Positions 1 through 64,000 of a DNA stretch of 64,000 nt are shown in pieces. Source of the stretch: Bacteroidales bacterium. GTDB lineage: Bacteria; Bacteroidota; Bacteroidia; Bacteroidales; ML635J-15. Position 1 is the first letter of the stretch, and every line of letters starts with the position of its first letter. Below the pieces are notes generated by a model. That model was not told the origin of the DNA. It did not search any database and saw only the letters and a program-made list of their open reading frames with translations. The stretch covers positions 1-64,000 of the forward strand of contig QKHS01000010.1 in NCBI GenBank assembly GCA_003249955.1. Direction: 5' to 3'. The position numbers were made by a program, and so were the translations under genes.

Positions 1-560
1 TCCATGATTTTTATTTGCCTTTGCAGTCCGGCATAATAATTAGTATAATCACTTATCTGCCGCTGAACAGATTCTGTTTTACGTCCATAATAGTCCAGAT
101 CGTCAAAGTTGCGTGAGGTTCTGATTATACGTAAAAGTGACGAGTAGGATTGCTGAAGTTCTCCCAGATTTAAGATTAATGAATCGGGAAAATACTTAAT
201 GTCTGATAGTGTGTCGAGAATGCCTGAAATATAAACAACATCCTGATAATTTGCAGTATTTTCAATTATTGCAATAACAGAATCTCTTTTAATTTTCTGA
301 TTTTCACTGTAAAATATGCATGTTACTTTACCGGAAGCAAATGATTCCAGTGGCACAGGCGGGTTTTGTGTAACAATACTAACCCGGGAAGCTATAATAT
401 CAGGGTACTTAAAAAACCAGCTTCCGGCCAATATTGCTACAATTACCAAAAGGATTACAAGAATACCGGCACGCAGTAACCAGTTGGGAGCAGCACCCAT
501 CACTTCCTGATATTCTTCACTCCGGATTTCTGTTTTGTTTATTTCTTCTGTTTCCTTCAT
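1..560 (-). CDS. HlyD-family secretion adaptor, N-terminal part (runs off left edge)
   Basis: Reading the minus strand from ATG at 560 gives an open frame to base 1 (about 186 residues) that is missing from the ORF track because it has no stop in the window. A short charged N-terminus (MKETEEINKTEIRSEEYQEV) is followed by one membrane segment at about residues 27-47, then a beta-rich stretch and the start of a coiled coil. This is the layout of the periplasmic adaptor of type I/PCAT peptide exporters. It lies downstream of the C39-peptidase ABC transporter on the same strand, so it is probably that exporter's adaptor. A 1.2-kb repeat array separates the two, so it may need its own promoter. 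The C-terminal half is outside the window. Confidence 0.8.
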   Translation of the reverse strand, partial: MKETEEINKTEIRSEEYQEVMGAAPNWLLRAGILVILLVIVAILAGSWFFKYPDIIASRVSIVTQNPPVPLESFASGKVTCIFYSENQKIKRDSVIAIIENTANYQDVVYISGILDTLSDIKYFPDSLILNLGELQQSYSSLLRIIRTSRNFDDLDYYGRKTESVQRQISDYTNYYAGLQRQIKIM

Positions 561-590
561 ATGCTTTATAATTGCCACTGTGTTTTTATT

Positions 591-1690
591 GCCACCAAAA
601 CACTAAGACACTAAAGGCTAATTACCTTTTTTTTGTGCTTTTGTGCTTTCGTGGCTACTTAATTTTATTCCCATTACCAGTTTTATCTTTTTTGCCACTA
701 AAACACTAAGACACTAAAGGCTAATTACTTTTTTTTGTGCTTGCGTGCTTTCGTGGCTATTTAATTTTACTTCCATTACCAGTTTTATCTTTTTTGCCAC
801 CAAGACACTAAGACACTAAAGGCTAATTACCTTTTTTTGTGCTTTCGTGCTTTCGCGGCTATTTAATTTTATTTCCATTACCAGTTTTATCTTTTTTGCC
901 ACCAAGACACTAAGACACTAAGACACTAAAGGCTAATTACCTTTTTTTGTGCTTTCGTGCTTTCGCGGCTATTTAATTTTATTTCCATTACCAGTTTTAT
1001 CTTTTTGCCACTAAAACACTAAGACACTAAAGGCTAATTACTTTTTTTTGTGCTTTCGTGCTTTCGTGGCTAATTAATTTTATTTCCATTCCCAGTTTTA
1101 TCTTTTTTGCCACTAAGGCACAAAGACACTAAGGGAGATTCTTTTTTTTTGTGCTTTCGTGCTTTCGTAGCTACTTAATTTTATTTCCATTACCAGTTTT
1201 ATCTTTTTGCCACCAAGACACTAAGACACTAAAGGCTAATTACCTTTTTTTGTGCTTTCGTGCTTTCGTAGCTACTTAATTTTATTTCCATTACCAGTTT
1301 TATCTTTTTTGCCACCAAAACACTAAAACACTAAAGGCTAATTACCTTTTTTTTGTGCTTGCGTGCTTTCGTGGCTATTTAATTTTATTTCCATTACCAG
1401 TTTTATATTTTTGCCACTAAAACACTAAGACACTAAAGGCTAATTACCTTTTTTTGTGATTTTGTGCTTTCGTGGCTACTTAATTTTATTTCCATTACCA
1501 GTTTTATCTTTTTGCCACCAAGACACTAAAACACTAAAGGCTAATTACCTTTTTTTGTGCTTTCATGCTTTCGTGGCTATTAAATTTTACTTCCATTACC
1601 AGTTTTATCTTTTTTGCCACCAAGACACTAAGACACTAAAGGCTAATTACCTTTTTTTGTGATTTTGTGGCTACTTATTTTTACTTTTAA
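591..1690. repeat. Tandem array of about 10.7 copies of a ~102-bp repeat
   Basis: Copies begin at 591, 694, 796, 898, 1007, 1109, 1209, 1311, 1413, 1514 and 1616 (the last is partial). Each starts GCCACCAAGACACTAAGACAC and ends ATTACCAGTTTTATCTTTTT. Each unit is an imperfect palindrome. The left arm is about three copies of an 8-nt CACTAAGA word, and the right arm (TTTGTGCTTTCGTGCTTTCGTGGC) is its approximate complement around a CTAATTAC centre. Copy 898 has an extra 8-9 nt word and copy 1109 is the most diverged. Stops interrupt every frame and the 68-aa ORF across copies 9-11 merely repeats the array, so it is non-coding. Similar CACTAAGACAC-type intergenic repeats occur in Bacteroidota from memory; their function is unknown. 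Confidence 0.93.
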
Positions 1691-1697
1691 CTGTTGC

Positions 1698-1754
1698 CTT
1701 CGACTACGCTCAGTCAACGGATGCTCAGGTGACTGAGCGTAGCCGAAGTCACCT
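1698..1754. terminator. Two nested, mutually exclusive hairpins after the PCAT gene
   Basis: The outer arms CTTCGACTACGCTCAGTC (1698-1715) and GACTGAGCGTAGCCGAAG (1731-1748) pair with one mismatch. A perfect 8-bp stem AGGTGACT/AGTCACCT (1727-1734/1747-1754) overlaps the right arm and is followed on the plus strand by T5. Only one of the two can form at once. It lies two bases past the PCAT stop, so it may end or attenuate that transcript. The CTTCGACTACGCTCAGTC word is a dispersed repeat seen in many Bacteroidota intergenic regions (from memory). Confidence 0.5.
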
Positions 1755-1756
1755 TT

Positions 1757-3946
1757 TTAATTCCCCAATTCCAACTGATTTTTTACCAATTCATAATATG
1801 CTCCTTTTATTGCTGTTAATTGTTCATGTGTGCCTGTTTCCACTATTTCTCCTTTTTCTATTACTACAATCTGGTCGGCATGTTTTACTGTACTAAGCCT
1901 GTGAGCAACAACAACCACTGTTCGTCCCCTGAAAAACTGATTAAGATTGTCCATAATCTTTCTTTCATTGTTTGCATCCAGAGAATTTGTAGCCTCATCG
2001 AAAAACAAATAATGAGGATTTTTATATACTGCTCTTGCAATAAGAATTCTCTGTTTTTGCCCCTGACTTAAGCCATTCCCTTCACTGCCGATTTTTGTAT
2101 TGTATCCAAGTGGCAAACCTTCGATAAAATCCTGAATATTAGCAACTTTAACAGCTTCCTTTAGTCTTTCCGCATCTATATTCTCTGCCCCTACTGCTAT
2201 GTTTTTTGCAATACTGTCGTTAAAAATAAATCCTTCCTGCATAACTGCCCCAACCTGACTACGCCACCAACTCTGAGAAAAGTTAGTTAAAGGATTTTCA
2301 CCGACAAGTATCTGCCCGCTGTTTAACTCATAAAAACCAAGCATAAGCTTAACCATGGTTGTTTTTCCGCTACCGCTTGTGCCGACAATTGCAGTAATCT
2401 TATTTTCAGGTATTTCCAGACTTACTTTTTTCAAAACCATCTCACCGTGAGGCTTGTCGTACTGAAACTCAACGTCCTGAATTCTAATTGATTTATCGTT
2501 GGGCAGAACTGCAACTTTCTGTTCTTCTATATTTTCTTCATCTGCCTGATTATGAATCTCGCCCAAACGTTCAAGACTTATTTTTGCATCCTGCCACGAC
2601 TGTATAAAACCAATAAACTGGGTAATAGGGGAATTTAACTGCCCGATAATATATTGAACGGCAATCATCATCCCGAGTGTCATGTTTCCTGTTATTACAG
2701 AGTAGGCAGCCAGAAAAGAAATAACCAGATTTTTGCTTTCATTTATAAAAACAGTCCCCAGATTTTGATACTGGCTTAAAGCCAGGCCTTTTATGCTTAT
2801 TTTAAACAAACGAACCTGTATTCTTTCCCAGTCCCAGCGCATTTGTTTCTCGGCATTCTGCAGTTTTATTTCCTGCATACCCTGAATAAGCTGTATTTTA
2901 TTGCTTTGTTCGGCAGAAGCTTCGCGGAACCTTTTAAAATCCAGTTCACGGCGTTTTTTCATAAACAGATAAATCCAGCCTATATACAAAGCTGAACCAA
3001 TTAAAAACACGACAAAAATTATCAGTGAATAATATGCTAAAACCGCCCCGAAAATAATAAGATTTACAAAAGAGAATATCGTGCTGAGGCTTTGTCCTGT
3101 TAAAAAACTTTCGATACGGTTATGATCCCCGATTCGCTGCATTAAATCACCGGTCATTTTTGTATCGAAAAACCCGATTGGCAATTTCATAAGCTTTATA
3201 AGGAAATCGGAAATAAGAGAAATATTTATTCTTGTGCTTATATGCAGCATTATCCATGAACGGATAAAGTCAACCGACATGCGGCTTACAAATAAAACCA
3301 TCTGTGCAATCAGTACCAAAGTGATAAACGACAGGTTATTGTTTGCAATACCATAATCGACAATGCTCTGGGTTAAAAACGGGAATATAAGTTGTATCAA
3401 ACTACCGAAAACCAGGCCGAGAACAAGCTGCCATATAAGCTTTCTGTGTGGTTTAAGATATTTAAACAGGAACCTGAATTTTGTTTTATCGGGCTTTTCG
3501 TCAGCCTGCTCATAAAAAGCGGGGGTAGGTTCCAAAAGCAAAGCAATTCCCTGATTTTCGCCGTTTTTGGTTGTGCTTATCCAATGCTCTGAAAACTCTT
3601 TTTGGGTGTAAGTAATTTTTGAAGATCCGGGATCGGCGACATAAACCTTGTTCTTATCAATTTTGTAAACAACTACAAAATGGTTCTGATTCCAGTGTGC
3701 AATAAAAGGCGTAACTTTTTCTTTTTCGAGATTTTCAAGCGTGGTCTTAACTCCCATTGTCCGCATGCCGATACTCTCGGCAGCATCGCTTATTCCCAGT
3801 AACGAAACTCCTTCACGGGTAATGTATGAACGCTGACGTAATGTTTGCGCAGTGTATGATTTGCCATAGTATTTTGCAATCATACGTAGGCAGGTTGCCC
3901 CGCAATCCATAGCGTCGGGTTGGGAATAATGAGGAAAATTATTCAT
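1757..3946 (-). CDS. C39-peptidase ABC exporter (PCAT) for double-glycine leader peptides
   Basis: Inner-membrane transporter of 729 aa that cuts the leader off a peptide after Gly-Gly and exports the rest. The N-terminal C39 cysteine protease (about 1-140) has the catalytic Cys15 in DCGATC, His89 in NHFVVVY and Asp105 in VADPG. A six-helix ABC membrane domain covers about 165-455. The ATPase domain has Walker A GTSGSGKTT (522-530), signature LSQGQ (626-630), Walker B YLFFDE and an H-loop His at 682. All catalytic residues are present. Its start overlaps the end of the SPASM maturase gene by 8 nt, so the two are translationally coupled. The nearby 79-aa precursor carries a GG leader, its expected substrate. 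Confidence 0.93.
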   Translation of the reverse strand: MNNFPHYSQPDAMDCGATCLRMIAKYYGKSYTAQTLRQRSYITREGVSLLGISDAAESIGMRTMGVKTTLENLEKEKVTPFIAHWNQNHFVVVYKIDKNKVYVADPGSSKITYTQKEFSEHWISTTKNGENQGIALLLEPTPAFYEQADEKPDKTKFRFLFKYLKPHRKLIWQLVLGLVFGSLIQLIFPFLTQSIVDYGIANNNLSFITLVLIAQMVLFVSRMSVDFIRSWIMLHISTRINISLISDFLIKLMKLPIGFFDTKMTGDLMQRIGDHNRIESFLTGQSLSTIFSFVNLIIFGAVLAYYSLIIFVVFLIGSALYIGWIYLFMKKRRELDFKRFREASAEQSNKIQLIQGMQEIKLQNAEKQMRWDWERIQVRLFKISIKGLALSQYQNLGTVFINESKNLVISFLAAYSVITGNMTLGMMIAVQYIIGQLNSPITQFIGFIQSWQDAKISLERLGEIHNQADEENIEEQKVAVLPNDKSIRIQDVEFQYDKPHGEMVLKKVSLEIPENKITAIVGTSGSGKTTMVKLMLGFYELNSGQILVGENPLTNFSQSWWRSQVGAVMQEGFIFNDSIAKNIAVGAENIDAERLKEAVKVANIQDFIEGLPLGYNTKIGSEGNGLSQGQKQRILIARAVYKNPHYLFFDEATNSLDANNERKIMDNLNQFFRGRTVVVVAHRLSTVKHADQIVVIEKGEIVETGTHEQLTAIKGAYYELVKNQLELGN

Positions 3947-5075
3947 TATTTACCAAAAACTTTTTATTCATATCTCTTATTTCAATCGCCTGTTCTTCCC
4001 ATCCCGGATTCTCTACGCGCCATTGCTCAACACTTATCCAACCGGTCTGGTTTTGCCATTTTGCAATATATGGATTATACCCGCATTTTGCCGGCTGTGA
4101 ATAAATGTTTTCCGTATCTTTTATAAATGCCCTGCAATCTGTACATATATGTCTGAATTCACAATCCTGACACACATCTATATCGTCCTTTTTTATAAAC
4201 CACCAATCTTTAAATCCGGGTTTTTCTATTGCTTCGGCAAGTGTTGTGTCCGAAATATGCCCGTAATTGTGTTTCATCGACGGACAATTTTTTATAAATC
4301 CGTCTGAATCAATACAGATTTTGCGGTTAAGACAGGTATTGTGAAGTTGTGATTCGGTGAAATGATCGACTGACATAGAAAAAAACTTAGTATCTACATA
4401 CCCGCATGTTGATTCCGGATTAAAAGCATTAGTTGTAAAATTGATAAATGCCACCTGATCATCTAAATCAACCTTCCTGTTTTCAGGTGAACTAAAAACA
4501 GTAACATTGTCTGTTTTGGGGTAAGTTCTGACAAGATTGGAAACAGACTCAAAATCACCAAACACATCAAAAGCTAAAAATATACTTAAAGTATGAAATG
4601 ACTTACTATAAGCCAACTTTACCAACTCTGTTATTTTATCCCTGTCACAAATTCCTTTAAAAAATCTTAGCTGAAGATGAAAGCAGTAAATATTATCCAG
4701 AGATTCCAATAATTTCGGGTAGTCGGTAGTATTAAAATCTGAAATATCTATAATTGCATTACTTATTACGGACGGGAAATCCCATTCCGGACTAAAATCA
4801 GGGAAAAGTTTGGTTTCATATTTTTCACCAAAATAAGCGTACCTGTTTATTTGCATGAAATCAAAATAGTCAATCAGAATTTTTTCGTGTTCTTTTCCAT
4901 AAAAGTCAATAATATCATTTATTTTCCAATACTTATGTTTTAACATAATCTCAGATAAAGAGTTTGGAATAAAATCTACCTCTGACAACTGAAAATCAAT
5001 TATGGTTGACCTGCAATAGCCAAAAGTTTTAAGGCAACTGCTTATTGGTATTAAATAAGTTTCCCCGTTTATCAT
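3939..5075 (-). CDS. gwsS: SPASM-domain peptide maturase, grasp-with-spasm system
   Basis: Putative RiPP maturase acting with the ATP-grasp enzyme. The last ~100 residues carry a SPASM-type cysteine set: CxxxxxC, NCP, CQDCEFRHICTDC and a final KCGYNP, for auxiliary Fe-S clusters. The radical-SAM CxxxCxxC motif is absent from the visible sequence; from memory this is usual for the family. I choose the start at 5075 (378 aa). The motif order from there (YLIP, CLKTFGYCRSTIIDF, FIPNSL) fits the family's N-terminus, and a separate ORF stops one base upstream. The ORF track extends to 5162, adding 29 residues of unrelated character that overlap that small ORF. It is followed with an 8-nt overlap by the PCAT gene. 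Confidence 0.82.
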   Translation of the reverse strand: MINGETYLIPISSCLKTFGYCRSTIIDFQLSEVDFIPNSLSEIMLKHKYWKINDIIDFYGKEHEKILIDYFDFMQINRYAYFGEKYETKLFPDFSPEWDFPSVISNAIIDISDFNTTDYPKLLESLDNIYCFHLQLRFFKGICDRDKITELVKLAYSKSFHTLSIFLAFDVFGDFESVSNLVRTYPKTDNVTVFSSPENRKVDLDDQVAFINFTTNAFNPESTCGYVDTKFFSMSVDHFTESQLHNTCLNRKICIDSDGFIKNCPSMKHNYGHISDTTLAEAIEKPGFKDWWFIKKDDIDVCQDCEFRHICTDCRAFIKDTENIYSQPAKCGYNPYIAKWQNQTGWISVEQWRVENPGWEEQAIEIRDMNKKFLVNNE

Positions 5076-5076
5076 G

Positions 5077-5265
5077 TTAAAAAAATCTTGATATTGGTTT
5101 GTAAAAAGACCTGTAAAATGATTTTGGATTTTGCAGGTTGGGTTTTGGGACAGATAGAGCATCCCTCATCTCAATAACTCTTGATATTTCGTGTTTTTCA
5201 ACCTTTATATCATGATAGTTAAAGGGGAAATGCTCTTTTATTTTAACCAGATATATTTCTTCCAT
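5077..5265 (-). CDS. 62-aa ORF between the two maturase genes, function unknown
   Basis: ATG at 5265 lies inside the end of the ATP-grasp gene (23-nt overlap), and the TAA at 5077-5079 is separated from the chosen gwsS ATG by a single base. This stop/start arrangement is typical of translational coupling. The product is basic, starts MEEIYLVKIKEHF and ends in an aromatic/basic tail (FYRSFYKPISRFF), with no signal peptide, membrane segment or GG motif. I do not recognise it. It could be a maturase accessory protein, a small precursor, or a chance ORF. Position is the main argument for it. It cannot be translated together with the long form of gwsS without overlap in another frame. Confidence 0.5.
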   Translation of the reverse strand: MEEIYLVKIKEHFPFNYHDIKVEKHEISRVIEMRDALSVPKPNLQNPKSFYRSFYKPISRFF

Positions 5266-6226
5266 TTATAAGTGTTTTTGCAATTTCTTTTTCGATATAA
5301 AAATTATTTTTCCCGCTTAAAAAATCAAACTGCCCAACAGGATTCACTTCGAGAAACCAGTAATCATTATTTTTATCAACTATAACATCCATTGATCCGC
5401 TTTCAAGTTTCATATCCTGCATAAAAACATGTAGTTTTTCTTTAATTTTCAGTGGTAAATTAAAGGGAACATGCCTGTTTTTCCTGTTAGTATTCCTAAT
5501 ATCAGTCTCATTAGAATCGCATGGTGGCAAGGCTGCCGATGCATAAAACTCTCCCAGCAGATAAAATATTCTTAACTCATATTTTTTATCAATCTTATTT
5601 TGAAATAAGGAATATAAAAAACTGTCAGAATCTGATGAATCAATGTTTACATCCATTGTTCCATGTCCAAAGGTGTAATTACTGTCGTAATAGTTAAGAT
5701 TGTCCTGAATATTTTTTGTTATGCATTCACCTTTACTCTCAATAAACGAAAGAAGTTCGTCGCGGGCTTGGGTTATAATAGTTTCAGGAACCCTTAGTCC
5801 TGCTTTTTGTGCTTTAAATAATGCTATCAGCTTGTTAGAATTGTAATGACCCGGATTATTGATATGCTGTTTTGTATCAATGATAAAATTAAAATAATTG
5901 TTTAGGGTTTCAATCTCATTTGAAAGGTGTTGGTTAACTTTTAACGCGATATTATTTGTTCTCAGGTTAAGAGAAGATTCGCCCGGAACGCCAAAAACGG
6001 GATAGCCCCGGCGGCACCATATATAGTCAAAATCTTCCAGGTCAAAAGTATAATCGTTTATCTTTAGTTGTAGCCTTGTTTCACTATCGGTAAACACGAC
6101 ATTCCAAACCAAATCCAGATTATTATCGAAATTATTTATCCTGACAAACTTCTTGTTGTAATAGTTCAACCATGAACAGACTTTGTCTGTGGAAGGATCT
6201 TCCATTTCTCCAACTATTAGTATCAT
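5243..6226 (-). CDS. gwsG: ATP-grasp peptide maturase, grasp-with-spasm system
   Basis: ATP-dependent carboxylate-amine/alcohol ligase of 327 aa, of the kind that makes ester or amide crosslinks in graspetides (microviridin-like). The N-terminal domain contains DFDYIWCRRGYPVFGV. The central lid region includes a glycine-containing loop (TFGHGTMDVN), and the C-terminal active site shows YELRIFYLLG, SMDVIVD (Asp280) and FLEVNPVGQF (Glu293, Asn295), the metal/ATP ligands of the fold. It sits between a secreted protein of unknown role (20-nt gap upstream) and the 62-aa ORF/gwsS. The adjacent GG-leader precursor is the presumed substrate. Which residues are joined cannot be read from the sequence. 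Confidence 0.87.
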   Translation of the reverse strand: MILIVGEMEDPSTDKVCSWLNYYNKKFVRINNFDNNLDLVWNVVFTDSETRLQLKINDYTFDLEDFDYIWCRRGYPVFGVPGESSLNLRTNNIALKVNQHLSNEIETLNNYFNFIIDTKQHINNPGHYNSNKLIALFKAQKAGLRVPETIITQARDELLSFIESKGECITKNIQDNLNYYDSNYTFGHGTMDVNIDSSDSDSFLYSLFQNKIDKKYELRIFYLLGEFYASAALPPCDSNETDIRNTNRKNRHVPFNLPLKIKEKLHVFMQDMKLESGSMDVIVDKNNDYWFLEVNPVGQFDFLSGKNNFYIEKEIAKTLINGRNISG

Positions 6227-6246
6227 CGTAAAAAGATTGTATCAAT

Positions 6247-7383
6247 TCAGTTTTTTTGTGAATTCCATTCTCTCGCCTTACGTATTATTTCCTTTTCCTG
6301 TTCGTCATTCCTGAAGAATAACAATGTCTTACTTTTCCGTCTGTTTACGTAATCAAGAACAATTGGATAATACTGATCTTCGGGCATGTATAATTGAGTA
6401 GCTAAAGAGTTAAAAACAAAACCATAGCTTGAATTTTTAACAGACCAATCAATCTTTTTCATTTGGTTCTGATATTTATCGAGATAAATACATTTTCTTA
6501 ATTTATTTATTTCCGTTAATGCTTTCCTGTCATATCTTTCAACCCAAAAGAATTTGCCATTAATATAAAAGCCATTCTCTTGCAGCGGATACTTATCATC
6601 ATATTTATACCCCATCGGTTTTAAAACGGAAGTAAACAACCTTACGTCAAAATACCCTTGCATTACAGATTCGAGTAACAATGGCAGTATTTCTTTTCTT
6701 TCAGGATTATGAAGGAATATTGTTAATATTTTACGCCAGTTTTCGTAACCACCATATATTTCCTCCGAAATAAAGCCACGTTCTTCGATCAATTTTACCA
6801 AATGAAAATAATTAACCGAATCAATATATTTTATTGTATCATTATAGTTATCATTATATATTATGTCGTTATTTTCTTTTCGGCTTTTCTCCCTTATTGC
6901 CTGATCTTTAGCAACTATGTCTTCAATTTGACGGACAAATGCTGTGTCGCTTACCATTTTTACCGAATCCAGAATTTCTTTAATCTCCGGAATTAATATC
7001 AGGTTTTTATATAAGTCATACGACTCAAAGAAATCTTTCCCTACATTTTTACGCATAAGATTTTCAACACAATAGATTAATCTTGAAGTATCGGGAGTAA
7101 GAGACAATAACTCACAATCTAATGCGTAAAACAAATCTTTCTGAAATGGTATCTTACAATAATTAAATGCTTTAAAATATTTATCTGCAGCTTTATCAAA
7201 ATTATTTTTTGTTATTTCCCGTTCTGCATCAAATATTAAAGCATAATATTCAGAAACGGAATCGTACCTGACCGAATTAATTATCAAACTATCCAGGTCT
7301 GTTACTGTTTTGTTTTGTGTTTTTCCATAATAACTCACAAACATTAATGTAACTAAAAAAAATACCCTAATTATAAATCTCAT
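6247..7383 (-). CDS. Secreted protein of unknown function in the RiPP operon (DUF6624-like layout)
   Basis: 378 aa with a signal peptide (about 1-22, MRFIIRVFFLVTLMFVSYYG). The first third is helical with a TPR-like feel (DKAADKYFKAFNYC). The centre contains a D-S-N...LIEERGFISEEIYGG...FLHNPERKEILPLLLESV pattern that reminds me of DUF6624 proteins. The C-terminus is unlike anything I recognise. It lies between the precursor/hairpin and gwsG on the same strand, so it is probably co-transcribed. A role in periplasmic handling, immunity or sensing of the peptide is possible but is inference from position only. Confidence 0.7.
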   Translation of the reverse strand: MRFIIRVFFLVTLMFVSYYGKTQNKTVTDLDSLIINSVRYDSVSEYYALIFDAEREITKNNFDKAADKYFKAFNYCKIPFQKDLFYALDCELLSLTPDTSRLIYCVENLMRKNVGKDFFESYDLYKNLILIPEIKEILDSVKMVSDTAFVRQIEDIVAKDQAIREKSRKENNDIIYNDNYNDTIKYIDSVNYFHLVKLIEERGFISEEIYGGYENWRKILTIFLHNPERKEILPLLLESVMQGYFDVRLFTSVLKPMGYKYDDKYPLQENGFYINGKFFWVERYDRKALTEINKLRKCIYLDKYQNQMKKIDWSVKNSSYGFVFNSLATQLYMPEDQYYPIVLDYVNRRKSKTLLFFRNDEQEKEIIRKAREWNSQKN

Positions 7384-7403
7384 AATTTATTTAAATAAAA
7401 ATC

Positions 7404-7436
7404 ATCACTCGTGTATTTTTGAATTACACAAGTGAT
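7404..7436 (-). terminator. Intercistronic hairpin after the precursor gene (partial terminator)
   Basis: On the minus strand ATCACTTGTGTA pairs with TACACGAGTGAT (12 bp with one wobble) around a 9-nt loop, followed by GATTTTTATTT. It lies between the precursor stop and the next gene. Such a hairpin would let the small precursor mRNA accumulate above the maturase message, a common design in RiPP operons (inference). Confidence 0.65.
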
Positions 7437-7463
7437 GTAAATTTAATCATATTATCACTCTCT

Positions 7464-7703
7464 TTATTTTATAAAATTTAGCATCTGCTCTTCAGTGATA
7501 TCTCCATCTCTTACAATAACATACTCATTTTCAGTATCTCTTGGCCCTGTGTTACGAAAATAGTCTGTAGACCATTGAATAGGATAATTTTTATCCGGGG
7601 CTCCGGTTTCGTTCCAACCAGGAACTTCTCCGCCAATAAGTTTGCCCAATTCACTTCTTTCGATTTTCTCGAATTTTTCTTCATTTAATTTTTCGAAATT
7701 CAT
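7464..7703 (-). CDS. RiPP precursor peptide with double-glycine leader (GG-Bacteroidales type)
   Basis: 79 aa. The leader MNFEKLNEEKFEKIERSEL followed by GKLIGG matches the Bacteroidetes 'natural product precursor' leader, with the Gly-Gly at 24-25 that C39 peptidases cut after. That would leave a 54-residue core rich in Asp/Glu and Thr/Ser/Lys, the residue types graspetide ligases join. The core holds two related segments, NETGAPDKNY and RNTGPRDTENEY, suggesting two modification modules. It is followed by a strong hairpin. A TAAATTTG box (minus strand, 7754-7747) fits a Bacteroidetes -7 element about 40 nt upstream, but no good -33 partner is seen. Confidence 0.85.
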   Translation of the reverse strand: MNFEKLNEEKFEKIERSELGKLIGGEVPGWNETGAPDKNYPIQWSTDYFRNTGPRDTENEYVIVRDGDITEEQMLNFIK

Positions 7704-7719
7704 AATAAATAATTTTTAA

Positions 7720-7836
7720 TTAGACATTTTGTGAATTATCACATGTCAAATTTAAAAACTGCCACTGCCAAATAATGTCAGTAGAAAAAATATTAAAAAA
7801 GAAACCACCTTTTGTATTTTTAAACCCTGTGGCTCT
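7720..7836 (-). pseudogene. Remnant of the C-terminal end of a third winged-helix regulator copy
   Basis: Translating the minus strand of 7720-7836 gives FKNTKGGFFFNIF...WQWQFLNLTCDNSQNV and then a stop. It aligns without gaps to the C-terminus of the full regulator at 8965 (LKNVKGGFSQNIL...RQWQVFDLTSDNTENA). An in-frame TAG lies just upstream (7837-7839), and I could not trace the N-terminal domain further. It is a decayed 3' fragment too short for the ORF track. It shares the space used as promoter region for the precursor gene. Confidence 0.7.
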
Positions 7837-7901
7837 CTAATTTTATGTGAGTTTTTTTTCGTACATACTTTCAGTTTCTTCTTAATTTTCTATTTCAGAC
7901 A

Positions 7902-8870
7902 TTAGTCTGTTTTAATGCAACGAACATTATATCTCAACAGTTTATTACCATCAAAAATCCGGCATCCCCTTTGGTTTTTGTAAACATATAAAATGTAGGC
8001 TTTATTAGCTATCTCCGGATTTGTAAACCATATTCCTGAGGTTGCACCAAAAAAATGAAACATTTCTGATCCTATGGGATCACAATAACCACCTAATTTA
8101 ATATTCAATCCAACATTTTTATCATCTGTTAAATAATCATATAATTCTAACGGTCCTTTTTGGTAATTTGCCATTAGTAAGTTAATATCATTTAAAGTCG
8201 GGAGCTTCCATCCGGGCGGGCAGGCATTTAATGCAATATCATAGTCATAATATCTGCCATATTCTTTAACCATCACTTCTTTTTTGTAATAACATGAACT
8301 CCCGGTTTCGGTCTCATATCTTAAATTTTCGCCCATCCAGCATTGATTCCCGATCTGCACTGTACTATATGCTTCATTATCTCTTTCATCGTAAAGTGTA
8401 CATCCGCAATCCAGGGGTAAAGTATAAGCTTCTGCCTGCAATACCTCCGAGACGGCACTATCGTTAAATGCCCAGATAAACAACTTATATTTCTTATTAC
8501 TTGCCAGTTTTAACTGGCGAAAACAGGTATCATTATAAAGATTTTCAGCAGTTTTAAAATCATTAACAAAATTAATTTTATAGCCTTTGGCTTTATCAAC
8601 ACGGCTCCACGACCATTCTATGCTGTTACAGGCACATTTTGTTTCTGTTCTAACCGGCCTTGATAGTATAGTATCTGCAAAAACAGAATCCTCAGAATAT
8701 TTAATACCCGGGTGTTTAGCGGTTCCGGAATTAGTGTATTCATTACCTCCTTCAATAAAACCGACGTAATTATCCTGATTTAACAAAACAAACAGTCCTG
8801 TATTGATATCCCGGCTTTTTACAGTCATAACAAACAATAGAAGACTAATCAAAATTAAATTTCTTTTCAT
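7902..8870 (-). CDS. Secreted FISUMP-domain protein
   Basis: 322 aa. Signal peptide (about 1-20), then a fibronectin-III-like segment (about 60-150) opening with a CAC motif. From about 155 to the C-terminus there is a 'Fibrobacter succinogenes major paralogous' (FISUMP, TIGR02145) domain, recognisable from YSTVQIGNQCWMGENLRY, YGRYYDYDIALNACPPGWKLP and a final RCIKTD. These domains occur in secreted or surface proteins of Bacteroidota and Fibrobacteres; no enzyme activity is known to me. No T9SS sorting domain is present, so its final location is uncertain. It may be unrelated to the RiPP genes on either side. Confidence 0.8.
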   Translation of the reverse strand: MKRNLILISLLLFVMTVKSRDINTGLFVLLNQDNYVGFIEGGNEYTNSGTAKHPGIKYSEDSVFADTILSRPVRTETKCACNSIEWSWSRVDKAKGYKINFVNDFKTAENLYNDTCFRQLKLASNKKYKLFIWAFNDSAVSEVLQAEAYTLPLDCGCTLYDERDNEAYSTVQIGNQCWMGENLRYETETGSSCYYKKEVMVKEYGRYYDYDIALNACPPGWKLPTLNDINLLMANYQKGPLELYDYLTDDKNVGLNIKLGGYCDPIGSEMFHFFGATSGIWFTNPEIANKAYILYVYKNQRGCRIFDGNKLLRYNVRCIKTD

Positions 8871-8964
8871 GGCATATTTCTTATTAATATAATGTATTAT
8901 TACTCAAATTATTTTAAAAAGCTCTTTAATTAAACTCAGATTCTTTGTTGCTGACTTAATTTCA

Positions 8965-9312
8965 TTAAGCATTTTCTGTATTATCACTTGTCAAATCAAA
9001 AACCTGCCATTGACGGATTTTATCAGCGTACAAAATATTTTGAGAAAATCCGCCTTTTACATTCTTAAGATCAATACTTTCTGCATTTTTCGGAAAGAAT
9101 TTAATTTTAAGACTTCCATCTATTTCATATTTATATGACCCGATATAACTATCGTAAACAACAGGACAGCCAATATCTTTTAAAGTTTGGATTATTCTAT
9201 ATATTTTTCTTTCAGAAACTTCAAGTTTTTCTGCAAATTTTTTAGGGGAACCGGTAGCCTTTAACCTTATAAGTTGGTCAACCCTTTCTAAAAGTTCTTT
9301 TCCTTCGGACAT
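8965..9312 (-). CDS. Small winged-helix (HTH) transcriptional regulator
   Basis: 115 aa from ATG at 9312; the track start at 9321 uses TTG and adds three residues. The N-terminal 60 residues form an HTH/winged-helix domain (KKFAEKLEVSERKIYRIIQTLKDIGCPV, then the wing YDSYIGSYKYEID). A ~50-residue tail ends in the QWQVFDLTSDN segment. There is no ligand-binding domain or receiver. As the nearest complete regulator upstream of the RiPP genes it may control them (inference). A truncated paralogue lies 370 bp upstream and a C-terminal remnant 1.1 kb downstream. Confidence 0.75.
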   Translation of the reverse strand: MSEGKELLERVDQLIRLKATGSPKKFAEKLEVSERKIYRIIQTLKDIGCPVVYDSYIGSYKYEIDGSLKIKFFPKNAESIDLKNVKGGFSQNILYADKIRQWQVFDLTSDNTENA

Positions 9313-9321
9313 ATCAATCAA

Positions 9322-9681
9322 ATATTTTTAATCATCCTGCATAAAACTTACCTCTTCTCTTCTCACTGCAATCTAATTCCATCTAACAGGACTCCTATCT
9401 CTTTTTTATTAAACAATCAACTTTCTTTATGTTTTATTTCAGTTATAACAGCACTAAAATGAATACACTACATTTAAAAACATATAAACGATAAAAATAA
9501 TATAAATATTTTATTATACAAACGATTTTTTATAAAATAATTACATACAAATTATGTCTTATACAAATAAATTTAAATTCTAACATATAAAAAGATATTT
9601 ACTAAATTATCCCATATTTTTATCATTTCAATTCTAAACACCATATATTCCGTAATTTGATAAAATATTAAAAGACTCTTT
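9322..9681. other. AT-rich intergenic region, nothing recognised
   Basis: Very AT-rich spacer between two regulator copies. I see no ORF with coding character, no strong hairpin and no clear promoter with both -33 and -7 boxes. The part next to 9682 may hold the decayed C-terminal half of the truncated copy, but I could not align it. Confidence 0.5.
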
Positions 9682-9867
9682 TTATTTTTTCATATTAACA
9701 CCTTTATAATAAACAACAGGACATCCCATATCTTTCATAGTTCTTATTATTCCGTACACCTTTCTTTCAGAAACTTCAGATTTTTCTGCAAATTCTTTAG
9801 GACAATCTGTTGCTCTCAAACGTATAAGCTGACCCACCCTTTCTAAAAGATCTTTTCCTTCTGCCAT
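9682..9867 (-). CDS. Truncated paralogue of the winged-helix regulator (HTH only)
   Basis: 61 aa, MAEGKDLLERVGQLIRLRAT, strongly similar to residues 1-53 of the regulator at 8965. The helix-turn-helix (KEFAEKSEVSERKVYGIIRTMKDMGCPVVY) is intact. After VVY the match stops and a short unrelated tail (YKGVNMKK) ends the protein, removing the wing and the C-terminal tail. It might still bind DNA as a competitor of the full regulator, or be a decaying duplicate. A TAATTTTG -7-like box lies on the minus strand at 9929-9922. Confidence 0.5.
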   Translation of the reverse strand: MAEGKDLLERVGQLIRLRATDCPKEFAEKSEVSERKVYGIIRTMKDMGCPVVYYKGVNMKK

Positions 9868-10003
9868 AGTTATTTTAATCTCTTTTGTTTTACAAAAAAC
9901 ATCATACTATAAAAATACAACAAAATTAAACCGGCAGTAAAATTACAATAAAAATATCACATTTATTACATTATTTTTATTTATTTTGTTGCAATAAAGC
10001 AAT

Positions 10004-10033
10004 AAAAAAAACGGCGTGGCTTATTGCCCACCG
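10004..10033 (-). terminator. Intrinsic terminator of the structured RNA
   Basis: On the minus strand CGGTGGGC-AATAA-GCCACGCCG forms an 8-bp stem with one bulged A and a 5-nt loop, followed directly by eight T residues. Confidence 0.85.
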
Positions 10034-10234
10034 TTGCAGAGGCCCGGCCAGGAGCCCGAAGAACAGATATAGCAATGTCCACGCCTTAGCATGGCATTTG
10101 GCTTACTATCCTGTTCTTCTCTTTTAATCTGGCCGATTTGTGCAACAGAATTCAGCTAAACGCTGTTTATTTTATTTACTTTTTATTTAGTTTTCGTTTA
10201 CTTTCTTAATAATTTTAAAATGTTATTTATTCTA
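10012..10234 (-). ncRNA. Structured non-coding RNA, 6S-like architecture (candidate)
   Basis: The minus strand holds a long interrupted hairpin with arms 10141-10148/10031-10038 (CTGTTGCA/TGCAACGG), 10129-10135/10045-10051 (CGGCCAG/CTGGCCG, perfect 7 bp) and 10111-10119/10058-10066 (GAAGAACAG/CTGTTCTTC, perfect 9 bp). Asymmetric internal loops separate these, and an apical region is centred near 10090. It ends at a strong intrinsic terminator and is preceded by a promoter matching the Bacteroidetes consensus. No ORF fits. The predicted transcript is about 220 nt, the first ~85 nt A-rich. A long rod with internal bubbles is the layout of 6S RNA (6S-Flavo is a named candidate), but I cannot confirm the family. 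Confidence 0.7.
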
Positions 10235-10239
10235 TATTG

Positions 10240-10270
10240 TAAAGATATGAACATTTTTTAAGCCTGCAAA
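10240..10270 (-). promoter_or_regulatory. Promoter of the structured RNA
   Basis: Minus strand TTTG (10270-10267), 19-nt spacer, TATCTTTA (10247-10240). This matches the Bacteroidetes TTTG-N19/21-TAnnTTTG form with one change in the last base. Confidence 0.65.
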
Positions 10271-10586
10271 CATTAATTATTATAAATTATTCTTACATAT
10301 ATAATTATTAATAATAAAGCCTTAGTAAATCTGAGTTTTAACTCCGGACAGAATTCTTTGTAAAACTTAAATAATTTACTACAGTTTAAAATGCATTATC
10401 CAGGAGTTATGTTCGGTCTCATTCCAAACTACCCGAATATGTATTGATCTTTATCTGAACATTGTAAAAATCCGGATTCAGAAAGCGTTCCTGTTGCTGC
10501 CGGATTTCTGATTTTCTCTTTTTTTTCTTTTTTTTCTTTGTTTTAAAAATTTTACTAAATTTACCCCTTGTTTAAAAGCTGTTGTT
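10271..10586. other. Intergenic region with one AAATCCGG/CCGGATTT hairpin
   Basis: AAATCCGG (10468-10475) and CCGGATTT (10500-10507) are perfect complements with a 24-nt loop, followed on the plus strand by a long T/C-rich run. It could be a weak terminator or a leader structure for the gene at 10587. Nothing else is recognisable. Confidence 0.35.
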
Positions 10587-11105
10587 ATGTATAAATCATT
10601 TTTTACGCTTGCGTTATTATTAGCGTCGGTATTGCTGTTTTCGCAGGAGAATACTTTGAGTAGCTTTGTTCAGGACCAGAACGAAAAACTGAGTTTTGAC
10701 ACAAGTAAGCTGGTTCAGGCTCCCAATACAAATGTATTTTTAATACCTCCCGAATACTTTGTTGCAGATCCCTCGATAAACGGATTTGCACATGCCGGTT
10801 CTGCCACAACAATTCAGGTAATTGAAGTCCCGGGAGTTTCATATAACGTTATTGAAGCTTCCATGACACCTGAGTACATAGAATCACAGAATTACACGTA
10901 CATAGAAAAAACCGAATTTAAAACAGAAGCAAACAAAAACGGGATAATATATATTGTCCGGTTTACATCAGGAGAGGTTGAATATGAACGTGCAATGTTT
11001 TTCACCGGTGAAGAAAACACAATATGGGTAAACATAAATTACCCTTTAAGCATGAAAAAATTAATTTATCCGGCTGTAGAGGCCTGCTTTAAATCTGTAC
11101 AATAA
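10587..11105 (+). CDS. Small secreted protein of unknown function preceding the adhesin
   Basis: 172 aa with a clear signal peptide (about 1-19, ending LLFSQ). The mature part is beta-rich (TTIQVIEVPGVSYNVIEAS, IIYIVRFTSGEVEYERAMFF) with an overall single-domain look, one Cys near the end and no sorting domain. I do not recognise the family. Only 6 nt separate it from the adhesin gene at 11112, so the two are almost certainly co-transcribed. It may help fold, export or anchor the adhesin (inference). Confidence 0.8.
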   Translation: MYKSFFTLALLLASVLLFSQENTLSSFVQDQNEKLSFDTSKLVQAPNTNVFLIPPEYFVADPSINGFAHAGSATTIQVIEVPGVSYNVIEASMTPEYIESQNYTYIEKTEFKTEANKNGIIYIVRFTSGEVEYERAMFFTGEENTIWVNINYPLSMKKLIYPAVEACFKSVQ

Positions 11106-11111
11106 CTGACT

Positions 11112-14100
11112 ATGAAAACAATAACCCGATTAACCATATTAGCCATACTGTTCAGTTTTTCATTAAATTCATACGCCCAAAATGATCTGGTACACCCAAT
11201 GTATTATTTTTCACATGACCAGAATATGTGGGGACCCGATTCGGCTTACGGAATAAATGTTGACCATACTTTTTTCGATATTAACATTGATGAATCATGG
11301 GGATTTTCCGAGATTGAGGAATTTCTCGGTCAGCAGTTCGGAGTAGGAATGGATCTGGGAATTTTTGCAATGCTGCGTTCTTCGTTTGAAGCTCACGGAT
11401 TTTATACCGGCAGTTTCAGTCTGGACTACCCCATTGAAGTAACCCTTGATTTTCCCGAAGATTTTACTTTTAACTACGGAGGTCCTGCAACAATACATTC
11501 ATCTTACGAAGTAACAGATGGATGGAACCTTGAAACATCATTTCCTCCGGTTGGAGTAATAACCCTGGATCTTGAGTACGAATTTGATCCGTTTATGGAC
11601 ATTCTGGTCTGCGTTTTCAGTTGCGACACTATTCATCTTATCCCTGCGAGCGTATCTGTTCCGCACACCGTTGATACACTTTTCCATATAAACGCAGAAA
11701 CGGAATATTGTATTTACCCGTGTTATGTAGGCGATCAGTTTCAGTTCTGTCACGATTACGAATTACCTATAGATATTGACTTTACCGACCTGGTTGGTTT
11801 TAATTTTGAAGCACATGTTGATTTACCGAATGTTATTACCGAGGATTATATAGAACCTGGCACCAACTGTCTTATAGCACAGGGTGACGATCCGTATATG
11901 GACATTAACCTTGATGTAATCGGGTTTCTCTATGTTATGGCCGGATTTATTCCGCCACCCGAAGGACCTCAGATACAGGCAGCAATAGATTTCTTAAATG
12001 ATACTATTCAGTACCCTATTGAAACCCCGCTTGGAGATATCGTTTTTCAATTAGAATATTCACTTTTAAGTGTCGATTTTGTTGTAACAAACACTTTAAA
12101 CCAGGATATCTATTTTTGTCCTACTATCTGGGCGACACTTGATTTCCCGGTAGAAATGCCTTTTTCTGTAACAGACCCTACAAATTCAAATGCCGAAGTT
12201 CAGAGCGGGTTCGGCGACACCGTAACTTTCGCTGTAGGCAACGACTTAACAATAACCTATCCCTGCCACGAATGGGATTCCATGTATGTCGGAGTCCGGT
12301 ACAACATAGAGCCCACAATAAGAAACCACACATGGGACAGCATTGCATTTTCATTTGTAATCGAAGCTCTGAGTGCAGACATCACCATTGTTACTCCGTT
12401 TAAATCTCAGATAGCATCAGCAGTAATGCCGGAATTTACATTACCTGTAAACTCTGATGTTCCTGTAAAGTCTCCCGAAATTCTTTATGCCGGATATTAC
12501 GAATCCGATACCGACAGCAACGGAGAGTCAAAAGATATAGGACCGTGGCATATAGGGCCGCTGTTCGAATGGACTGTCAGTTTAGGCTATGTCCCGGTAA
12601 CATGGTTTGACCAGACCTGGGATCTTATGCATTTTGAAGAGGATATTGTATTTCCCGGGACATACATAAAACCATACGACAAATCAGAGGTAAACGCTCT
12701 GTTGTTCACAGACGGAGCATATTGCTACGGAGATCCTTATGACTACGTTTATGCCGAAGCTCAAAACGGGATAGAACCATACGACTTTGAATGGTCAACC
12801 GGAGACTTAACTTACGACCTTTATACAGACACAGACAGCATTTACGCTATCCCCGGATTTTACACCGTTACTATTACAGACTCTAACAATTGCGAAAGCT
12901 ACGATTCCTTAACAGTAGCCGTGAATCCTCCTATTATACATCAATTAACCGCGACAGACCTTACCTGCTACGGTTTCTTTACCGGCAGCATAGAAACTGT
13001 TGTGAACGGAGGAACATATCCGTATTTCTTCGACTGGTCAAACGGAAGTATTGCACAAAATCCTGATGACCTCACTTCGGGTTGGTATTATGTTACAATT
13101 TCCGATTTTGCACATTGTTCTGTCACCGATTCCGTGTTTATAGACCAACCTGAATCACCGGTAACGATTTCGGCTGTTCCGACTCATCTGCCTTGTCACG
13201 GGACCGATTACGGTTCTATTGACATAAGTCTGTCTGGAGCTACTCCTCCTTATACCGTAGAATGGTCAAGCGGGCAGACATATCAGGATCTGCACAATAT
13301 TCCTGCAGGCGTTTACACTATTTCCGTTACCGATGCCAACGACTGTTTGTGGTCACAAAGCATAACCATTATTGAACCCGACACTTTGGTCACACATATT
13401 ACATCGTCTGATATTCCGTGTAACGGACTTGACAACGGGATATTAAACGCTCAGACAAGCGGGGGAACACCACCATACCACTACTACTGGTTCCACGATC
13501 TTGACAATAATTCCCAGATACTGACCAATATGCATCCCGGTCTATATTTTGTTTCGGTAGTTGATGCAAACGGCTGTGCCGACACGGCAAGTGCTCTTAT
13601 CTCCCAGCCTGACGAACTTATTCTTTCAGAAACAATATTCAACGTTAGCTGCAAAGGTGGTCACAACGGTTATATTATTGTCACCCCAATGGGAGGTGTT
13701 CCTGATTATGACATTACGTGGAATAATGGGTATTTTTCCGATTCAATAGGAAATCTGCCTGTAGGAAATTATACTATTACCGTAATTGACGATAACGGAT
13801 GCCAGAATATACAAACTTATACCATCACAGAACCTTCTTACTTCCTGAACTCAGATTTTATACAAATACAAAATGTTAGTTGTTTCGGGTTCAGCGATGC
13901 CAGTGCAAACGTAAGCCCTACAGGAGGAACTTCTCCGTACAATGTTAATTGGGAAGAAGGCGTTTCACAGGAAAATTTCACCGGATACGGAATGCCGGCA
14001 AACATATACTACAATATTACGGTTGTGGACAATAACAATTGTGTTTATTTTGACAGTATTAAGTTTACACAGCCTCCTCTGCTTGTATTAAACGGAAGCA

Positions 14101-15020
14101 CATCTCCTGTAACCTGCGGAGTTTCTGCAGGAAGCGGAACCGTTTCTCCGTCAGGCGGAACACCTCCGTATATGTTTAACTGGCCAAATGGTGAGACAAC
14201 ACAAACAGCTTCTAACCTTGGTTATGGGCTAAATTATGTAACAGTAACAGACTCTAAATCCTGCGTTGACAGCCTTGAGCTGACAGTTCAGAAAACAGGA
14301 AAAATTTACGGAGACTACATAGTTATAAGTCAGAACCTCTGCTATGGAGACAGCCTTGCAGTTGCAGCAGCTACACTTGATGACGGATTTAATCCCAAAA
14401 CATTCGTATGGTCAACAGGTTATACAGGAGATACAGCCTCAAATCTGCCGGCCGGAAATTATCTGGTTTATGCATCCGACAAATTTAATTGTACCGACAC
14501 TATCGAAGTAAATATAACACAACCCGATTCGATAATGCCAAATCTTATACTGACACAACCAAGTTGTTCAGCAGTATTTGACGGAGCTGTTGAGGCAATA
14601 CCTTCAGGCGGCACACCTGCTTATTCTTACCTTTGGGATGATAATTCAACTACTAATAAGATCAGCGAAATCAGGGAAGGTAACTACTATCTTACAATTA
14701 CAGACAATAACAATTGTAGTTTTGTTTACACCATTGAATTGCCCGAAGCTGAGTTCTGCATAGTTATTTATAACACATTTACACCTAACAATGACGGATC
14801 AAATGATGTCTGGTATATTGAGAATATTGAAGAATTTGAACGCAGCGAGATATGGATCTACAACAGGGTAGGAAATCTTGTTTATTATGCCGAAAATTAT
14901 CAGAACGACTGGAAAGGGACTTTCGAGGGGAAAGATCTGCCGGAAGGGACATACTATTTTATAATTGACTTGGGCACAGGCAAAGACCCGCTTAAAGGCC
15001 ATGTTACAATAATCAGATAA
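11112..15020 (+). CDS. SprB-repeat surface adhesin with T9SS type B sorting domain
   Basis: 1302 aa, secreted through the type IX system and displayed on the cell surface. Signal peptide (about 1-22). About 500 N-terminal residues without repeats are rich in aromatic and acidic residues. Then come nine SprB-type repeats of ~80 aa, each opening with C(Y/F/H/N/K)G...G and carrying a GGTPPYxxxW-like core. The last ~85 residues form the gliding-associated/CHU_C C-terminal domain (TFTPNNDGSNDVW, EIWIYNRVGNLVY, GTYYFIIDLG, GHVTIIR). The first gene of its kind here, it is followed after one base by a PorP/SprF gene, the usual partner arrangement for such adhesins. Confidence 0.92.
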   Translation: MKTITRLTILAILFSFSLNSYAQNDLVHPMYYFSHDQNMWGPDSAYGINVDHTFFDINIDESWGFSEIEEFLGQQFGVGMDLGIFAMLRSSFEAHGFYTGSFSLDYPIEVTLDFPEDFTFNYGGPATIHSSYEVTDGWNLETSFPPVGVITLDLEYEFDPFMDILVCVFSCDTIHLIPASVSVPHTVDTLFHINAETEYCIYPCYVGDQFQFCHDYELPIDIDFTDLVGFNFEAHVDLPNVITEDYIEPGTNCLIAQGDDPYMDINLDVIGFLYVMAGFIPPPEGPQIQAAIDFLNDTIQYPIETPLGDIVFQLEYSLLSVDFVVTNTLNQDIYFCPTIWATLDFPVEMPFSVTDPTNSNAEVQSGFGDTVTFAVGNDLTITYPCHEWDSMYVGVRYNIEPTIRNHTWDSIAFSFVIEALSADITIVTPFKSQIASAVMPEFTLPVNSDVPVKSPEILYAGYYESDTDSNGESKDIGPWHIGPLFEWTVSLGYVPVTWFDQTWDLMHFEEDIVFPGTYIKPYDKSEVNALLFTDGAYCYGDPYDYVYAEAQNGIEPYDFEWSTGDLTYDLYTDTDSIYAIPGFYTVTITDSNNCESYDSLTVAVNPPIIHQLTATDLTCYGFFTGSIETVVNGGTYPYFFDWSNGSIAQNPDDLTSGWYYVTISDFAHCSVTDSVFIDQPESPVTISAVPTHLPCHGTDYGSIDISLSGATPPYTVEWSSGQTYQDLHNIPAGVYTISVTDANDCLWSQSITIIEPDTLVTHITSSDIPCNGLDNGILNAQTSGGTPPYHYYWFHDLDNNSQILTNMHPGLYFVSVVDANGCADTASALISQPDELILSETIFNVSCKGGHNGYIIVTPMGGVPDYDITWNNGYFSDSIGNLPVGNYTITVIDDNGCQNIQTYTITEPSYFLNSDFIQIQNVSCFGFSDASANVSPTGGTSPYNVNWEEGVSQENFTGYGMPANIYYNITVVDNNNCVYFDSIKFTQPPLLVLNGSTSPVTCGVSAGSGTVSPSGGTPPYMFNWPNGETTQTASNLGYGLNYVTVTDSKSCVDSLELTVQKTGKIYGDYIVISQNLCYGDSLAVAAATLDDGFNPKTFVWSTGYTGDTASNLPAGNYLVYASDKFNCTDTIEVNITQPDSIMPNLILTQPSCSAVFDGAVEAIPSGGTPAYSYLWDDNSTTNKISEIREGNYYLTITDNNNCSFVYTIELPEAEFCIVIYNTFTPNNDGSNDVWYIENIEEFERSEIWIYNRVGNLVYYAENYQNDWKGTFEGKDLPEGTYYFIIDLGTGKDPLKGHVTIIR

Positions 15021-15021
15021 T

Positions 15022-15957
15022 ATGAAAAACTTTAGATTTATATATTTTACATTTATATTGTGCTTTACAGCAATCAGCTTATTTGCACAACAACTGCCAC
15101 ATTTCAGGAATTATTCATTTAATCTGCAGACACTCAACCCGGCATCTGTTTCGTTAAAAGACATTCCAGATATTATGCTTGATCACAGAGCACAATGGAC
15201 AGGCTTCAGCGGGGCTCCCAAAATCTCAACAATATCCGGCAAATATAGTTTTCGTGATGATATGAGTGCCGGAGCTTTTATAATGAACGATTCTTACGGA
15301 ATTTCCCGGAGACTCGATATCAATCTTAATTATGCATATGTACTTAAAACCGATAATTTTAATCTTAGCTTCGGACTTGCATGGACTTTAACCCAATTTA
15401 AACTGCTAAGCAGCCAGATAACGATTTACGATGCTGTTGACCAAAGTTTGAATCAGAGTATAGATGACAAAACATGGAAACCTGATGCAAATGCAGGAAT
15501 TATGATTTCAGCAGATAAGTATTTTGCAGGATTTTCGATTCTTCAGCTTTTTAAATCCAGGTACATGTTCTTCGACAACACCAATCAGGTTCCCGGACTT
15601 ATCAGAGATCAAAGACATTTTTACATTACAGGAGGCTACAAACTCAGCGACAGCAACGGGCTACACAACTTTACCCCCACTTTGAACATGTACTTTGCAA
15701 AGTCAACACCTTTTAAATTTGACCTCATAGCTAACTACACATATAAAAACACATTTCTTGCCTCACTAAATTTCAGCAAAGGAGATGCTTTGATTCTAAC
15801 GGCAGGTTATAAATATGACAGATACATTTTCACTTATTCATTCGATATGGTAATGTCAAGAATAAGAAATGTAAGTAGCGGAGCTCACGAAATATGTATC
15901 GGAATGTTTTTATACAAATCTGAAAAAGATAAAGGAGGATCAAATTCAATGTTTTAA
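15022..15957 (+). CDS. PorP/SprF-family type IX secretion outer-membrane protein
   Basis: 311 aa with a signal peptide (ending LFAQ). PorP/SprF features are the opening QQLPHFRNYSFNLQTLNPAS, HRAQWTGFSGAPK and a C-terminal YIFTYSFDMVMSRIRNVSSGAHEI strand. The family forms 14-stranded-type outer-membrane barrels that hold or help export T9SS type B cargo. The start codon follows the adhesin stop by one base, so translation is coupled and the adhesin at 11112 is the likely client. The C-terminus (KDKGGSNSMF) is typical. Confidence 0.9.
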   Translation: MKNFRFIYFTFILCFTAISLFAQQLPHFRNYSFNLQTLNPASVSLKDIPDIMLDHRAQWTGFSGAPKISTISGKYSFRDDMSAGAFIMNDSYGISRRLDINLNYAYVLKTDNFNLSFGLAWTLTQFKLLSSQITIYDAVDQSLNQSIDDKTWKPDANAGIMISADKYFAGFSILQLFKSRYMFFDNTNQVPGLIRDQRHFYITGGYKLSDSNGLHNFTPTLNMYFAKSTPFKFDLIANYTYKNTFLASLNFSKGDALILTAGYKYDRYIFTYSFDMVMSRIRNVSSGAHEICIGMFLYKSEKDKGGSNSMF

Positions 15958-16055
15958 TCACTTTTTTTCCGGATTTCAATAACCTTCCTCAGAATTTTAC
16001 GTCAAATAAGAAAACTTTCAGCCTTTGGGTCATAGTAAAATTCAAACAAATTTAG

Positions 16056-16063
16056 TATTTTTG
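16056..16063 (+). promoter_or_regulatory. Bacteroidetes -7 box for the giant adhesin operon
   Basis: TATTTTTG, 27 nt before the ATG at 16091, matches TAnnTTTG. No TTTG is found at the expected 19-21 nt distance, so the -33 element is weak or absent. Confidence 0.45.
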
Positions 16064-16090
16064 TGAACTAAGGCTTATTAAAGACGAAAT

Positions 16091-19000
16091 ATGAAGATAT
16101 ATAAAGTACTTGCGTTAAGCATAGCAGTATTTTTATTCGCGTTTAATTATACTCATGCCCAATGCCTTACATGTAATTCTCAGGACCCGGCCGGAATCGT
16201 TTCAGGTGCCGGAGTTGAAGCTTCAATAGGTACCTGGAATATTGTAACTGCAACATTCAGCGGGCAGGATTATGCTGTTTTCAGTCTTAGCCAGGGATAT
16301 ACTTACGAATGGCAAATATGCGGAGCAGGGGGATTTTCTACTCCTATGCTTACATTATTTACAGGATCAGGCTGTAATTCCCAGACTTTTGTCACATCAA
16401 ATTCCGGAGCATGTGCAAACATTACATACATTGCACCTGAGAATCAAAATATTACAATTCTGTTATCCGAAACAGATTGTTCGGCAAATGCCACCAACCT
16501 TTCACTGCAATGGAAATCCTCATGTTCTCCCAATTGTGGCACAGATGTAAATCACGGAGGAGCAGACTGGATTATAAGCACAGATACCTACGTGGGCGGT
16601 AATCATACAAACATAGGAAACTTTGTGGTTAACGCAGGTGTAACAGCTTATCTTTCATGCCATACTTTTCATGTAGAAGCTGTTAACATTACCGTTAACG
16701 GAACAATTGACGGAAATTATAAAGGTTCTGTAGGCGGCACAGGCGGTGCCGGAGGAGCAGCCTCAGCAGGATCAGACGGATCGTGCGGGTCCGGAGGACC
16801 GGGTCAGCCGGGAACTGACGGACAAGGCTCAGGCCCCGGTTTTGCAGGTATGGCCGGGCTTTTGGGCGGGTGTACAGAGCTGGATTGCGGAGCCTGTACA
16901 GACGGTTACATTGCAGGTAGTGGCGGTGCCGGAAGCGGAAGCGGAGCTGCACATTATGCAAACGGCGGGACAAGCGGTTCAGGAGCTCAGGCCGCCGATG
17001 TAAACGGATCCGATGCTATCGGCGGTTTTGGCGGAAGCGGGCCTTTTTTCGGAGCTTTTGCTTATGGCGATAATACTTCGTTACAGGTTCTGGCCGGCTC
17101 CGGTGGTGCCGGGGCAGGTGGCGGCGGTGGCGGATACACTCCCGGAATAAACGGCGGAAACGGTGGTGCCGGTGGTGGCAGAGTAGAACTTATTGCTTCA
17201 AACACATTTACATGCTCGGTAACCGGAGCTGTTTTATGTAACGGATATGACGGAGAACATGGCGGAAACGGAGGTTTCGGCTCGCTGGACGATAATTGGG
17301 GATGTTTTTCCGGCGGAGATCTCGAAAATACAGATAACTGCGGGGTTTGTCCTGCAACAGGTAATTATTACGGTACCGGCGGTGCCGGCGGTGGTGCCGG
17401 CGGTGGCAGCGGAGGCGGAATTCTTATTTCATCTGCCGATCTGGCAACAATACTCGGAAATCTTGAAGTCGCCGGTGGCGAAGGAGGTCATGCCGGATAT
17501 CCCAATACCACGCACGGAACTTGCTTTCGCAATGCCAGAGGTGGTTCCGGTGGCGTTGGCGGAAGAATAAAAATATTCAGAAATCCTTGTCTGGAAAACC
17601 AGATTAATCCAACCAGCGATGTTCTGGGGGGACTTCCGGGAGCCTCTGTGGGAGGATCTGTTGAAAGAGCTCCTTCAGGAGTATTATTACTTCTGGATCA
17701 CCCAAGTTATGTTGCTTTCGATGCCGGTGAAATAGGCTCAGATCAGGATATTTGCATTAACGGGCTTCCCAATGCTCTTAATATGACTACTCCTCCGAGT
17801 GGCGGTATAGGCACTTACACTTATCAGTGGTGGAAATGTACCGGAGGCAGTTGTACCAATCCACCGGTAGGCTACACTCCTATAGGCGGTGCTACCTCAA
17901 ATACTTATTCTCCTCCTGCTCTTGCAGTGACAACTTATTACTCGCTTATGGTTCAGTCCGGCAGCGAGGAGTGCCGCCAATGGACAAGCCCGGTTATAAT
18001 TACTGTTCATCCCGATCCGGATATTTCCATAAATGCATCTGCAAATGACGTATGTGAAGATCAGCCAATAACCATTACAGCAACGATTAACGGAGGATTC
18101 GGAGCTTGTACCATCCAATGGCAATATTCCGATGATGGTGTTACATGGAATAATGTAGGCACCAACAGTACCACATATAGTGTTCCGACAGCAAATTCGT
18201 TTACCAACAGACAATACAGAGCAACTTATGATTGTACAGCAGATGGTTGTAACATGGGTACTTCAAATATAGAAGTGATTAATGTGGCAGAACCTCCTGA
18301 ATGGGATAATATTTCAGTTACCCCACCGGAACTTTGTTTAGGAGGAAACGTTACTTTTTCGGCTTCAGTTACAGGTGGGCTCGGAGGAACAATAGTCTGG
18401 TATGTAAGCCCTGCCGGAGCCGGCACCTGGGTAGTTGTAACTTCTCCCGACAATCCAGGAACAGGCAGTTGGGATTACCAGCCGGTATATACTCCGGGTG
18501 GATCAGGCTGTGCAATAGACGATGCACCTGTAAATACTGTTAATGTTGTTGACGATCCGCAAATAACCATTTCTACCGCGGACACAGAAACCTGCGAAAA
18601 TGACCCGCTGACTCTGACTTCGAATACAAACGGAGGCTCAGGAACATGCTCATACCAGTGGCAATACTGGGACGGATCTACATGGGTAAATGTCGGTACC
18701 GATTCTGACACATATACAATTCCTGCCGACGTTCCCTTCTTAAACGAAATATACCGTTGTCTTTATACTTGTACCGGAACAGGATGCGATCAGGCAATTT
18801 CCAATGAACTTACGATTACAGTTTTTGAAAATCCTGATGTTACTGCTACTGCAAATCCAAATCCTCAATGTGCAAACGAACCTGTTGATCTTACTGCAAA
18901 CGGAAGTAACGGATCTGCCCCATATACATATTTCTGGGACAATGGACTTGGTGCAGGACAAAACCATACCGTTAACCCGGCATCAAATACAACATACTCA

Positions 19001-22000
19001 GTTACATTAACCGACTCTCAGGGATGTACAGCAGAAGCCACCGTTGATGTAACTGTCAATCAACTTCCTTCTGTTACCGCTACCGCGACACCAAATCCTC
19101 AATGTGCAGGAGAACCTGTTGACCTGACTGCCAACGGGGCAGGCGGAACAGCGCCATATACATACAACTGGGATAATGGTCTTGGTGCAGGACAAAACCA
19201 CACGGTTACCCCTTCTGCAAATACAACTTATTCTGTAACTGTAACCGACAACAACGGATGTACTGCCGAAAATACAGTTGATGTGGTCATAAACGAGCCT
19301 CCTGCTCTTACTGCATCTGCTGATCCTAATCCACAATGCGTGAGTGAACCTGTTGACTTAAGTGCAACTGCCTCAGGCGGAACTGCACCATATTCATATT
19401 TGTGGGACAACGGTCTCGGTGCAGGAGCAAATCACACTGTGAATCCTGTTGTAAACACAACATATTCCGTTACCGTTACTGATGATCTTGGCTGTACTGC
19501 CGAAGCTTCCGTATCTGTAATGCTAAATACTTTACCAAATGTTACCGCAACAGCAAGTCCTAACCCTCAATGTGCAAACGAACCTGTTGACTTATCAGCA
19601 AATGCAGTTGGCGGAACAGGCCCATACACATACGACTGGGACAACGGATTAGGAACAGGACAAAACCACACTGTAAATCCTGCATCTAATACAACCTACA
19701 CGGTAACCGTAACAGATGCAAACGGATGTTCAGCAGAAATTCCTGTAAATGTTATTGTAAATCAGTTACCGGCAGTTACCCCTACAGCAACCCCAAATCC
19801 CCAATGTGCAAATGAACCTGTTGATTTAACTGCAAACGGAACAGGCGGAACAGCTCCGTATTCATATACATGGGATAACGGGCTTGGCACAGGACAGAAC
19901 CACACTGTAACCATTTCTGTAAATACTACCTATTCGGTAACAATAACAGATGATTTGGGATGCTCTGCCGAAAACACTGTTGACGTTATTATTAACGAAG
20001 TCCCAACCCTTACTGCTACTGCAGATCCTAATCCACAATGTTCTGCAGAACCTGTTGACTTAAGTGCAAACGGTGCAGGCGGAACAGCCCCTTATTCTTA
20101 TGTCTGGGATAACGGCCTGGGTGCAGGACAGAGCCACACTGTAAATCCTGTTGCAAACACAACTTACTCTGTTACTGTAACAGATGATGCAGGTTGTACG
20201 GCAGAAACCACTGTTAATGTCTTAATAAACTTATTACCGTCAGTTACAGCTACTGCAAACCCGAATCCACAATGTGCAAACGAGCCTGTTGACCTTGGTG
20301 CAAATGGTGCAGGGGGAACCGCTCCGTATTCTTACACATGGGATAACGGACTTGGGGCAGGGCAAAATCATACTGTTAACCCTGCTGCAAACACGACATA
20401 TACAGTAACTGTTACAGATAACAACGGATGTACTGCAGAAAACTCCGTCGCGGTTTCTGTTTTTGAGTTACCTGACGTTATTGCTTCTGCCAGCCCCAAT
20501 CCTCAATGTGCAGGCGAAGACGTTAATCTTACAGCAAATGCAAATGACGGGTTGCCACCTTATTCATATACATGGGATAACGGGCTTGGTGCAGGACAAA
20601 ACCATACTGTAACCCCGGTTTCAAACACATCATATACTGTTACCGTAACAGATGGTAACGGTTGCACAAACGAAAACACTGTTAATGTTGTTATTAATCA
20701 GGCTCCTTCAGTAATTGTTACTGAAACCCAACAAGCCACATGCGGAACCAATAACGGGGAAGCGGCAGCGACAGCCTCAAACGGAACAGCTCCTTACTCC
20801 TATTTGTGGTCTAATGCCGATAACAGCGCCGACGGGATTGCAGAAAATCTTCCTCCCGGACTTATAAGCGTAGTTGTTACTGACGACAACGGATGTACAA
20901 CAACAGGATCAGTTGTTATTACCAGTCCGTCTTCTATGGTATTACTAACCTCAGAAGTGACTCCGGTTTCCTGCTTTAACGGCAGCGACGGAACGGGAAA
21001 TATTAATATTTCAGGCGGTACTGAACCTTATGACGTAACCTGGTCCAACGGAATAACATCAGGCTCACAAAGCGGAGTTTCAGCAGGAGATTTAAGCATT
21101 TCAAACCTGACAACTGGAACATATATCGTTCAGGTAACAGATGCTGACAATTGTGTAATTACAGAAACCTTATCCATAACACAGCCACCGGCAATTACAC
21201 TGATTTCAAACATCACATCTCAGTTATTGTGCTTTGGCAACAGTAATGCAGAAGCCGAAATAACTATTAATGGAGGAACTCCGTTGTATAACTACACATG
21301 GGATAACGGCTCAGTTTCAGGATCAGCAAATAATGCAGGTTCAGGTCCGCACACTTTATCAGGCCTTGACGCAGGAACATATACCATTGTTGTAACTGAT
21401 GCTAATTCATGTACTGAAAGTTTTACAATGACAGTAACCCAGCCGGACATAATTGCTATAAATGCTGCCATGACCGGAGAACCGTCATGTAATGGTTTCA
21501 CTGACGGCACAGCTTCTGTTACAATATCAGGCGGAACATTAAATTACAGCATGAGTTGGGACAATGGTTCCGTAAACGGTAGCATAACAAATATCGACGT
21601 AGGTCCGCATAGCCTGACGAACCTTAATGCAGGAAATTATACAATTATAGTTACAGATGCAAATTCGTGTACTCAATCAACAAATCTGAGCATAACAGAA
21701 CCTGCTGCTTTAACAATTGCTCTTAACCTTGTTCAGGATGTTTCCTGCTTTAACGGTTCAGACGGGATATTCAGCGTTATGGCAGGTGGAGGAACCGCAC
21801 CTTTTGATATTGCCTGGGATAACGGAACCTCATCGGGATCATTAATTGATGTTACTGCCGGGCCTCATAATATTTCCAATACTGAAGACGGCACATTTAA
21901 CGTACAAATTACAGACGCAAACGGTTGTAATATTTCTGACAATATAAACATTTCGCAACCTGCGGTTTTAAATCTCAGCAGTGTAATGACATCTGCTGTT

Positions 22001-23602
22001 TCATGTTTTGGTTATGCCGACGGGGAAGCTGATATTACAGTTTCCGGAGGAACTGCAAATTACAATCTGGCATGGGAAAACGGGACTACATCAGGGAACA
22101 TAAACGGAGTAAGCGCCGGAACATATCCTATAAATTCATTAACTGCCGGCAACTACATTATAACTGTCACTGACGACAATTCCTGCACTCTCACGGCAAA
22201 TCTAACTATTACTCAACCTGCCCAGATTACCAACACAATAAATGTGACATCTAATGTTAACTGTAACGGTGGAAACGACGGTGCTTTTGCATTGCTTATT
22301 TCCGGAGGAACAGCAAATTACGACATTAACTGGACAAACGGAACATATTCTGACAATCTTATAAATGCAGATGCAGGACCTCACAATATTACAAACATTC
22401 CTGCAGGTAATTACTCTCTTACAATTACCGATGCAAATACCTGCGAACAAACCGAAACTTTTAACATTACACAGCCGGCAGCAATTACTCTTACAGTAAA
22501 TTCTTCGGTTAACGTTTCATGCACGGGAGGCTCAAACGGGAGTTTTAACATTTCTGTTGGAGGAGGAACACCTCTTTACGATCTGTCATGGGATAGCGGC
22601 ACAACTTCAGGTTCACTCACCGGCATAAACGCAGGTACTCAGAACATAACAAATCTCGATTACGGGACATATACAATAATTGTTACGGACAACAGCGGTT
22701 GCACTCAAACCACAAGCATACTTATTGACCAGCCTGCAACAATTTTAAACATGAGTGTTTTTTCTGTTACAGATGCAAGTTGTATCGGGGTTGCCGACGG
22801 CTCTGCCACAGTTGAGGCTACAGGCGGAGTTGCTCCATACGCATTTGTGTGGGACAATCCGGGCGGAATTGATGAAAATATTATAAATGTAACTTCAGGC
22901 ACATATAACGTAACCGTTACAGATGCATGGAACTGTACATTTACCATCCCGGTTATAATCGGCCAACCTGCAAACGGACTTACTGCCACTTACACAACTA
23001 CCGATGTTTCATGTAACGGCTGGTCCGACGGTAGTATTAATATCACCCCTTCAGGCGGGACTCCTGCATACAGTTACATTTGGGACCCTGATGTTTCATC
23101 GGGCAGTACGGCAAACGGCCTGGCTACAGGAACTTATAATGTAACTGTTAACGATGCCGGAACCTGCGAACTTATTCTTGCCATCGATATTATTGTTGAC
23201 CCCAACGCATTATCCGTAAGCTTTGTAAGTTCTGATTCTGTTTCCTGCTTTGGAGGAAACGACGGCAGTCTTACAATCATAGCTTCCGGAGGACAGTTCC
23301 CTTATGATTATTTATGGAGCAACGGGCCGACAACTGAGACTACTACAGGCGCTGCCGGGAATTACACTATTACTGTTACCGATGATAACGGATGCGAGGT
23401 TAATGCAGACAGCACTATTTATGAACCGGCAGCTTTATCTGGAATTGTAAGTTCAACTTCCCATGTAAACTGTTTTGGCGGAAGTGACGGAAGCATTACA
23501 GTTTCTGCATCTGCAGGGACACCTCCTTATACTTATTATTGGGAAAACAGTGCCGGAACAAATACCGGAATCACAACTCCTGTAGCAAACGGATTTCAAT
23601 AA
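16091..23602 (+). CDS. Giant adhesin, N-terminal segment (2503 aa)
   Basis: Signal peptide (about 1-23, ending THA), then a Cys-containing beta domain similar to the start of other secreted Bacteroidota proteins (LTCNSQDP, TYEWQICGAGG). A glycine-rich region of ~310 residues follows (about 205-520, GGAGG/GGTGG motifs with scattered Cys). After it come Ig-like domains with QWQYSDDG and WTSPVIITVHPDP motifs, then eight near-identical 78-aa repeats (PNPQC...EPVDL...WDNGLGAGQ). The rest is a long series of SprB repeats (C-F-G/N-G...SGGTxxYxxxWDNG). The frame ends at a stop caused by a one-base loss in a T run near 23595; the protein continues in the next frame. Expected to be exported by T9SS and anchored at the surface. 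Confidence 0.9.
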   Translation: MKIYKVLALSIAVFLFAFNYTHAQCLTCNSQDPAGIVSGAGVEASIGTWNIVTATFSGQDYAVFSLSQGYTYEWQICGAGGFSTPMLTLFTGSGCNSQTFVTSNSGACANITYIAPENQNITILLSETDCSANATNLSLQWKSSCSPNCGTDVNHGGADWIISTDTYVGGNHTNIGNFVVNAGVTAYLSCHTFHVEAVNITVNGTIDGNYKGSVGGTGGAGGAASAGSDGSCGSGGPGQPGTDGQGSGPGFAGMAGLLGGCTELDCGACTDGYIAGSGGAGSGSGAAHYANGGTSGSGAQAADVNGSDAIGGFGGSGPFFGAFAYGDNTSLQVLAGSGGAGAGGGGGGYTPGINGGNGGAGGGRVELIASNTFTCSVTGAVLCNGYDGEHGGNGGFGSLDDNWGCFSGGDLENTDNCGVCPATGNYYGTGGAGGGAGGGSGGGILISSADLATILGNLEVAGGEGGHAGYPNTTHGTCFRNARGGSGGVGGRIKIFRNPCLENQINPTSDVLGGLPGASVGGSVERAPSGVLLLLDHPSYVAFDAGEIGSDQDICINGLPNALNMTTPPSGGIGTYTYQWWKCTGGSCTNPPVGYTPIGGATSNTYSPPALAVTTYYSLMVQSGSEECRQWTSPVIITVHPDPDISINASANDVCEDQPITITATINGGFGACTIQWQYSDDGVTWNNVGTNSTTYSVPTANSFTNRQYRATYDCTADGCNMGTSNIEVINVAEPPEWDNISVTPPELCLGGNVTFSASVTGGLGGTIVWYVSPAGAGTWVVVTSPDNPGTGSWDYQPVYTPGGSGCAIDDAPVNTVNVVDDPQITISTADTETCENDPLTLTSNTNGGSGTCSYQWQYWDGSTWVNVGTDSDTYTIPADVPFLNEIYRCLYTCTGTGCDQAISNELTITVFENPDVTATANPNPQCANEPVDLTANGSNGSAPYTYFWDNGLGAGQNHTVNPASNTTYSVTLTDSQGCTAEATVDVTVNQLPSVTATATPNPQCAGEPVDLTANGAGGTAPYTYNWDNGLGAGQNHTVTPSANTTYSVTVTDNNGCTAENTVDVVINEPPALTASADPNPQCVSEPVDLSATASGGTAPYSYLWDNGLGAGANHTVNPVVNTTYSVTVTDDLGCTAEASVSVMLNTLPNVTATASPNPQCANEPVDLSANAVGGTGPYTYDWDNGLGTGQNHTVNPASNTTYTVTVTDANGCSAEIPVNVIVNQLPAVTPTATPNPQCANEPVDLTANGTGGTAPYSYTWDNGLGTGQNHTVTISVNTTYSVTITDDLGCSAENTVDVIINEVPTLTATADPNPQCSAEPVDLSANGAGGTAPYSYVWDNGLGAGQSHTVNPVANTTYSVTVTDDAGCTAETTVNVLINLLPSVTATANPNPQCANEPVDLGANGAGGTAPYSYTWDNGLGAGQNHTVNPAANTTYTVTVTDNNGCTAENSVAVSVFELPDVIASASPNPQCAGEDVNLTANANDGLPPYSYTWDNGLGAGQNHTVTPVSNTSYTVTVTDGNGCTNENTVNVVINQAPSVIVTETQQATCGTNNGEAAATASNGTAPYSYLWSNADNSADGIAENLPPGLISVVVTDDNGCTTTGSVVITSPSSMVLLTSEVTPVSCFNGSDGTGNINISGGTEPYDVTWSNGITSGSQSGVSAGDLSISNLTTGTYIVQVTDADNCVITETLSITQPPAITLISNITSQLLCFGNSNAEAEITINGGTPLYNYTWDNGSVSGSANNAGSGPHTLSGLDAGTYTIVVTDANSCTESFTMTVTQPDIIAINAAMTGEPSCNGFTDGTASVTISGGTLNYSMSWDNGSVNGSITNIDVGPHSLTNLNAGNYTIIVTDANSCTQSTNLSITEPAALTIALNLVQDVSCFNGSDGIFSVMAGGGTAPFDIAWDNGTSSGSLIDVTAGPHNISNTEDGTFNVQITDANGCNISDNINISQPAVLNLSSVMTSAVSCFGYADGEADITVSGGTANYNLAWENGTTSGNINGVSAGTYPINSLTAGNYIITVTDDNSCTLTANLTITQPAQITNTINVTSNVNCNGGNDGAFALLISGGTANYDINWTNGTYSDNLINADAGPHNITNIPAGNYSLTITDANTCEQTETFNITQPAAITLTVNSSVNVSCTGGSNGSFNISVGGGTPLYDLSWDSGTTSGSLTGINAGTQNITNLDYGTYTIIVTDNSGCTQTTSILIDQPATILNMSVFSVTDASCIGVADGSATVEATGGVAPYAFVWDNPGGIDENIINVTSGTYNVTVTDAWNCTFTIPVIIGQPANGLTATYTTTDVSCNGWSDGSINITPSGGTPAYSYIWDPDVSSGSTANGLATGTYNVTVNDAGTCELILAIDIIVDPNALSVSFVSSDSVSCFGGNDGSLTIIASGGQFPYDYLWSNGPTTETTTGAAGNYTITVTDDNGCEVNADSTIYEPAALSGIVSSTSHVNCFGGSDGSITVSASAGTPPYTYYWENSAGTNTGITTPVANGFQ
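18836..20707 (+). repeat. Eight tandem 234-bp coding repeats in the giant adhesin
   Basis: Eight in-frame units of 78 aa, each with PNPQC, EPVDL, WDNGLG(A/T)GQNHTV, NTTYSVTVTD and GC(T/S)AE. They are much closer to each other than the SprB repeats that follow, suggesting recent expansion or gene conversion. The last unit (EDVNLTANANDG) is the most diverged. Confidence 0.9.
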
Positions 23603-25173
23603 CAGATGCCAACGGTTGCGGTCCCGTAGCTTTAACCGCAACGGTTAACGAGCCTGCTGTTGCTTTATCGGTATCGGTAATCGAAGTTAACCAACCTACA
23701 TGTAACGGATATAGTGACGGCTCTGTAACGGCAACAGCTTCAGGTGGTACAATGCCGGTATTCTCATATCAATGGGCTGCCCCTATTGCATTCTTCAACG
23801 GGCAAACACCTTCTGCACTCAGTGCCGGAAATTACTCGGTAACAATAACTGACTCAAACGGATGTACTGCTGAAAATAGTTTTACTCTTGACCAGCCATC
23901 TCCTGCAACTGTAGGAATTACATTTGTTCAGCCCGGCTGCAACGGAGATTCTGACGGATCTGCAACGGCAACCGGAAATGGAGGAAACGGCGGATTTACA
24001 TACCATTGGGAAAACTCATCGGCAACGACAATATCGTCTGTTGCAACAGCATCCGGACTTGCAACAGGCACATACTACGTAACTGCCACAGATGCTTCGG
24101 GTTGTACTGCAACATCTTCGGTTTTGGTTACACAACCTGCTGTTTTAACTGTAAGTTTAAGTGGCATTGATGCTTCTACTTATGGCAACAATGATGGTTC
24201 TGCTACTGCAACCCCATCGGGTGGAACAGCAACATATTCTTATGAATGGGAAAATCAGGCAAACCCCGGGGTAATAATTGCCACAACCCAGACAGCATCA
24301 AATCTTTATACCGGGACATATTGTGTTACCGTAACCGATTTAAACGGATGTACTGTTTCTGACTGCATATTCCTGAACCAGCCACCGGATCAACTTGCAG
24401 GAGTTATTGCAAATCATGATGATATCTCATGTTTTGGCTATGACGATGGCAGTATTACAATAAACGGTTATGGGGGAACGCCTCCGTATATTTTCGTATG
24501 GGAGCATCCGCTTGGGACAAACATAGGAAACGGACCAACAATAAGCAATCTGGAACCGGGAAATTATTATTTCACGATTATGGATCAGCTTGCATTTGAA
24601 TGGGATACAATAATTACAATTACGGAACCTTCACTTTTTACTTTCGAAGGCATAACCAATACCAACGTTTCCTGTTTCGGCGGTTCTGATGCTCATATCG
24701 AAGTAACTGTAAATGATGGTACTGCTCCTTATTCTTATTCATGGGAAAATATCAGCGGCCCTGTAACTACAAATAACGACACACTTTATAATGTCCCTGC
24801 CGGTACTTATTCGGTTACAATAACAGACGCAAACGGATGTGGCCCGTTAACTGCCTCTTCGGTAGTCAACCAGCCACCTGTTCTCGACGTCACCATAACT
24901 CTTGTAACTAACCCTGTTTGTTTTGGAGACTCAAACGGAGAAATAAATACTACAGTTAGCGGAGGAACCCCGCCATATATAAGTTATCAATGGGCTGCTC
25001 CTATAGATGCTTATTCAGGTACTAATCCTACGGGACTGGCTTCCGGATCATATACTGTTACTGTAACCGACAATTTTAAACTGTACAGCAACAGACACTT
25101 ATGTTTTAACACAACCAACAGCAGTAAGCGGAATTTTAAACGCGACTTCCACAACAGGATTCGGGGCTTCTGA
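23593..25173 (+). CDS. Giant adhesin, middle segment (frame shifted)
   Basis: Continuation of the adhesin in frame 1. True adhesin sequence starts at about 23593 (ISITDANGCGPV); the first ~18 residues of the track ORF (23539 start) are out of frame with the protein. It carries about six SprB repeats (CNGYSDGSV, CNGDSDGSA, CFGYDDGSI, CFGGSDAHI, CFGDSNGEI) with QWAAP and WENS variants of the repeat core. Adhesin sequence ends at about 25077; the last ~30 residues to the stop (KLYSNRHLCFNT...) are a frameshift artefact. Not an independent gene: it lacks its own signal peptide, start context and sorting domain. Confidence 0.8.
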   Translation: MSITDANGCGPVALTATVNEPAVALSVSVIEVNQPTCNGYSDGSVTATASGGTMPVFSYQWAAPIAFFNGQTPSALSAGNYSVTITDSNGCTAENSFTLDQPSPATVGITFVQPGCNGDSDGSATATGNGGNGGFTYHWENSSATTISSVATASGLATGTYYVTATDASGCTATSSVLVTQPAVLTVSLSGIDASTYGNNDGSATATPSGGTATYSYEWENQANPGVIIATTQTASNLYTGTYCVTVTDLNGCTVSDCIFLNQPPDQLAGVIANHDDISCFGYDDGSITINGYGGTPPYIFVWEHPLGTNIGNGPTISNLEPGNYYFTIMDQLAFEWDTIITITEPSLFTFEGITNTNVSCFGGSDAHIEVTVNDGTAPYSYSWENISGPVTTNNDTLYNVPAGTYSVTITDANGCGPLTASSVVNQPPVLDVTITLVTNPVCFGDSNGEINTTVSGGTPPYISYQWAAPIDAYSGTNPTGLASGSYTVTVTDNFKLYSNRHLCFNTTNSSKRNFKRDFHNRIRGF

Positions 25174-28100
25174 CGGAAATGTTTCAGTTTCCCCGGCCGG
25201 AGGCATTCCCGGCTATACTTATGAGTGGGAAAATTCTGCAAATCCCGGAATAATAATATCAACATCTGACTTTGTAAATAACCTCCCGGCAGGTAATTAT
25301 TGCGTTACTGTTACAGATGCAAATATCTGCGAATTTACAGATTGTATTGACTTGCCTCAACCTGAACAACTGGCAGTAATAATTGATGCTGAAAACATTG
25401 ATTGCAACGGTAACGATAACGGAAGTGTAAACGCTGTTGTTACCGGAGGTATTCCCGACTATACTTATGTATGGAGAAACAGCATGGGATCTCTTGTCAG
25501 TACCAATCAAAGCATTACAGATTTACCACCCGACACATATTCGGTAACTGTAACTGATGCAAACGGATACACTGCAAATGCAAGCGTTATTATAACTGAG
25601 CCGGATATTATTATTTCTCCGGTTACATCAATTTCTCATGTAACCTGCTTCGGGTTAAGCAACGGCAGCATTATTCTTAATCCTTCCGGAGGCGAAATGC
25701 CTTACACCATGTCATGGTACGAAATCAATACTCCGTCAGATATTTTAAGTACCAGCAGTATTCTCAATAATGTACCGGCAGGATCATATCACTTTAGCCT
25801 TACTGACAATAATAATTGTTCTCACGATACTGTAATTGAAATCACTCAACCGGATGCATTAATAATTTCTTCGGTAGAAGTTCACAATTTACCTTGTCCT
25901 TATGATATAAATACAGGTTGGGCTGTTGTACATTTCAGCGGAGCAACTCAACCATACACATTTACGTGGACAGATGCTTCTTCGATAAACATCGGAATAA
26001 ATAATGATACGGTAACAGGACTTGTTCCCGGAGATTACAATATTATGATCCAGGATAATAACTCCTGCCCTTCGGCAAACGCCGGTTTCAGCGTAACCAT
26101 CCCCGAGGCATTTAACCTGACTGGCATAACTGACTCTGTAAGCTGTTTTAACGGAAACGACGGATCTGTTTTACTTAGTGTTGAAGGCGGAACGCCAGGG
26201 TACTCATATGACTGGACTCCGGAAGCAGAAAATACAGCTTACCTGCAAAATTTAAATGCCGGTAATTATTCTGTCATCGTTTCAGATGCAAATTCATGTA
26301 CTGCCGAAACTTCATTTATAGTTGGAGAGCCCGATGCAGAATTAACAGCTTCTGTTATTCAGACTGAATTTATTCTTTGTTATGATGACTCAACTGCAGA
26401 ATTTGAACTGACTGTTTCTGGCGGAACACCTCCATATTCAATAAACTGGTCAGATACAGAAGCAAATACGGGATTCCTGAATCTGGCGGAAGAAGGGACT
26501 ATTTCCCAGTCAGGACTTCCTTCATCAGATTACAGCATTACCGTAACAGATTCGCGGTTCTGTGAAACGACAACAAGTATCAGCATTTCACAACCTGTAA
26601 ATATTATTTATAGCTTTGAAGATATTGAACCGGCATCATGTAACGGATTTGCAGATGCTTCTGTTGCAATTTCGGCAAACGGTGGAACAGGAAGCCTTAA
26701 CTATTTATGGGATGAGATGACTTCACCGGTTACAACTACGGTTTATAGCGATATAATTGCCGGATGGCACTACATTACAATTACCGATGACAATATGTGT
26801 CAGAAATATGATTCTGTTTTCATCAGCCAGCCGGACATATTAACATCTGATCTTGTTAACGATCTTTATGTTTTATGTTACGGAGATTCTACAGCAAGCA
26901 CTTCCATAGTTATTTCCGGCGGGACTCCTGATTATACAATTCAGTGGTACAACGAAAGTTTCGAAAATGCCGGGAATTCCCAATGGATAAACGGTCTGGG
27001 AGCCGGAGATTACTACTTAAGCATTACAGATTCACATGATTGCTTATATGTTGATACAGTTACAGTAAATCAACCTGACGCATTGACGGCTTCAATGGAC
27101 AGTATAAATCCTTCATGCTATATGTATCAGGACGGACAAATTTGGGTAACAGTTACCGGAGGAACGCCTGAATATTCATATGATTGGGACAGTCCGGGAG
27201 CAACAGATTCCGATACTGCATTCAGTGTGCCTCAGGGAATGTGGCATGTAACAGTAACCGATGCAAACATGTGCCGGATTTATGACTCTGTCTCAGTTGC
27301 CCATCCCGACCGGATTGAGATAAGCGATGTTACAACCCATGTTGATTGTAGTGCCTTTATGGGAACATCAACTTTAACAGTAACCGGAGGAACAGTTCCT
27401 TACGAATATGCATGGTCAACGGAAGACAGCACATCATCTGTTATTAATTTACCGGGTGGACCTCACACAGTTACTGTTACGGACAATAATTCCTGCTCAT
27501 TATCTTATGAAATAAATGTCCCCGTAATTGGCAGAAATTATGTGAACCTTTTGCAAACGAATTACATTTTATGTTACGGCGATTATACAGGAGCACTTCA
27601 GGTTCAGGTATCCGGACATCCTCCTTACAGCTACAACTGGAACATTACTCCGGCTTCGGACACCTCTTTTTACGACAATCTTCCGGCAGGAGAATATTCA
27701 GTTACAGTTAACGACAGTTGGAATTGCATTGGAGATACAACATATACAATTACCCAGCCTGACGAACTTATTATTTCTTTCGCCAGCCAAAATGTTCTTT
27801 GCCGTAACGAATCCACCGGATGGATTTCGACAACTGTAACGGGAGGAACAGCAGATTATAGCCTTAACTGGCATCACAACAGCAGCAGTAATTACGATCT
27901 TACAGATTTACCTGTCGGGACATACTATCTTGACGTTACAGACGAAAACGGATGTTCGGCTTCAAATTTCATAACTATAACAGAACCTGACTCATCATTA
28001 TTTGCCGCAATTGCTGTTACCAATACAAACTGTTTCGGTTCGGACGACGGACAGGCTTTTGCTCAGGGACAGGGCGGAACGCCACCTTACTCATATCACT

Positions 28101-28759
28101 GGACAGGTCCGAATAATCACATTATTGACACCGCAGTAACAGGAATGAATTTATTCCCCGGATATTACAGATTGACTGTCACAGATGCAAACAATTGTAA
28201 ATATTACACTCAGGCATCTATAGGAGAGCCAGGGCCAATTACCATATCCGTTGATCAATACATGGGGCCGTCTTGCCAGGGAAACTGGGACGGATACATT
28301 GCTCTTGATTCTGTTACCGGAGGTACACCTCCTTATTATATCCGAATTTCCGGAGATATGTTCTACCTTGAGCAGGAAAGTTTGTTAGTTGACAGCCTTT
28401 ACGGCGGCTCATACAGAATAGACATAGTTGACTCTCATAATTGTATTCAACAGGGGAGTTCTTATGTTGTAATTCTTACAGATGCCGACATAGACTGTCT
28501 TCAGATACCTGCAGCATTCTCTCCTAACGGAGACGGCTATAATGATGAATGGCAGATAGACAACCTGTATATGTTCCCCAAGATACTTATTCAGGTTTAT
28601 AACAGATGGGGACAATTACTTTATGAAGGTGGTGCATGGGACGATTTCTGGGACGGGACATATAACGGAAACGTTGTCCCTACCGGCGCATACATTTATC
28701 ATATTGATATGAATAATAATCTTAAACCACGAACCGGAACTGTAACAATTGTAAGATAA
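25079..28759 (+). CDS. Giant adhesin, C-terminal segment with T9SS type B sorting domain
   Basis: Back in frame 2 from 25079 (NCTATDTYVLTQP); the track start at 25352 is a TTG inside a repeat and not a real start. About thirteen SprB repeats follow (for example CNGNDNGSVNA, CFGLSNGSI, CFNGNDGSV, CNGFADASV, CFGSDDGQA). The final ~90 residues are the gliding-associated type B sorting domain: CLQIPAAFSPNGDGYNDEW, ILIQVYNRWGQLLYEG, GAYIYHIDMNN, TGTVTIVR. The sorting domain is intact, so a repaired reading frame would give an exportable protein. A PorP/SprF gene starts 10 nt after the stop. Confidence 0.85.
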   Translation, partial: NCTATDTYVLTQPTAVSGILNATSTTGFGASDGNVSVSPAGGIPGYTYEWENSANPGIIISTSDFVNNLPAGNYCVTVTDANICEFTDCIDLPQPEQLAVIIDAENIDCNGNDNGSVNAVVTGGIPDYTYVWRNSMGSLVSTNQSITDLPPDTYSVTVTDANGYTANASVIITEPDIIISPVTSISHVTCFGLSNGSIILNPSGGEMPYTMSWYEINTPSDILSTSSILNNVPAGSYHFSLTDNNNCSHDTVIEITQPDALIISSVEVHNLPCPYDINTGWAVVHFSGATQPYTFTWTDASSINIGINNDTVTGLVPGDYNIMIQDNNSCPSANAGFSVTIPEAFNLTGITDSVSCFNGNDGSVLLSVEGGTPGYSYDWTPEAENTAYLQNLNAGNYSVIVSDANSCTAETSFIVGEPDAELTASVIQTEFILCYDDSTAEFELTVSGGTPPYSINWSDTEANTGFLNLAEEGTISQSGLPSSDYSITVTDSRFCETTTSISISQPVNIIYSFEDIEPASCNGFADASVAISANGGTGSLNYLWDEMTSPVTTTVYSDIIAGWHYITITDDNMCQKYDSVFISQPDILTSDLVNDLYVLCYGDSTASTSIVISGGTPDYTIQWYNESFENAGNSQWINGLGAGDYYLSITDSHDCLYVDTVTVNQPDALTASMDSINPSCYMYQDGQIWVTVTGGTPEYSYDWDSPGATDSDTAFSVPQGMWHVTVTDANMCRIYDSVSVAHPDRIEISDVTTHVDCSAFMGTSTLTVTGGTVPYEYAWSTEDSTSSVINLPGGPHTVTVTDNNSCSLSYEINVPVIGRNYVNLLQTNYILCYGDYTGALQVQVSGHPPYSYNWNITPASDTSFYDNLPAGEYSVTVNDSWNCIGDTTYTITQPDELIISFASQNVLCRNESTGWISTTVTGGTADYSLNWHHNSSSNYDLTDLPVGTYYLDVTDENGCSASNFITITEPDSSLFAAIAVTNTNCFGSDDGQAFAQGQGGTPPYSYHWTGPNNHIIDTAVTGMNLFPGYYRLTVTDANNCKYYTQASIGEPGPITISVDQYMGPSCQGNWDGYIALDSVTGGTPPYYIRISGDMFYLEQESLLVDSLYGGSYRIDIVDSHNCIQQGSSYVVILTDADIDCLQIPAAFSPNGDGYNDEWQIDNLYMFPKILIQVYNRWGQLLYEGGAWDDFWDGTYNGNVVPTGAYIYHIDMNNNLKPRTGTVTIVR

Positions 28760-28769
28760 TTTCGTTAAA

Positions 28770-29696
28770 ATGATGAAAATGAAAAAAATACTTATATATA
28801 TTATTCTGCTTGCATTTACAGGCAAAGCTTTTTCTCAGCAAATACCTCTTTACAGTCAGTATCTTGAAAATAATTATATTATTAATCCCGGTGTTGCAGG
28901 CTCGGAAAAAAACTATTCCCCGTTAAGATTAAGTGTGCACAAACAATGGATAGGAATTCAGGAATCGCCATCAACACAATATGTGACGTTACACCACCGG
29001 CTGGTAAATGACATTATGGGAATAGGCGGAATGATTTTTCATGATTCTTTCGGACCTATACGGATGATCGGGGTTCAGTCAACATACGCGTATCATCTTA
29101 AAGTTAATAACAAATTAAGGGTTTCGTTCGGGATAAATGCAATATTTATGCAGTATATAATGAGAATAAGCCAGGATGACTTTTATGGTTACGAGCCGAT
29201 ATTAACCCGGGAACGAACCAGTGTTACTGTTCCGGATGCTAGTTTCGGAGCATACGCTTATTCAAAAGATTACTGGGGAGGAATCTCAATTGCTCACGTT
29301 CTTCAGTCTAAAATGAAGATTACCGGAACCTGGATGGACAACTCAAATAAAATGGTCAGACACTATTTCATTATGGGAGGCTACAAGTTCTCCTTTCCCG
29401 GGCAGTATAACCTGGAAGTTGAGCCATCTTTTTTAATGAAATTTACAGAAACAACTCCGCTTCAGACAGATGTAAACGTTAAGTTACGTATAAACAAAAG
29501 ATTTTATACAGGTTTATCTGTCCGTGCAGGTGATTCGTTTGTAACTATGTTCGGTTTCACTTTCGAAGATTACTTCTTCGGAATGTCATATGACTTTACT
29601 TTCAGCGATTTGTCAGCACATACAGTTGGTTCCCAGGAGCTTATTTTCGGATGGAATCTCGGGATAAAAACAAAGCAGGGAAGAGCATTTTATTAA
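28770..29696 (+). CDS. PorP/SprF-family type IX secretion outer-membrane protein
   Basis: 308 aa, signal peptide ending AFSQ. The family signature is strong: QQIPLYSQYLENNYIINPGVAGS, HKQWIGIQESPSTQ, GIGGMIFHDSFGPI, MRHYF-like MVRHYFIMGGYKF and a final FGMSYDFTFSDLSAHTVGSQEL. It starts 10 nt downstream of the giant adhesin, which is therefore its likely client. It is clearly more similar to its neighbour at 29800 than to the one at 15022, pointing to a local duplication. Start chosen at the first of three closely spaced ATGs; the one at 28779 is also possible. Confidence 0.92.
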   Translation: MMKMKKILIYIILLAFTGKAFSQQIPLYSQYLENNYIINPGVAGSEKNYSPLRLSVHKQWIGIQESPSTQYVTLHHRLVNDIMGIGGMIFHDSFGPIRMIGVQSTYAYHLKVNNKLRVSFGINAIFMQYIMRISQDDFYGYEPILTRERTSVTVPDASFGAYAYSKDYWGGISIAHVLQSKMKITGTWMDNSNKMVRHYFIMGGYKFSFPGQYNLEVEPSFLMKFTETTPLQTDVNVKLRINKRFYTGLSVRAGDSFVTMFGFTFEDYFFGMSYDFTFSDLSAHTVGSQELIFGWNLGIKTKQGRAFY

Positions 29697-29743
29697 TAAA
29701 TGAAATTATTTTATTTTTTATAAGTTTGTATCAAAATTTAATT

Positions 29744-29751
29744 TATATTTG
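29744..29751 (+). promoter_or_regulatory. Bacteroidetes -7 box before the third PorP/SprF gene
   Basis: TATATTTG, an exact TAnnTTTG match 48 nt before the ATG at 29800. A TTTG lies upstream, but at 15 nt rather than 19-21. Confidence 0.45.
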
Positions 29752-29799
29752 TAACTAAGTGAAAATTGTTGTTTATACCAATATTTTAACCGCCTTCAT

Positions 29800-30717
29800 A
29801 TGAAAAGATTTTTACTTGGCTTTGCCTTTTTAGTTCTCGCAACAACAGGATACGTTAGTGCGCAGCAACTTCCTTTATACAGTCAGTATATGCTAAACGA
29901 TTTCTTTATCAATCCTGCAATTGCCGGAAGCAAAGAATATTCGCCTGTATTATTAAGTATTCACAAACAATGGATAGGGATTAAAGATTCTCCTTCTACC
30001 CAAACACTGAGCGGGCACACAATGTTATCAAACAATAACGTTGGTATCGGAGCAATTATCTTTAATGATGATTTTGGCCCGGAGAGTCGTATTGGAATTC
30101 AGGCAATTTATTCTTACCATTTCCATATCGACAGGTTGAATAAGATTTCTCTCGGTTTAGCTGCAACAGCATTTCAGTATAAAATGGATCAAAGATTTTT
30201 TACGTTGACAATTTATGATGATCCTGCAATAACATATATGGTTGAAAAAACTATCGTTCCTGATGCTACTTTTGGCGTTTATGCTTATGGTAAAAAATAT
30301 TATGCCGGTATTACTGCTGCTGATCTTTTCCAGTCAAAATTAAAAATAAACCGTAATCTTGATGATAATAAAATGGTTCGTCACTATTTTGTAATGGGCG
30401 GATATAAATTCGATTTCCCGAATTCACCACAGTTACAGATAGAACCGTCATTATTAATGAAGATGACTGAAATTACTCCTCCGCAGTTTGATATCAATCT
30501 CAAAATGTATTATGACAAAGACTATTGGTTTGGAATGTCTATTCGTCCCGGAGACTCTTTTATAACAGCAATAGGTTTCAAACATAACCAGTATTATTTC
30601 GGTTATGCATATGACTTCACTTTCAGCGATTTATCATCTTATACTTTCGGATCACAGGAAATAATCTTCGGCGTTAACATTGGTGAAAATGTACGCAGAA
30701 GCCGTTCATTCTTCTAG
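29800..30717 (+). CDS. PorP/SprF-family type IX secretion outer-membrane protein
   Basis: 305 aa, signal peptide ending VSAQ. It shares the whole family pattern with the preceding gene (QQLPLYSQYMLNDFFINPAIAGS, HKQWIGIKDSPSTQ, MVRHYFVMGGYKFDFP, FGYAYDFTFSDLSSYTFGSQEI), indicating a tandem duplication followed by divergence. A separate -7 box lies in the 103-bp gap, and no adhesin gene lies downstream, so it may be expressed independently or serve cargo encoded elsewhere. Transcription ends at a bidirectional terminator 29 nt after the stop. Confidence 0.92.
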   Translation: MKRFLLGFAFLVLATTGYVSAQQLPLYSQYMLNDFFINPAIAGSKEYSPVLLSIHKQWIGIKDSPSTQTLSGHTMLSNNNVGIGAIIFNDDFGPESRIGIQAIYSYHFHIDRLNKISLGLAATAFQYKMDQRFFTLTIYDDPAITYMVEKTIVPDATFGVYAYGKKYYAGITAADLFQSKLKINRNLDDNKMVRHYFVMGGYKFDFPNSPQLQIEPSLLMKMTEITPPQFDINLKMYYDKDYWFGMSIRPGDSFITAIGFKHNQYYFGYAYDFTFSDLSSYTFGSQEIIFGVNIGENVRRSRSFF

Positions 30718-30745
30718 ACCAGAGAAATCAATACTATAAACACAT

Positions 30746-30774
30746 AAAAAAAACCGGAGTTTCCGGTTTTTTTT
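30746..30774. terminator. Bidirectional intrinsic terminator
   Basis: AAAAAAAACCGGA-GTT-TCCGGTTTTTTTT: a perfect stem with A and T runs on both sides. It serves the plus-strand PorP/SprF gene and the minus-strand engB, whose stop codon lies within it. Confidence 0.92.
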
Positions 30775-31369
30775 ATGTTGTCTTTAAAATATTACCAATA
30801 TAATCAAGCAGTTCTTCTTTACCATTTCCGCTTACCGAAGAAGTAATAAAAATTTCAGGAAGAGTTTCCCACGTTTCCGACAATACGGTTTTATAATTAT
30901 CTATATTTTCTTTTAGTTTTCCTGTTCCTGTTTTGTCTGCTTTGGTAAAAACTATGCAAAACGGGACAGAGTTACTTCCCAGCCAGTACATATAGTCAAT
31001 ATCAATTTTCTGGGCAGGAATACGGCTATCAATAAGTACAAAAAGGCAGACCAGATTCTTCCTTTTCAGAATGTACGAATTTATCATTTTAATAAATTTT
31101 TCACGTAAAGTCTTTGGAACTTTGGCATATCCGTAACCAGGTAAATCGACCAGATACCACTGTTTATTAATAACAAAATGGTTTATTTTCTGAGTTTTTC
31201 CGGGACTTGATGAAATCTTTGCAAGTCCCTTATTGTTTGTAAGCATATTTATCAACGACGACTTCCCGACATTAGACCTGCCAATAAACGCTATTTCGTT
31301 CAGATCATCATCCGGGCACTTCGTAAAGTCCTCATTTGACATCAAATACTCTGCATTTTTTATTATCAT
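30773..31369 (-). CDS. engB: Ribosome biogenesis GTP-binding protein EngB/YsxC
   Basis: 198 aa, a single TRAFAC GTPase domain needed for large ribosomal subunit assembly. Visible motifs are G1 GRSNVGKSS (about 30-38), G3 DLPGYG, G4 TKAD and a G5-like ITSSVSG, plus the family's GLAKISSSPGKTQKINHF switch I region. Length and start agree with the family. It is the last gene of the minus-strand pair with the TlpA-like gene (12-nt gap), and its stop lies in the shared terminator. Confidence 0.95.
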   Translation of the reverse strand: MIIKNAEYLMSNEDFTKCPDDDLNEIAFIGRSNVGKSSLINMLTNNKGLAKISSSPGKTQKINHFVINKQWYLVDLPGYGYAKVPKTLREKFIKMINSYILKRKNLVCLFVLIDSRIPAQKIDIDYMYWLGSNSVPFCIVFTKADKTGTGKLKENIDNYKTVLSETWETLPEIFITSSVSGNGKEELLDYIGNILKTT

Positions 31370-31380
31370 AAGTTTCTGTT

Positions 31381-32721
31381 TTATCTCGTGAGAATTTTCT
31401 CAAGTTCATTGTAAAGTTTTTCCTCGTTAAAAGGCTTTGCAACAATATTCATATCTTTGTCAACAAGAAACATCGAAGGGGTTGCATAAATTGCATAGTT
31501 AACAACAATTTCACTATCCCAGCCTTTGTAATCGCAAATAACATCCCAGGGCATCTGATTTTCTTCAAGAAAGTTTTTTAATGCGGTCTCATCTGAATCC
31601 AGACTAACAGCAACAATATCAATTTTTGCTTCCTTAAAAATATTCCCTGCTGCTGCAAGCCTTGGCATTGTAACCTGACAGTGTTCGCACCATGTAGCCC
31701 AGAAAATTATCAAAGTGTAGTCCGATTTCATATCGGAAAGCCTGAAGTCCTTACCCGATATAGCATTAGCTGAGAAATCAGGAGCCTTCTTTCCTACCGA
31801 TAGTTCTGTATTACTTTTAATCCTTAGCTTAAGACTTTCGTTATCATCACTGCACACATCACCAAATTCAAGACTTAATTCTGCTGCAGGTTCATCCAGA
31901 CCCAACGACTCAAAACCGGTAAGTATATATTCAAACAAAAAACTGAAAATCCTGGGATCTTCAAAAAAAACATAATCCAGAACTTCCTTACCTGCCAGAT
32001 AATAAGTATTTGGATCATTACTCTTAAACAGTTTGAAGTAATTTAAAACGACATTGGTGTAAGCATCCGAATTAAGAAGAGCCACATCATTCATCTTAAA
32101 ACTTTTCAGATAGTTTTTCTTAAGAAACTCGTTCTTTTCATAATCATTTAACTTTGCCGACACCGTAAGTTCCTTAAAACAAACCAGATATCTTCCGGCA
32201 AAACTGTCAGGATTTTGCTTAATAACTTTATCAACATTCCTGTTTTTGAGCTTTATTTCGCTGGCCAGTTCTGCCTCCGCTTTTCTCCTGAATTTTCCAT
32301 CCGGATATATTTCTGTCAATTGACTAAGAACATCTATTTTATAATCGAAAATATAATTCTCAACTATATAAGAATATAGTTGTGTATTTTCTTCGGATCT
32401 TACAACCTTTAAATTGTATTGCGGATTTTCAATTTTAGTAGAAATCTCAATATCTTCATTATTATAAATCAAATCGAAATAATCCTGAGTATCAAGAAAT
32501 ATTCTGTACAGTCCTACAGGTTGTTCATCCAGATTATATGTAAAACTGCCGTTCAAATCGGTTCTTATTGTTTCTACGACCTTACTTTCATCTCCAAACT
32601 GTGAACACAGATTTACTTCCCGACGCATATATCCTTCTATCCTGCCTTTAAGTGTGTATTGAGCAGTTGCAGCCAAACTCCCCAGCAGAAATATTACAAC
32701 CAAATATTTTTTCATATTCAT
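31381..32721 (-). CDS. TlpA-like thioredoxin-fold protein with DUF4369-type N-terminus
   Basis: 446 aa with a signal peptide (about 1-21). The N-terminal third (YTLKGRIEGYMRREVNLC..., LNGSFTYNLDEQPVGLYRIFLD) resembles DUF4369/carboxypeptidase-like domains found in Bacteroidota TlpA proteins. A helical middle follows, and the C-terminal ~140 residues form a TlpA/ResA thioredoxin fold (VGKKAPDFSANAISGKDF, IIFWATWCEHCQVTMPRL, with cis-Pro region YATPSMFLVDKD). The active site is CEHC. Probably a periplasmic thiol-disulfide reductase. A TATTTTTG -7 box is on the minus strand at 32742-32735, just upstream of the start. Confidence 0.88.
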   Translation of the reverse strand: MNMKKYLVVIFLLGSLAATAQYTLKGRIEGYMRREVNLCSQFGDESKVVETIRTDLNGSFTYNLDEQPVGLYRIFLDTQDYFDLIYNNEDIEISTKIENPQYNLKVVRSEENTQLYSYIVENYIFDYKIDVLSQLTEIYPDGKFRRKAEAELASEIKLKNRNVDKVIKQNPDSFAGRYLVCFKELTVSAKLNDYEKNEFLKKNYLKSFKMNDVALLNSDAYTNVVLNYFKLFKSNDPNTYYLAGKEVLDYVFFEDPRIFSFLFEYILTGFESLGLDEPAAELSLEFGDVCSDDNESLKLRIKSNTELSVGKKAPDFSANAISGKDFRLSDMKSDYTLIIFWATWCEHCQVTMPRLAAAGNIFKEAKIDIVAVSLDSDETALKNFLEENQMPWDVICDYKGWDSEIVVNYAIYATPSMFLVDKDMNIVAKPFNEEKLYNELEKILTR

Positions 32722-32752
32722 AATAATGAGACATCAAAAATAAACTATATTA

Positions 32753-32794
32753 TTAAAAAAAAGGCTGCAACTGAATAATTTCATATGCAGCCTT
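32753..32794 (-). terminator. Intrinsic terminator of the CAP/OmpA-like gene
   Basis: Minus strand AAGGCTGCA ... TGCAGCCTT (9-bp stem, 16-nt loop) followed by T8, just after the stop at 32813. Confidence 0.8.
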
Positions 32795-32812
32795 CAATAA
32801 TATTACAGAGAC

Positions 32813-35230
32813 CTACTTTTTGCAGGCATCACAATACATGCTCTTTACTCTGGTATTGGCAAATGTCTGGACAGACAATTTATCTCCGGCAAATAGTTTA
32901 CAGAAATAGTCTTTATCCTGGTTCTTGACTTTTTCCAAAGCATAATAGAAATTATTGGAATGAACTTTATATTCTACTTTTGAGCAAACAGACACGTAGG
33001 TTGTAAGTAAAACCAAAGGTACGCGGTCATCATAAATCCATGGTTCCAGCAATTTTATTGCATATTCGTAATCTGCATGATTAATAAAAATACTGGCAAG
33101 TTTCAAAGAGTTTTCCCATGTCAGTTCATCAAATCTTATTATTTCCTTAATTTTTGCAAGGCTCTTTATTACCAATGGATGATCATATCCAAGTGAATCC
33201 TTGTAAATATCCATAATCTGATACTGAAGTTCAATGTTTAAAAGGTCCACAAGATCAACATTTATAGGAGTATTATAAATCTTGTCTATTCTTGCCTGAA
33301 GCTTATCCGTAGTATTGGTATTTTCAAGATCCGAAACAGTAACTTCGCATAAAATGTCATTATAATCAACATAAATGTTCGCATTATCCAATTGGTAAAG
33401 ATCATCAACTTTTGTCATATAGTCCTCATCCAGAACATCCATAAATACAAACTGGGTTAACCATATCTTATTCATATTAAGTCCTACGTACTCTCTGCCC
33501 TGAGGAATTCTCATGTCAGAAACAGCCTTTTCGTTATAACGGCCTTCAACAACTCTCTTAAGAATATATTTTTGTATTGAGAGAGCAAGATCCAACTGGT
33601 TTGCATCAACAGCTTTGTTAAACTGATCTACAACATAACGCTGTTCTTTTTCTCCGTCAATATCGTAAGTAATCCAGATCGTAACATCGGCATAACGATG
33701 ATTTGCCAGAAGAAACTCCATTTCTGTTGATTTTGAGTTAACATAAGCAACTGCGGCATCAAGATCCATTTCACATACTGCATCATAAATAGTTCCTTTT
33801 GCATCAGCCTGTAAATCTTTAAGGTTAGGAGCTGTTACTATTGAATCAACAATACTTGCATTCTGGTTTTCCTCTAAAGCCTTAACAATGCTCTGAGCTC
33901 TTTTTTTCTGCAAAACGGCATTCTCACTCTGTGTACCTTCAAGTGAAGAGTATGCAGAGATAAATATTTTATTGATAATAAAATCAGGTTCGTTCAAAGC
34001 TGCCAAAACAGGAACCATATCATCAGGTTTGTAATTAAATTTACCCTGCTCGAAAGGAATTCTGAAGTTTAATTCTGTTGAAGTTGCAGTAGGAGCATAT
34101 TCAGGAACACCTGCAGGCAGAAGAGTATCCGGTAATAATCCGATTTTGGGAACAAAGTCATATATTTTTTTGTCAACCCATGACTGTGGAATATTTGCAC
34201 ACACAGATTTTTCTTTAACAACCATTAAATTAATCTCAACATCTTCAGGTTTAAATTCAAGTGGCAATTCGCCCAAAACAACTTCTAGTTTTGTAACTTT
34301 ATTTTTCTTCCCTTCTCCCTGAGCCTGATTGTTCTTATAAATCTTTTTCGACCACATACGTTTGGTCATATAACCTATATTTACATTAGAGTAATCTGCA
34401 ATATTCTGACTCTTACATTTATCAAACTGATTTTTCTGAACAATATCAACAGCCAGAGCATCTTTTTTACCCTTCATAAATCTGCGGAACTTCTTTAAGT
34501 CATTGTATTTAAATACAATTTCGCCATTGTCATTAATCGACAATCCCTGTTGTAAATCAACAAGATCCGGCATTTTACGGCTTGTTTTTTTACATACTTT
34601 ATCATCATATGGCTGAAGTCCGTATGCTTTTGTTGTAGGAGGTACAATAAGTTCTCCCTCGGCATAACCTGAATATGATAACGATGCATAGTTCCCCATA
34701 TAAACAGATACAAAAACCTTTTTACCTGTTTCATCTACTTTTCCGCTTACACCTGCAAAGAAGTATTTCTGTGCCAATAAGTCTTTTGAATATTTTCCGG
34801 TTTTCCATCTTTCCAGAATCTGGTCTGCCAGTGATTCATAAGATATATACTCATTGGAGACCCTGATTGTAATACGACCTACAACTTCAGCTCCAATACC
34901 TGTTCCACCTGCAGCAATAAGTCTGTCCCTAACAGTTTTATAAGCCCCGCGTCCGTCAAGACTGGCTTCCTGAGATTCTGCCATCATAATTGCATGCTCT
35001 CTGGCAGGTTTAATAAAGAAATCATGTGTTTCAAACCCTTCAAGGCCCAATGAATCCATAAAAGTATTAATTTTATAGATCATTACATCCTGAAACAGTT
35101 TTTCATTAAATGCTGTAGGGTTAATGGGATCGGTAGAATAAATATCGCCGTCCATAAATGTCTTTTGAGCTTGCAAATTCACTGAAATAGCAAGCATTGC
35201 GGTAACAATAAAAATAAAAAGCCTTCTCAT
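32813..35230 (-). CDS. Secreted protein with CAP-like and OmpA-like regions
   Basis: 805 aa, signal peptide (about 1-22). Residues ~45-180 look like a CAP/SCP domain (KINTFMDSLGLEGF, KPAREHAIMMAE, FFAGVSGKVDETGKKVFVSVYMG). Residues ~385-455 resemble an OmpA-like peptidoglycan-binding segment (NFRIPFEQGKFNY, INKIFISAYSSLEGTQSENAVLQKKRAQSIVKAL). The last ~270 residues are helical, TPR-like (KLLEPWIYDDRVPLVLLTTYVS) and finish with CDACKK. The domain calls are by eye and moderately sure. The combination suggests an envelope-associated protein. It has its own terminator and is divergent from the S4 protein gene. Confidence 0.7.
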   Translation of the reverse strand: MRRLFIFIVTAMLAISVNLQAQKTFMDGDIYSTDPINPTAFNEKLFQDVMIYKINTFMDSLGLEGFETHDFFIKPAREHAIMMAESQEASLDGRGAYKTVRDRLIAAGGTGIGAEVVGRITIRVSNEYISYESLADQILERWKTGKYSKDLLAQKYFFAGVSGKVDETGKKVFVSVYMGNYASLSYSGYAEGELIVPPTTKAYGLQPYDDKVCKKTSRKMPDLVDLQQGLSINDNGEIVFKYNDLKKFRRFMKGKKDALAVDIVQKNQFDKCKSQNIADYSNVNIGYMTKRMWSKKIYKNNQAQGEGKKNKVTKLEVVLGELPLEFKPEDVEINLMVVKEKSVCANIPQSWVDKKIYDFVPKIGLLPDTLLPAGVPEYAPTATSTELNFRIPFEQGKFNYKPDDMVPVLAALNEPDFIINKIFISAYSSLEGTQSENAVLQKKRAQSIVKALEENQNASIVDSIVTAPNLKDLQADAKGTIYDAVCEMDLDAAVAYVNSKSTEMEFLLANHRYADVTIWITYDIDGEKEQRYVVDQFNKAVDANQLDLALSIQKYILKRVVEGRYNEKAVSDMRIPQGREYVGLNMNKIWLTQFVFMDVLDEDYMTKVDDLYQLDNANIYVDYNDILCEVTVSDLENTNTTDKLQARIDKIYNTPINVDLVDLLNIELQYQIMDIYKDSLGYDHPLVIKSLAKIKEIIRFDELTWENSLKLASIFINHADYEYAIKLLEPWIYDDRVPLVLLTTYVSVCSKVEYKVHSNNFYYALEKVKNQDKDYFCKLFAGDKLSVQTFANTRVKSMYCDACKK

Positions 35231-35332
35231 TTACGATATTTTATTAGGTTAATATTATTTTTGCCTAAAAATAACAATTATCTTTAATCTAAAAAACATT
35301 TATTTGTTTTTGCTATTAACATGTTTTAAACC

Positions 35333-35713
35333 ATGTTTGAAAACCTTAGAATTGATAAATACTTATGGGCTGTGCGCGTTTTCAAGACACGGAATATCGC
35401 TACAGAAGAATGTAAAAAAGGCCGTGTTCTTATAGATACATTTCCGGTAAAACCTTCCCGCACAATAAAGACAGGAGACATAATACAAATAAAGGTTCCA
35501 CCTGTATTAAGAACATTTAAGGTACTGGGCTTAATCGACAAAAGAGTATCTGCTGTTATTGCAAAAGATTATGTCCTGGAAACTACTCCCGAAAGCGAGT
35601 TTGAAAAACTGAAGCTTGCCAGAAATACATATGTTCAACACGACAAAGGTGCCGGAAGACCGACAAAAAAGTCAAGAAGATTAATTGAAAAATTTAAAGA
35701 TGACGAAATATGA
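35333..35713 (+). CDS. S4-domain RNA-binding protein (HSP15-like)
   Basis: 126 aa. The S4 domain occupies residues ~5-65 (RIDKYLWAVRVFKTRNIATEECKKGRVLID, VKPSRTIKTGDIIQI), followed by a basic C-terminal tail (GAGRPTKKSRRLIEKFK). This is the layout of HSP15/HslR-type proteins, which bind stalled 50S subunits carrying nascent chains. Its TGA overlaps the next ATG (ATGA), so the pair is translationally coupled. A TATTTTTG -7-like box at 35256-35263 may drive both. Confidence 0.88.
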   Translation: MFENLRIDKYLWAVRVFKTRNIATEECKKGRVLIDTFPVKPSRTIKTGDIIQIKVPPVLRTFKVLGLIDKRVSAVIAKDYVLETTPESEFEKLKLARNTYVQHDKGAGRPTKKSRRLIEKFKDDEI

Positions 35714-36255
35714 TAATTGCAGAACAAAAAAGAAAAGAAAATATTATCGAATATATAATTTATATCCGTCAGATTCAGGATATAATAAGAGCTGTCGATT
35801 TTGACATTCAGGCTCTTGACAAAATGATAATTAATGAATTCACTGTTAGTGAAAAGATAAAAATAAAAATCCGTCAGTGGTATGCCGATTTAATAATCAG
35901 CATGAAGGAGCAAAAAATTGAAAAAGAAGGAGATCTTGATTTTATTAACAGTTTAATTGATAGTCTGGAAAATCTGCATAATGAATTATTAAGCAATTCA
36001 GAAGAATATAAGCATGCCGAATTATACCGCTGGGCAAAGCCTAATATTGAAGAATTCAGAGTGCTCTCAGGAAAAACACAATCTTCAGACATAAGAGTAT
36101 GCATTGATGCTCTTCATAGCCTGTTCCTGCTTAGGATAAAGAAAGAAAACGTTTCTGATGAAACCATGCAGGCAATGCAGACTTTCAGTAATCTTCTGGC
36201 TCACATTGCATTAAAATTCAGGGAAAAAGAAAATCAGATATCTGCCGGATTTTAA
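35710..36255 (+). CDS. DUF4924-family protein
   Basis: 181 aa, all-helical, no signal peptide or membrane segment. The start MIIAEQKRKENIIEYIIYIRQIQDIIRA is the pattern I recall for DUF4924, a Bacteroidota-specific cytosolic family of unknown function. It is coupled by a 4-nt overlap to the S4 protein, hinting at a shared role around ribosomes or RNA (inference). Its 3' end overlaps the convergent gldB by 4 nt (36252-36255). Confidence 0.75.
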   Translation: MIIAEQKRKENIIEYIIYIRQIQDIIRAVDFDIQALDKMIINEFTVSEKIKIKIRQWYADLIISMKEQKIEKEGDLDFINSLIDSLENLHNELLSNSEEYKHAELYRWAKPNIEEFRVLSGKTQSSDIRVCIDALHSLFLLRIKKENVSDETMQAMQTFSNLLAHIALKFREKENQISAGF

Positions 36256-37286
36256 TTGTAATCAGGATCATATTCCGACAAATTCAATATTTTCTGGTAA
36301 TCTGTTTCATCCATCAGTTCGGGTAAAGTAATATTATTATTCTGCACATAAGATTTCACGATCTGCAGGCCAATCCAGTTTGCAGTTCTTGGCGGACTAT
36401 CCGGTCCGAATTGTGCGGTAAAAGGAGCACTCTCCACAAACTTTCGGATAGTAAAATAATCTGTAACAAAAAGTAACTTGTTCTCAATAATGGCTGTCCA
36501 CATATCCCTTTCAAACTTTTTGCAGAATTTCAATTGATCTTCAGTATATTTATTTATTCTGGATTCTTCAAAATGAGGGAACATTGCATGCAGAAAATAC
36601 AGCCTGCGACCGTTATAAATCATATACTCCAGCAGATTTTCGTTTTTCGGGATAAACGGATATTCATCATCTGCCCATGCGGTCATAACATCAACGGCAA
36701 TCTGTTCACGGGTCATTTCCATCTTTGAATATTCAGGGATATCCAGCATATTGTACAATTCGCAATCACTACCCAGATATTTATCCAGACCTATCCCGAT
36801 AAATCCTCCGGTTACGACAACCGAGTGATTAAATCCCGCAACAAAAGACACAATTCTTGGGATTTTAACTTCCGGCCGGTAGTATAAAAGATGTTTAAAC
36901 CCGCCGGTAAGTTCCTCATTGGTTTTACTCATATCCTTATATAATTGTCCCACGGTTTTTGTGGCCTCAGTAACTGAATAATCGTTAAGAAAAGTTTGCA
37001 AATAAGTAAGATACGAAGAATTTTCCACCCCTCCTATTCCGATTATCTCGTAATTATAAACCTCGAAAAACTCTGAATATTTCTCATTAAGTTTCTCAAT
37101 ATTTTTATACGGATCTCCTTCCGGGACATTCTGCAACTCAAGATCAAACCGTTCAACTTCAACAGTCAGGTCAATATCCGAGACATCCACATCCAAAGGA
37201 TCTCTGCCAACAAAATATCTTACCACAAAAAAAACAGCCACAGCGAGAATTACTAAAGCTGCTATGTAAATTAAATTCTTCTTCAT
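36252..37286 (-). CDS. gldB: GldB-family gliding-motility protein
   Basis: 344 aa. An N-terminal membrane segment (about 4-24) is followed by the GldB pattern: VEVERFDLELQNV, YSEFFEVYNYEIIGIGG, PRIVSFVAGFNHSVVV, GFIGIGLDKYLGSDCELY, MTREQIAVDVMTAWADDEYPF, NLLEYMIYNGRRLYFL. GldB is required for gliding and T9SS function in flavobacteria. Unlike the classical lipoprotein, this copy shows no lipobox Cys after the hydrophobic segment, so it is probably anchored by the helix. nadE lies 0.8 kb away, matching a gldB/nadE neighbourhood I recall from flavobacteria. Confidence 0.85.
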   Translation of the reverse strand: MKKNLIYIAALVILAVAVFFVVRYFVGRDPLDVDVSDIDLTVEVERFDLELQNVPEGDPYKNIEKLNEKYSEFFEVYNYEIIGIGGVENSSYLTYLQTFLNDYSVTEATKTVGQLYKDMSKTNEELTGGFKHLLYYRPEVKIPRIVSFVAGFNHSVVVTGGFIGIGLDKYLGSDCELYNMLDIPEYSKMEMTREQIAVDVMTAWADDEYPFIPKNENLLEYMIYNGRRLYFLHAMFPHFEESRINKYTEDQLKFCKKFERDMWTAIIENKLLFVTDYFTIRKFVESAPFTAQFGPDSPPRTANWIGLQIVKSYVQNNNITLPELMDETDYQKILNLSEYDPDYN

Positions 37287-37312
37287 TTTTAATATTACAT
37301 GAAAAATATTAT

Positions 37313-37320
37313 TATTTTTG
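37313..37320 (+). promoter_or_regulatory. -7 box for the outer-membrane barrel gene
   Basis: TATTTTTG 37 nt before the ATG at 37358 fits TAnnTTTG; no clear -33 partner. Confidence 0.4.
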
Positions 37321-37357
37321 TACCTATTGAATTACTAATTTTAAAAACCATAAAGAT

Positions 37358-38047
37358 ATGAAAAAAATTATTGTATGCATATTAGCTGTTGTTTTAACAG
37401 GAAATATTTTTGCTCAGAAAATATCAGGCGGATTATTTGTTGGCCCGACTATGTCGTGGATGAGTACCGACAGTAAAACAATAACAACTGAAGGGATGAA
37501 GTTCGGGTACAATTTCGGAGCACTTATGGATATCAACCTGACAGACAATTTCGCATTCTCTACAGGAATTCAGTTTAACAATATGGGTGGCAACGTTAAA
37601 TTTGTTAACGGAGCTTACAATATTACTCCTGACGAAGGTGTTGCTTATGATACATTATCAGCCGGCAGTGAAATTAATTACAATCTTAATTACCTTGCTA
37701 TTCCTGTAGGTTTTAAAGGCAAAACAAACGAAATAGGATACCTTACTTATTTCCTTAAAGCCGGAGTAACACCATTAATTAATATCAAAGCTCTGGGAAA
37801 CATTGGTGCAGATGAAAAAATTCTTCTCGGAAAAGAAATAAATTTAATTAATGCAGGCTGGCATATTGGCGGTGGTGCCGAATATTCTCTTTCAGGAAAC
37901 ACCAGAGTTCTGTTTGAAATACTTTATACCGGCGGGTTACTTGATATAGACAGTTCGGATGTTTTCACAACTGCTGCATTGGATGCAAAAACAAATCCTA
38001 AAGTTGTACTAAGCGACATCCATTTAAAAGTTGGTATTTTATTCTAA
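37358..38047 (+). CDS. PorT-like outer-membrane beta-barrel protein
   Basis: 229 aa, signal peptide (about 1-19, ending IFAQ). Alternating amphipathic strands (GGLFVGPTMSWMSTD, KFGYNFGALMDINLTDNFAFSTGIQFNNMGG, LNYLAIPVGFKGK, GWHIGGGAEYSLSGNTRVLFEILY) end in a beta-signal-like HLKVGILF. This is the 8-stranded OMP_b-brl_2 (PorT/OprF-like) family common in Bacteroidota; the specific function is unknown. A terminator follows at 38071. Confidence 0.85.
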   Translation: MKKIIVCILAVVLTGNIFAQKISGGLFVGPTMSWMSTDSKTITTEGMKFGYNFGALMDINLTDNFAFSTGIQFNNMGGNVKFVNGAYNITPDEGVAYDTLSAGSEINYNLNYLAIPVGFKGKTNEIGYLTYFLKAGVTPLINIKALGNIGADEKILLGKEINLINAGWHIGGGAEYSLSGNTRVLFEILYTGGLLDIDSSDVFTTAALDAKTNPKVVLSDIHLKVGILF

Positions 38048-38070
38048 AATATTTTTTCAATAAACAATAC

Positions 38071-38098
38071 GCCCGGCCGTTTTTCAGTCGGGCTTTTT
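38071..38098 (+). terminator. Intrinsic terminator between the barrel gene and nadE
   Basis: GCCCGGC/GTCGGGC stem (7 bp with one wobble), 9-nt loop, then T5. It ends only 13 nt before the nadE ATG, so nadE would depend on readthrough or a promoter inside this short gap. Confidence 0.75.
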
Positions 38099-38111
38099 AA
38101 TTATCAAAATT

Positions 38112-39776
38112 ATGAAAACAGCACTGGCACAACTAAATTTTCATGTCGGGAACCTGGAATACAATACTGCAAAAATTATTGACAGCATAATTTCAGCAGA
38201 ACAGAACGGAGCCGAACTGGTTATCTTTTCGGAACTTGCAATTTGTGGCTACAGTCCTCTGGATATGCTGGAACAAAAAGCATTTGTGGAAAAATGTGTT
38301 GCCCAGTTGGACAAAATATGTGCTTACACGAAAAACATTGCTGTAATTGTAGGGTTACCAACACTGAATAAAAGCAGCCGTGGAAAAAACCTGTATAATT
38401 CAGCAGCATTTTTGTTTGAAGGGAAAGTTCAGAAAATTTTTCACAAGACCTTGCTCCCCACCTACGATGTTTTTGATGAGTACAGGTACTTTGAGCCTAA
38501 TGATGTTTTTGAAATTATAGAGTTTAAAACTAAAAAAATAGCAGTTACAATTTGTGAAGACTTATGGGATGAGCAACGCACGTACGGAATATTTGACCGC
38601 GAAATGCTTTACAAAAACTCTCCTTTGGAACTTCTAAAAAAATATAAGCCCGATGTTGTTGTAAATATATCAGGTTCGCCTTATTCGTACAATCAGGCAG
38701 ATAACCGTCAGGAAATATTATTTAAAAATGCTGTAAAATATTCCATACCTATTATTTACGTGAATCAGACCGGAGCAAATACAGATTTAATATTCGATGG
38801 CGGCAGCATGGTTATCAATAAAGCCGGCAACACTGTATTACAATGCGAATATTTTGAAGAAGATTTTAAAATTATTGATCTGGATCAGACAGAGAATATT
38901 CCTCCGATAAAAAAATCTGGTATTTCAGACAACAAAAGAATCTCATTTATCAGCAAAGCACTTATTTCGGGAATAAAAGATTATTTTGCAAAATCAGGAT
39001 TTAAAAAAGCGGTTCTGGGATTATCCGGCGGAATTGATTCTGCTGTCACACTGGCACTTGCAATACAGGCACTCGGAAACGAAAACGTAGATGCCTTGCT
39101 TATGCCGACAGTATTTTCGAGTAAGCATTCTGTTGACGATTCTGTCGAAATGGTACAAAGATGCAATATCAGACACTATATTATTAATATAGAAAAACTA
39201 AGAAACAGCTTTTCCGAAACACTTTCAGAAGTTTTCGAGGGCACAAGGCAGGATGTAACAGAAGAAAACATTCAGGCAAGAATAAGAGGAAGTGTACTTA
39301 TGGCTTATTCCAACAAATTCGGACATATCGTACTTAACACCTCAAACAAAAGCGAAGCTGCAGTAGGCTACACGACTCTTTACGGTGACATGAACGGTGC
39401 TTTATCGGTATTGGGCGACGTTTACAAAACCGATGTCTATTTGCTGGCAGAATATTTAAATTCAGAATACGGGAATATTATTCCGCAGAACATAATTACA
39501 AAAGCACCTTCTGCTGAATTAAGACCGGACCAAAAAGACAATGACTCTTTGCCAGAATACGACACACTTGACAAAATTCTTTTCTCGTATATAGAACAGA
39601 AAAAATGTGCCGGAGATATTGAGGAATCAGGTTTCGACAGAAAAACGATTGATTATGTTTTAAGAATGGTTAACAATAACGAATACAAAAGGTTTCAGTC
39701 TCCTCCTGTTTTAAGAGTCTCGTCCAAGTCGTTCGGCTTCGGGCGACGCATGCCCGTTGTTGCAAAATTTATTTAA
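38112..39776 (+). CDS. nadE: Glutamine-dependent NAD+ synthetase
   Basis: 554 aa, the two-domain form that makes NAD+ from deamido-NAD+, ATP and glutamine. The N-terminal nitrilase-type glutaminase domain has its Glu-Lys-Cys triad visible: Glu41 (IFSELAICGY), Lys112 (FHKTLLP) and Cys148 (TICEDLWD). The C-terminal synthetase has the P-loop SGGIDSA (305-311), NTSNKSE and the conserved RPDQKDNDSLPEYD. All catalytic residues are intact. A terminator lies directly upstream, so control by readthrough is possible. Confidence 0.96.
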   Translation: MKTALAQLNFHVGNLEYNTAKIIDSIISAEQNGAELVIFSELAICGYSPLDMLEQKAFVEKCVAQLDKICAYTKNIAVIVGLPTLNKSSRGKNLYNSAAFLFEGKVQKIFHKTLLPTYDVFDEYRYFEPNDVFEIIEFKTKKIAVTICEDLWDEQRTYGIFDREMLYKNSPLELLKKYKPDVVVNISGSPYSYNQADNRQEILFKNAVKYSIPIIYVNQTGANTDLIFDGGSMVINKAGNTVLQCEYFEEDFKIIDLDQTENIPPIKKSGISDNKRISFISKALISGIKDYFAKSGFKKAVLGLSGGIDSAVTLALAIQALGNENVDALLMPTVFSSKHSVDDSVEMVQRCNIRHYIINIEKLRNSFSETLSEVFEGTRQDVTEENIQARIRGSVLMAYSNKFGHIVLNTSNKSEAAVGYTTLYGDMNGALSVLGDVYKTDVYLLAEYLNSEYGNIIPQNIITKAPSAELRPDQKDNDSLPEYDTLDKILFSYIEQKKCAGDIEESGFDRKTIDYVLRMVNNNEYKRFQSPPVLRVSSKSFGFGRRMPVVAKFI

Positions 39777-39836
39777 TATCGGATATGCACTTTACTGTTT
39801 TTTTGTATCTTTAGCCGGATAAAAAAATTAATACTT

Positions 39837-40196
39837 ATGAGAAAAATTACCTTATTTTCAATTGCTGCAATTATGATTATTGCATTGGCATCATGCGGAG
39901 GCCCCAAATCAGATGTAAAAAAAATGCTTAAAATGTTTAAAGAGTACACCGAAATTGCAGTTAAAGCAACAGAGGACAAAGTGCTTGACGACAAAGAAAT
40001 AGAAGAATTAAACAAATTAAGCCTCGAAATAGATGAGTTTTCTAAAGTATTGGATGAGAAATACAAAAGCGACTCTGATGCTCAAAAAGAAATGCAAAAT
40101 TACATGAAGGAAGAAGACAATAAAAAAATCATGGTTGAATACACCGATGCCCTTATGTCATTATGGGATTGTGAAGGTGCTGAAAATCTGGAGTAA
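39837..40196 (+). CDS. Small lysine/glutamate-rich lipoprotein, paralogue 1
   Basis: 119 aa with a lipoprotein signal peptide ending LASCGG (lipid on Cys20). The mature part is a charged helix (KKMLKMFKEYTEIAVKATEDKVLDDKEIEELNKLSLEID). It is the most diverged of three tandem paralogues, which share ASCGGP, K-Y-T-E, DDKE(I/L)EEL and the C-terminal ALM.L.(D/Y)CEGA(E/D)(N/K)LE. Function unknown. A TATCTTTA -7-like box lies at 39806-39813. The DUF or family could not be named from sequence alone. Confidence 0.85.
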   Translation: MRKITLFSIAAIMIIALASCGGPKSDVKKMLKMFKEYTEIAVKATEDKVLDDKEIEELNKLSLEIDEFSKVLDEKYKSDSDAQKEMQNYMKEEDNKKIMVEYTDALMSLWDCEGAENLE

Positions 40197-40337
40197 CAAA
40201 AAAACTATTAAGTTTTCAACACATTGTTAGTAAAACTTCTGAAAAAACTGAAATAATATTAATAATTTGTTTCAATTTAAAAAAATATTGCGTTTATTTA
40301 CACTTTAAATAATTTTATAACTTAAATTTTATCAATT

Positions 40338-40703
40338 ATGAAAAAAATCGCTATTTTACTAAGTTTAGCTGCTTTTATTCTCACTCTTGCATCATGTGGT
40401 GGTCCTGAAGCTGACGCTAAAAAAATGATCAAAAAAATCGAAAAGTACACTGAAGTAGCTAAAAAAGCTGCCGAGGATAAAAAACTTGACGACAAAGAAA
40501 TCGAAGAACTCAAAAACATCGGAAAAGAGTTAGACGATTTTGAAAAAGAGATGGACGAAAAATACAAAGAAGACAAAGAAGGTAAAGAAAAAGTTGACAA
40601 GTATCTTGAAGACAACAAAGCTGACCTTGAAAAAGTTTACGAAGACTTCTTTGCAGCTATGATGGCTCTTTACGAATGTGAAGGTGCTGACAAATTAGAA
40701 TAA
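40338..40703 (+). CDS. Small lysine/glutamate-rich lipoprotein, paralogue 2
   Basis: 121 aa; signal peptide and lipobox LASC (Cys20) are identical over the first ~30 residues to paralogue 3, with which it is a recent duplicate. A single long charged helix (KKIEKYTEVAKKAAEDKKLDDKEIEELK...) makes a coiled coil plausible. The second Cys lies in YECEGADKLE. It has a possible promoter ATTG-N20-TAATTTTA (40286-40317) and a strong terminator directly after, so it is a separate transcription unit. AAA/GAA-rich codon use and own signals suggest high expression (inference). Confidence 0.88.
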   Translation: MKKIAILLSLAAFILTLASCGGPEADAKKMIKKIEKYTEVAKKAAEDKKLDDKEIEELKNIGKELDDFEKEMDEKYKEDKEGKEKVDKYLEDNKADLEKVYEDFFAAMMALYECEGADKLE

Positions 40704-40725
40704 CATTTAATTGTTAAAAATAGAA

Positions 40726-40755
40726 AAGACCGTCTTGATAAGACGGTCTTTTTTG
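40726..40755 (+). terminator. Intrinsic terminator of lipoprotein 2
   Basis: AAGACCGTCTT-GAT-AAGACGGTCTT stem, followed by T6. Strong on the plus strand. Confidence 0.92.
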
Positions 40756-40830
40756 TTTTTAACCGGTGTTTCACTTAAGGAATTGATACATTCCGGGAAA
40801 AGAAAATTATGTCAAAATAATTCATATTTT

Positions 40831-40861
40831 TTTGCTGATTTATAAAGATTTAATATCTTTA
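40831..40861 (+). promoter_or_regulatory. Promoter of lipoprotein 3
   Basis: TTTG (40831-40834), 19-nt spacer, TATCTTTA (40854-40861); ATG 32 nt further. Fits the Bacteroidetes consensus except for the last base. Confidence 0.65.
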
Positions 40862-40893
40862 CGCTCGAAATATTAATTTATAAATTTTATATT

Positions 40894-41262
40894 ATGAAAA
40901 AAATTGCAATCTTATTAAGCCTTGCTGCTTTTATTTTGACTTTAGCGTCTTGTGGCGGACCAGAAGCTGATGCTAAAAAAATGATGAAAAAAATCGAAAA
41001 GTACACTGAAGTAGCTAAAAAAGTTGCTGAAGATCAGAAAATCGATGACAAAGAACTCGAAGAATTAAAAACTCTTGCTAAAGAACTTGATGAGTTCGAA
41101 AAAGAAATGGATGCAAAGTACAAAGACGACAAAGATGCTGAAGAAAAAATGAAAAAATTCGAAGAAGACAACAAAGCTGAAATGGAAAAAATTTACGAAG
41201 AATTCTTCTCAGCAATGATGGCTCTTTACGAATGCGAAGGCGCAGACAAATTAGATTTATAA
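40894..41262 (+). CDS. Small lysine/glutamate-rich lipoprotein, paralogue 3
   Basis: 122 aa, lipobox LASC (Cys20). The first ~50 residues are nearly identical to paralogue 2 (MKKIAILLSLAAFILTLASC, KKIEKYTEVAKK), with more differences in the helical middle and the same C-terminal MMALYECEGADKL. It has its own promoter and terminator, so the duplication included, or was followed by gain of, separate control. Function unknown; an abundant periplasmic or outer-membrane-associated helical lipoprotein is the plain reading. Confidence 0.88.
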   Translation: MKKIAILLSLAAFILTLASCGGPEADAKKMMKKIEKYTEVAKKVAEDQKIDDKELEELKTLAKELDEFEKEMDAKYKDDKDAEEKMKKFEEDNKAEMEKIYEEFFSAMMALYECEGADKLDL

Positions 41263-41284
41263 TATTTTCACAAACTACTTTTAA

Positions 41285-41318
41285 AAAGCCATCCTTTTCG
41301 GATGGCTTTTTTTTTGAA
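41285..41318 (+). terminator. Intrinsic terminator of lipoprotein 3
   Basis: AAAAAGCCATCC-TTTTC-GGATGGCTTTTTTTTT: perfect stem and long T run. Confidence 0.92.
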
Positions 41319-41526
41319 TATATTACACGTTAAGAAGCTCGGATCAGTTTCATTATTAATTATTATACACTTCCGGCAAAACAAATCCTGCTACTGTCAG
41401 TTATTTTTCCGTGCATCCCGTCATAAACAGGAAGTAAAGCCACTACATTAAACAACAAACCCAAAATCATAGTACACATGATTAACAAAACAAGCAATTA
41501 ATACAGCCTACTTATATACTATAAAC
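41319..41526. other. Intergenic spacer, nothing recognised
   Basis: Between two convergent terminators. No ORF, hairpin or promoter of note. Confidence 0.5.
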
Positions 41527-41554
41527 AAAAAAGGCTGTTCCACAGAACAGCCTT
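41527..41554 (-). terminator. Intrinsic terminator of the DUF6252-like lipoprotein gene
   Basis: Minus strand AAGGCTGTTC-TGTG-GAACAGCCTT followed by TTTTTGTTT. Confidence 0.9.
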
Positions 41555-41576
41555 AAGAGTCTCAAATAATCTTAAT

Positions 41577-42467
41577 TTATAGTGTGTCTGCTGTCAGATC
41601 TTCGTACTCAACTTCGAACTGACCTCCCGTTATTGATTTTGTCTCATTATTGCTATCAAGATAATTGAAAAAGAATGTGCCGCGAAGAATTTTGTCGGTG
41701 CTGTTATTCTCAATTACTGTAACAGAACCATTCACAGCCGGGAATTCATAAAACCCCTGTTGAAACTTTGCATATACAGGGCCGTCAGTTGTAATATAAT
41801 GTACCCCTGCTGTAATTGCAGGAGACATCCATATTGAGACACTTTGCCAGGCTTCTGCCCTGTCACACTCTCCGTTTACAAATAACATAGAATCATTTCT
41901 GTAAGCCAGAACAGTTGCAGCATTCCATGTCTGAACTGCATCTGTAAAAATAAAGAGATTGTTAAATGAAGTGGTATCTGTTGTGTTATAATACTGGTAA
42001 GGTACATTTGTAAAAGTACCGTCACTAATAGTTTTAAATGTATTATCAGATGTACGGTAAGCTTTAAAACTGAAAGTCCCGCTTATAGACTTTGCTTCTT
42101 CGTTTATTGAAGATATACGCACAAAACCTGTCCCGTTCTCATTGTTTGATGTAGAGTACCTTGTAGCACCGGCACTCATATTAGGAATAAACTCTGCATA
42201 ATTTCCATTGGTTGAACTAAGTGTATATTCTCCCAATTCGGCAGAATTGATATTTAGAATAATGGTTTGCCCGTTGGCAGAAGTTCCATATACTTTAATG
42301 CTGTGGTCTGTAATCACTGCACGGGGATCAGGAGTTCTCCAGTTGGTGGAATTTACCAGACTATACATAACCGGGGTTTGCTCAGGGCCAGTACTGCTAC
42401 CTCCACATGATGTAAAATATATTGCAGCAACAATAAAAACAGAAATTATTACCAGTTTCTTATTCAT
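41577..42467 (-). CDS. Lipoprotein with two DUF6252-like beta domains
   Basis: 296 aa, lipoprotein signal peptide with Cys21 in FTSCGGSS. Two similar beta-rich halves follow, each ending in a G(T/K)F-type strand (SISGTFSFKAYRTSDNTFKTISDGTFTNV; KILRGTFFFNYLDSNNETKSITGGQFEVEYED). The pattern resembles DUF6252, a Bacteroidota lipoprotein family of unknown function. Acidic C-terminus. Monocistronic with its own terminator. A TATTTTTG -7 box lies on the minus strand at 42568-42561. Confidence 0.75.
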   Translation of the reverse strand: MNKKLVIISVFIVAAIYFTSCGGSSTGPEQTPVMYSLVNSTNWRTPDPRAVITDHSIKVYGTSANGQTIILNINSAELGEYTLSSTNGNYAEFIPNMSAGATRYSTSNNENGTGFVRISSINEEAKSISGTFSFKAYRTSDNTFKTISDGTFTNVPYQYYNTTDTTSFNNLFIFTDAVQTWNAATVLAYRNDSMLFVNGECDRAEAWQSVSIWMSPAITAGVHYITTDGPVYAKFQQGFYEFPAVNGSVTVIENNSTDKILRGTFFFNYLDSNNETKSITGGQFEVEYEDLTADTL

Positions 42468-42560
42468 AATAATTTTTTTACAAACTTACATTATTAAAAC
42501 AACATTTCAAAACGCAATATTACAGGGAATCCTCCGGTAATTACGCTTTTATTCATAACG

Positions 42561-42568
42561 CAAAAATA
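42561..42568 (-). promoter_or_regulatory. -7 box upstream of the DUF6252-like lipoprotein
   Basis: Minus strand TATTTTTG, about 95 nt before the start codon; -33 element not evident. Confidence 0.4.
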
Positions 42569-42651
42569 AAAAAAAGGTTGATTCTAAAAGCGATGTTTTA
42601 ACAAACAATAATTTTGAATTGCTCCTATGACAGGAATTAGCTTAAAAATAT

Positions 42652-42659
42652 TATTTTTG
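42652..42659 (+). promoter_or_regulatory. -7 box for ychF-hisS
   Basis: TATTTTTG 23 nt before the ychF ATG. It places the likely start of transcription downstream of the TTG at 42662, arguing for the ATG at 42683 as the start. Confidence 0.5.
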
Positions 42660-42682
42660 CATTGCATTTAAAAATACAAAAA

Positions 42683-43780
42683 ATGGGATTACATTGCGGA
42701 ATTATAGGTATTGCAAACTGTGGAAAGACCTCAGTTTTTAACTGTATGTCAAACACCAAAGCCGAAACTACAAGTTTTGCTTTTTCAAGCAACAAGTCGA
42801 ATATAGGAGTTATTAATGTTCCTGATGCAAGACTTAAACAACTCGAGAAATTCCAGAAAACAGAAAAACTTGTTCCGGCAACCGTTGATATAATTGATAT
42901 TCCCGGTTTAACAAAAGGGTCCAGTAATGGCGAAGGTGTGGGAAATACATTTTTGGCAGATATCCGCAATGCCGATGCTTTAATACATGTTCTGCGCTGC
43001 TTCGACGATGACAATCTTCCGCATATTGACGGTTCGGTTAATCCGGTAAGAGATATGGAAACCATTGATCTTGAGCTTCAGGTTAAAGATATTGAATCGG
43101 TAACCAAAAAGATTGCACGTATGGAGAAACTTGTAAAAGTAGGTGATAAAGATGCCAAAGCTGCAATTGAAGTGCTTAAAGTTTATCAGGATCATCTCGA
43201 AAACATGCAAAATGCCAGAACCGCACCTGTTAAAGAAGAGGACAGAAGATATGTTGCAGATTTATCTTTACTTACAGCAAAACCGGTTATGTTTGTCTGT
43301 AATGTTGATGAATCGTCAATGGTTACCGGAAATAAATATGTGGAAGCTGTAAAAAATGCTGTCACAGAAGAAGGCGTTAAAATTTTAACTGTTGCTGCTG
43401 CATTGGAATCGGATATTGCAGAATTGGAGACGGACGAAGAAAAACAGGAATTCTTAACCGACTACGGACTTACAGAGCCCAGTGTTAACAAGATAATCCG
43501 AGAAGCATATGACTTATTAAATCTGCATTCGTTTTTCACTGTAGGTCCAAAAGAGATAAAGGCCTGGACAATAAAAAAAGGAATGACTGCTCCCGAAGCT
43601 TCCGGCGTAATTCATAGCGACTTACAACGTGGATTTATTCGTGCCGAAGTAATGAAGTACGAAGACTTTATAAGTTTCGGATCGGAAGCTGCCGTAAAAA
43701 ATGCAGGTAAATTTCATGTCGAAGGCAAAACTTACGTAGTTCAGGACGGCGATATTATGCACATAAGATTTAATGTTTAA
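42683..43780 (+). CDS. ychF: YchF/OLA1-family ATPase
   Basis: 365 aa, Obg-superfamily P-loop protein that prefers ATP and associates with ribosomes. Start set at ATG 42683; the track start at 42662 is a TTG giving seven extra residues. G1 reads GIANCGKTS, a variant of the usual GLPNVGKST, G3 is DIPGLTKGSSNGEGVGN and a G4-like NVDE is present. The coiled-coil insertion covers about 120-200 and the C-terminal TGS domain ends in KTYVVQDGDIMHIRFNV. Length is normal for the family. hisS follows after 3 nt, so the two form an operon. Confidence 0.93.
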   Translation: MGLHCGIIGIANCGKTSVFNCMSNTKAETTSFAFSSNKSNIGVINVPDARLKQLEKFQKTEKLVPATVDIIDIPGLTKGSSNGEGVGNTFLADIRNADALIHVLRCFDDDNLPHIDGSVNPVRDMETIDLELQVKDIESVTKKIARMEKLVKVGDKDAKAAIEVLKVYQDHLENMQNARTAPVKEEDRRYVADLSLLTAKPVMFVCNVDESSMVTGNKYVEAVKNAVTEEGVKILTVAAALESDIAELETDEEKQEFLTDYGLTEPSVNKIIREAYDLLNLHSFFTVGPKEIKAWTIKKGMTAPEASGVIHSDLQRGFIRAEVMKYEDFISFGSEAAVKNAGKFHVEGKTYVVQDGDIMHIRFNV

Positions 43781-43783
43781 AAA

Positions 43784-45154
43784 ATGGCTCAACAAATTTC
43801 TATACCCAAAGGCACAAGAGATTTCGGTCCTGCCGAGATGAATAAAAGAAATTTTATCTTTAAAACCATACAATCTGTTTTTAATAAGTATGGCTACTCT
43901 CCTATTGAAACTCCGGCAATGGAAAACCTTTCCACATTAATGGGAAAATACGGAGATGAAGGAGATAAACTTTTGTTCAAGATTCTGAATTCAGGCGATT
44001 ATACAGTAAATGTAAAACCAGAAGACTTCAACAGTCAGAATCTTTCAAAAATCACAGGTTCAATCTCTGAAAAAGGTTTAAAATACGATCTCACAGTTCC
44101 TTTTGCACGATTTGTTGTTCAGCATCGTAACGAAATAAGCTTTCCTTTTAAGAGATACCAGATTCAGCCTGTATGGCGTGCCGACAAGCCGCAAAAAGGA
44201 CGTTACCGCGAATTTTATCAGTGCGATGTTGATGTTATCGGCTCAAACTCATTATTAAATGAATTTGAACTGATGCAGATTATTGATGATATTTTTTCTG
44301 AACTCAAAATAAACGTCACTATAAAAATCAACAACCGTAAAATACTCTCAGGAATTGCCGAAGCTGTTGGCGAAGCAGATAAATTCATGGCAATTACGGT
44401 TGCTATTGACAAAATTGACAAAATCGGTACTGAAAAGGTTTGTGAGGAGTTAAGAAAAAATGAACTTTCCGAAGATGCTGTTCAAAAGCTGATTCCGATT
44501 CTCGAAAACAAACGCGACACATCAGGCAGTATTGAATTTCTTGAGAATATGCTGAGTGCAAGCGAAACAGGACTTAAAGGGATAGAAGAAATCAAAACTG
44601 TTTTTGAATACCTTAATTCAAATCCGCTGAAAACAAAAGTTGAACTGGATTTAAGCCTTGCCCGCGGATTAAATTACTATACCGGAGCAATATTCGAGGT
44701 AAAAGCCAATGACATCGAAATAGGAAGTATCTGTGGCGGAGGACGTTACGACAATCTTACCGAAATATTCGGGCTTAAAGATATTTCAGGTGTTGGTGTC
44801 TCATTCGGAGCCGACCGTATTTATGACGTAATGGAACAATTAAAAGCATTTCCCGAAGCAACTGCAAAGTCAAGTGATGTTTTATTTGTAAACTTCGGCA
44901 AAAAAGAAGAAGCTGTTTGCCTTAAACTGGCAAAAACACTTCGCCAAAACGGAATAAGTTGTGAGGTTTATCCCGAAAAAGCAAAACTCGACAAACAATT
45001 TAAATATGCCAATAACAAAAATATCAGTTATGTTGCAATAATCGGCGAGAATGAGCTGAACGCAGAAACAGTTACAATTAAAAACATGGCCGAAGGTAAG
45101 CAGGAAAATATATTGTTTTCTGAACTGTCCGGATATTTCAACAGCCAGCTTTAA
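43784..45154 (+). CDS. hisS: Histidyl-tRNA synthetase
   Basis: 456 aa class II aminoacyl-tRNA synthetase charging tRNA-His. The N-terminus [16 protein letters not shown], motif 2 ([27 protein letters not shown]), the histidine-specific signature [15 protein letters not shown] and motif 3 ([13 protein letters not shown]) are all present. A C-terminal anticodon-binding domain covers about 355-456. Bacteroidota hisS proteins of this length are typical. It is translated from the ychF operon with a 3-nt gap; no clear terminator is seen after the stop. Confidence 0.96.
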
Positions 45155-45227
45155 TCAACTCATTTAATCCGGGAAAATGTAAAACGGCCTGATTATAATT
45201 TGTGCAAGCTTAAAACCACACTGATTG

Positions 45228-46814
45228 TTACAATAAGTCTGAAACTTCTACAGAAAATAATGTTTTGTTATTTGAGAAAAACAGCCTCCCGTCAATTATT
45301 ATCTGAAAAGAAGAATTAAACAGCTCTGATATAACATTACCGTTTAGATCTGTAACATACAAATCTTTCCCAGACTTAAACAACATCATATTTTCATCTG
45401 AATAAGAATCACGCACAATTGAGTCTTTGCTATATTCGCCTGCAATGTTAAGGCCGTCATCAAGCAAATAAACTTTCCCGCTTTTACCTATAACAGCAAA
45501 ATCAATATCCTGAACAAGCTTAAAACTTCTTGCTGTTTCATCATAAATGTATAAATCTCTGATGCTAATTAACCTGCCATAATCAGAAAATTCATCAGAA
45601 GTTTTTGATTTCTCAGCCAAAATATTTCCATCACTCAGTGAAATCAGGAAAAGACTGTTCTCTGATGATATCAAAACTTTCCCGTTGTTTGCACGATAAT
45701 CAGTAATCATTTTTATTTTTTCGCCGAAACTGACAACATATTTAAAATCTCCGTTAATTTTATCATAGACGACCAGATATGGATTTCCTCTATTTAACAT
45801 CTTTTTATTTGACGCTACAAATCCGTAGTTTATTACATAAAGGCAACTATCATCGGTAAACACGGAACTCATGCCTGTTTCTTCATATGGCACTTCTTTT
45901 TCCCAAACAGTTGTCAGATTTCTAAAATCTAAAGAGCATATCTTTGTTGATGTGGCAAAGTATATTATTCCTGAATCATATAAAATATGTGAGCCTGTTG
46001 TATAAACGGTCTCAGGAGTTCCGTAAGAATAAAAACCGAAACCTGTAATAGCTGCTGAAATTGCACCTACAGCAGTAATCAAAAGATCCTGCCCGGTATA
46101 TTTTGCATCAACTACGAACGAATTATCCACAGGGATTTTCCATCCTTTACCATTGGCATAATTATACGATGATAAAAATTTTGAGCCAAGTATTACAACA
46201 GAAGTATCATCAGAAACAGCATCACGAATCACCCAATCTTTATCTGTTGGTTTTACCCATATACTATTCCCGGTTTCCAGATTAACAGCTTTCACCGAGT
46301 GAATCTCACTACTCATTGTCTCGGTAATGTATGATATCGCTGTCTTATTATCTGATCTGACAGCGACAACCGGATTGTTTATTTTCCAGCACTTTTTCCA
46401 CGTATAAATATCTCTGGCTATATATTTTAAGCCCTCACTATACATTATCTTATTGCCGGATATTCTCAGATCGGTATAATCCGAATAATTAAATTCTCTT
46501 ATTACAGGCTGGGTTCCGGAAATAAAATCATAAATCATGGCAAACTCCTGATACCTGTTCTGCGGATATTTCTTTTCGGGACTTTTCAAAAATACAAGAT
46601 ACTTTGAGGTATCACCGAAGCTTTCTTCCAGTTTATTAATACTTTTTATTTCTCCGGGTAATTCGTGGCCAACAACATAAATACTGCTGTCTTTAAGATA
46701 ATTTATTCCCGCTGTTTGTTTTACCGAGTTAAAGTTTATTTTATATGACTGAGCATATGCAAAAATTCCCTGAAAAATAAAAACTGAAATCAATACTCTT
46801 TTTAAACAAACCAT
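45228..46814 (-). CDS. Secreted beta-propeller protein of unknown function
   Basis: 528 aa, signal peptide (about 1-21, ending AYAQ). Repeated beta motifs of the PQQ/quinoprotein type (VKAVNLETGNSIWVKPTDKDW, KICSLDFRNLTTVWEKEVPYE, LFLISLSDGNILAEKSK, VYLLDDGLNIAGEYSK) suggest a seven- or eight-bladed propeller. No sorting domain or lipobox, so it is probably periplasmic. A hydrophobic stretch in the middle (LLITAVGAISAAITGFGFYSY) is unusual inside a propeller. The family is not recognised. It is preceded by a promoter on the minus strand at 46874-46844. Confidence 0.7.
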   Translation of the reverse strand: MVCLKRVLISVFIFQGIFAYAQSYKINFNSVKQTAGINYLKDSSIYVVGHELPGEIKSINKLEESFGDTSKYLVFLKSPEKKYPQNRYQEFAMIYDFISGTQPVIREFNYSDYTDLRISGNKIMYSEGLKYIARDIYTWKKCWKINNPVVAVRSDNKTAISYITETMSSEIHSVKAVNLETGNSIWVKPTDKDWVIRDAVSDDTSVVILGSKFLSSYNYANGKGWKIPVDNSFVVDAKYTGQDLLITAVGAISAAITGFGFYSYGTPETVYTTGSHILYDSGIIYFATSTKICSLDFRNLTTVWEKEVPYEETGMSSVFTDDSCLYVINYGFVASNKKMLNRGNPYLVVYDKINGDFKYVVSFGEKIKMITDYRANNGKVLISSENSLFLISLSDGNILAEKSKTSDEFSDYGRLISIRDLYIYDETARSFKLVQDIDFAVIGKSGKVYLLDDGLNIAGEYSKDSIVRDSYSDENMMLFKSGKDLYVTDLNGNVISELFNSSFQIIIDGRLFFSNNKTLFSVEVSDLL

Positions 46815-46843
46815 ATCAATTATTTATATAATTTTTTGATCTT

Positions 46844-46874
46844 CAAAACTATATAAATTTCTATCATGTATCAA
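46844..46874 (-). promoter_or_regulatory. Promoter of the beta-propeller protein gene
   Basis: Minus strand TTG (46874-46872), 20-nt spacer, TAGTTTTG (46851-46844), 30 nt before the start codon. Confidence 0.55.
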
Positions 46875-46941
46875 GTAAAATTTTTAGAAATCAAGCTGAA
46901 ATATTCTACCTGCAGATCAGAAAGTTATTATCTGATAGTTT

Positions 46942-47367
46942 TTAGTTCCCTGCCATACGTCTTGCTTCTTCCTTTCTGGCTTTGTTTGCTTCAAACAACG
47001 GCTTTACTTCCGGCTTTTCTATCTCCAGAATTGTAAAGACCCCCAATACTGTTCCAAGTGGAGCATTCATACAGGCGATACCGGATATAACCATGCAAAA
47101 AATACGGTTACGGCGCTCTTTAAGGTATTTACCGCATAAAATACTCATTATACCCATTGCTACTACCAATAAAAATCCAAAAAGTCCGAATATTAAAATA
47201 ACGCCTCCTGTAATCTGCATTTCTGCTCCTCCTGAATGACCTCCGGAAACAATCATCCCGGCTCCCATTACTACATAAATCAACACAAACAAAGATGCAA
47301 AAATCTTCAAGCCTCCCGAAATGAAGTGAAATATTGCAATCGTATCAAGATTGTTCCTCTGTTCCAT
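46942..47367 (-). CDS. Small four-helix membrane protein, unknown
   Basis: 141 aa with three to four hydrophobic segments (about 12-40, 50-80 and 88-112) and a basic C-terminal tail (ANKARKEEARRMAGN). The segment LGTVLGVFTILEIEKPEV is reminiscent of small DUF4064/TM2-like inner-membrane proteins, but I cannot name it. Its start overlaps the end of the PrsW-like gene by 23 nt, so it is translated from the same message and may work with that protease (inference). Confidence 0.75.
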   Translation of the reverse strand: MEQRNNLDTIAIFHFISGGLKIFASLFVLIYVVMGAGMIVSGGHSGGAEMQITGGVILIFGLFGFLLVVAMGIMSILCGKYLKERRNRIFCMVISGIACMNAPLGTVLGVFTILEIEKPEVKPLFEANKARKEEARRMAGN

Positions 47368-48103
47368 AATCTTTTGTATTTTCTGTTTCTGTAAAATTAA
47401 TATTTCCCGTTTGATCTGATTCTGTTTCTTTGACCGGTTTTACCTTATACCTTGCAAGTTCCCGTATTTTTCTGAAACCATAAATATACATAAAAATAAG
47501 ATAAATTACAAACACCAGCAACAACCAGTCGTAACCGGCCATAATAACAAAATCGTAAAATCCGTGCAATAACCATGGAACAACAAACGCCAGAGCCAGA
47601 TAAGATGACCTGCGCCATGGATTAAACTTTGCCATTCCGAGATAATATCCCATGGAAATACCAAATATTGCATGAGCCGGAACTGCTGTAACTATACGTA
47701 TTAATCCCGTCCCGATTCCACCATCAAAAACATACATTATATTTTCAACAAGAGCAAATCCCATAGAAACAAAAACTGCATAAACAATTCCGTCAAATCT
47801 TTCATCAAAATGTCTGCTGCGCCATACCAGCAAAAGCACAACCAGGTATTTAAACATCTCTTCCACAAATCCTGCCTGAAAAAAGGCTTCGTAAACAGAT
47901 CTCTGTATGCCGTTCAGATAAGGAAGCGGGAAACCGGAAAACATGCCTGTTATCAAAACCGGAACAACGGAAAACATCCCTCCTGCTAAACTTAAAGTAA
48001 GCAACCAGAATGGTTCTCTGTTAAATTTGTCTCTTACATAAATATAAATCGTAATAATTAAAACAGGTGCTATAGCCAGCGATAAATAGGTAAAATAAAT
48101 CAT
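47345..48103 (-). CDS. PrsW-family intramembrane metalloprotease
   Basis: 252 aa with about seven to eight membrane helices. The family's motifs are present: EEMFKYLVV (EExxK, helix 3), FDGIVYAVFVSMGFALVENIMY, HAIFGISMGYYLG and HGFYDF. The Glu pair and two His residues are the presumed metal site. PrsW in Bacillus cleaves an anti-sigma factor; the substrate here is unknown and no anti-sigma gene is adjacent. It lies 10 nt from the LolC/E-like gene and overlaps the downstream 141-aa gene, forming a three-gene operon from the promoter at 49405-49374. Confidence 0.85.
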   Translation of the reverse strand: MIYFTYLSLAIAPVLIITIYIYVRDKFNREPFWLLTLSLAGGMFSVVPVLITGMFSGFPLPYLNGIQRSVYEAFFQAGFVEEMFKYLVVLLLVWRSRHFDERFDGIVYAVFVSMGFALVENIMYVFDGGIGTGLIRIVTAVPAHAIFGISMGYYLGMAKFNPWRRSSYLALAFVVPWLLHGFYDFVIMAGYDWLLLVFVIYLIFMYIYGFRKIRELARYKVKPVKETESDQTGNINFTETENTKDYGTEEQS

Positions 48104-48113
48104 ATTCTGTTTT

Positions 48114-49358
48114 TTAGTTAAACCTTATTGAATCTGCAGGGCTGATTCTTGAAATAATCAATGATGGAAGAATCATCATTAAAACCGTTACAACCATTGT
48201 TCCCGCATTAAGAATTAAAATATGCAGGAAATTCAGATTTACAGGAACAGTTGCGACATAATACGATTCAGGGTCCAGAGTTATAACACCTGTGTACATC
48301 TGAATCAGACACAGACTTATTCCGACAACATTTCCTATTATCAACCCTTTCCCGATAAGAAATCCTGAAATATAGATAAATACTTTCTCTATCTGAAAGT
48401 TCTCAGCACCCATGCTTTTGAGTATCCCTATCATGTTTACCCTTTCAAGAATAATCACCAATAACCCGGAAACCATATTAAACCCGGCTACACTTACCAT
48501 TAATATTAAAATTACCCAGACATTAATATCAAGCAATGACAACCAGTCAAAAATCCCCGGATACTCTTCACTGATATTTCTGACTTTAAGCATGCTGCCA
48601 TCGGGACTGAAATTATTACCCACAATACGATTAATATTTTTTTCGTATTCTGTTATTTTTGAAAAATCATCAACATGAATTTCAAATCCTGTAATCTGGT
48701 CATCTTCCCAATCGTTAAGTTTTCGCAAATGTTTAATATCAACAAAAACAAATAATTTGTCAAGATCTTCAAGCTGGGTATTGTAAATTCCTGCAACTGT
48801 AAACTTTCGCATTCGCGGCGGGTCCTGAATAAAATACGCGGCAAAGCTATCTCCTTTCTTCAACTTAAGAGCATTTGCAATGTATTGTGAAATTACAACA
48901 TTGTTAGATTTAACAGAGTCCGTTATAACTAATGTATCTCCTTCAACCATATACTGGTTAAAAAATTTCCAGTTAAAATCACGGTCAATCCCCTTAAAAA
49001 CAACCCCGTGAAGATAATCTTCGGTTTTAAGAATTCCTGCCTTTACGATAAACTTATTTATGCTCTCTATACCTTTCATGCCGGAAATTTTCCCTACCCA
49101 ATCCTGATTTTGGGTTATCGGCAAAGTCTCGTAAGATGTATTGTTATCGTAATTTACAATTTGAATATGAGCCCCGAAACCTATTACTTTCCCGGAAATT
49201 TCCTTTTTAAATCCTGTTACAATAGAAACCGCCAGAATCATCACCGCCAGTCCAATAGCAATACCGCCAACAGCAACAGCAACAATAGGTCTGCTGAAAC
49301 TGTTTGCCGAATGTCTTTTACTGACAAGCCTGCGTGCAATAAATAATTCAGTGTTCAA
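48114..49358 (-). CDS. LolC/LolE-like ABC transporter permease (FtsX family)
   Basis: 414 aa. Membrane helix 1 (about 25-50, IVAVAVGGIAIGLAVMILAVSIV), a large periplasmic MacB-type domain (about 55-270), then three C-terminal helices (about 280-305, 330-355 and 375-400). The order and motifs (ARRLVSKR, GVVFKGIDRDFNWKFF, RVNMIGILKSMGAENFQIEKVFI) match lipoprotein-releasing permeases, which pull lipoproteins out of the inner membrane. Its LolD-type ATPase is not in the window. Bacteroidota often carry such unlinked permeases, so substrate assignment is tentative. Confidence 0.87.
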   Translation of the reverse strand: MNTELFIARRLVSKRHSANSFSRPIVAVAVGGIAIGLAVMILAVSIVTGFKKEISGKVIGFGAHIQIVNYDNNTSYETLPITQNQDWVGKISGMKGIESINKFIVKAGILKTEDYLHGVVFKGIDRDFNWKFFNQYMVEGDTLVITDSVKSNNVVISQYIANALKLKKGDSFAAYFIQDPPRMRKFTVAGIYNTQLEDLDKLFVFVDIKHLRKLNDWEDDQITGFEIHVDDFSKITEYEKNINRIVGNNFSPDGSMLKVRNISEEYPGIFDWLSLLDINVWVILILMVSVAGFNMVSGLLVIILERVNMIGILKSMGAENFQIEKVFIYISGFLIGKGLIIGNVVGISLCLIQMYTGVITLDPESYYVATVPVNLNFLHILILNAGTMVVTVLMMILPSLIISRISPADSIRFN

Positions 49359-49373
49359 TACAGTATTTTTTTG

Positions 49374-49405
49374 TAAAAATAGAATTATTTTTGAGATGGT
49401 GCAAA
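49374..49405 (-). promoter_or_regulatory. Promoter of the LolC/E-PrsW operon
   Basis: Minus strand TTTG (49405-49402), 20-nt spacer, TATTTTTA (49381-49374), leaving a very short leader before the ATG at 49358. Confidence 0.6.
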
Positions 49406-49641
49406 AACAAAAAATAAAGTTGTTTTAATGCAAGCTACCTGCAAATAATGGTTCAACACCATTTATATTACCATAAATATATGTACAACCGGAATATTCC
49501 GTTTACCCGGACACAAAACTTAATCGTGTTTTTAATAATTCCCTAACGGTCTGTTTTTCCCATTCGGTAATTACTTTTAGCCAACTGTATTCTATCCACT
49601 GCCAACTGTACATCAACAAAAAATTATTAATCCGGATAATA
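49406..49641. other. Intergenic spacer, nothing recognised
   Basis: Divergent region between the permease and the T9SS cargo gene. It contains a GGTTCAACACC-type short palindrome and CCAACTGTA repeated twice, but no convincing ORF or RNA. Confidence 0.4.
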
Positions 49642-49649
49642 TAATTTTG
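49642..49649 (+). promoter_or_regulatory. -7 box of the T9SS cargo/two-component operon
   Basis: TAATTTTG, 44 nt before the ATG at 49694, matches TAnnTTTG; -33 element weak. Confidence 0.4.
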
Positions 49650-49693
49650 AGCTCTGTAAAAACATGTATTCTAATTTTTTAACATTTATAATT

Positions 49694-52414
49694 ATGAAAA
49701 AATTATCAAAAGCAGTACTTTTTTCAATTGCATTTTTATTTTTGGGGAACTATTTATTTTCACAAATGCCACTTTTGGACTGGGCATATAGTTTCGGATC
49801 ATCTTCCGGAGATATAGCTTACGGACAAACAACAGATGCTGCAGGAAACATTTACACTGTCGGAGCTTTCAAAGGGGTAATGGACCTTAATCCGGGACCG
49901 GAGTTCCTGATGGTATCTTCAGCAGGGGATTATGACATATTTATCCAGAAACTTGATCCTTCAGGAAACTTGTTATGGGGGAAACGTATTGGCGGTATCT
50001 GGGGAGATCAGGCATATGATGTTGCTGTGGACAATTCCGGCAATGTTCTGGTAACCGGAGGATTCAGGAATACTGTAGATTTTGACCCGGGATCGGGAAT
50101 CACAAACCTTGTTGCAGATAACACATTCCAGTCATTTTGTGTATTTGTCCTTAAACTCGACAGCAATGGAAATTTTCTATGGGCCAGAAAAGCAGAAACA
50201 ACAACTATCGGATATGGAATTGATACCGATAATGCAGGAAATGTATATTCGGCAGGTTATATGGGAGCCGGATGGCTTGACTTCAATCCTGGTTCGGGGA
50301 CATCAACAATTGCAGGCGACATATTCATATGGAAACTGGATGCAAGCGGGAATTACGTATGGGCAAAAGGATTGTATGATGCCGGTTCGTCAACAGCCCT
50401 TTCGGTAGGAATACACGGTTTGCAGGTTGACGGCTCCGGCAATGTTTACACTTGCGGCTCATTTGATGAAACTCAGGATTTTGATCCCGGAAGCGGAGTC
50501 ACAAACCTCGTCTCAATGGGATCACAGGATGCCTACCTGTTAAAACTGAATAGTGCCGGAGCTTTTCAGTGGGTAAAACAATTTGGAGGCAGCAGTCTGG
50601 ATTATGGAAATGCATTGCACAGAAGCTCATCAGGCGATTTGTACATGGCTGGACTTTTCATGGGGATAGCTGATTTCGACCCCAATTCCGGCACCGGTCA
50701 GTACGCCTTTCAGTCTGCCGGCAGCCTTGATATCTTTGCACTAAAAACAGATGCAAACGGGAATGTGTCCTGGGCAACCGCTTTTGGAGGTCCTGCAATG
50801 GAATATATTGGTGATATTTCCGTAAATTCACTAAATGAGGTATGCGTTACCGGCACATTTCAGGAAACAGCAGATTTCAATCCTGACCCTGTTGAAACAT
50901 ATGAAATAACCTCGGCAGGCAACAAAGATATATTTATTGAGAAACTTGATGCCAACGGACAGTTCCAATGGGTAGAAACTTATGGCTCTTCTTCCGCTGA
51001 TAACGGATGGTCTGTCATTTTCGGTACAGGAAACTGTATTTACGCGGCAGGAGATTTTTGTTCAACAATTGACTTTGACCCTGCCGAAACTACATTAAAC
51101 TTAACATCTGCCGGATTAGGAGATATTTATGTTATTAAATACAATGAGTGCTCAGATTCCGAATCTGAAATAAGTCCTGCTGCATGTGAAAGCTATACTT
51201 CTCCAGGCGGGAATTACACATGGACACTAAGCGGGACATATTATGACACTATTCCAAATGCAGGCGGATGTGATTCCATTATTACTATAAATCTCACAAT
51301 TAACTACCATACTACCGGAACAGATGTAATAACAGCATGTGATTCTTATGAGTGGATTGATGGGATTACTTACACTTCGGATAATTCAACAGCTACGCAC
51401 ACAATTGTAAACGGAGCTGTTAACGGATGCGACAGCATTGTAACTCTGGATCTTACAATAAATCATTCTGTTACAGGTACAGATATAATCTCAGCATGTG
51501 ATTCTTATCAATGGATTGACGGAGTTACTTACACCTCGGACAATTCAACAGCAACATATACAATTACCAACGGGGCAGCTAACGGTTGTGACAGCATTGT
51601 AACTCTGAACCTTACAATAAATCATCCTGTTACAGGAACGGATATTATTCAGGCATGTGATTTTTATCAATGGATTGACGGAGTTACTTACACCTCGGAC
51701 AATTCAACAGCAACATACACAATTGCCAACGGGGCAGCTAACGGTTGTGACAGCATTGTAACCCTGTATCTTACAATAAATCATCCTGTTACAGGAACGG
51801 ATATTATTCAGGCATGTGATTCTTATCAATGGATTGACGGAGTTACATACACCTCGGACAATTCAACAGCAACATACACAATTGCCAATGGGGCAGCTAA
51901 CGGTTGTGACAGCGTTGTAACCCTGAACCTTAGTATTCTTTCTGCAGACAATTCAGTTACAACAAACAACAACACTATTTTATCCAATGCTATTGGGGCA
52001 GAATATCAGTGGCTTGATTGCGACAATAATTACATATCAATTCCCGGAGAAACAAATCAATTATTTACAGCACTTACAAACGGAAATTACGCCGTTGAAG
52101 TAATTCAGAACGGATGTGCCGACACCAGTTTGTGTGTAAGTATTACAAATGTATATATCCCTGAAAATGATTCAGATAACCGGATACTGATTTACCCCAA
52201 TCCTGGCAGTGGCATTTTTACAGTAGAATTATCAAATATTGAAAACAATACTGTAATTTTGTCTGTTTATAATATTTTAGGCGAAATTATAGAATGTGCA
52301 ATTACTGAAAAGGAAATGAACATTATGGATTTGTCAGAACAACCAAAGGGAGTTTATTTCGTCAAACTGGAAATTCAGAACAGTAATATAACCAAAAAGA
52401 TAATAATACAATAA
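49694..52414 (+). CDS. Secreted beta-propeller protein with T9SS type A sorting domain
   Basis: 906 aa from ATG 49694, chosen because the signal peptide (MKKLSKAVLFSIAFLFLG, ending LFSQ) begins there; the track start at 49664 adds ten residues. The N-terminal ~470 residues are SBBP-like propeller repeats (DAAGNIYTVGAF, DNSGNVLVTGGF, DGSGNVYTCGSF, each with a DLNPGP/DFDPGSG-type motif). A Cys-containing linker (SPAACESYTSPGGNYTW) and four 53-aa repeats (ACDSYQWIDGVTYTSD) follow. The C-terminal ~75 residues are a type A sorting domain (ILIYPNPGSGIFTVEL, GVYFVKLEI, KKIIIQ). The kinase gene starts immediately after its stop. Confidence 0.9.
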   Translation: MKKLSKAVLFSIAFLFLGNYLFSQMPLLDWAYSFGSSSGDIAYGQTTDAAGNIYTVGAFKGVMDLNPGPEFLMVSSAGDYDIFIQKLDPSGNLLWGKRIGGIWGDQAYDVAVDNSGNVLVTGGFRNTVDFDPGSGITNLVADNTFQSFCVFVLKLDSNGNFLWARKAETTTIGYGIDTDNAGNVYSAGYMGAGWLDFNPGSGTSTIAGDIFIWKLDASGNYVWAKGLYDAGSSTALSVGIHGLQVDGSGNVYTCGSFDETQDFDPGSGVTNLVSMGSQDAYLLKLNSAGAFQWVKQFGGSSLDYGNALHRSSSGDLYMAGLFMGIADFDPNSGTGQYAFQSAGSLDIFALKTDANGNVSWATAFGGPAMEYIGDISVNSLNEVCVTGTFQETADFNPDPVETYEITSAGNKDIFIEKLDANGQFQWVETYGSSSADNGWSVIFGTGNCIYAAGDFCSTIDFDPAETTLNLTSAGLGDIYVIKYNECSDSESEISPAACESYTSPGGNYTWTLSGTYYDTIPNAGGCDSIITINLTINYHTTGTDVITACDSYEWIDGITYTSDNSTATHTIVNGAVNGCDSIVTLDLTINHSVTGTDIISACDSYQWIDGVTYTSDNSTATYTITNGAANGCDSIVTLNLTINHPVTGTDIIQACDFYQWIDGVTYTSDNSTATYTIANGAANGCDSIVTLYLTINHPVTGTDIIQACDSYQWIDGVTYTSDNSTATYTIANGAANGCDSVVTLNLSILSADNSVTTNNNTILSNAIGAEYQWLDCDNNYISIPGETNQLFTALTNGNYAVEVIQNGCADTSLCVSITNVYIPENDSDNRILIYPNPGSGIFTVELSNIENNTVILSVYNILGEIIECAITEKEMNIMDLSEQPKGVYFVKLEIQNSNITKKIIIQ
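51317..51952 (+). repeat. Four tandem 159-bp coding repeats
   Basis: Units at 51317, 51476, 51635 and 51794, each encoding GTD(V/I)I.ACD.Y.WIDG(V/I)TYTSDNSTAT.TI.NGA.NGCDS(I/V)VTL. Copies 2-4 are almost identical at DNA level, showing recent duplication or conversion. Confidence 0.92.
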
Positions 52415-54247
52415 ATGATTAACCCGTCTCATAATATCTTTAAAAAGGCATGGCTACGGCTATGCTTTTTTTCATTGTTTTCGGCCTGCTTATACGGGCA
52501 GACAGTGGCACAATCAGAATCTGAAACTGACAGTCTTATAAAGATTGTAGAAACATATCCACATGACACAAATACAGTAAACGCATTATATAAATTAAGT
52601 ATCGGGTACCTGTATTATGATAAATCAGAAGCTTCAAAATATGCCTTTGAGGCATTGGACTTATCAAAAAAACTTAATTATAAAAAAGGAAAGGCATTGT
52701 CTTACGCAGCCATCGCCAATATAGGAAATGTTTACGGAGATTACAGCAAGGCTGTGGAATTCTATTTAAAAGCAATTGAGATATTTGAAGAATTAAATGA
52801 CAAACTTACACTTGGAAAATTACACGGTTATCTGGGCGACGTTTACGGTTTTATAGGTGGGAATGATTTTAACCCGGAAATAAATAGAAGATCAGGTCTG
52901 AAACATCACCTGAAGTCAATTGAGTATTTGCAGGAATGTGATAACAAGCCTGAACTGGCAAGAGCATATTCGTCTCTGGGGAATGCTTATGTTATTGTGG
53001 ATAGCCTTGACAAAGCTAATTACAGTTATAACAAATCCCTCGACCTGCTAAAAGAATATCCCGATATATTTACAAGCATTGCGGCTAATACCGGAATAGC
53101 AGGCGTATATTATAAACAAAAGAAATATGACGATGCTGTAGCAAAATATCAGCAATGTTTATCCGGCATTCCCTACTCCGGAGAATTTGACAACAACATT
53201 TCAATTATTCTTCACGATATGTCAATGTCTTTTCTGGAATTGAAAAGGTATAACGAGGCAATACAAGCTTTGGACAGCTCTCTGGCAATATCGCAAAGAA
53301 TAGGTGACGTGCGGGGTATAAGAATGGCATATTCTGGGCTGGATAATGTCTATTATGCCATGGGTGATTATAAAAAAGCTTATGAGGCATTTAACGAATG
53401 GGTCACACTGGAACAGGATCTGCTTAGCGAAAACACTCAAAAACAAATAAATGAATTACAGGAGAAATATGAGTCCGAAAAAAAAGAACTTGAAATTACA
53501 GACCTTAACCTTAAAAATCAGAAACTTGAATCTAAAATCTATGAAAGAAATATTATAATAGGCTTATCTACCGGAATCTTTGTCCTTATTATTCTATTAA
53601 TTCTTCTTTACATAAAACACAAACAGACAAAAGAGTTAAAGAAAAGATCCGAACTTGAACACAAAGCCCTGAGGGCACAAATGAATCCGCATTTTATTTT
53701 CAACAGTCTTAACAGTATCCAGAGAATGTTTATGGAAGGAAACTTCGACATTGCCAATGATTATATGGGTAATTTCGGACAATTGCTAAGAATTATTCTG
53801 GAAAACAGCGGCAAATCTCACATTAGTGTCAAAGACGAAATAAACACATTAAAATTATATCTTGAAATAGAGAAAATGCGCACAGACGAAACGATCAGTT
53901 ATGAAATAAATGTTGACCCAAAGATTGACATTCTTAACTCTTACATGCCTCCGCTTATTATTCAGCCATTTGTGGAAAATGCAATCTGGCATGGTATATT
54001 GCCAAATGACAGTAACGGGAAAATCATAATTGACATACTGAAGAAAGATGAAAAAAAACTGATTTGCACAATAACTGACAATGGAATAGGAATAAACCAT
54101 AGTCTTAAAATGAAAAAAAATGACAATCATATTTCCAAAGGAATGAAAATAACAAGAGAAAGGCTTAACAACATTCATTCTGTTATTGCAGAAGAGCTTG
54201 AAACCGGCGGAACAAAAATCACAGTATTAATCCCTGTAACAAAATGA
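52415..54247 (+). CDS. LytS/YehU-type sensor histidine kinase with TPR sensor region
   Basis: 610 aa. Signal peptide or first helix (about 12-32), then TPR repeats in the periplasm (about 55-335, ALSYAAIANIGNVYGDYSKAVEFY, AYSSLGNAYVIVDSLDKA), a coiled coil (about 340-378) and one membrane helix (about 381-400). The cytosolic His_kinase domain has the phospho-acceptor His426 in AQMNPHFIFNSLNS, an N-box region PPLIIQPFVENAIWHG and a G-box DNGIGI. The ATG follows the cargo stop without a gap and the stop overlaps the response regulator (ATGA), so all three are one operon. Ligand unknown. Confidence 0.92.
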   Translation: MINPSHNIFKKAWLRLCFFSLFSACLYGQTVAQSESETDSLIKIVETYPHDTNTVNALYKLSIGYLYYDKSEASKYAFEALDLSKKLNYKKGKALSYAAIANIGNVYGDYSKAVEFYLKAIEIFEELNDKLTLGKLHGYLGDVYGFIGGNDFNPEINRRSGLKHHLKSIEYLQECDNKPELARAYSSLGNAYVIVDSLDKANYSYNKSLDLLKEYPDIFTSIAANTGIAGVYYKQKKYDDAVAKYQQCLSGIPYSGEFDNNISIILHDMSMSFLELKRYNEAIQALDSSLAISQRIGDVRGIRMAYSGLDNVYYAMGDYKKAYEAFNEWVTLEQDLLSENTQKQINELQEKYESEKKELEITDLNLKNQKLESKIYERNIIIGLSTGIFVLIILLILLYIKHKQTKELKKRSELEHKALRAQMNPHFIFNSLNSIQRMFMEGNFDIANDYMGNFGQLLRIILENSGKSHISVKDEINTLKLYLEIEKMRTDETISYEINVDPKIDILNSYMPPLIIQPFVENAIWHGILPNDSNGKIIIDILKKDEKKLICTITDNGIGINHSLKMKKNDNHISKGMKITRERLNNIHSVIAEELETGGTKITVLIPVTK

Positions 54248-54990
54248 TAAAAGCAATTATAATAGATGATGAGAAAGATGCCAGATTTGTTTTAAGAAAT
54301 CTTACAGAAAAATATTTTAACAATATCAGGATAATTGACGAAGCTGACGGAATTGAAACCGGGTTAAAGACGATTGAAGACAACAAACCCGATTTGGTAT
54401 TTCTGGATATTCAAATGCGAAAAGGTACAGGCTTCGACTTGTTAAAAAGAATAAAAAATGTGGATTTTGAAGTTATTTTCATAACTGCACACAATCAATA
54501 TGCTGTTGATGCTTTTAAATTCAGTGCTCTCGGTTATTTACTCAAACCTATAAAAATTACAGACCTCAGGGAAGTAATAGAGAAATTTGAAAAAAATCTA
54601 AATTCTTCAAAAAACAATATTAATCAGAGATTAAAAGTATTAATTGAAAACTATGGGAATGAGGGAGAAATTCACAAACTTATTATCAACACTCCCGAAG
54701 GCTTTCAGGTTGTGAAGTTAAAAGATATTATCAGATTGGAAGGTGACAGAAATTATACTCATTTTATAGTAATGAACAACAGCAAAATTACAACAAGCAA
54801 AAACCTTGGAGAATACGAAGAGCTGTTGAACGGTTTCGGTTTTTTCAGAATTCATCAAAGCACTATCATCAGCCTTAGACATGTAACAGGATTTCAGAAA
54901 GGTGACGGTGGCATGATAAAAATGACAGACGGAGAAAGCCTTAAACTCAGCAGACACAGAAAAGATGATTTTCTTAAGAGGTTTATGTAA
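54244..54990 (+). CDS. LytTR-family response regulator
   Basis: 248 aa, cognate partner of the upstream kinase (4-nt overlap). The receiver domain (1-120) has the acidic pair D8/D9 (IIIDDE), phospho-acceptor Asp55 in LVFLDIQM, Thr in FITAHNQ and Lys in YLLKPIK. The C-terminal LytTR DNA-binding domain (about 145-248) shows VVKLKDIIRLEGDRNYTHFIV, FFRIHQSTIISLRHV and the final MTDGESLKLSRHRKDDFLKRF. All signalling residues are present. Targets are unknown; the flanking T9SS cargo genes are candidates (inference). Confidence 0.94.
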   Translation: MIKAIIIDDEKDARFVLRNLTEKYFNNIRIIDEADGIETGLKTIEDNKPDLVFLDIQMRKGTGFDLLKRIKNVDFEVIFITAHNQYAVDAFKFSALGYLLKPIKITDLREVIEKFEKNLNSSKNNINQRLKVLIENYGNEGEIHKLIINTPEGFQVVKLKDIIRLEGDRNYTHFIVMNNSKITTSKNLGEYEELLNGFGFFRIHQSTIISLRHVTGFQKGDGGMIKMTDGESLKLSRHRKDDFLKRFM

Positions 54991-55115
54991 ATATGATGTT
55001 TTATTACCCATTGTTGCAAAACTATTGCATTGTAAAGTGATACAATATAAATTTATCTGAAAATAACAACTTAGCTAAAATATCATTTAACGCAGCAAAC
55101 CCGGAATTATTTATT

Positions 55116-55147
55116 TTTGCAAACAGCATATAAATAAACTATATTTG
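55116..55147 (+). promoter_or_regulatory. Consensus Bacteroidetes promoter
   Basis: TTTG (55116-55119), 20-nt spacer, TATATTTG (55140-55147), 23 nt before the ATG at 55171. The best promoter match in the window. Confidence 0.8.
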
Positions 55148-55170
55148 CTTTTATATAATAAATAAAGTTT

Positions 55171-57264
55171 ATGAAAAAGCTTGTTTTATCTCTTTGTTTA
55201 TCAGTTATAATGTCTGCCCTTATTGCTCAGCAATTTACAAATTTTTATTCAGGATACCGTGAGAATTACTCAGTCGTATCTGATGATAGTTCAATTTATG
55301 TTGGTTGTGGAGGGGTAATAAATATTTACAGAAAAGATGGAAGTTTTAAAGCAATTAAACCTGTAACATTCGGCTTAGTATATTCCTCAGTAAGAGACTA
55401 TAGCGGTAATATATGGTTTGGGATCTACTCTTATATTTCAGGTGATGAAAAAGGAGGCCTTTTAAAATATGATGGCAATACATGGGAGTTTATTCCTCTG
55501 AATAATCCTGTGAATGAATATTGTTTGAATGATGTTACCTGTGATTTGAATAATAATATTTGGGTTACAATAAACAGTTATGCAGGCTTTGGGGCTTTAA
55601 TTGCAAAATATAACGGAACGGAATGGACAAATTATCATGTTTTTGGTGATAGTGTTACATTAAATGATGCAACACAAATTGTTTGTGACACCAACAATAT
55701 TATTTATGCCGGAATCACAAGCAATTATTCGGGAGGCTCAAACGGAATAATTGCTATCAGCGAAACGGACACTGTAATTTATACTGCGAGCAATTCTAAT
55801 CTGGAAATAGCCTGCAAGCATTCTTCTTATGTTGACAGGAATAATAATGTATGGTTCGGAGGATGTTATAAAAAGTTAAATCGTTTTGATGGCGAAGAGT
55901 GGCATCAGGAAGCTCAGGATACAGTTCCTGGGTATTCTTTTTATTCAATTTATCAGGATACTGCCGGATACATGTGGTTAGGAACTCCCGGAGGTTTATT
56001 GGTTGAAAATGAATCAGATTGGGCAGAACATCTTGCAGGAGAAGAACTCATTTTTGATTACATCTATGACATAGCATCTGATAATGAAGAAAATATATGG
56101 ATAGCAACTTCTAATAATCCCGGAGCAGATGATATGAGGAAAGGATGTCTTACTAAATACGATGAAGACGGATTCCATAATTATTTCCCTAACACACACA
56201 TAGGAAGACCAAAACAAATAAATTTTATTAATAATAAAACCTACACATACAGTTACTCCCCTTTATCTGTATTTGACGGGAACACATGGGATATAGATCA
56301 TCTTAAATATCCGAGAGCAATAGCAGGAGACGCTGATGGCAACACATGGATAGGAACTACCGATGGGCTGTATAAGTTAACATCTGGAAATATTTATGAA
56401 CAAATAGAAGTTCTCTGCGATGATACAATTTCTTCGGTGCAGTGCATCGGAACACTTGAAGATATTGTTTGGGTAATAGCCAACGGATCTGATCTTTATA
56501 AATTTAGTGAAAACGTCTGGACAAAAACAAACATGACCGGACATGGGTTATCATCCGCATCCAGAATATTTATAAGAGATGAGAATGAGATATGGGTAAC
56601 TTCTCTTAACTCTACATTTAAATACGACGGAAACCAATATACAATTTACGACACTACTATTGGATTTCTACCGCACCAGTATATTAATGATATTTGTTTC
56701 ACAGGTGACAGTATATGGTTCGCAACAAGATACGGGGCAGTATTAATCTATAATTCAGAACTGAGTTTTCATTGTAACGACTCAAGTTTTTCTTCAGGAT
56801 ACAGTAATTTACAAACTGTTCAGGTTGATAAAAACGGACTTATATGGTTTGGAAATAAAAAAGGAGCCATGACTTATGATGGCGAAAACATAACTTATAT
56901 TCAACCCTCAGGTCATGAAGAAGAGATATATACCATTCGCGAAGATCCTGAACGGAATCTTTGGTTCTGCGGAGAAAAAGCAGTTTCAAAATATACCTTT
57001 GATAACAGTAATGTCGGGGAATTTAAGAAAGATAAGATTTTTTTACAGATATTCCCTAATCCGGCAAACGAATGTGTATCAGTGTATATTCCTGAAAACA
57101 ATAACACAGAGACACTTGAAATTTATACAATTACCGGCAGTCTTCTGAAAACTTTTGCAGTTAATTCCGAGAATAACAAAATATCTTTAAAAGATATAAA
57201 ACCAGGAATCTATTTTCTTAGAGCACAAAAATCAGGTATGAGTGCGAAGCTGGTTGTTAAGTAA
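55171..57264 (+). CDS. Secreted two-component-regulator-type propeller protein with T9SS type A sorting domain
   Basis: 697 aa, signal peptide (about 1-19, ending LIAQ). The body is built of Reg_prop-like blades (DYSGNIWFGIYSY, DLNNNIWVTINS, DRNNNVWFGGCYKKLNRFDGEEW, DTAGYMWLGTPGGLLV, DADGNTWIGTTDGLYKL, DKNGLIWFGNKKGAMTYDGENI), as in the periplasmic half of hybrid two-component sensors, but no kinase is attached. The last ~75 residues form a T9SS type A sorting domain (LQIFPNPANECVSVYI, GIYFLRAQKSGMSAKLVVK). Monocistronic with a strong promoter; convergent with recN. Confidence 0.9.
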   Translation: MKKLVLSLCLSVIMSALIAQQFTNFYSGYRENYSVVSDDSSIYVGCGGVINIYRKDGSFKAIKPVTFGLVYSSVRDYSGNIWFGIYSYISGDEKGGLLKYDGNTWEFIPLNNPVNEYCLNDVTCDLNNNIWVTINSYAGFGALIAKYNGTEWTNYHVFGDSVTLNDATQIVCDTNNIIYAGITSNYSGGSNGIIAISETDTVIYTASNSNLEIACKHSSYVDRNNNVWFGGCYKKLNRFDGEEWHQEAQDTVPGYSFYSIYQDTAGYMWLGTPGGLLVENESDWAEHLAGEELIFDYIYDIASDNEENIWIATSNNPGADDMRKGCLTKYDEDGFHNYFPNTHIGRPKQINFINNKTYTYSYSPLSVFDGNTWDIDHLKYPRAIAGDADGNTWIGTTDGLYKLTSGNIYEQIEVLCDDTISSVQCIGTLEDIVWVIANGSDLYKFSENVWTKTNMTGHGLSSASRIFIRDENEIWVTSLNSTFKYDGNQYTIYDTTIGFLPHQYINDICFTGDSIWFATRYGAVLIYNSELSFHCNDSSFSSGYSNLQTVQVDKNGLIWFGNKKGAMTYDGENITYIQPSGHEEEIYTIREDPERNLWFCGEKAVSKYTFDNSNVGEFKKDKIFLQIFPNPANECVSVYIPENNNTETLEIYTITGSLLKTFAVNSENNKISLKDIKPGIYFLRAQKSGMSAKLVVK

Positions 57265-57278
57265 TATATTCTGCAAGC

Positions 57279-58937
57279 TTAATTCTGCAACAATATTTTT
57301 GCATTTTCAATTGCCTGAACGCTAAGTTTTTCACCGCTTATCATAGATGCTATTTCCGTTAAGCGTTCTTCTTCGCTCAAAACTTTTATTTTAGTAAAGC
57401 TACGGTTATCATCGCTGTTTTTGTAAACCTTGTAGTGAGTTTTTCCCATAGCAGCTACCTGCGGAAGATGAGTTATGCTTATAACCTGAAAATCTCCGGC
57501 AAGTGAGTTCATTATTTTACCCATTTTTGATGCAATTTCGCCGGAAACACCTGTGTCAATTTCATCGAAAATGATTGTAGGAACAGAAGCTGCCTGTGCA
57601 ATTACCGATTTTAATGTGAGCATCAAACGGGAGAATTCTCCTCCGGATGCAATTTTTTCAAGTTGCTGAGGCGGAATCGCTTTATTGGCAGAGAACAGAA
57701 AACTTATATTATCAAATCCCTGAACAGCAGGCTCTGCACTCTTTTCATTCTTAACGTTGAAAACAGCATGTACTATTCCAAGCTCTTTAAGAATACCTGT
57801 TATCTCTTTTTCAATTGCAGGAAATGATTTTTCGCGTTTCACACTCAGCGAATCAGCCATTTTCTTTACTTTTTCAAAGCTTTTATTCTGATCTGCAGTC
57901 AATGTTGAAATCTTTTCTTCCAACTCTTCAGCATTGTTCAGATACGATTTGTATTCCTGATATTTTGTTTTAAGTTCAGCAATATCCGAAGCCTGATGTT
58001 TTAATAAAAGCTTGTTGATAAGATCTATCCGTGCATTAAGTTTTTCAAGTAAAGGCGGATTTATTTCTGCTTTTTCAGCATCAGAGCTTAGCTGTTCGCT
58101 TATGTCGCGCAGTTCAATAATTACGGAATCCAATCTTTCACTTATTATTCCGGCATGTTTGTATTTTGGAGAAAGTCTTGAAACAAACGATTTTGCTTCC
58201 CTTAGTAAGGTCTCTGCCGAGATTTCTTCCGATTCAAGAGCATTTAATGCATTACCCAATGCTGATTTTATTTCGGTTGCATTTTCGAGTAGCAAAGATT
58301 GTTCTTCCAGATATCCGAGTTCTGCATTATCTCCAAGTTTGGCAGATTCAATCTGCTCTGCCTGAAATTTATAGTAGTCTGTTTCCTTTAGTGCTGCGGC
58401 AAGTTTCTTTTTTGTAGCTTCAAGCTCTGACGAAACACTGCTGTATTTCTGAAATTCAGCCTGATAAAGCCGGACATCTTCTGTTGTGTGTGAAGCTATA
58501 TCAATAATCTGAGTTCTGTATGACATTAATCCCAGAGCAAGATTTTCATGTTGGGAATGCAGGTCGAGTAATTTTTCAGAAACAGATTTCAACACGCTTA
58601 GATTAACAGGCGTATCATTTATAAAAGCACGTGATTTACCTTCCGGCAATATTTCACGGCGAATAATCGTATTTAAATCAAAATCCAGATCGTTTTCTGA
58701 GAATATGGATCTGAGATTTTCGTTTTTCAGTCTGAAGGATGCTTCAACAACACATCTGGTAGTTTTATCAACCATAACATCTGTATCGGCACGTTTACCC
58801 AGAAGAAGCGATATTGCTCCCAGAATAATTGACTTCCCGGCACCTGTTTCTCCGGTAATTACAGAAAAACCTGAATCAAAAGATAATTCAATACTGTCTA
58901 TAAGCAGATAGTTTTTTATTGACAGTGTTTTTAGCAT
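57279..58937 (-). CDS. recN: DNA repair protein RecN
   Basis: 552 aa SMC-like ATPase in double-strand-break repair. Walker A GETGAGKS (29-36), a long coiled coil in the middle (about 150-370), signature region ASGGEFSRLMLTLK and Walker B TIIFDEIDTGVSGEIA followed by ITHLPQVAAMGKTHYKVYK. Length and motif order are normal. It is the last gene of the bamD-rpoZ-coaBC-porD-recN cluster, 7 nt after porD, an arrangement I recall as conserved in Bacteroidota. Confidence 0.96.
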   Translation of the reverse strand: MLKTLSIKNYLLIDSIELSFDSGFSVITGETGAGKSIILGAISLLLGKRADTDVMVDKTTRCVVEASFRLKNENLRSIFSENDLDFDLNTIIRREILPEGKSRAFINDTPVNLSVLKSVSEKLLDLHSQHENLALGLMSYRTQIIDIASHTTEDVRLYQAEFQKYSSVSSELEATKKKLAAALKETDYYKFQAEQIESAKLGDNAELGYLEEQSLLLENATEIKSALGNALNALESEEISAETLLREAKSFVSRLSPKYKHAGIISERLDSVIIELRDISEQLSSDAEKAEINPPLLEKLNARIDLINKLLLKHQASDIAELKTKYQEYKSYLNNAEELEEKISTLTADQNKSFEKVKKMADSLSVKREKSFPAIEKEITGILKELGIVHAVFNVKNEKSAEPAVQGFDNISFLFSANKAIPPQQLEKIASGGEFSRLMLTLKSVIAQAASVPTIIFDEIDTGVSGEIASKMGKIMNSLAGDFQVISITHLPQVAAMGKTHYKVYKNSDDNRSFTKIKVLSEEERLTEIASMISGEKLSVQAIENAKILLQN

Positions 58938-58944
58938 AATATTA

Positions 58945-59856
58945 CTATTCTGACGACGAGTCCTTCATTATTTTTTCGTACTTGGATGAGTTTGCAGGAT
59001 CAACTTCTTTCATGATGTTATAAATCCTTGATTTTTCATCAGGAAACCCTTCCGAGAAAATATTGATAATTTCGTCACCTTTTGTGGTTGTGAATATCGA
59101 CATTAAAAATGAGCCCGGTTTGCGTCTTTGTACATCCTTAAGATTTTCTATAGCCTGTTCTATACTTGCCCTGCCTTCGGTTGGTTTTTCTGCCATCTTA
59201 TCAAGCCCCTGACGGTGATATACATACATAAAATCGCGCAGTCCTGAATATTGGTCATTCAAAAGATTCTCTACAAGCCAATATCTGTTTTTTAAATTTT
59301 CAAAAGCTTTCCAACCGGCTTCGGATGATGCCTGCGCATTCTGAACTATTTTTTCTGCAATCTGGAAATATGGTGTTCCTCCGTTAGAACTGAAGGTGTC
59401 GTAATCCATCCCTATGATAATATAACAGTAATATGCCAGCACCGAAGTAAGATTACTTGTAAACGTGTTCGGATTGAATTCAAGAGGTTCAAACTCAACA
59501 TATTTAAATTGAAAATTATTATCAAGATGATTTAATATAGGCGACATATAAGAAGTTCCGTAAACAGGTCTTGAGGAATTTATCTGTATTTTTCCCTTGA
59601 ATTCGTCAGAAGAAATCTGCTCCTCAATAGTAATAAAGATGTTACACTCTATTCTTTCGTCTTTAGAGTAAACGTGGTTTGTCCAGGCCGTGTTGTTTAT
59701 AAATTCGTATAGCTCCTGTTGCATAGTCTGGAACAATTTTTCATTTGTTGTTCCCTGCAACTTTGAGTAGTTTATCTGAATTCTGCAGTCAAGTTCCTGT
59801 GCCGTCATAATGACAGAAAACATAACAAGAGCTAAGAATATTAATGTTTTTTTCAT
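58945..59856 (-). CDS. porD: DUF4835 family, type IX secretion protein PorD
   Basis: 303 aa, signal peptide (about 1-19, ending MTAQ). The DUF4835 pattern is clear: QELDCRIQINYSKLQGTTNEKLFQTMQQELYEFINNTAWTN, ERIECNIFITIEEQ, RPVYGTSYMSPILNHLDNNF, LTSVLAYYCYIIIGMDYDTFSSNGGTPYF, SGLRDFMYVYHRQGLDKM. Members are annotated as PorD of the T9SS, an envelope component whose precise role is not established to my knowledge. Gap of 3 nt to coaBC upstream and 7 nt to recN downstream. Confidence 0.9.
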   Translation of the reverse strand: MKKTLIFLALVMFSVIMTAQELDCRIQINYSKLQGTTNEKLFQTMQQELYEFINNTAWTNHVYSKDERIECNIFITIEEQISSDEFKGKIQINSSRPVYGTSYMSPILNHLDNNFQFKYVEFEPLEFNPNTFTSNLTSVLAYYCYIIIGMDYDTFSSNGGTPYFQIAEKIVQNAQASSEAGWKAFENLKNRYWLVENLLNDQYSGLRDFMYVYHRQGLDKMAEKPTEGRASIEQAIENLKDVQRRKPGSFLMSIFTTTKGDEIINIFSEGFPDEKSRIYNIMKEVDPANSSKYEKIMKDSSSE

Positions 59857-59859
59857 GAA

Positions 59860-61065
59860 TTACCGGTTTTTTAAATAATCCTCTAATTTATCAATAATAT
59901 CAATTGCAACCAAATTCTTGGGCTTTAATTTAAACTCAAAAACCTCCTCTTTATTGTTAATAATGGTAATTTTGTTGGTATCAGTGTTAAATCCGGCACC
60001 GGCATCATTCATAGAATTTAAAACAATAAAATTAAGATTCTTCTTTTTGAGTTTTGTTATGGCATTTTCTGTTTCGTTTTCTTTTTCGAGTGCGAAGCCT
60101 ACAGTAATTTGTCCGGCAGATTTGATCTTTCCGAGTTCAGCAGCAATATCTTTTGTTGGCGTAAGACTTATATTAAGATTGTCTTTGCCACGTTTAAGTT
60201 TCGAATCTGTTGAATCAGACGGCGTAAAGTCGGCTACTGCAGCAGCAAGTATTGCAGCGTCACAATCAGAAAATATTTCCACAGCTTTTTTATGCATCTC
60301 CGAAGCTGAGTTAACATCAAACCGGTGAATGGACGGATGATTGGTTTGCATGCTTACAGGACCTGATACCAGAAACACTTCAGCTCCTCTGGATGCGCAT
60401 TCTTCGGCAATAGCAAAACCCATTTTACCGGAAGAATGATTTCCTATAAATCTTACAGCATCTATTTTTTCGTGAGTAGGGCCGGCGGTTATAAGGATTT
60501 TTCTGTCCTTAAGAGAGTTTTTTTTTTGAAAATAATCTCTTATTTTCTCAACTATAATCTCCGGTTCTTCCATTCTGCCTTTTCCTATAAGCCCGCTGGC
60601 AAGTTCTCCGTCGGCAGGTTCAATAAAATGATTCCCATATCCTCTCAGGATTTTTATATTATTTTGTGTTGCCGGGTGCTTAAACATATCAAGATCCATT
60701 GCCGGAGCAATAAATACCGGACATTTGGCCGATAAATAAGTTGTAATAAGCAAATTGTCTGCAACACCGTTTGCCATTTTACCTATGGTATTTGCCGTAG
60801 CAGGAGCAATTATAAGAGCATCCGCCCAAAGTCCTGAATCTACATGCGAATTCCAGTCTCCGTTTTCAGGATTAAAGAATTCCACCATAATCGGGTTTTT
60901 GGAAAGAGTTGCAAGTGTTAAAGGAGTGATAAACTCTTTTGCCAAATGGGTCATTATTACCTTTACTTCGGCACCTTCTTTTACCAGTAGCCGGGTAAGA
61001 GAAGCAGCTTTGTATGCTGCAATACTTCCGGTAACACCTAGTAAAAACTTTTTGCCGCTTAGCAT
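59860..61065 (-). CDS. coaBC: Bifunctional phosphopantothenoylcysteine decarboxylase / phosphopantothenate-cysteine ligase
   Basis: 401 aa, two steps of coenzyme A synthesis. The N-terminal flavoprotein CoaC domain (1-180) has LGVTGSIAAYKA, the His-containing SHVDSGLWADALIIAPATANT and PAMDLDMF. The C-terminal CoaB domain (about 185-401) has ILITAGPTHEKIDAVRFIGNHSSGKMGFAIA, AAVADFTP and KLKKKNLNFIVLN. The usual PAMN reads PAMD here, which I believe is common in Bacteroidota. Both domains appear complete. Confidence 0.95.
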   Translation of the reverse strand: MLSGKKFLLGVTGSIAAYKAASLTRLLVKEGAEVKVIMTHLAKEFITPLTLATLSKNPIMVEFFNPENGDWNSHVDSGLWADALIIAPATANTIGKMANGVADNLLITTYLSAKCPVFIAPAMDLDMFKHPATQNNIKILRGYGNHFIEPADGELASGLIGKGRMEEPEIIVEKIRDYFQKKNSLKDRKILITAGPTHEKIDAVRFIGNHSSGKMGFAIAEECASRGAEVFLVSGPVSMQTNHPSIHRFDVNSASEMHKKAVEIFSDCDAAILAAAVADFTPSDSTDSKLKRGKDNLNISLTPTKDIAAELGKIKSAGQITVGFALEKENETENAITKLKKKNLNFIVLNSMNDAGAGFNTDTNKITIINNKEEVFEFKLKPKNLVAIDIIDKLEDYLKNR

Positions 61066-61098
61066 AATGATATTATTTTATCTTAAATGATAGCAGGA

Positions 61099-61434
61099 TT
61101 ATAATTCTGTTTCAGGAGAAGCTTCTGTTCTTGCATAATAAACGTTATCAGCAAGAAATTCTTCCATAGCAATAAGTGTCGGTTTTGGCAACTTTTCATA
61201 ATATCTTGAAACTTCAATTTGTTCGCGATTCTCATGAACCTCTTCAAGGTTATCATTATATGTTGCAAATTCTTCCAGTTTTTCGTACAATTCTTTTCTT
61301 AATTCAGAATTAATCTGGTCAGATAATTTTGAACATACAACCACTGCTTCATAAATATTACCGGTTTTTTCAGCAATTTGAACAATGTTTCTTGTAACGG
61401 TAGATACCGGAGCGTCTGTTTTTTTAAAGTCCAT
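61099..61434 (-). CDS. rpoZ: RNA polymerase omega subunit (Bacteroidetes type)
   Basis: 111 aa. The Rpb6/omega core is seen in NIVQIAEKTGNIYEAVVVCSKLSDQINSELRKELYEKLEEF, followed by a Bacteroidetes-specific tail (EEVHENREQIEVSRYYEKLPKPTLIAMEEFL). The subunit stabilises the beta-prime subunit during RNA polymerase assembly. Its start overlaps the bamD end by 11 nt and coaBC follows after 33 nt; the bamD-rpoZ-coaBC order supports the assignment. Confidence 0.9.
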   Translation of the reverse strand: MDFKKTDAPVSTVTRNIVQIAEKTGNIYEAVVVCSKLSDQINSELRKELYEKLEEFATYNDNLEEVHENREQIEVSRYYEKLPKPTLIAMEEFLADNVYYARTEASPETEL

Positions 61435-62227
61435 TTTTATTTTCTATAAATTTTAACGAATTTGTGTATATCTTTTCAGCTTCTTTGATTTTCTTTGATT
61501 CCGGAAATTTGTCAACAAATGCATAATATTCGTCAATTGTTGTCTTGTATCTTTCATACTGTTTGCTGTAAACACTGTTTTCGGCAAGCAGGTATGATGA
61601 TTTAACTATAGTGAACATTATATCCTCACGGTACTGAGTATCCGGAAAATCTTTCAACACATTTTTTAAAGCTGTTGATGCTGCTTTATAATCCATAATA
61701 GTATAAAACAACATTGCATTATTGTAAGCCTTTGTTTCCAGCTTAAACTGAAGCTTGTCAATCAATTCTTCAGCTTCAGCTCTTTTTTCCGATTGAGGAT
61801 ATTTTTCAATAAACAACTGTAACTCTGATATTGCAGAAATTGTGTATGTCTGCTCAAGCGATGATGCCGGAGATATCAGATAATAACAATAAGCAGCCAG
61901 ATATTCAACCTCTTCTACATGCTCGCTTGCAGGATAAATTCTTGCAAAATCTTTGAAGAGATAAGCTGCCAGCGAAAGTTCTCCCAATCCATAAGAGCAA
62001 TATGCATTATAATATGTGATTTTTTCTGCTTTATCCGTACCTCTGTAAATACCTCTCAAATCTTCAAATAATGACTGAGCCCGATAATAGTCTTCAGCTT
62101 CGTAATACTCAACAGCTTTCGTGTATTTTAATTCGTAGTCAGAACTTTTCATCAACTTCGAATAATCACTACAGGAAGCAGCCAGAATGAATACCGGCAA
62201 TAAAATAAAATAATATTTAAGCTTCAT
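61424..62227 (-). CDS. bamD: Outer membrane assembly lipoprotein BamD
   Basis: 267 aa from ATG 62227. This start puts the lipoprotein signal peptide (MKLKYYFILLPVFILAASC, Cys19) at the N-terminus. The track start at 62251 would lie upstream of the -7 box (62248-62241) and is therefore unlikely. TPR repeats follow (YTKAVEYYEAEDYYRAQSLFEDLRGIY, YGLGELSLAAYLFKDFARIYPASEHVEEVEYLAAYCYY, YKAASTALKNVLKDFPDTQYREDIMF), the BamD/YfiO layout. It works with BamA to insert outer-membrane proteins. First gene of the five-gene cluster ending in recN. Confidence 0.92.
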   Translation of the reverse strand: MKLKYYFILLPVFILAASCSDYSKLMKSSDYELKYTKAVEYYEAEDYYRAQSLFEDLRGIYRGTDKAEKITYYNAYCSYGLGELSLAAYLFKDFARIYPASEHVEEVEYLAAYCYYLISPASSLEQTYTISAISELQLFIEKYPQSEKRAEAEELIDKLQFKLETKAYNNAMLFYTIMDYKAASTALKNVLKDFPDTQYREDIMFTIVKSSYLLAENSVYSKQYERYKTTIDEYYAFVDKFPESKKIKEAEKIYTNSLKFIENKNGL

Positions 62228-62240
62228 TTTAAACATTTTG

Positions 62241-62248
62241 CAAAGATA
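62241..62248 (-). promoter_or_regulatory. -7 box of the bamD cluster
   Basis: Minus strand TATCTTTG matches TAnnTTTG exactly; the leader to ATG 62227 would be under 10 nt. No -33 TTG at the usual distance. Confidence 0.5.
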
Positions 62249-62341
62249 CATTAATTATAAATAAGTAATTTAAAAATTTTTACCTGAAAATCATCAAATT
62301 GTGATTTGCATTCAATGTCTTAAAACGAATAATAAGGCTTA

Positions 62342-63100
62342 TTATTTTATGAGGTTTTCCCATGTTTGGGTTTTTTCTTCTTCCACTTTTGTTAAAGTGT
62401 TTAAAAGCCCTTTGTTTACAAAGTCTTCAACAGAGAACTCTTCTATTTTGTGAGAATTAAAAAACCAGATTTTTGTCGCATATTTTACAGCAATTTCAAT
62501 GTCGTGGCTGGAAAAAATTATGCATTTATTCTTTTTGTCGGATAATTCTTTTAAATCTGCCAGTAATTTTTGTCTTACATAATAGTCCAGAAAAGCTGTA
62601 GGTTCATCAAGAATTATTACCGGGGTTTCCTGAATTACCGCTCTGCAAATCATAGCTCTTTGTCTTTCACCGTCGCTTAACGACCATAAAGTCCTTTCCT
62701 GAAAATCCGTAAGGTTGAAATCTCTGATTGCAGATTCAATAATTCTGATATCGTCTGTAGTTTTATTGTCGAAAATATTTGTATAAGGACTTCTTCCCAT
62801 TGCAGCCAGCTCGTACACGGTAAGATTTGACAGAAATTCAGGCTTTGAAGGAACAAAACTTATTAATCTGCATCTTTCACGTAACGATATTTTGTTGATA
62901 TCTTTGTTTTTAAGTGTAATCCGGCCTGATAATAAAGGTTTTATTCCTGTAAGTGTATTAAGTAATGTTGACTTTCCGCATCCGTTACGACCTATTATGC
63001 AAATTATATCTCCGGCTGAGGCATTTAATGATACCGGAGCGGTTAACGGCTTTTTATATCCGAATTCCAGATTATCAGTATGTAATAAGCATTCGGTCAT
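62342..63100 (-). CDS. Iron/cobalamin-type ABC transporter ATP-binding protein (FecE/BtuD-like)
   Basis: 252 aa. Walker A GRNGCGKST (37-45), Q-loop region FVPSKPEF, signature LSDGERQRAMICRA, Walker B VIILDEPTAFLDYYVRQ and H-loop FSSHDIEIA. The SDGERQR form of the signature is characteristic of FecE/BtuD importers of siderophores, haem or B12. Its ATG overlaps the stop of the permease gene, so the two are coupled. The substrate cannot be told from the sequence. Confidence 0.92.
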   Translation of the reverse strand: MTECLLHTDNLEFGYKKPLTAPVSLNASAGDIICIIGRNGCGKSTLLNTLTGIKPLLSGRITLKNKDINKISLRERCRLISFVPSKPEFLSNLTVYELAAMGRSPYTNIFDNKTTDDIRIIESAIRDFNLTDFQERTLWSLSDGERQRAMICRAVIQETPVIILDEPTAFLDYYVRQKLLADLKELSDKKNKCIIFSSHDIEIAVKYATKIWFFNSHKIEEFSVEDFVNKGLLNTLTKVEEEKTQTWENLIK

Positions 63101-64000
63101 TAAATCATCGTTTTTTTATTTTTGATTACAATCCAGATAATAAACGGAGCTCCTAAAATGGCTGTAATTGCATTAATCGGCAAAATGCCGTTTTCGGTAA
63201 AAGCGTGAGAAAGCAAATCTCCGCACAACATAAAGACTCCTCCCATTAATATTGATGCAGGAATCAGAATAAAATGATTTGAAGTGTTAAATATCCATCT
63301 TGACACATGAGGCACAGCAATACCTATAAACCCAAGAGGTCCGCAATATGCTGTCACCGCACCTGTTAATATACTGACAGCCAAAAAGTTAAGCATTCTC
63401 AAAGCTTTGATATTTACCCCCATACTTGTTGCAAAACTTTCTCCCGGAAGCATTAAGTTAAGTTTCTTTGAAAAAGCAAAAACGAGCAATATTCCGAAAC
63501 TTACCATTGGCCATAAAACAGAAATATCTTTACTCGAAACAGAACTAAGGCTTCCCATCGTCCATACGACAAAAGATTTTACGTTTATTTCGGTGGCAAA
63601 ATATTGCAAAATGCTTACAATTGAATTTACTACTCCGGCAATTAAAATACCTGTTATAAGAATAGATAAAATATCGCGAACTCTTAATGATATTGCAAGT
63701 ATTGCAGCCAGAATTAAAGCTGATCCGGTCCCTGCTGCAAGTAAAAGTAACAGATTGGAACTTGTTCCGGAACCTGCAAAATGTCCGCCACCCATAACAA
63801 TCAAAGCAACACCCAGACTTGCTCCGCTACTTACCCCCAAAACATAAGGCCCGGCTAAAGGATTACGGAATATTGTCTGCATAAGCAAACCCGAAACAGA
63901 CAGAGATGCTCCTGCAAGTATGGCAACTATCATGCGTGGAAAACGGAATTCTTTAAGTAATAAATAGTATTCATCAGAAACCGAGGACGGATGAAAAATA
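63100..64000 (-). CDS. FecCD/BtuC-family ABC permease, 5' end beyond the window
   Basis: The frame stays open to base 64000, adding at least 22 residues (..DEYYLLLKEFRFPR) before the Met at 63933 used by the track; that Met lies inside the family's RxPR-(M/L)-xxAxLxGaxLxxSG motif, so it is not the start. Motifs seen are GASLSVSGLLMQTIFRNPLAGPYVLGVSSGASLG, TGAVTAYCGPLGFIGIAVPHVSRW and GDLLSHAF...ILPINAITAILGAPFIIWIVIK. About eight membrane helices are visible. It forms the channel of an iron-siderophore or B12 importer with the ATPase gene downstream. The missing N-terminus is about 40-50 residues by family length. Confidence 0.92.
   Translation of the reverse strand, partial: IFHPSSVSDEYYLLLKEFRFPRMIVAILAGASLSVSGLLMQTIFRNPLAGPYVLGVSSGASLGVALIVMGGGHFAGSGTSSNLLLLLAAGTGSALILAAILAISLRVRDILSILITGILIAGVVNSIVSILQYFATEINVKSFVVWTMGSLSSVSSKDISVLWPMVSFGILLVFAFSKKLNLMLPGESFATSMGVNIKALRMLNFLAVSILTGAVTAYCGPLGFIGIAVPHVSRWIFNTSNHFILIPASILMGGVFMLCGDLLSHAFTENGILPINAITAILGAPFIIWIVIKNKKTMI

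Follow-up and report, generated by a model that had tools for sequence, protein, structure and literature searches.

The minus strand of the window, i.e., the whole 64,000-nucleotide stretch of DNA from a Bacteroidales bacterium analyzed here, carries a real operon, probably a grasp-with-spasm graspetide locus of an already described type. A preliminary description had been unable to place two of its genes in any known pathway. As judged by homology and gene neighborhood, both are recognized companions of graspetide loci and are not peculiar to the window: the 62-aa protein is of the type of the small protein LPL (Makarova 2022, PMC8939145) and occurs in nearly all related loci, whose secreted 378-aa counterpart in the window is a divergent relative of DUF6624 and fits the published features of 'cluster 23'. 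The peptide made is probably crosslinked through its side chains and exported, and would likewise be of a known type.

Layout and identity of the locus

The contig has 69,907 bases within a 4.70-Mb assembly. The genes follow each other in the order GG-leader precursor, secreted 378-aa protein, ATP-grasp, 62-aa protein, SPASM protein, C39 exporter, and HlyD. The six ORFs named in the preliminary description, from the precursor to the exporter, were all present on the minus strand. The interval it gave (3939–7703) contained the genes from the precursor to the SPASM protein, but the exporter gene (3946–1757) lay almost entirely beyond it. Its assignment to the grasp-with-spasm type was borne out by a TIGR04193 match of 290 bits and by TIGR04192 as the top ATP-grasp family.

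The precursor (7464–7703, minus strand, 79 aa) was composed of the leader MNFEKLNEEKFEKIERSELGKLIGG, which ends in GKLIGG, and a 54-aa core without cysteine. TIGR04149 matched it below the threshold (12 versus 25 bits). Precursor homologues with an invariant GG were found in the equivalent place in four comparison loci (L045, L050, L051, and L054), and in the alignment of the five close precursors, G29, S45, D47, and D68 were invariant after the GG. We infer that S45, D47, and D68 are the first candidate residues for a Ser–Asp ester link. Farther upstream, a helix-turn-helix protein (8965–9321, minus strand; PF08279, E 1e-6) is a probable locus-associated regulator, with homologues upstream of the precursors in L043, L050, L051, and L060. 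In this genus, the helix-turn-helix proteins upstream of the precursors (the window, L043, and L050) had a GG-containing C-terminal tail (LKNVKGGFSQN, LNKINGGFFNN) resembling a GG leader site; the resemblance may be coincidental, or the regulator may be fused to a peptide. A FISUMP-domain protein (7902–8870) adjoined the operon; its homologues (42–44% identity) were located inside the operon in L045 and L051, in the interval between the 378-aa gene and the ATP-grasp gene.

The ATP-grasp protein (5243–6226, minus strand, 327 aa), a predicted graspetide synthetase, scored 224.1 bits with TIGR04192, i.e., 6 bits short of the cut-off of 230, and the runner-up family (128 bits) was approximately 96 bits lower. 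It was the sole TIGR04192 match in the genome. Its PDB relatives by sequence were AMdnB (7m4s) and CdnC (7mgv), and the microviridin and chryseoviridin ligases (7m4s, 7mgv, 5ig8, and 5ig9) were homologous to it over nearly the whole length. In the microviridin and chryseoviridin systems, the leader motif lies inside the precursor, and their loci are not known to have a SPASM or LPL partner.

The SPASM protein (3939–5075, minus strand) has about 378 aa from a corrected start and exceeded the TIGR04193 cut-off of 175 bits. The longest ORF (407 aa) starts at 5162 and overlaps the 62-aa gene. Since the TIGR04193 alignment to this ORF begins at residue 39 and the SPASM genes of close relatives begin directly past the stop of the small gene, the start was moved to the ATG at 5075, which is likely the true one and lies one base past the stop codon of the small gene (5079–5077). 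The nearest named relatives of this protein were from Bacteroidales MAGs, and no PDB relative was found by sequence.

The C39-peptidase ABC exporter (1757–3946, minus strand, 729 aa) matched PF03412 (E 3e-37), ABC_membrane, and ABC_tran. It was followed by the first 186 residues of an HlyD-like membrane fusion protein (1–560, minus strand), which is cut by the contig end; this fragment was assigned by homology and shared 60–84% identity with the HlyD-like ORF found after the same exporter in L049 and L114–L116. A tandem array (585–1669) of a 101-base unit, with 10.6 copies and a 90% match, was located between the exporter and HlyD genes.

The closest described systems are the branch 5 ATP-grasp loci of Bacteroidetes (PMC8939145), with the same gene set as the window: a GG precursor, an ATP-grasp, LPL directly before the SPASM protein, a secreted protein (in the window, one that fits cluster 23 by its features), and a C39 exporter. 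These loci correspond to the grasp-with-spasm system TIGR04192–TIGR04193. The window differed from them in its new, divergent precursor sequence, in an ATP-grasp slightly below the TIGR04192 cut-off, in the helix-turn-helix and FISUMP genes close by, and in the repeat array after the exporter. It probably corresponds to graspetide group 14 of Carter 2026 (PMC13097080). The same study described rosaritide MirB–MirC from Actinomycetota, a precedent for a graspetide synthetase relying on a co-encoded partner protein; LPL (50–80 aa) is unrelated to MirC, which is a PpiC-type isomerase.

The two companion proteins

The 62-aa protein (5077–5265, minus strand) was recognized by its position, conservation, and dN/dS, with FPFNY (hPhxh) near the N-terminus and FYKPISRFF near the C-terminus. 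The survey of SPASM loci covered 61 relatives, 395 genomes of the class, and 79 loci from named genomes; these samples overlap. Of the ATP-grasp–SPASM gene pairs, 61 of 64 in one sample and 74 of 80 in the other had a small ORF between the two genes, and most apparent exceptions retained the same C-terminal motif, in a frame that either had no standard start or was interrupted by a frameshift. When the inter-gene gaps were shuffled, an ORF of at least 50 codons arose in only 45 of 1500 trials. The dN/dS of the 62-aa gene against its four closest relatives was 0.10–0.17, and that of the ATP-grasp gene was 0.15–0.17 where measurable. Because such ORFs seldom arise in shuffled gaps and dN/dS is low, the 62-aa ORF is, by these measures, more than a chance frame and under purifying selection. 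A frameshifted piece of the ATP-grasp or SPASM gene was excluded as its origin by the dN/dS and by the separate ORF in nearly all relatives.

In the description of Makarova 2022 (PMC8939145), LPL is a small protein always encoded directly upstream of the SPASM gene, was suggested to be PqqD-like or ATP-grasp-binding, and has an hPhxh motif that was likened to the docking motif of other leaders. Compared with this published description, the 62-aa protein matches LPL in its position before the SPASM protein, in its hPhxh motif (FPFNY), and in its lack of a GG. P14 and K56 were conserved in at least 90% of 31 members. The strict C-terminal pattern [KR]P[IVLF][STV], devised once the first set had been inspected, occurred in 23 of 63 gaps in that set and in 44 of 80 in the other, compared with approximately 5% of control stretches, and the main text of PMC8939145 makes no mention of an FYKPIS-like C-terminal motif. 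Clear copies of the small gene were found in L180 and L188, from records titled Acidobacteria bacterium and Thermoanaerobaculum; these two loci had complete ATP-grasp, LPL, and SPASM sets, beyond the Bacteroidetes range given in PMC8939145. A conserved FYKPIS-like C-terminal motif and the presence of LPL in two Acidobacteriota-type genomes are new details. The predicted structure of LPL was of low confidence and mostly without regular structure; since LPL has no confident fold of its own, a docking role depends on the motif resemblance. A single ORF in L066 (2726–3841), between the ATP-grasp and SPASM genes, had an LPL-like start and then, after a signal sequence, a stretch belonging to the 378-aa family, and may be a natural fusion or the result of stop-codon loss.

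The secreted 378-aa protein (6247–7383, minus strand) had a signal sequence, a TPR-like helical N-terminal part, and a C-terminal domain with a distant relationship to DUF6624. A single-sequence search found homologues in 7 of 61 genomes, 6 of which belonged to the 10 with an above-cut-off TIGR04193 protein (Fisher p 2.5e-5); the two genes mostly shared a contig. With an iterated profile, the family comprised 45 proteins in related loci. Among pairs whose context was complete, 21 of 39 and 36 of 52 (overlapping samples) had a family member on the same strand no more than 4.5 kb away. The preliminary description had proposed co-occurrence of the two genes with the maturases as a check, and this held, with the small gene near-universal and the 378-aa family present in between roughly one half and two thirds of related loci. 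Relatives of the 378-aa protein were also found away from graspetide loci, in L122 (the genome of the window) and L062.

Searches of NCBIfam, Pfam, and PHROGs with the 378-aa and 62-aa proteins themselves returned nothing useful. DUF6624 (PF20329) matched 20 of 41 aligned members of the 378-aa family (best E 5e-20). The window protein was below the PF20329 gathering cut-off and had no direct Pfam match at E ≤ 1, and for this reason it is called only a divergent DUF6624 relative. In a profile comparison, the C-terminal domain of the close clade matched Pfam-verified DUF6624 at E 1.5e-13, with E ≥ 0.45 in 20 column shuffles, and the domain is on this basis a divergent relative of DUF6624. D160, Q161, H225, and R296 were at least 90% conserved across 41 diverse family members. 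The structure model was confident (pLDDT 93), and its comparison with PDB folds yielded nothing at E ≤ 0.001. The secreted, graspetide-linked cluster 23 has a conserved His and Arg (PMC8939145); compared by description, the 378-aa protein fits this type through its secretion and H225 and R296. DUF6624 has been reported in several graspetide groups (Carter 2026, PMC13097080), and we infer that cluster 23 and DUF6624 are the same.

Mosaic structure of related loci

The exporter shared 79–95% protein identity between relatives whose ATP-grasps shared only 30–60%, and the same exporter was found behind other GG-precursor cassettes (L114, L115, and L129). Four loci (L050, L051, L060, and L125) belonged to one genome, in which shared helix-turn-helix tails and exporter starts flanked unrelated precursor–maturase blocks. 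Between L050 and L060, the helix-turn-helix tails had 95.5% DNA identity and the SPASM ends and exporter starts had 89%, whereas the DNA between the tails and the SPASM ends was almost without similarity; the assembly of this genome has 8% contamination, which means that a mixture of strains is possible. At the SPASM end, synonymous differences dropped from approximately 0.8 to 0.0, and the pattern was reversed between L050 and L051. The patterns of identity and synonymous differences point to recombination around the precursor–maturase cassettes. At its end, L060 had a 71-aa stub of the exporter and then a new helix-turn-helix start, and L125 had two further exporter stubs. Such signs of mosaic cassette exchange around these loci are a new detail, as is the absence of CxxxCxxC from 59 SPASM proteins described below. 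In the window, a decayed helix-turn-helix tail (7726–7869) was located directly before the precursor, with a second truncated copy at 9682–9873.

Proposed maturation and alternative readings

The gene content, homology, co-occurrence, and selection described above suggest the following steps. The GG leader would be the part by which the precursor is bound, and the ATP-grasp would phosphorylate Asp or Glu carboxylates of the core, which would then be linked to Ser, Thr, or Lys side chains, with S45, D47, and D68 as the leading candidates. Lacking a radical-SAM cluster motif, the SPASM protein may act as an iron–sulphur partner or a second maturase. LPL would be a dedicated partner docking on the maturases, given that its hPhxh resembles the motif in the leaders of other graspetides, and the FYKPISR-like tail may be its contact with the SPASM protein. 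Cleavage past the GG and export of the peptide, together with HlyD, would fall to the C39 exporter, and the 378-aa DUF6624-like protein would act in the periplasm, either on the peptide or together with it. A more specific version, a split-leader system in which the ATP-grasp-activating leader motif has been transferred from the precursor to LPL and the FYKPISR-like end tethers the SPASM protein, is unlikely on present evidence.

The main suggestion of Makarova 2022, a PqqD-like chaperone that hands the precursor over to the SPASM protein, with no connection to the ATP-grasp, is a possible but somewhat doubtful reading of the 62-aa protein. Its gene is located directly upstream of the SPASM gene, always in PMC8939145 and in nearly all loci here, as this reading would expect; however, the low-confidence LPL model, mostly without regular structure, is unlike a folded PqqD-type domain, and the conserved hPhxh is similar to the motif by which other leaders dock on the ATP-grasp. 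A similar choice concerns the 378-aa protein, which might serve in self-protection (immunity) or as a transport aid instead of acting on the peptide as an enzyme. We consider this tenable, with some reserve: the protein is secreted, unrelated secreted proteins occupy its slot in some loci (L043 and L058), and the DUF6624 consensus parts A..DR and YG are lost in the window protein, but its four highly conserved residues are what an active or binding site would have.

Genuine radical-SAM maturase activity of the SPASM protein, forming thioether or carbon–carbon bonds, is highly improbable, although PMC8939145 calls the family a radical SAM enzyme and the SPASM cysteine pattern is present (CX2CX5CX2-3C in 38 of 59 proteins of at least 300 residues). 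The radical-SAM motif CxxxCxxC was found in none of the same 59 proteins within the first 140 residues, and together with the cysteine-free window precursor, this argues against thioether formation at the window locus. The missing motif leaves fewer possible activities for the SPASM protein, for which a role as an iron–sulphur partner or second maturase would fit the proposed maturation.

In the literature on such graspetides, we found no characterized SPASM-associated graspetide, and a SPASM-type graspetide was not found in PMC9576775. If the split-leader system is true, one small protein would join two maturases, varying precursors would need only a GG leader, and the precursor–maturase block would be swapped as a cassette between fixed flanks. 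The locus, with its LPL and DUF6624-type companions, provides a compact six-gene set for testing, in which candidate residues for the crosslinks are named and the docking of LPL is a specific hypothesis.
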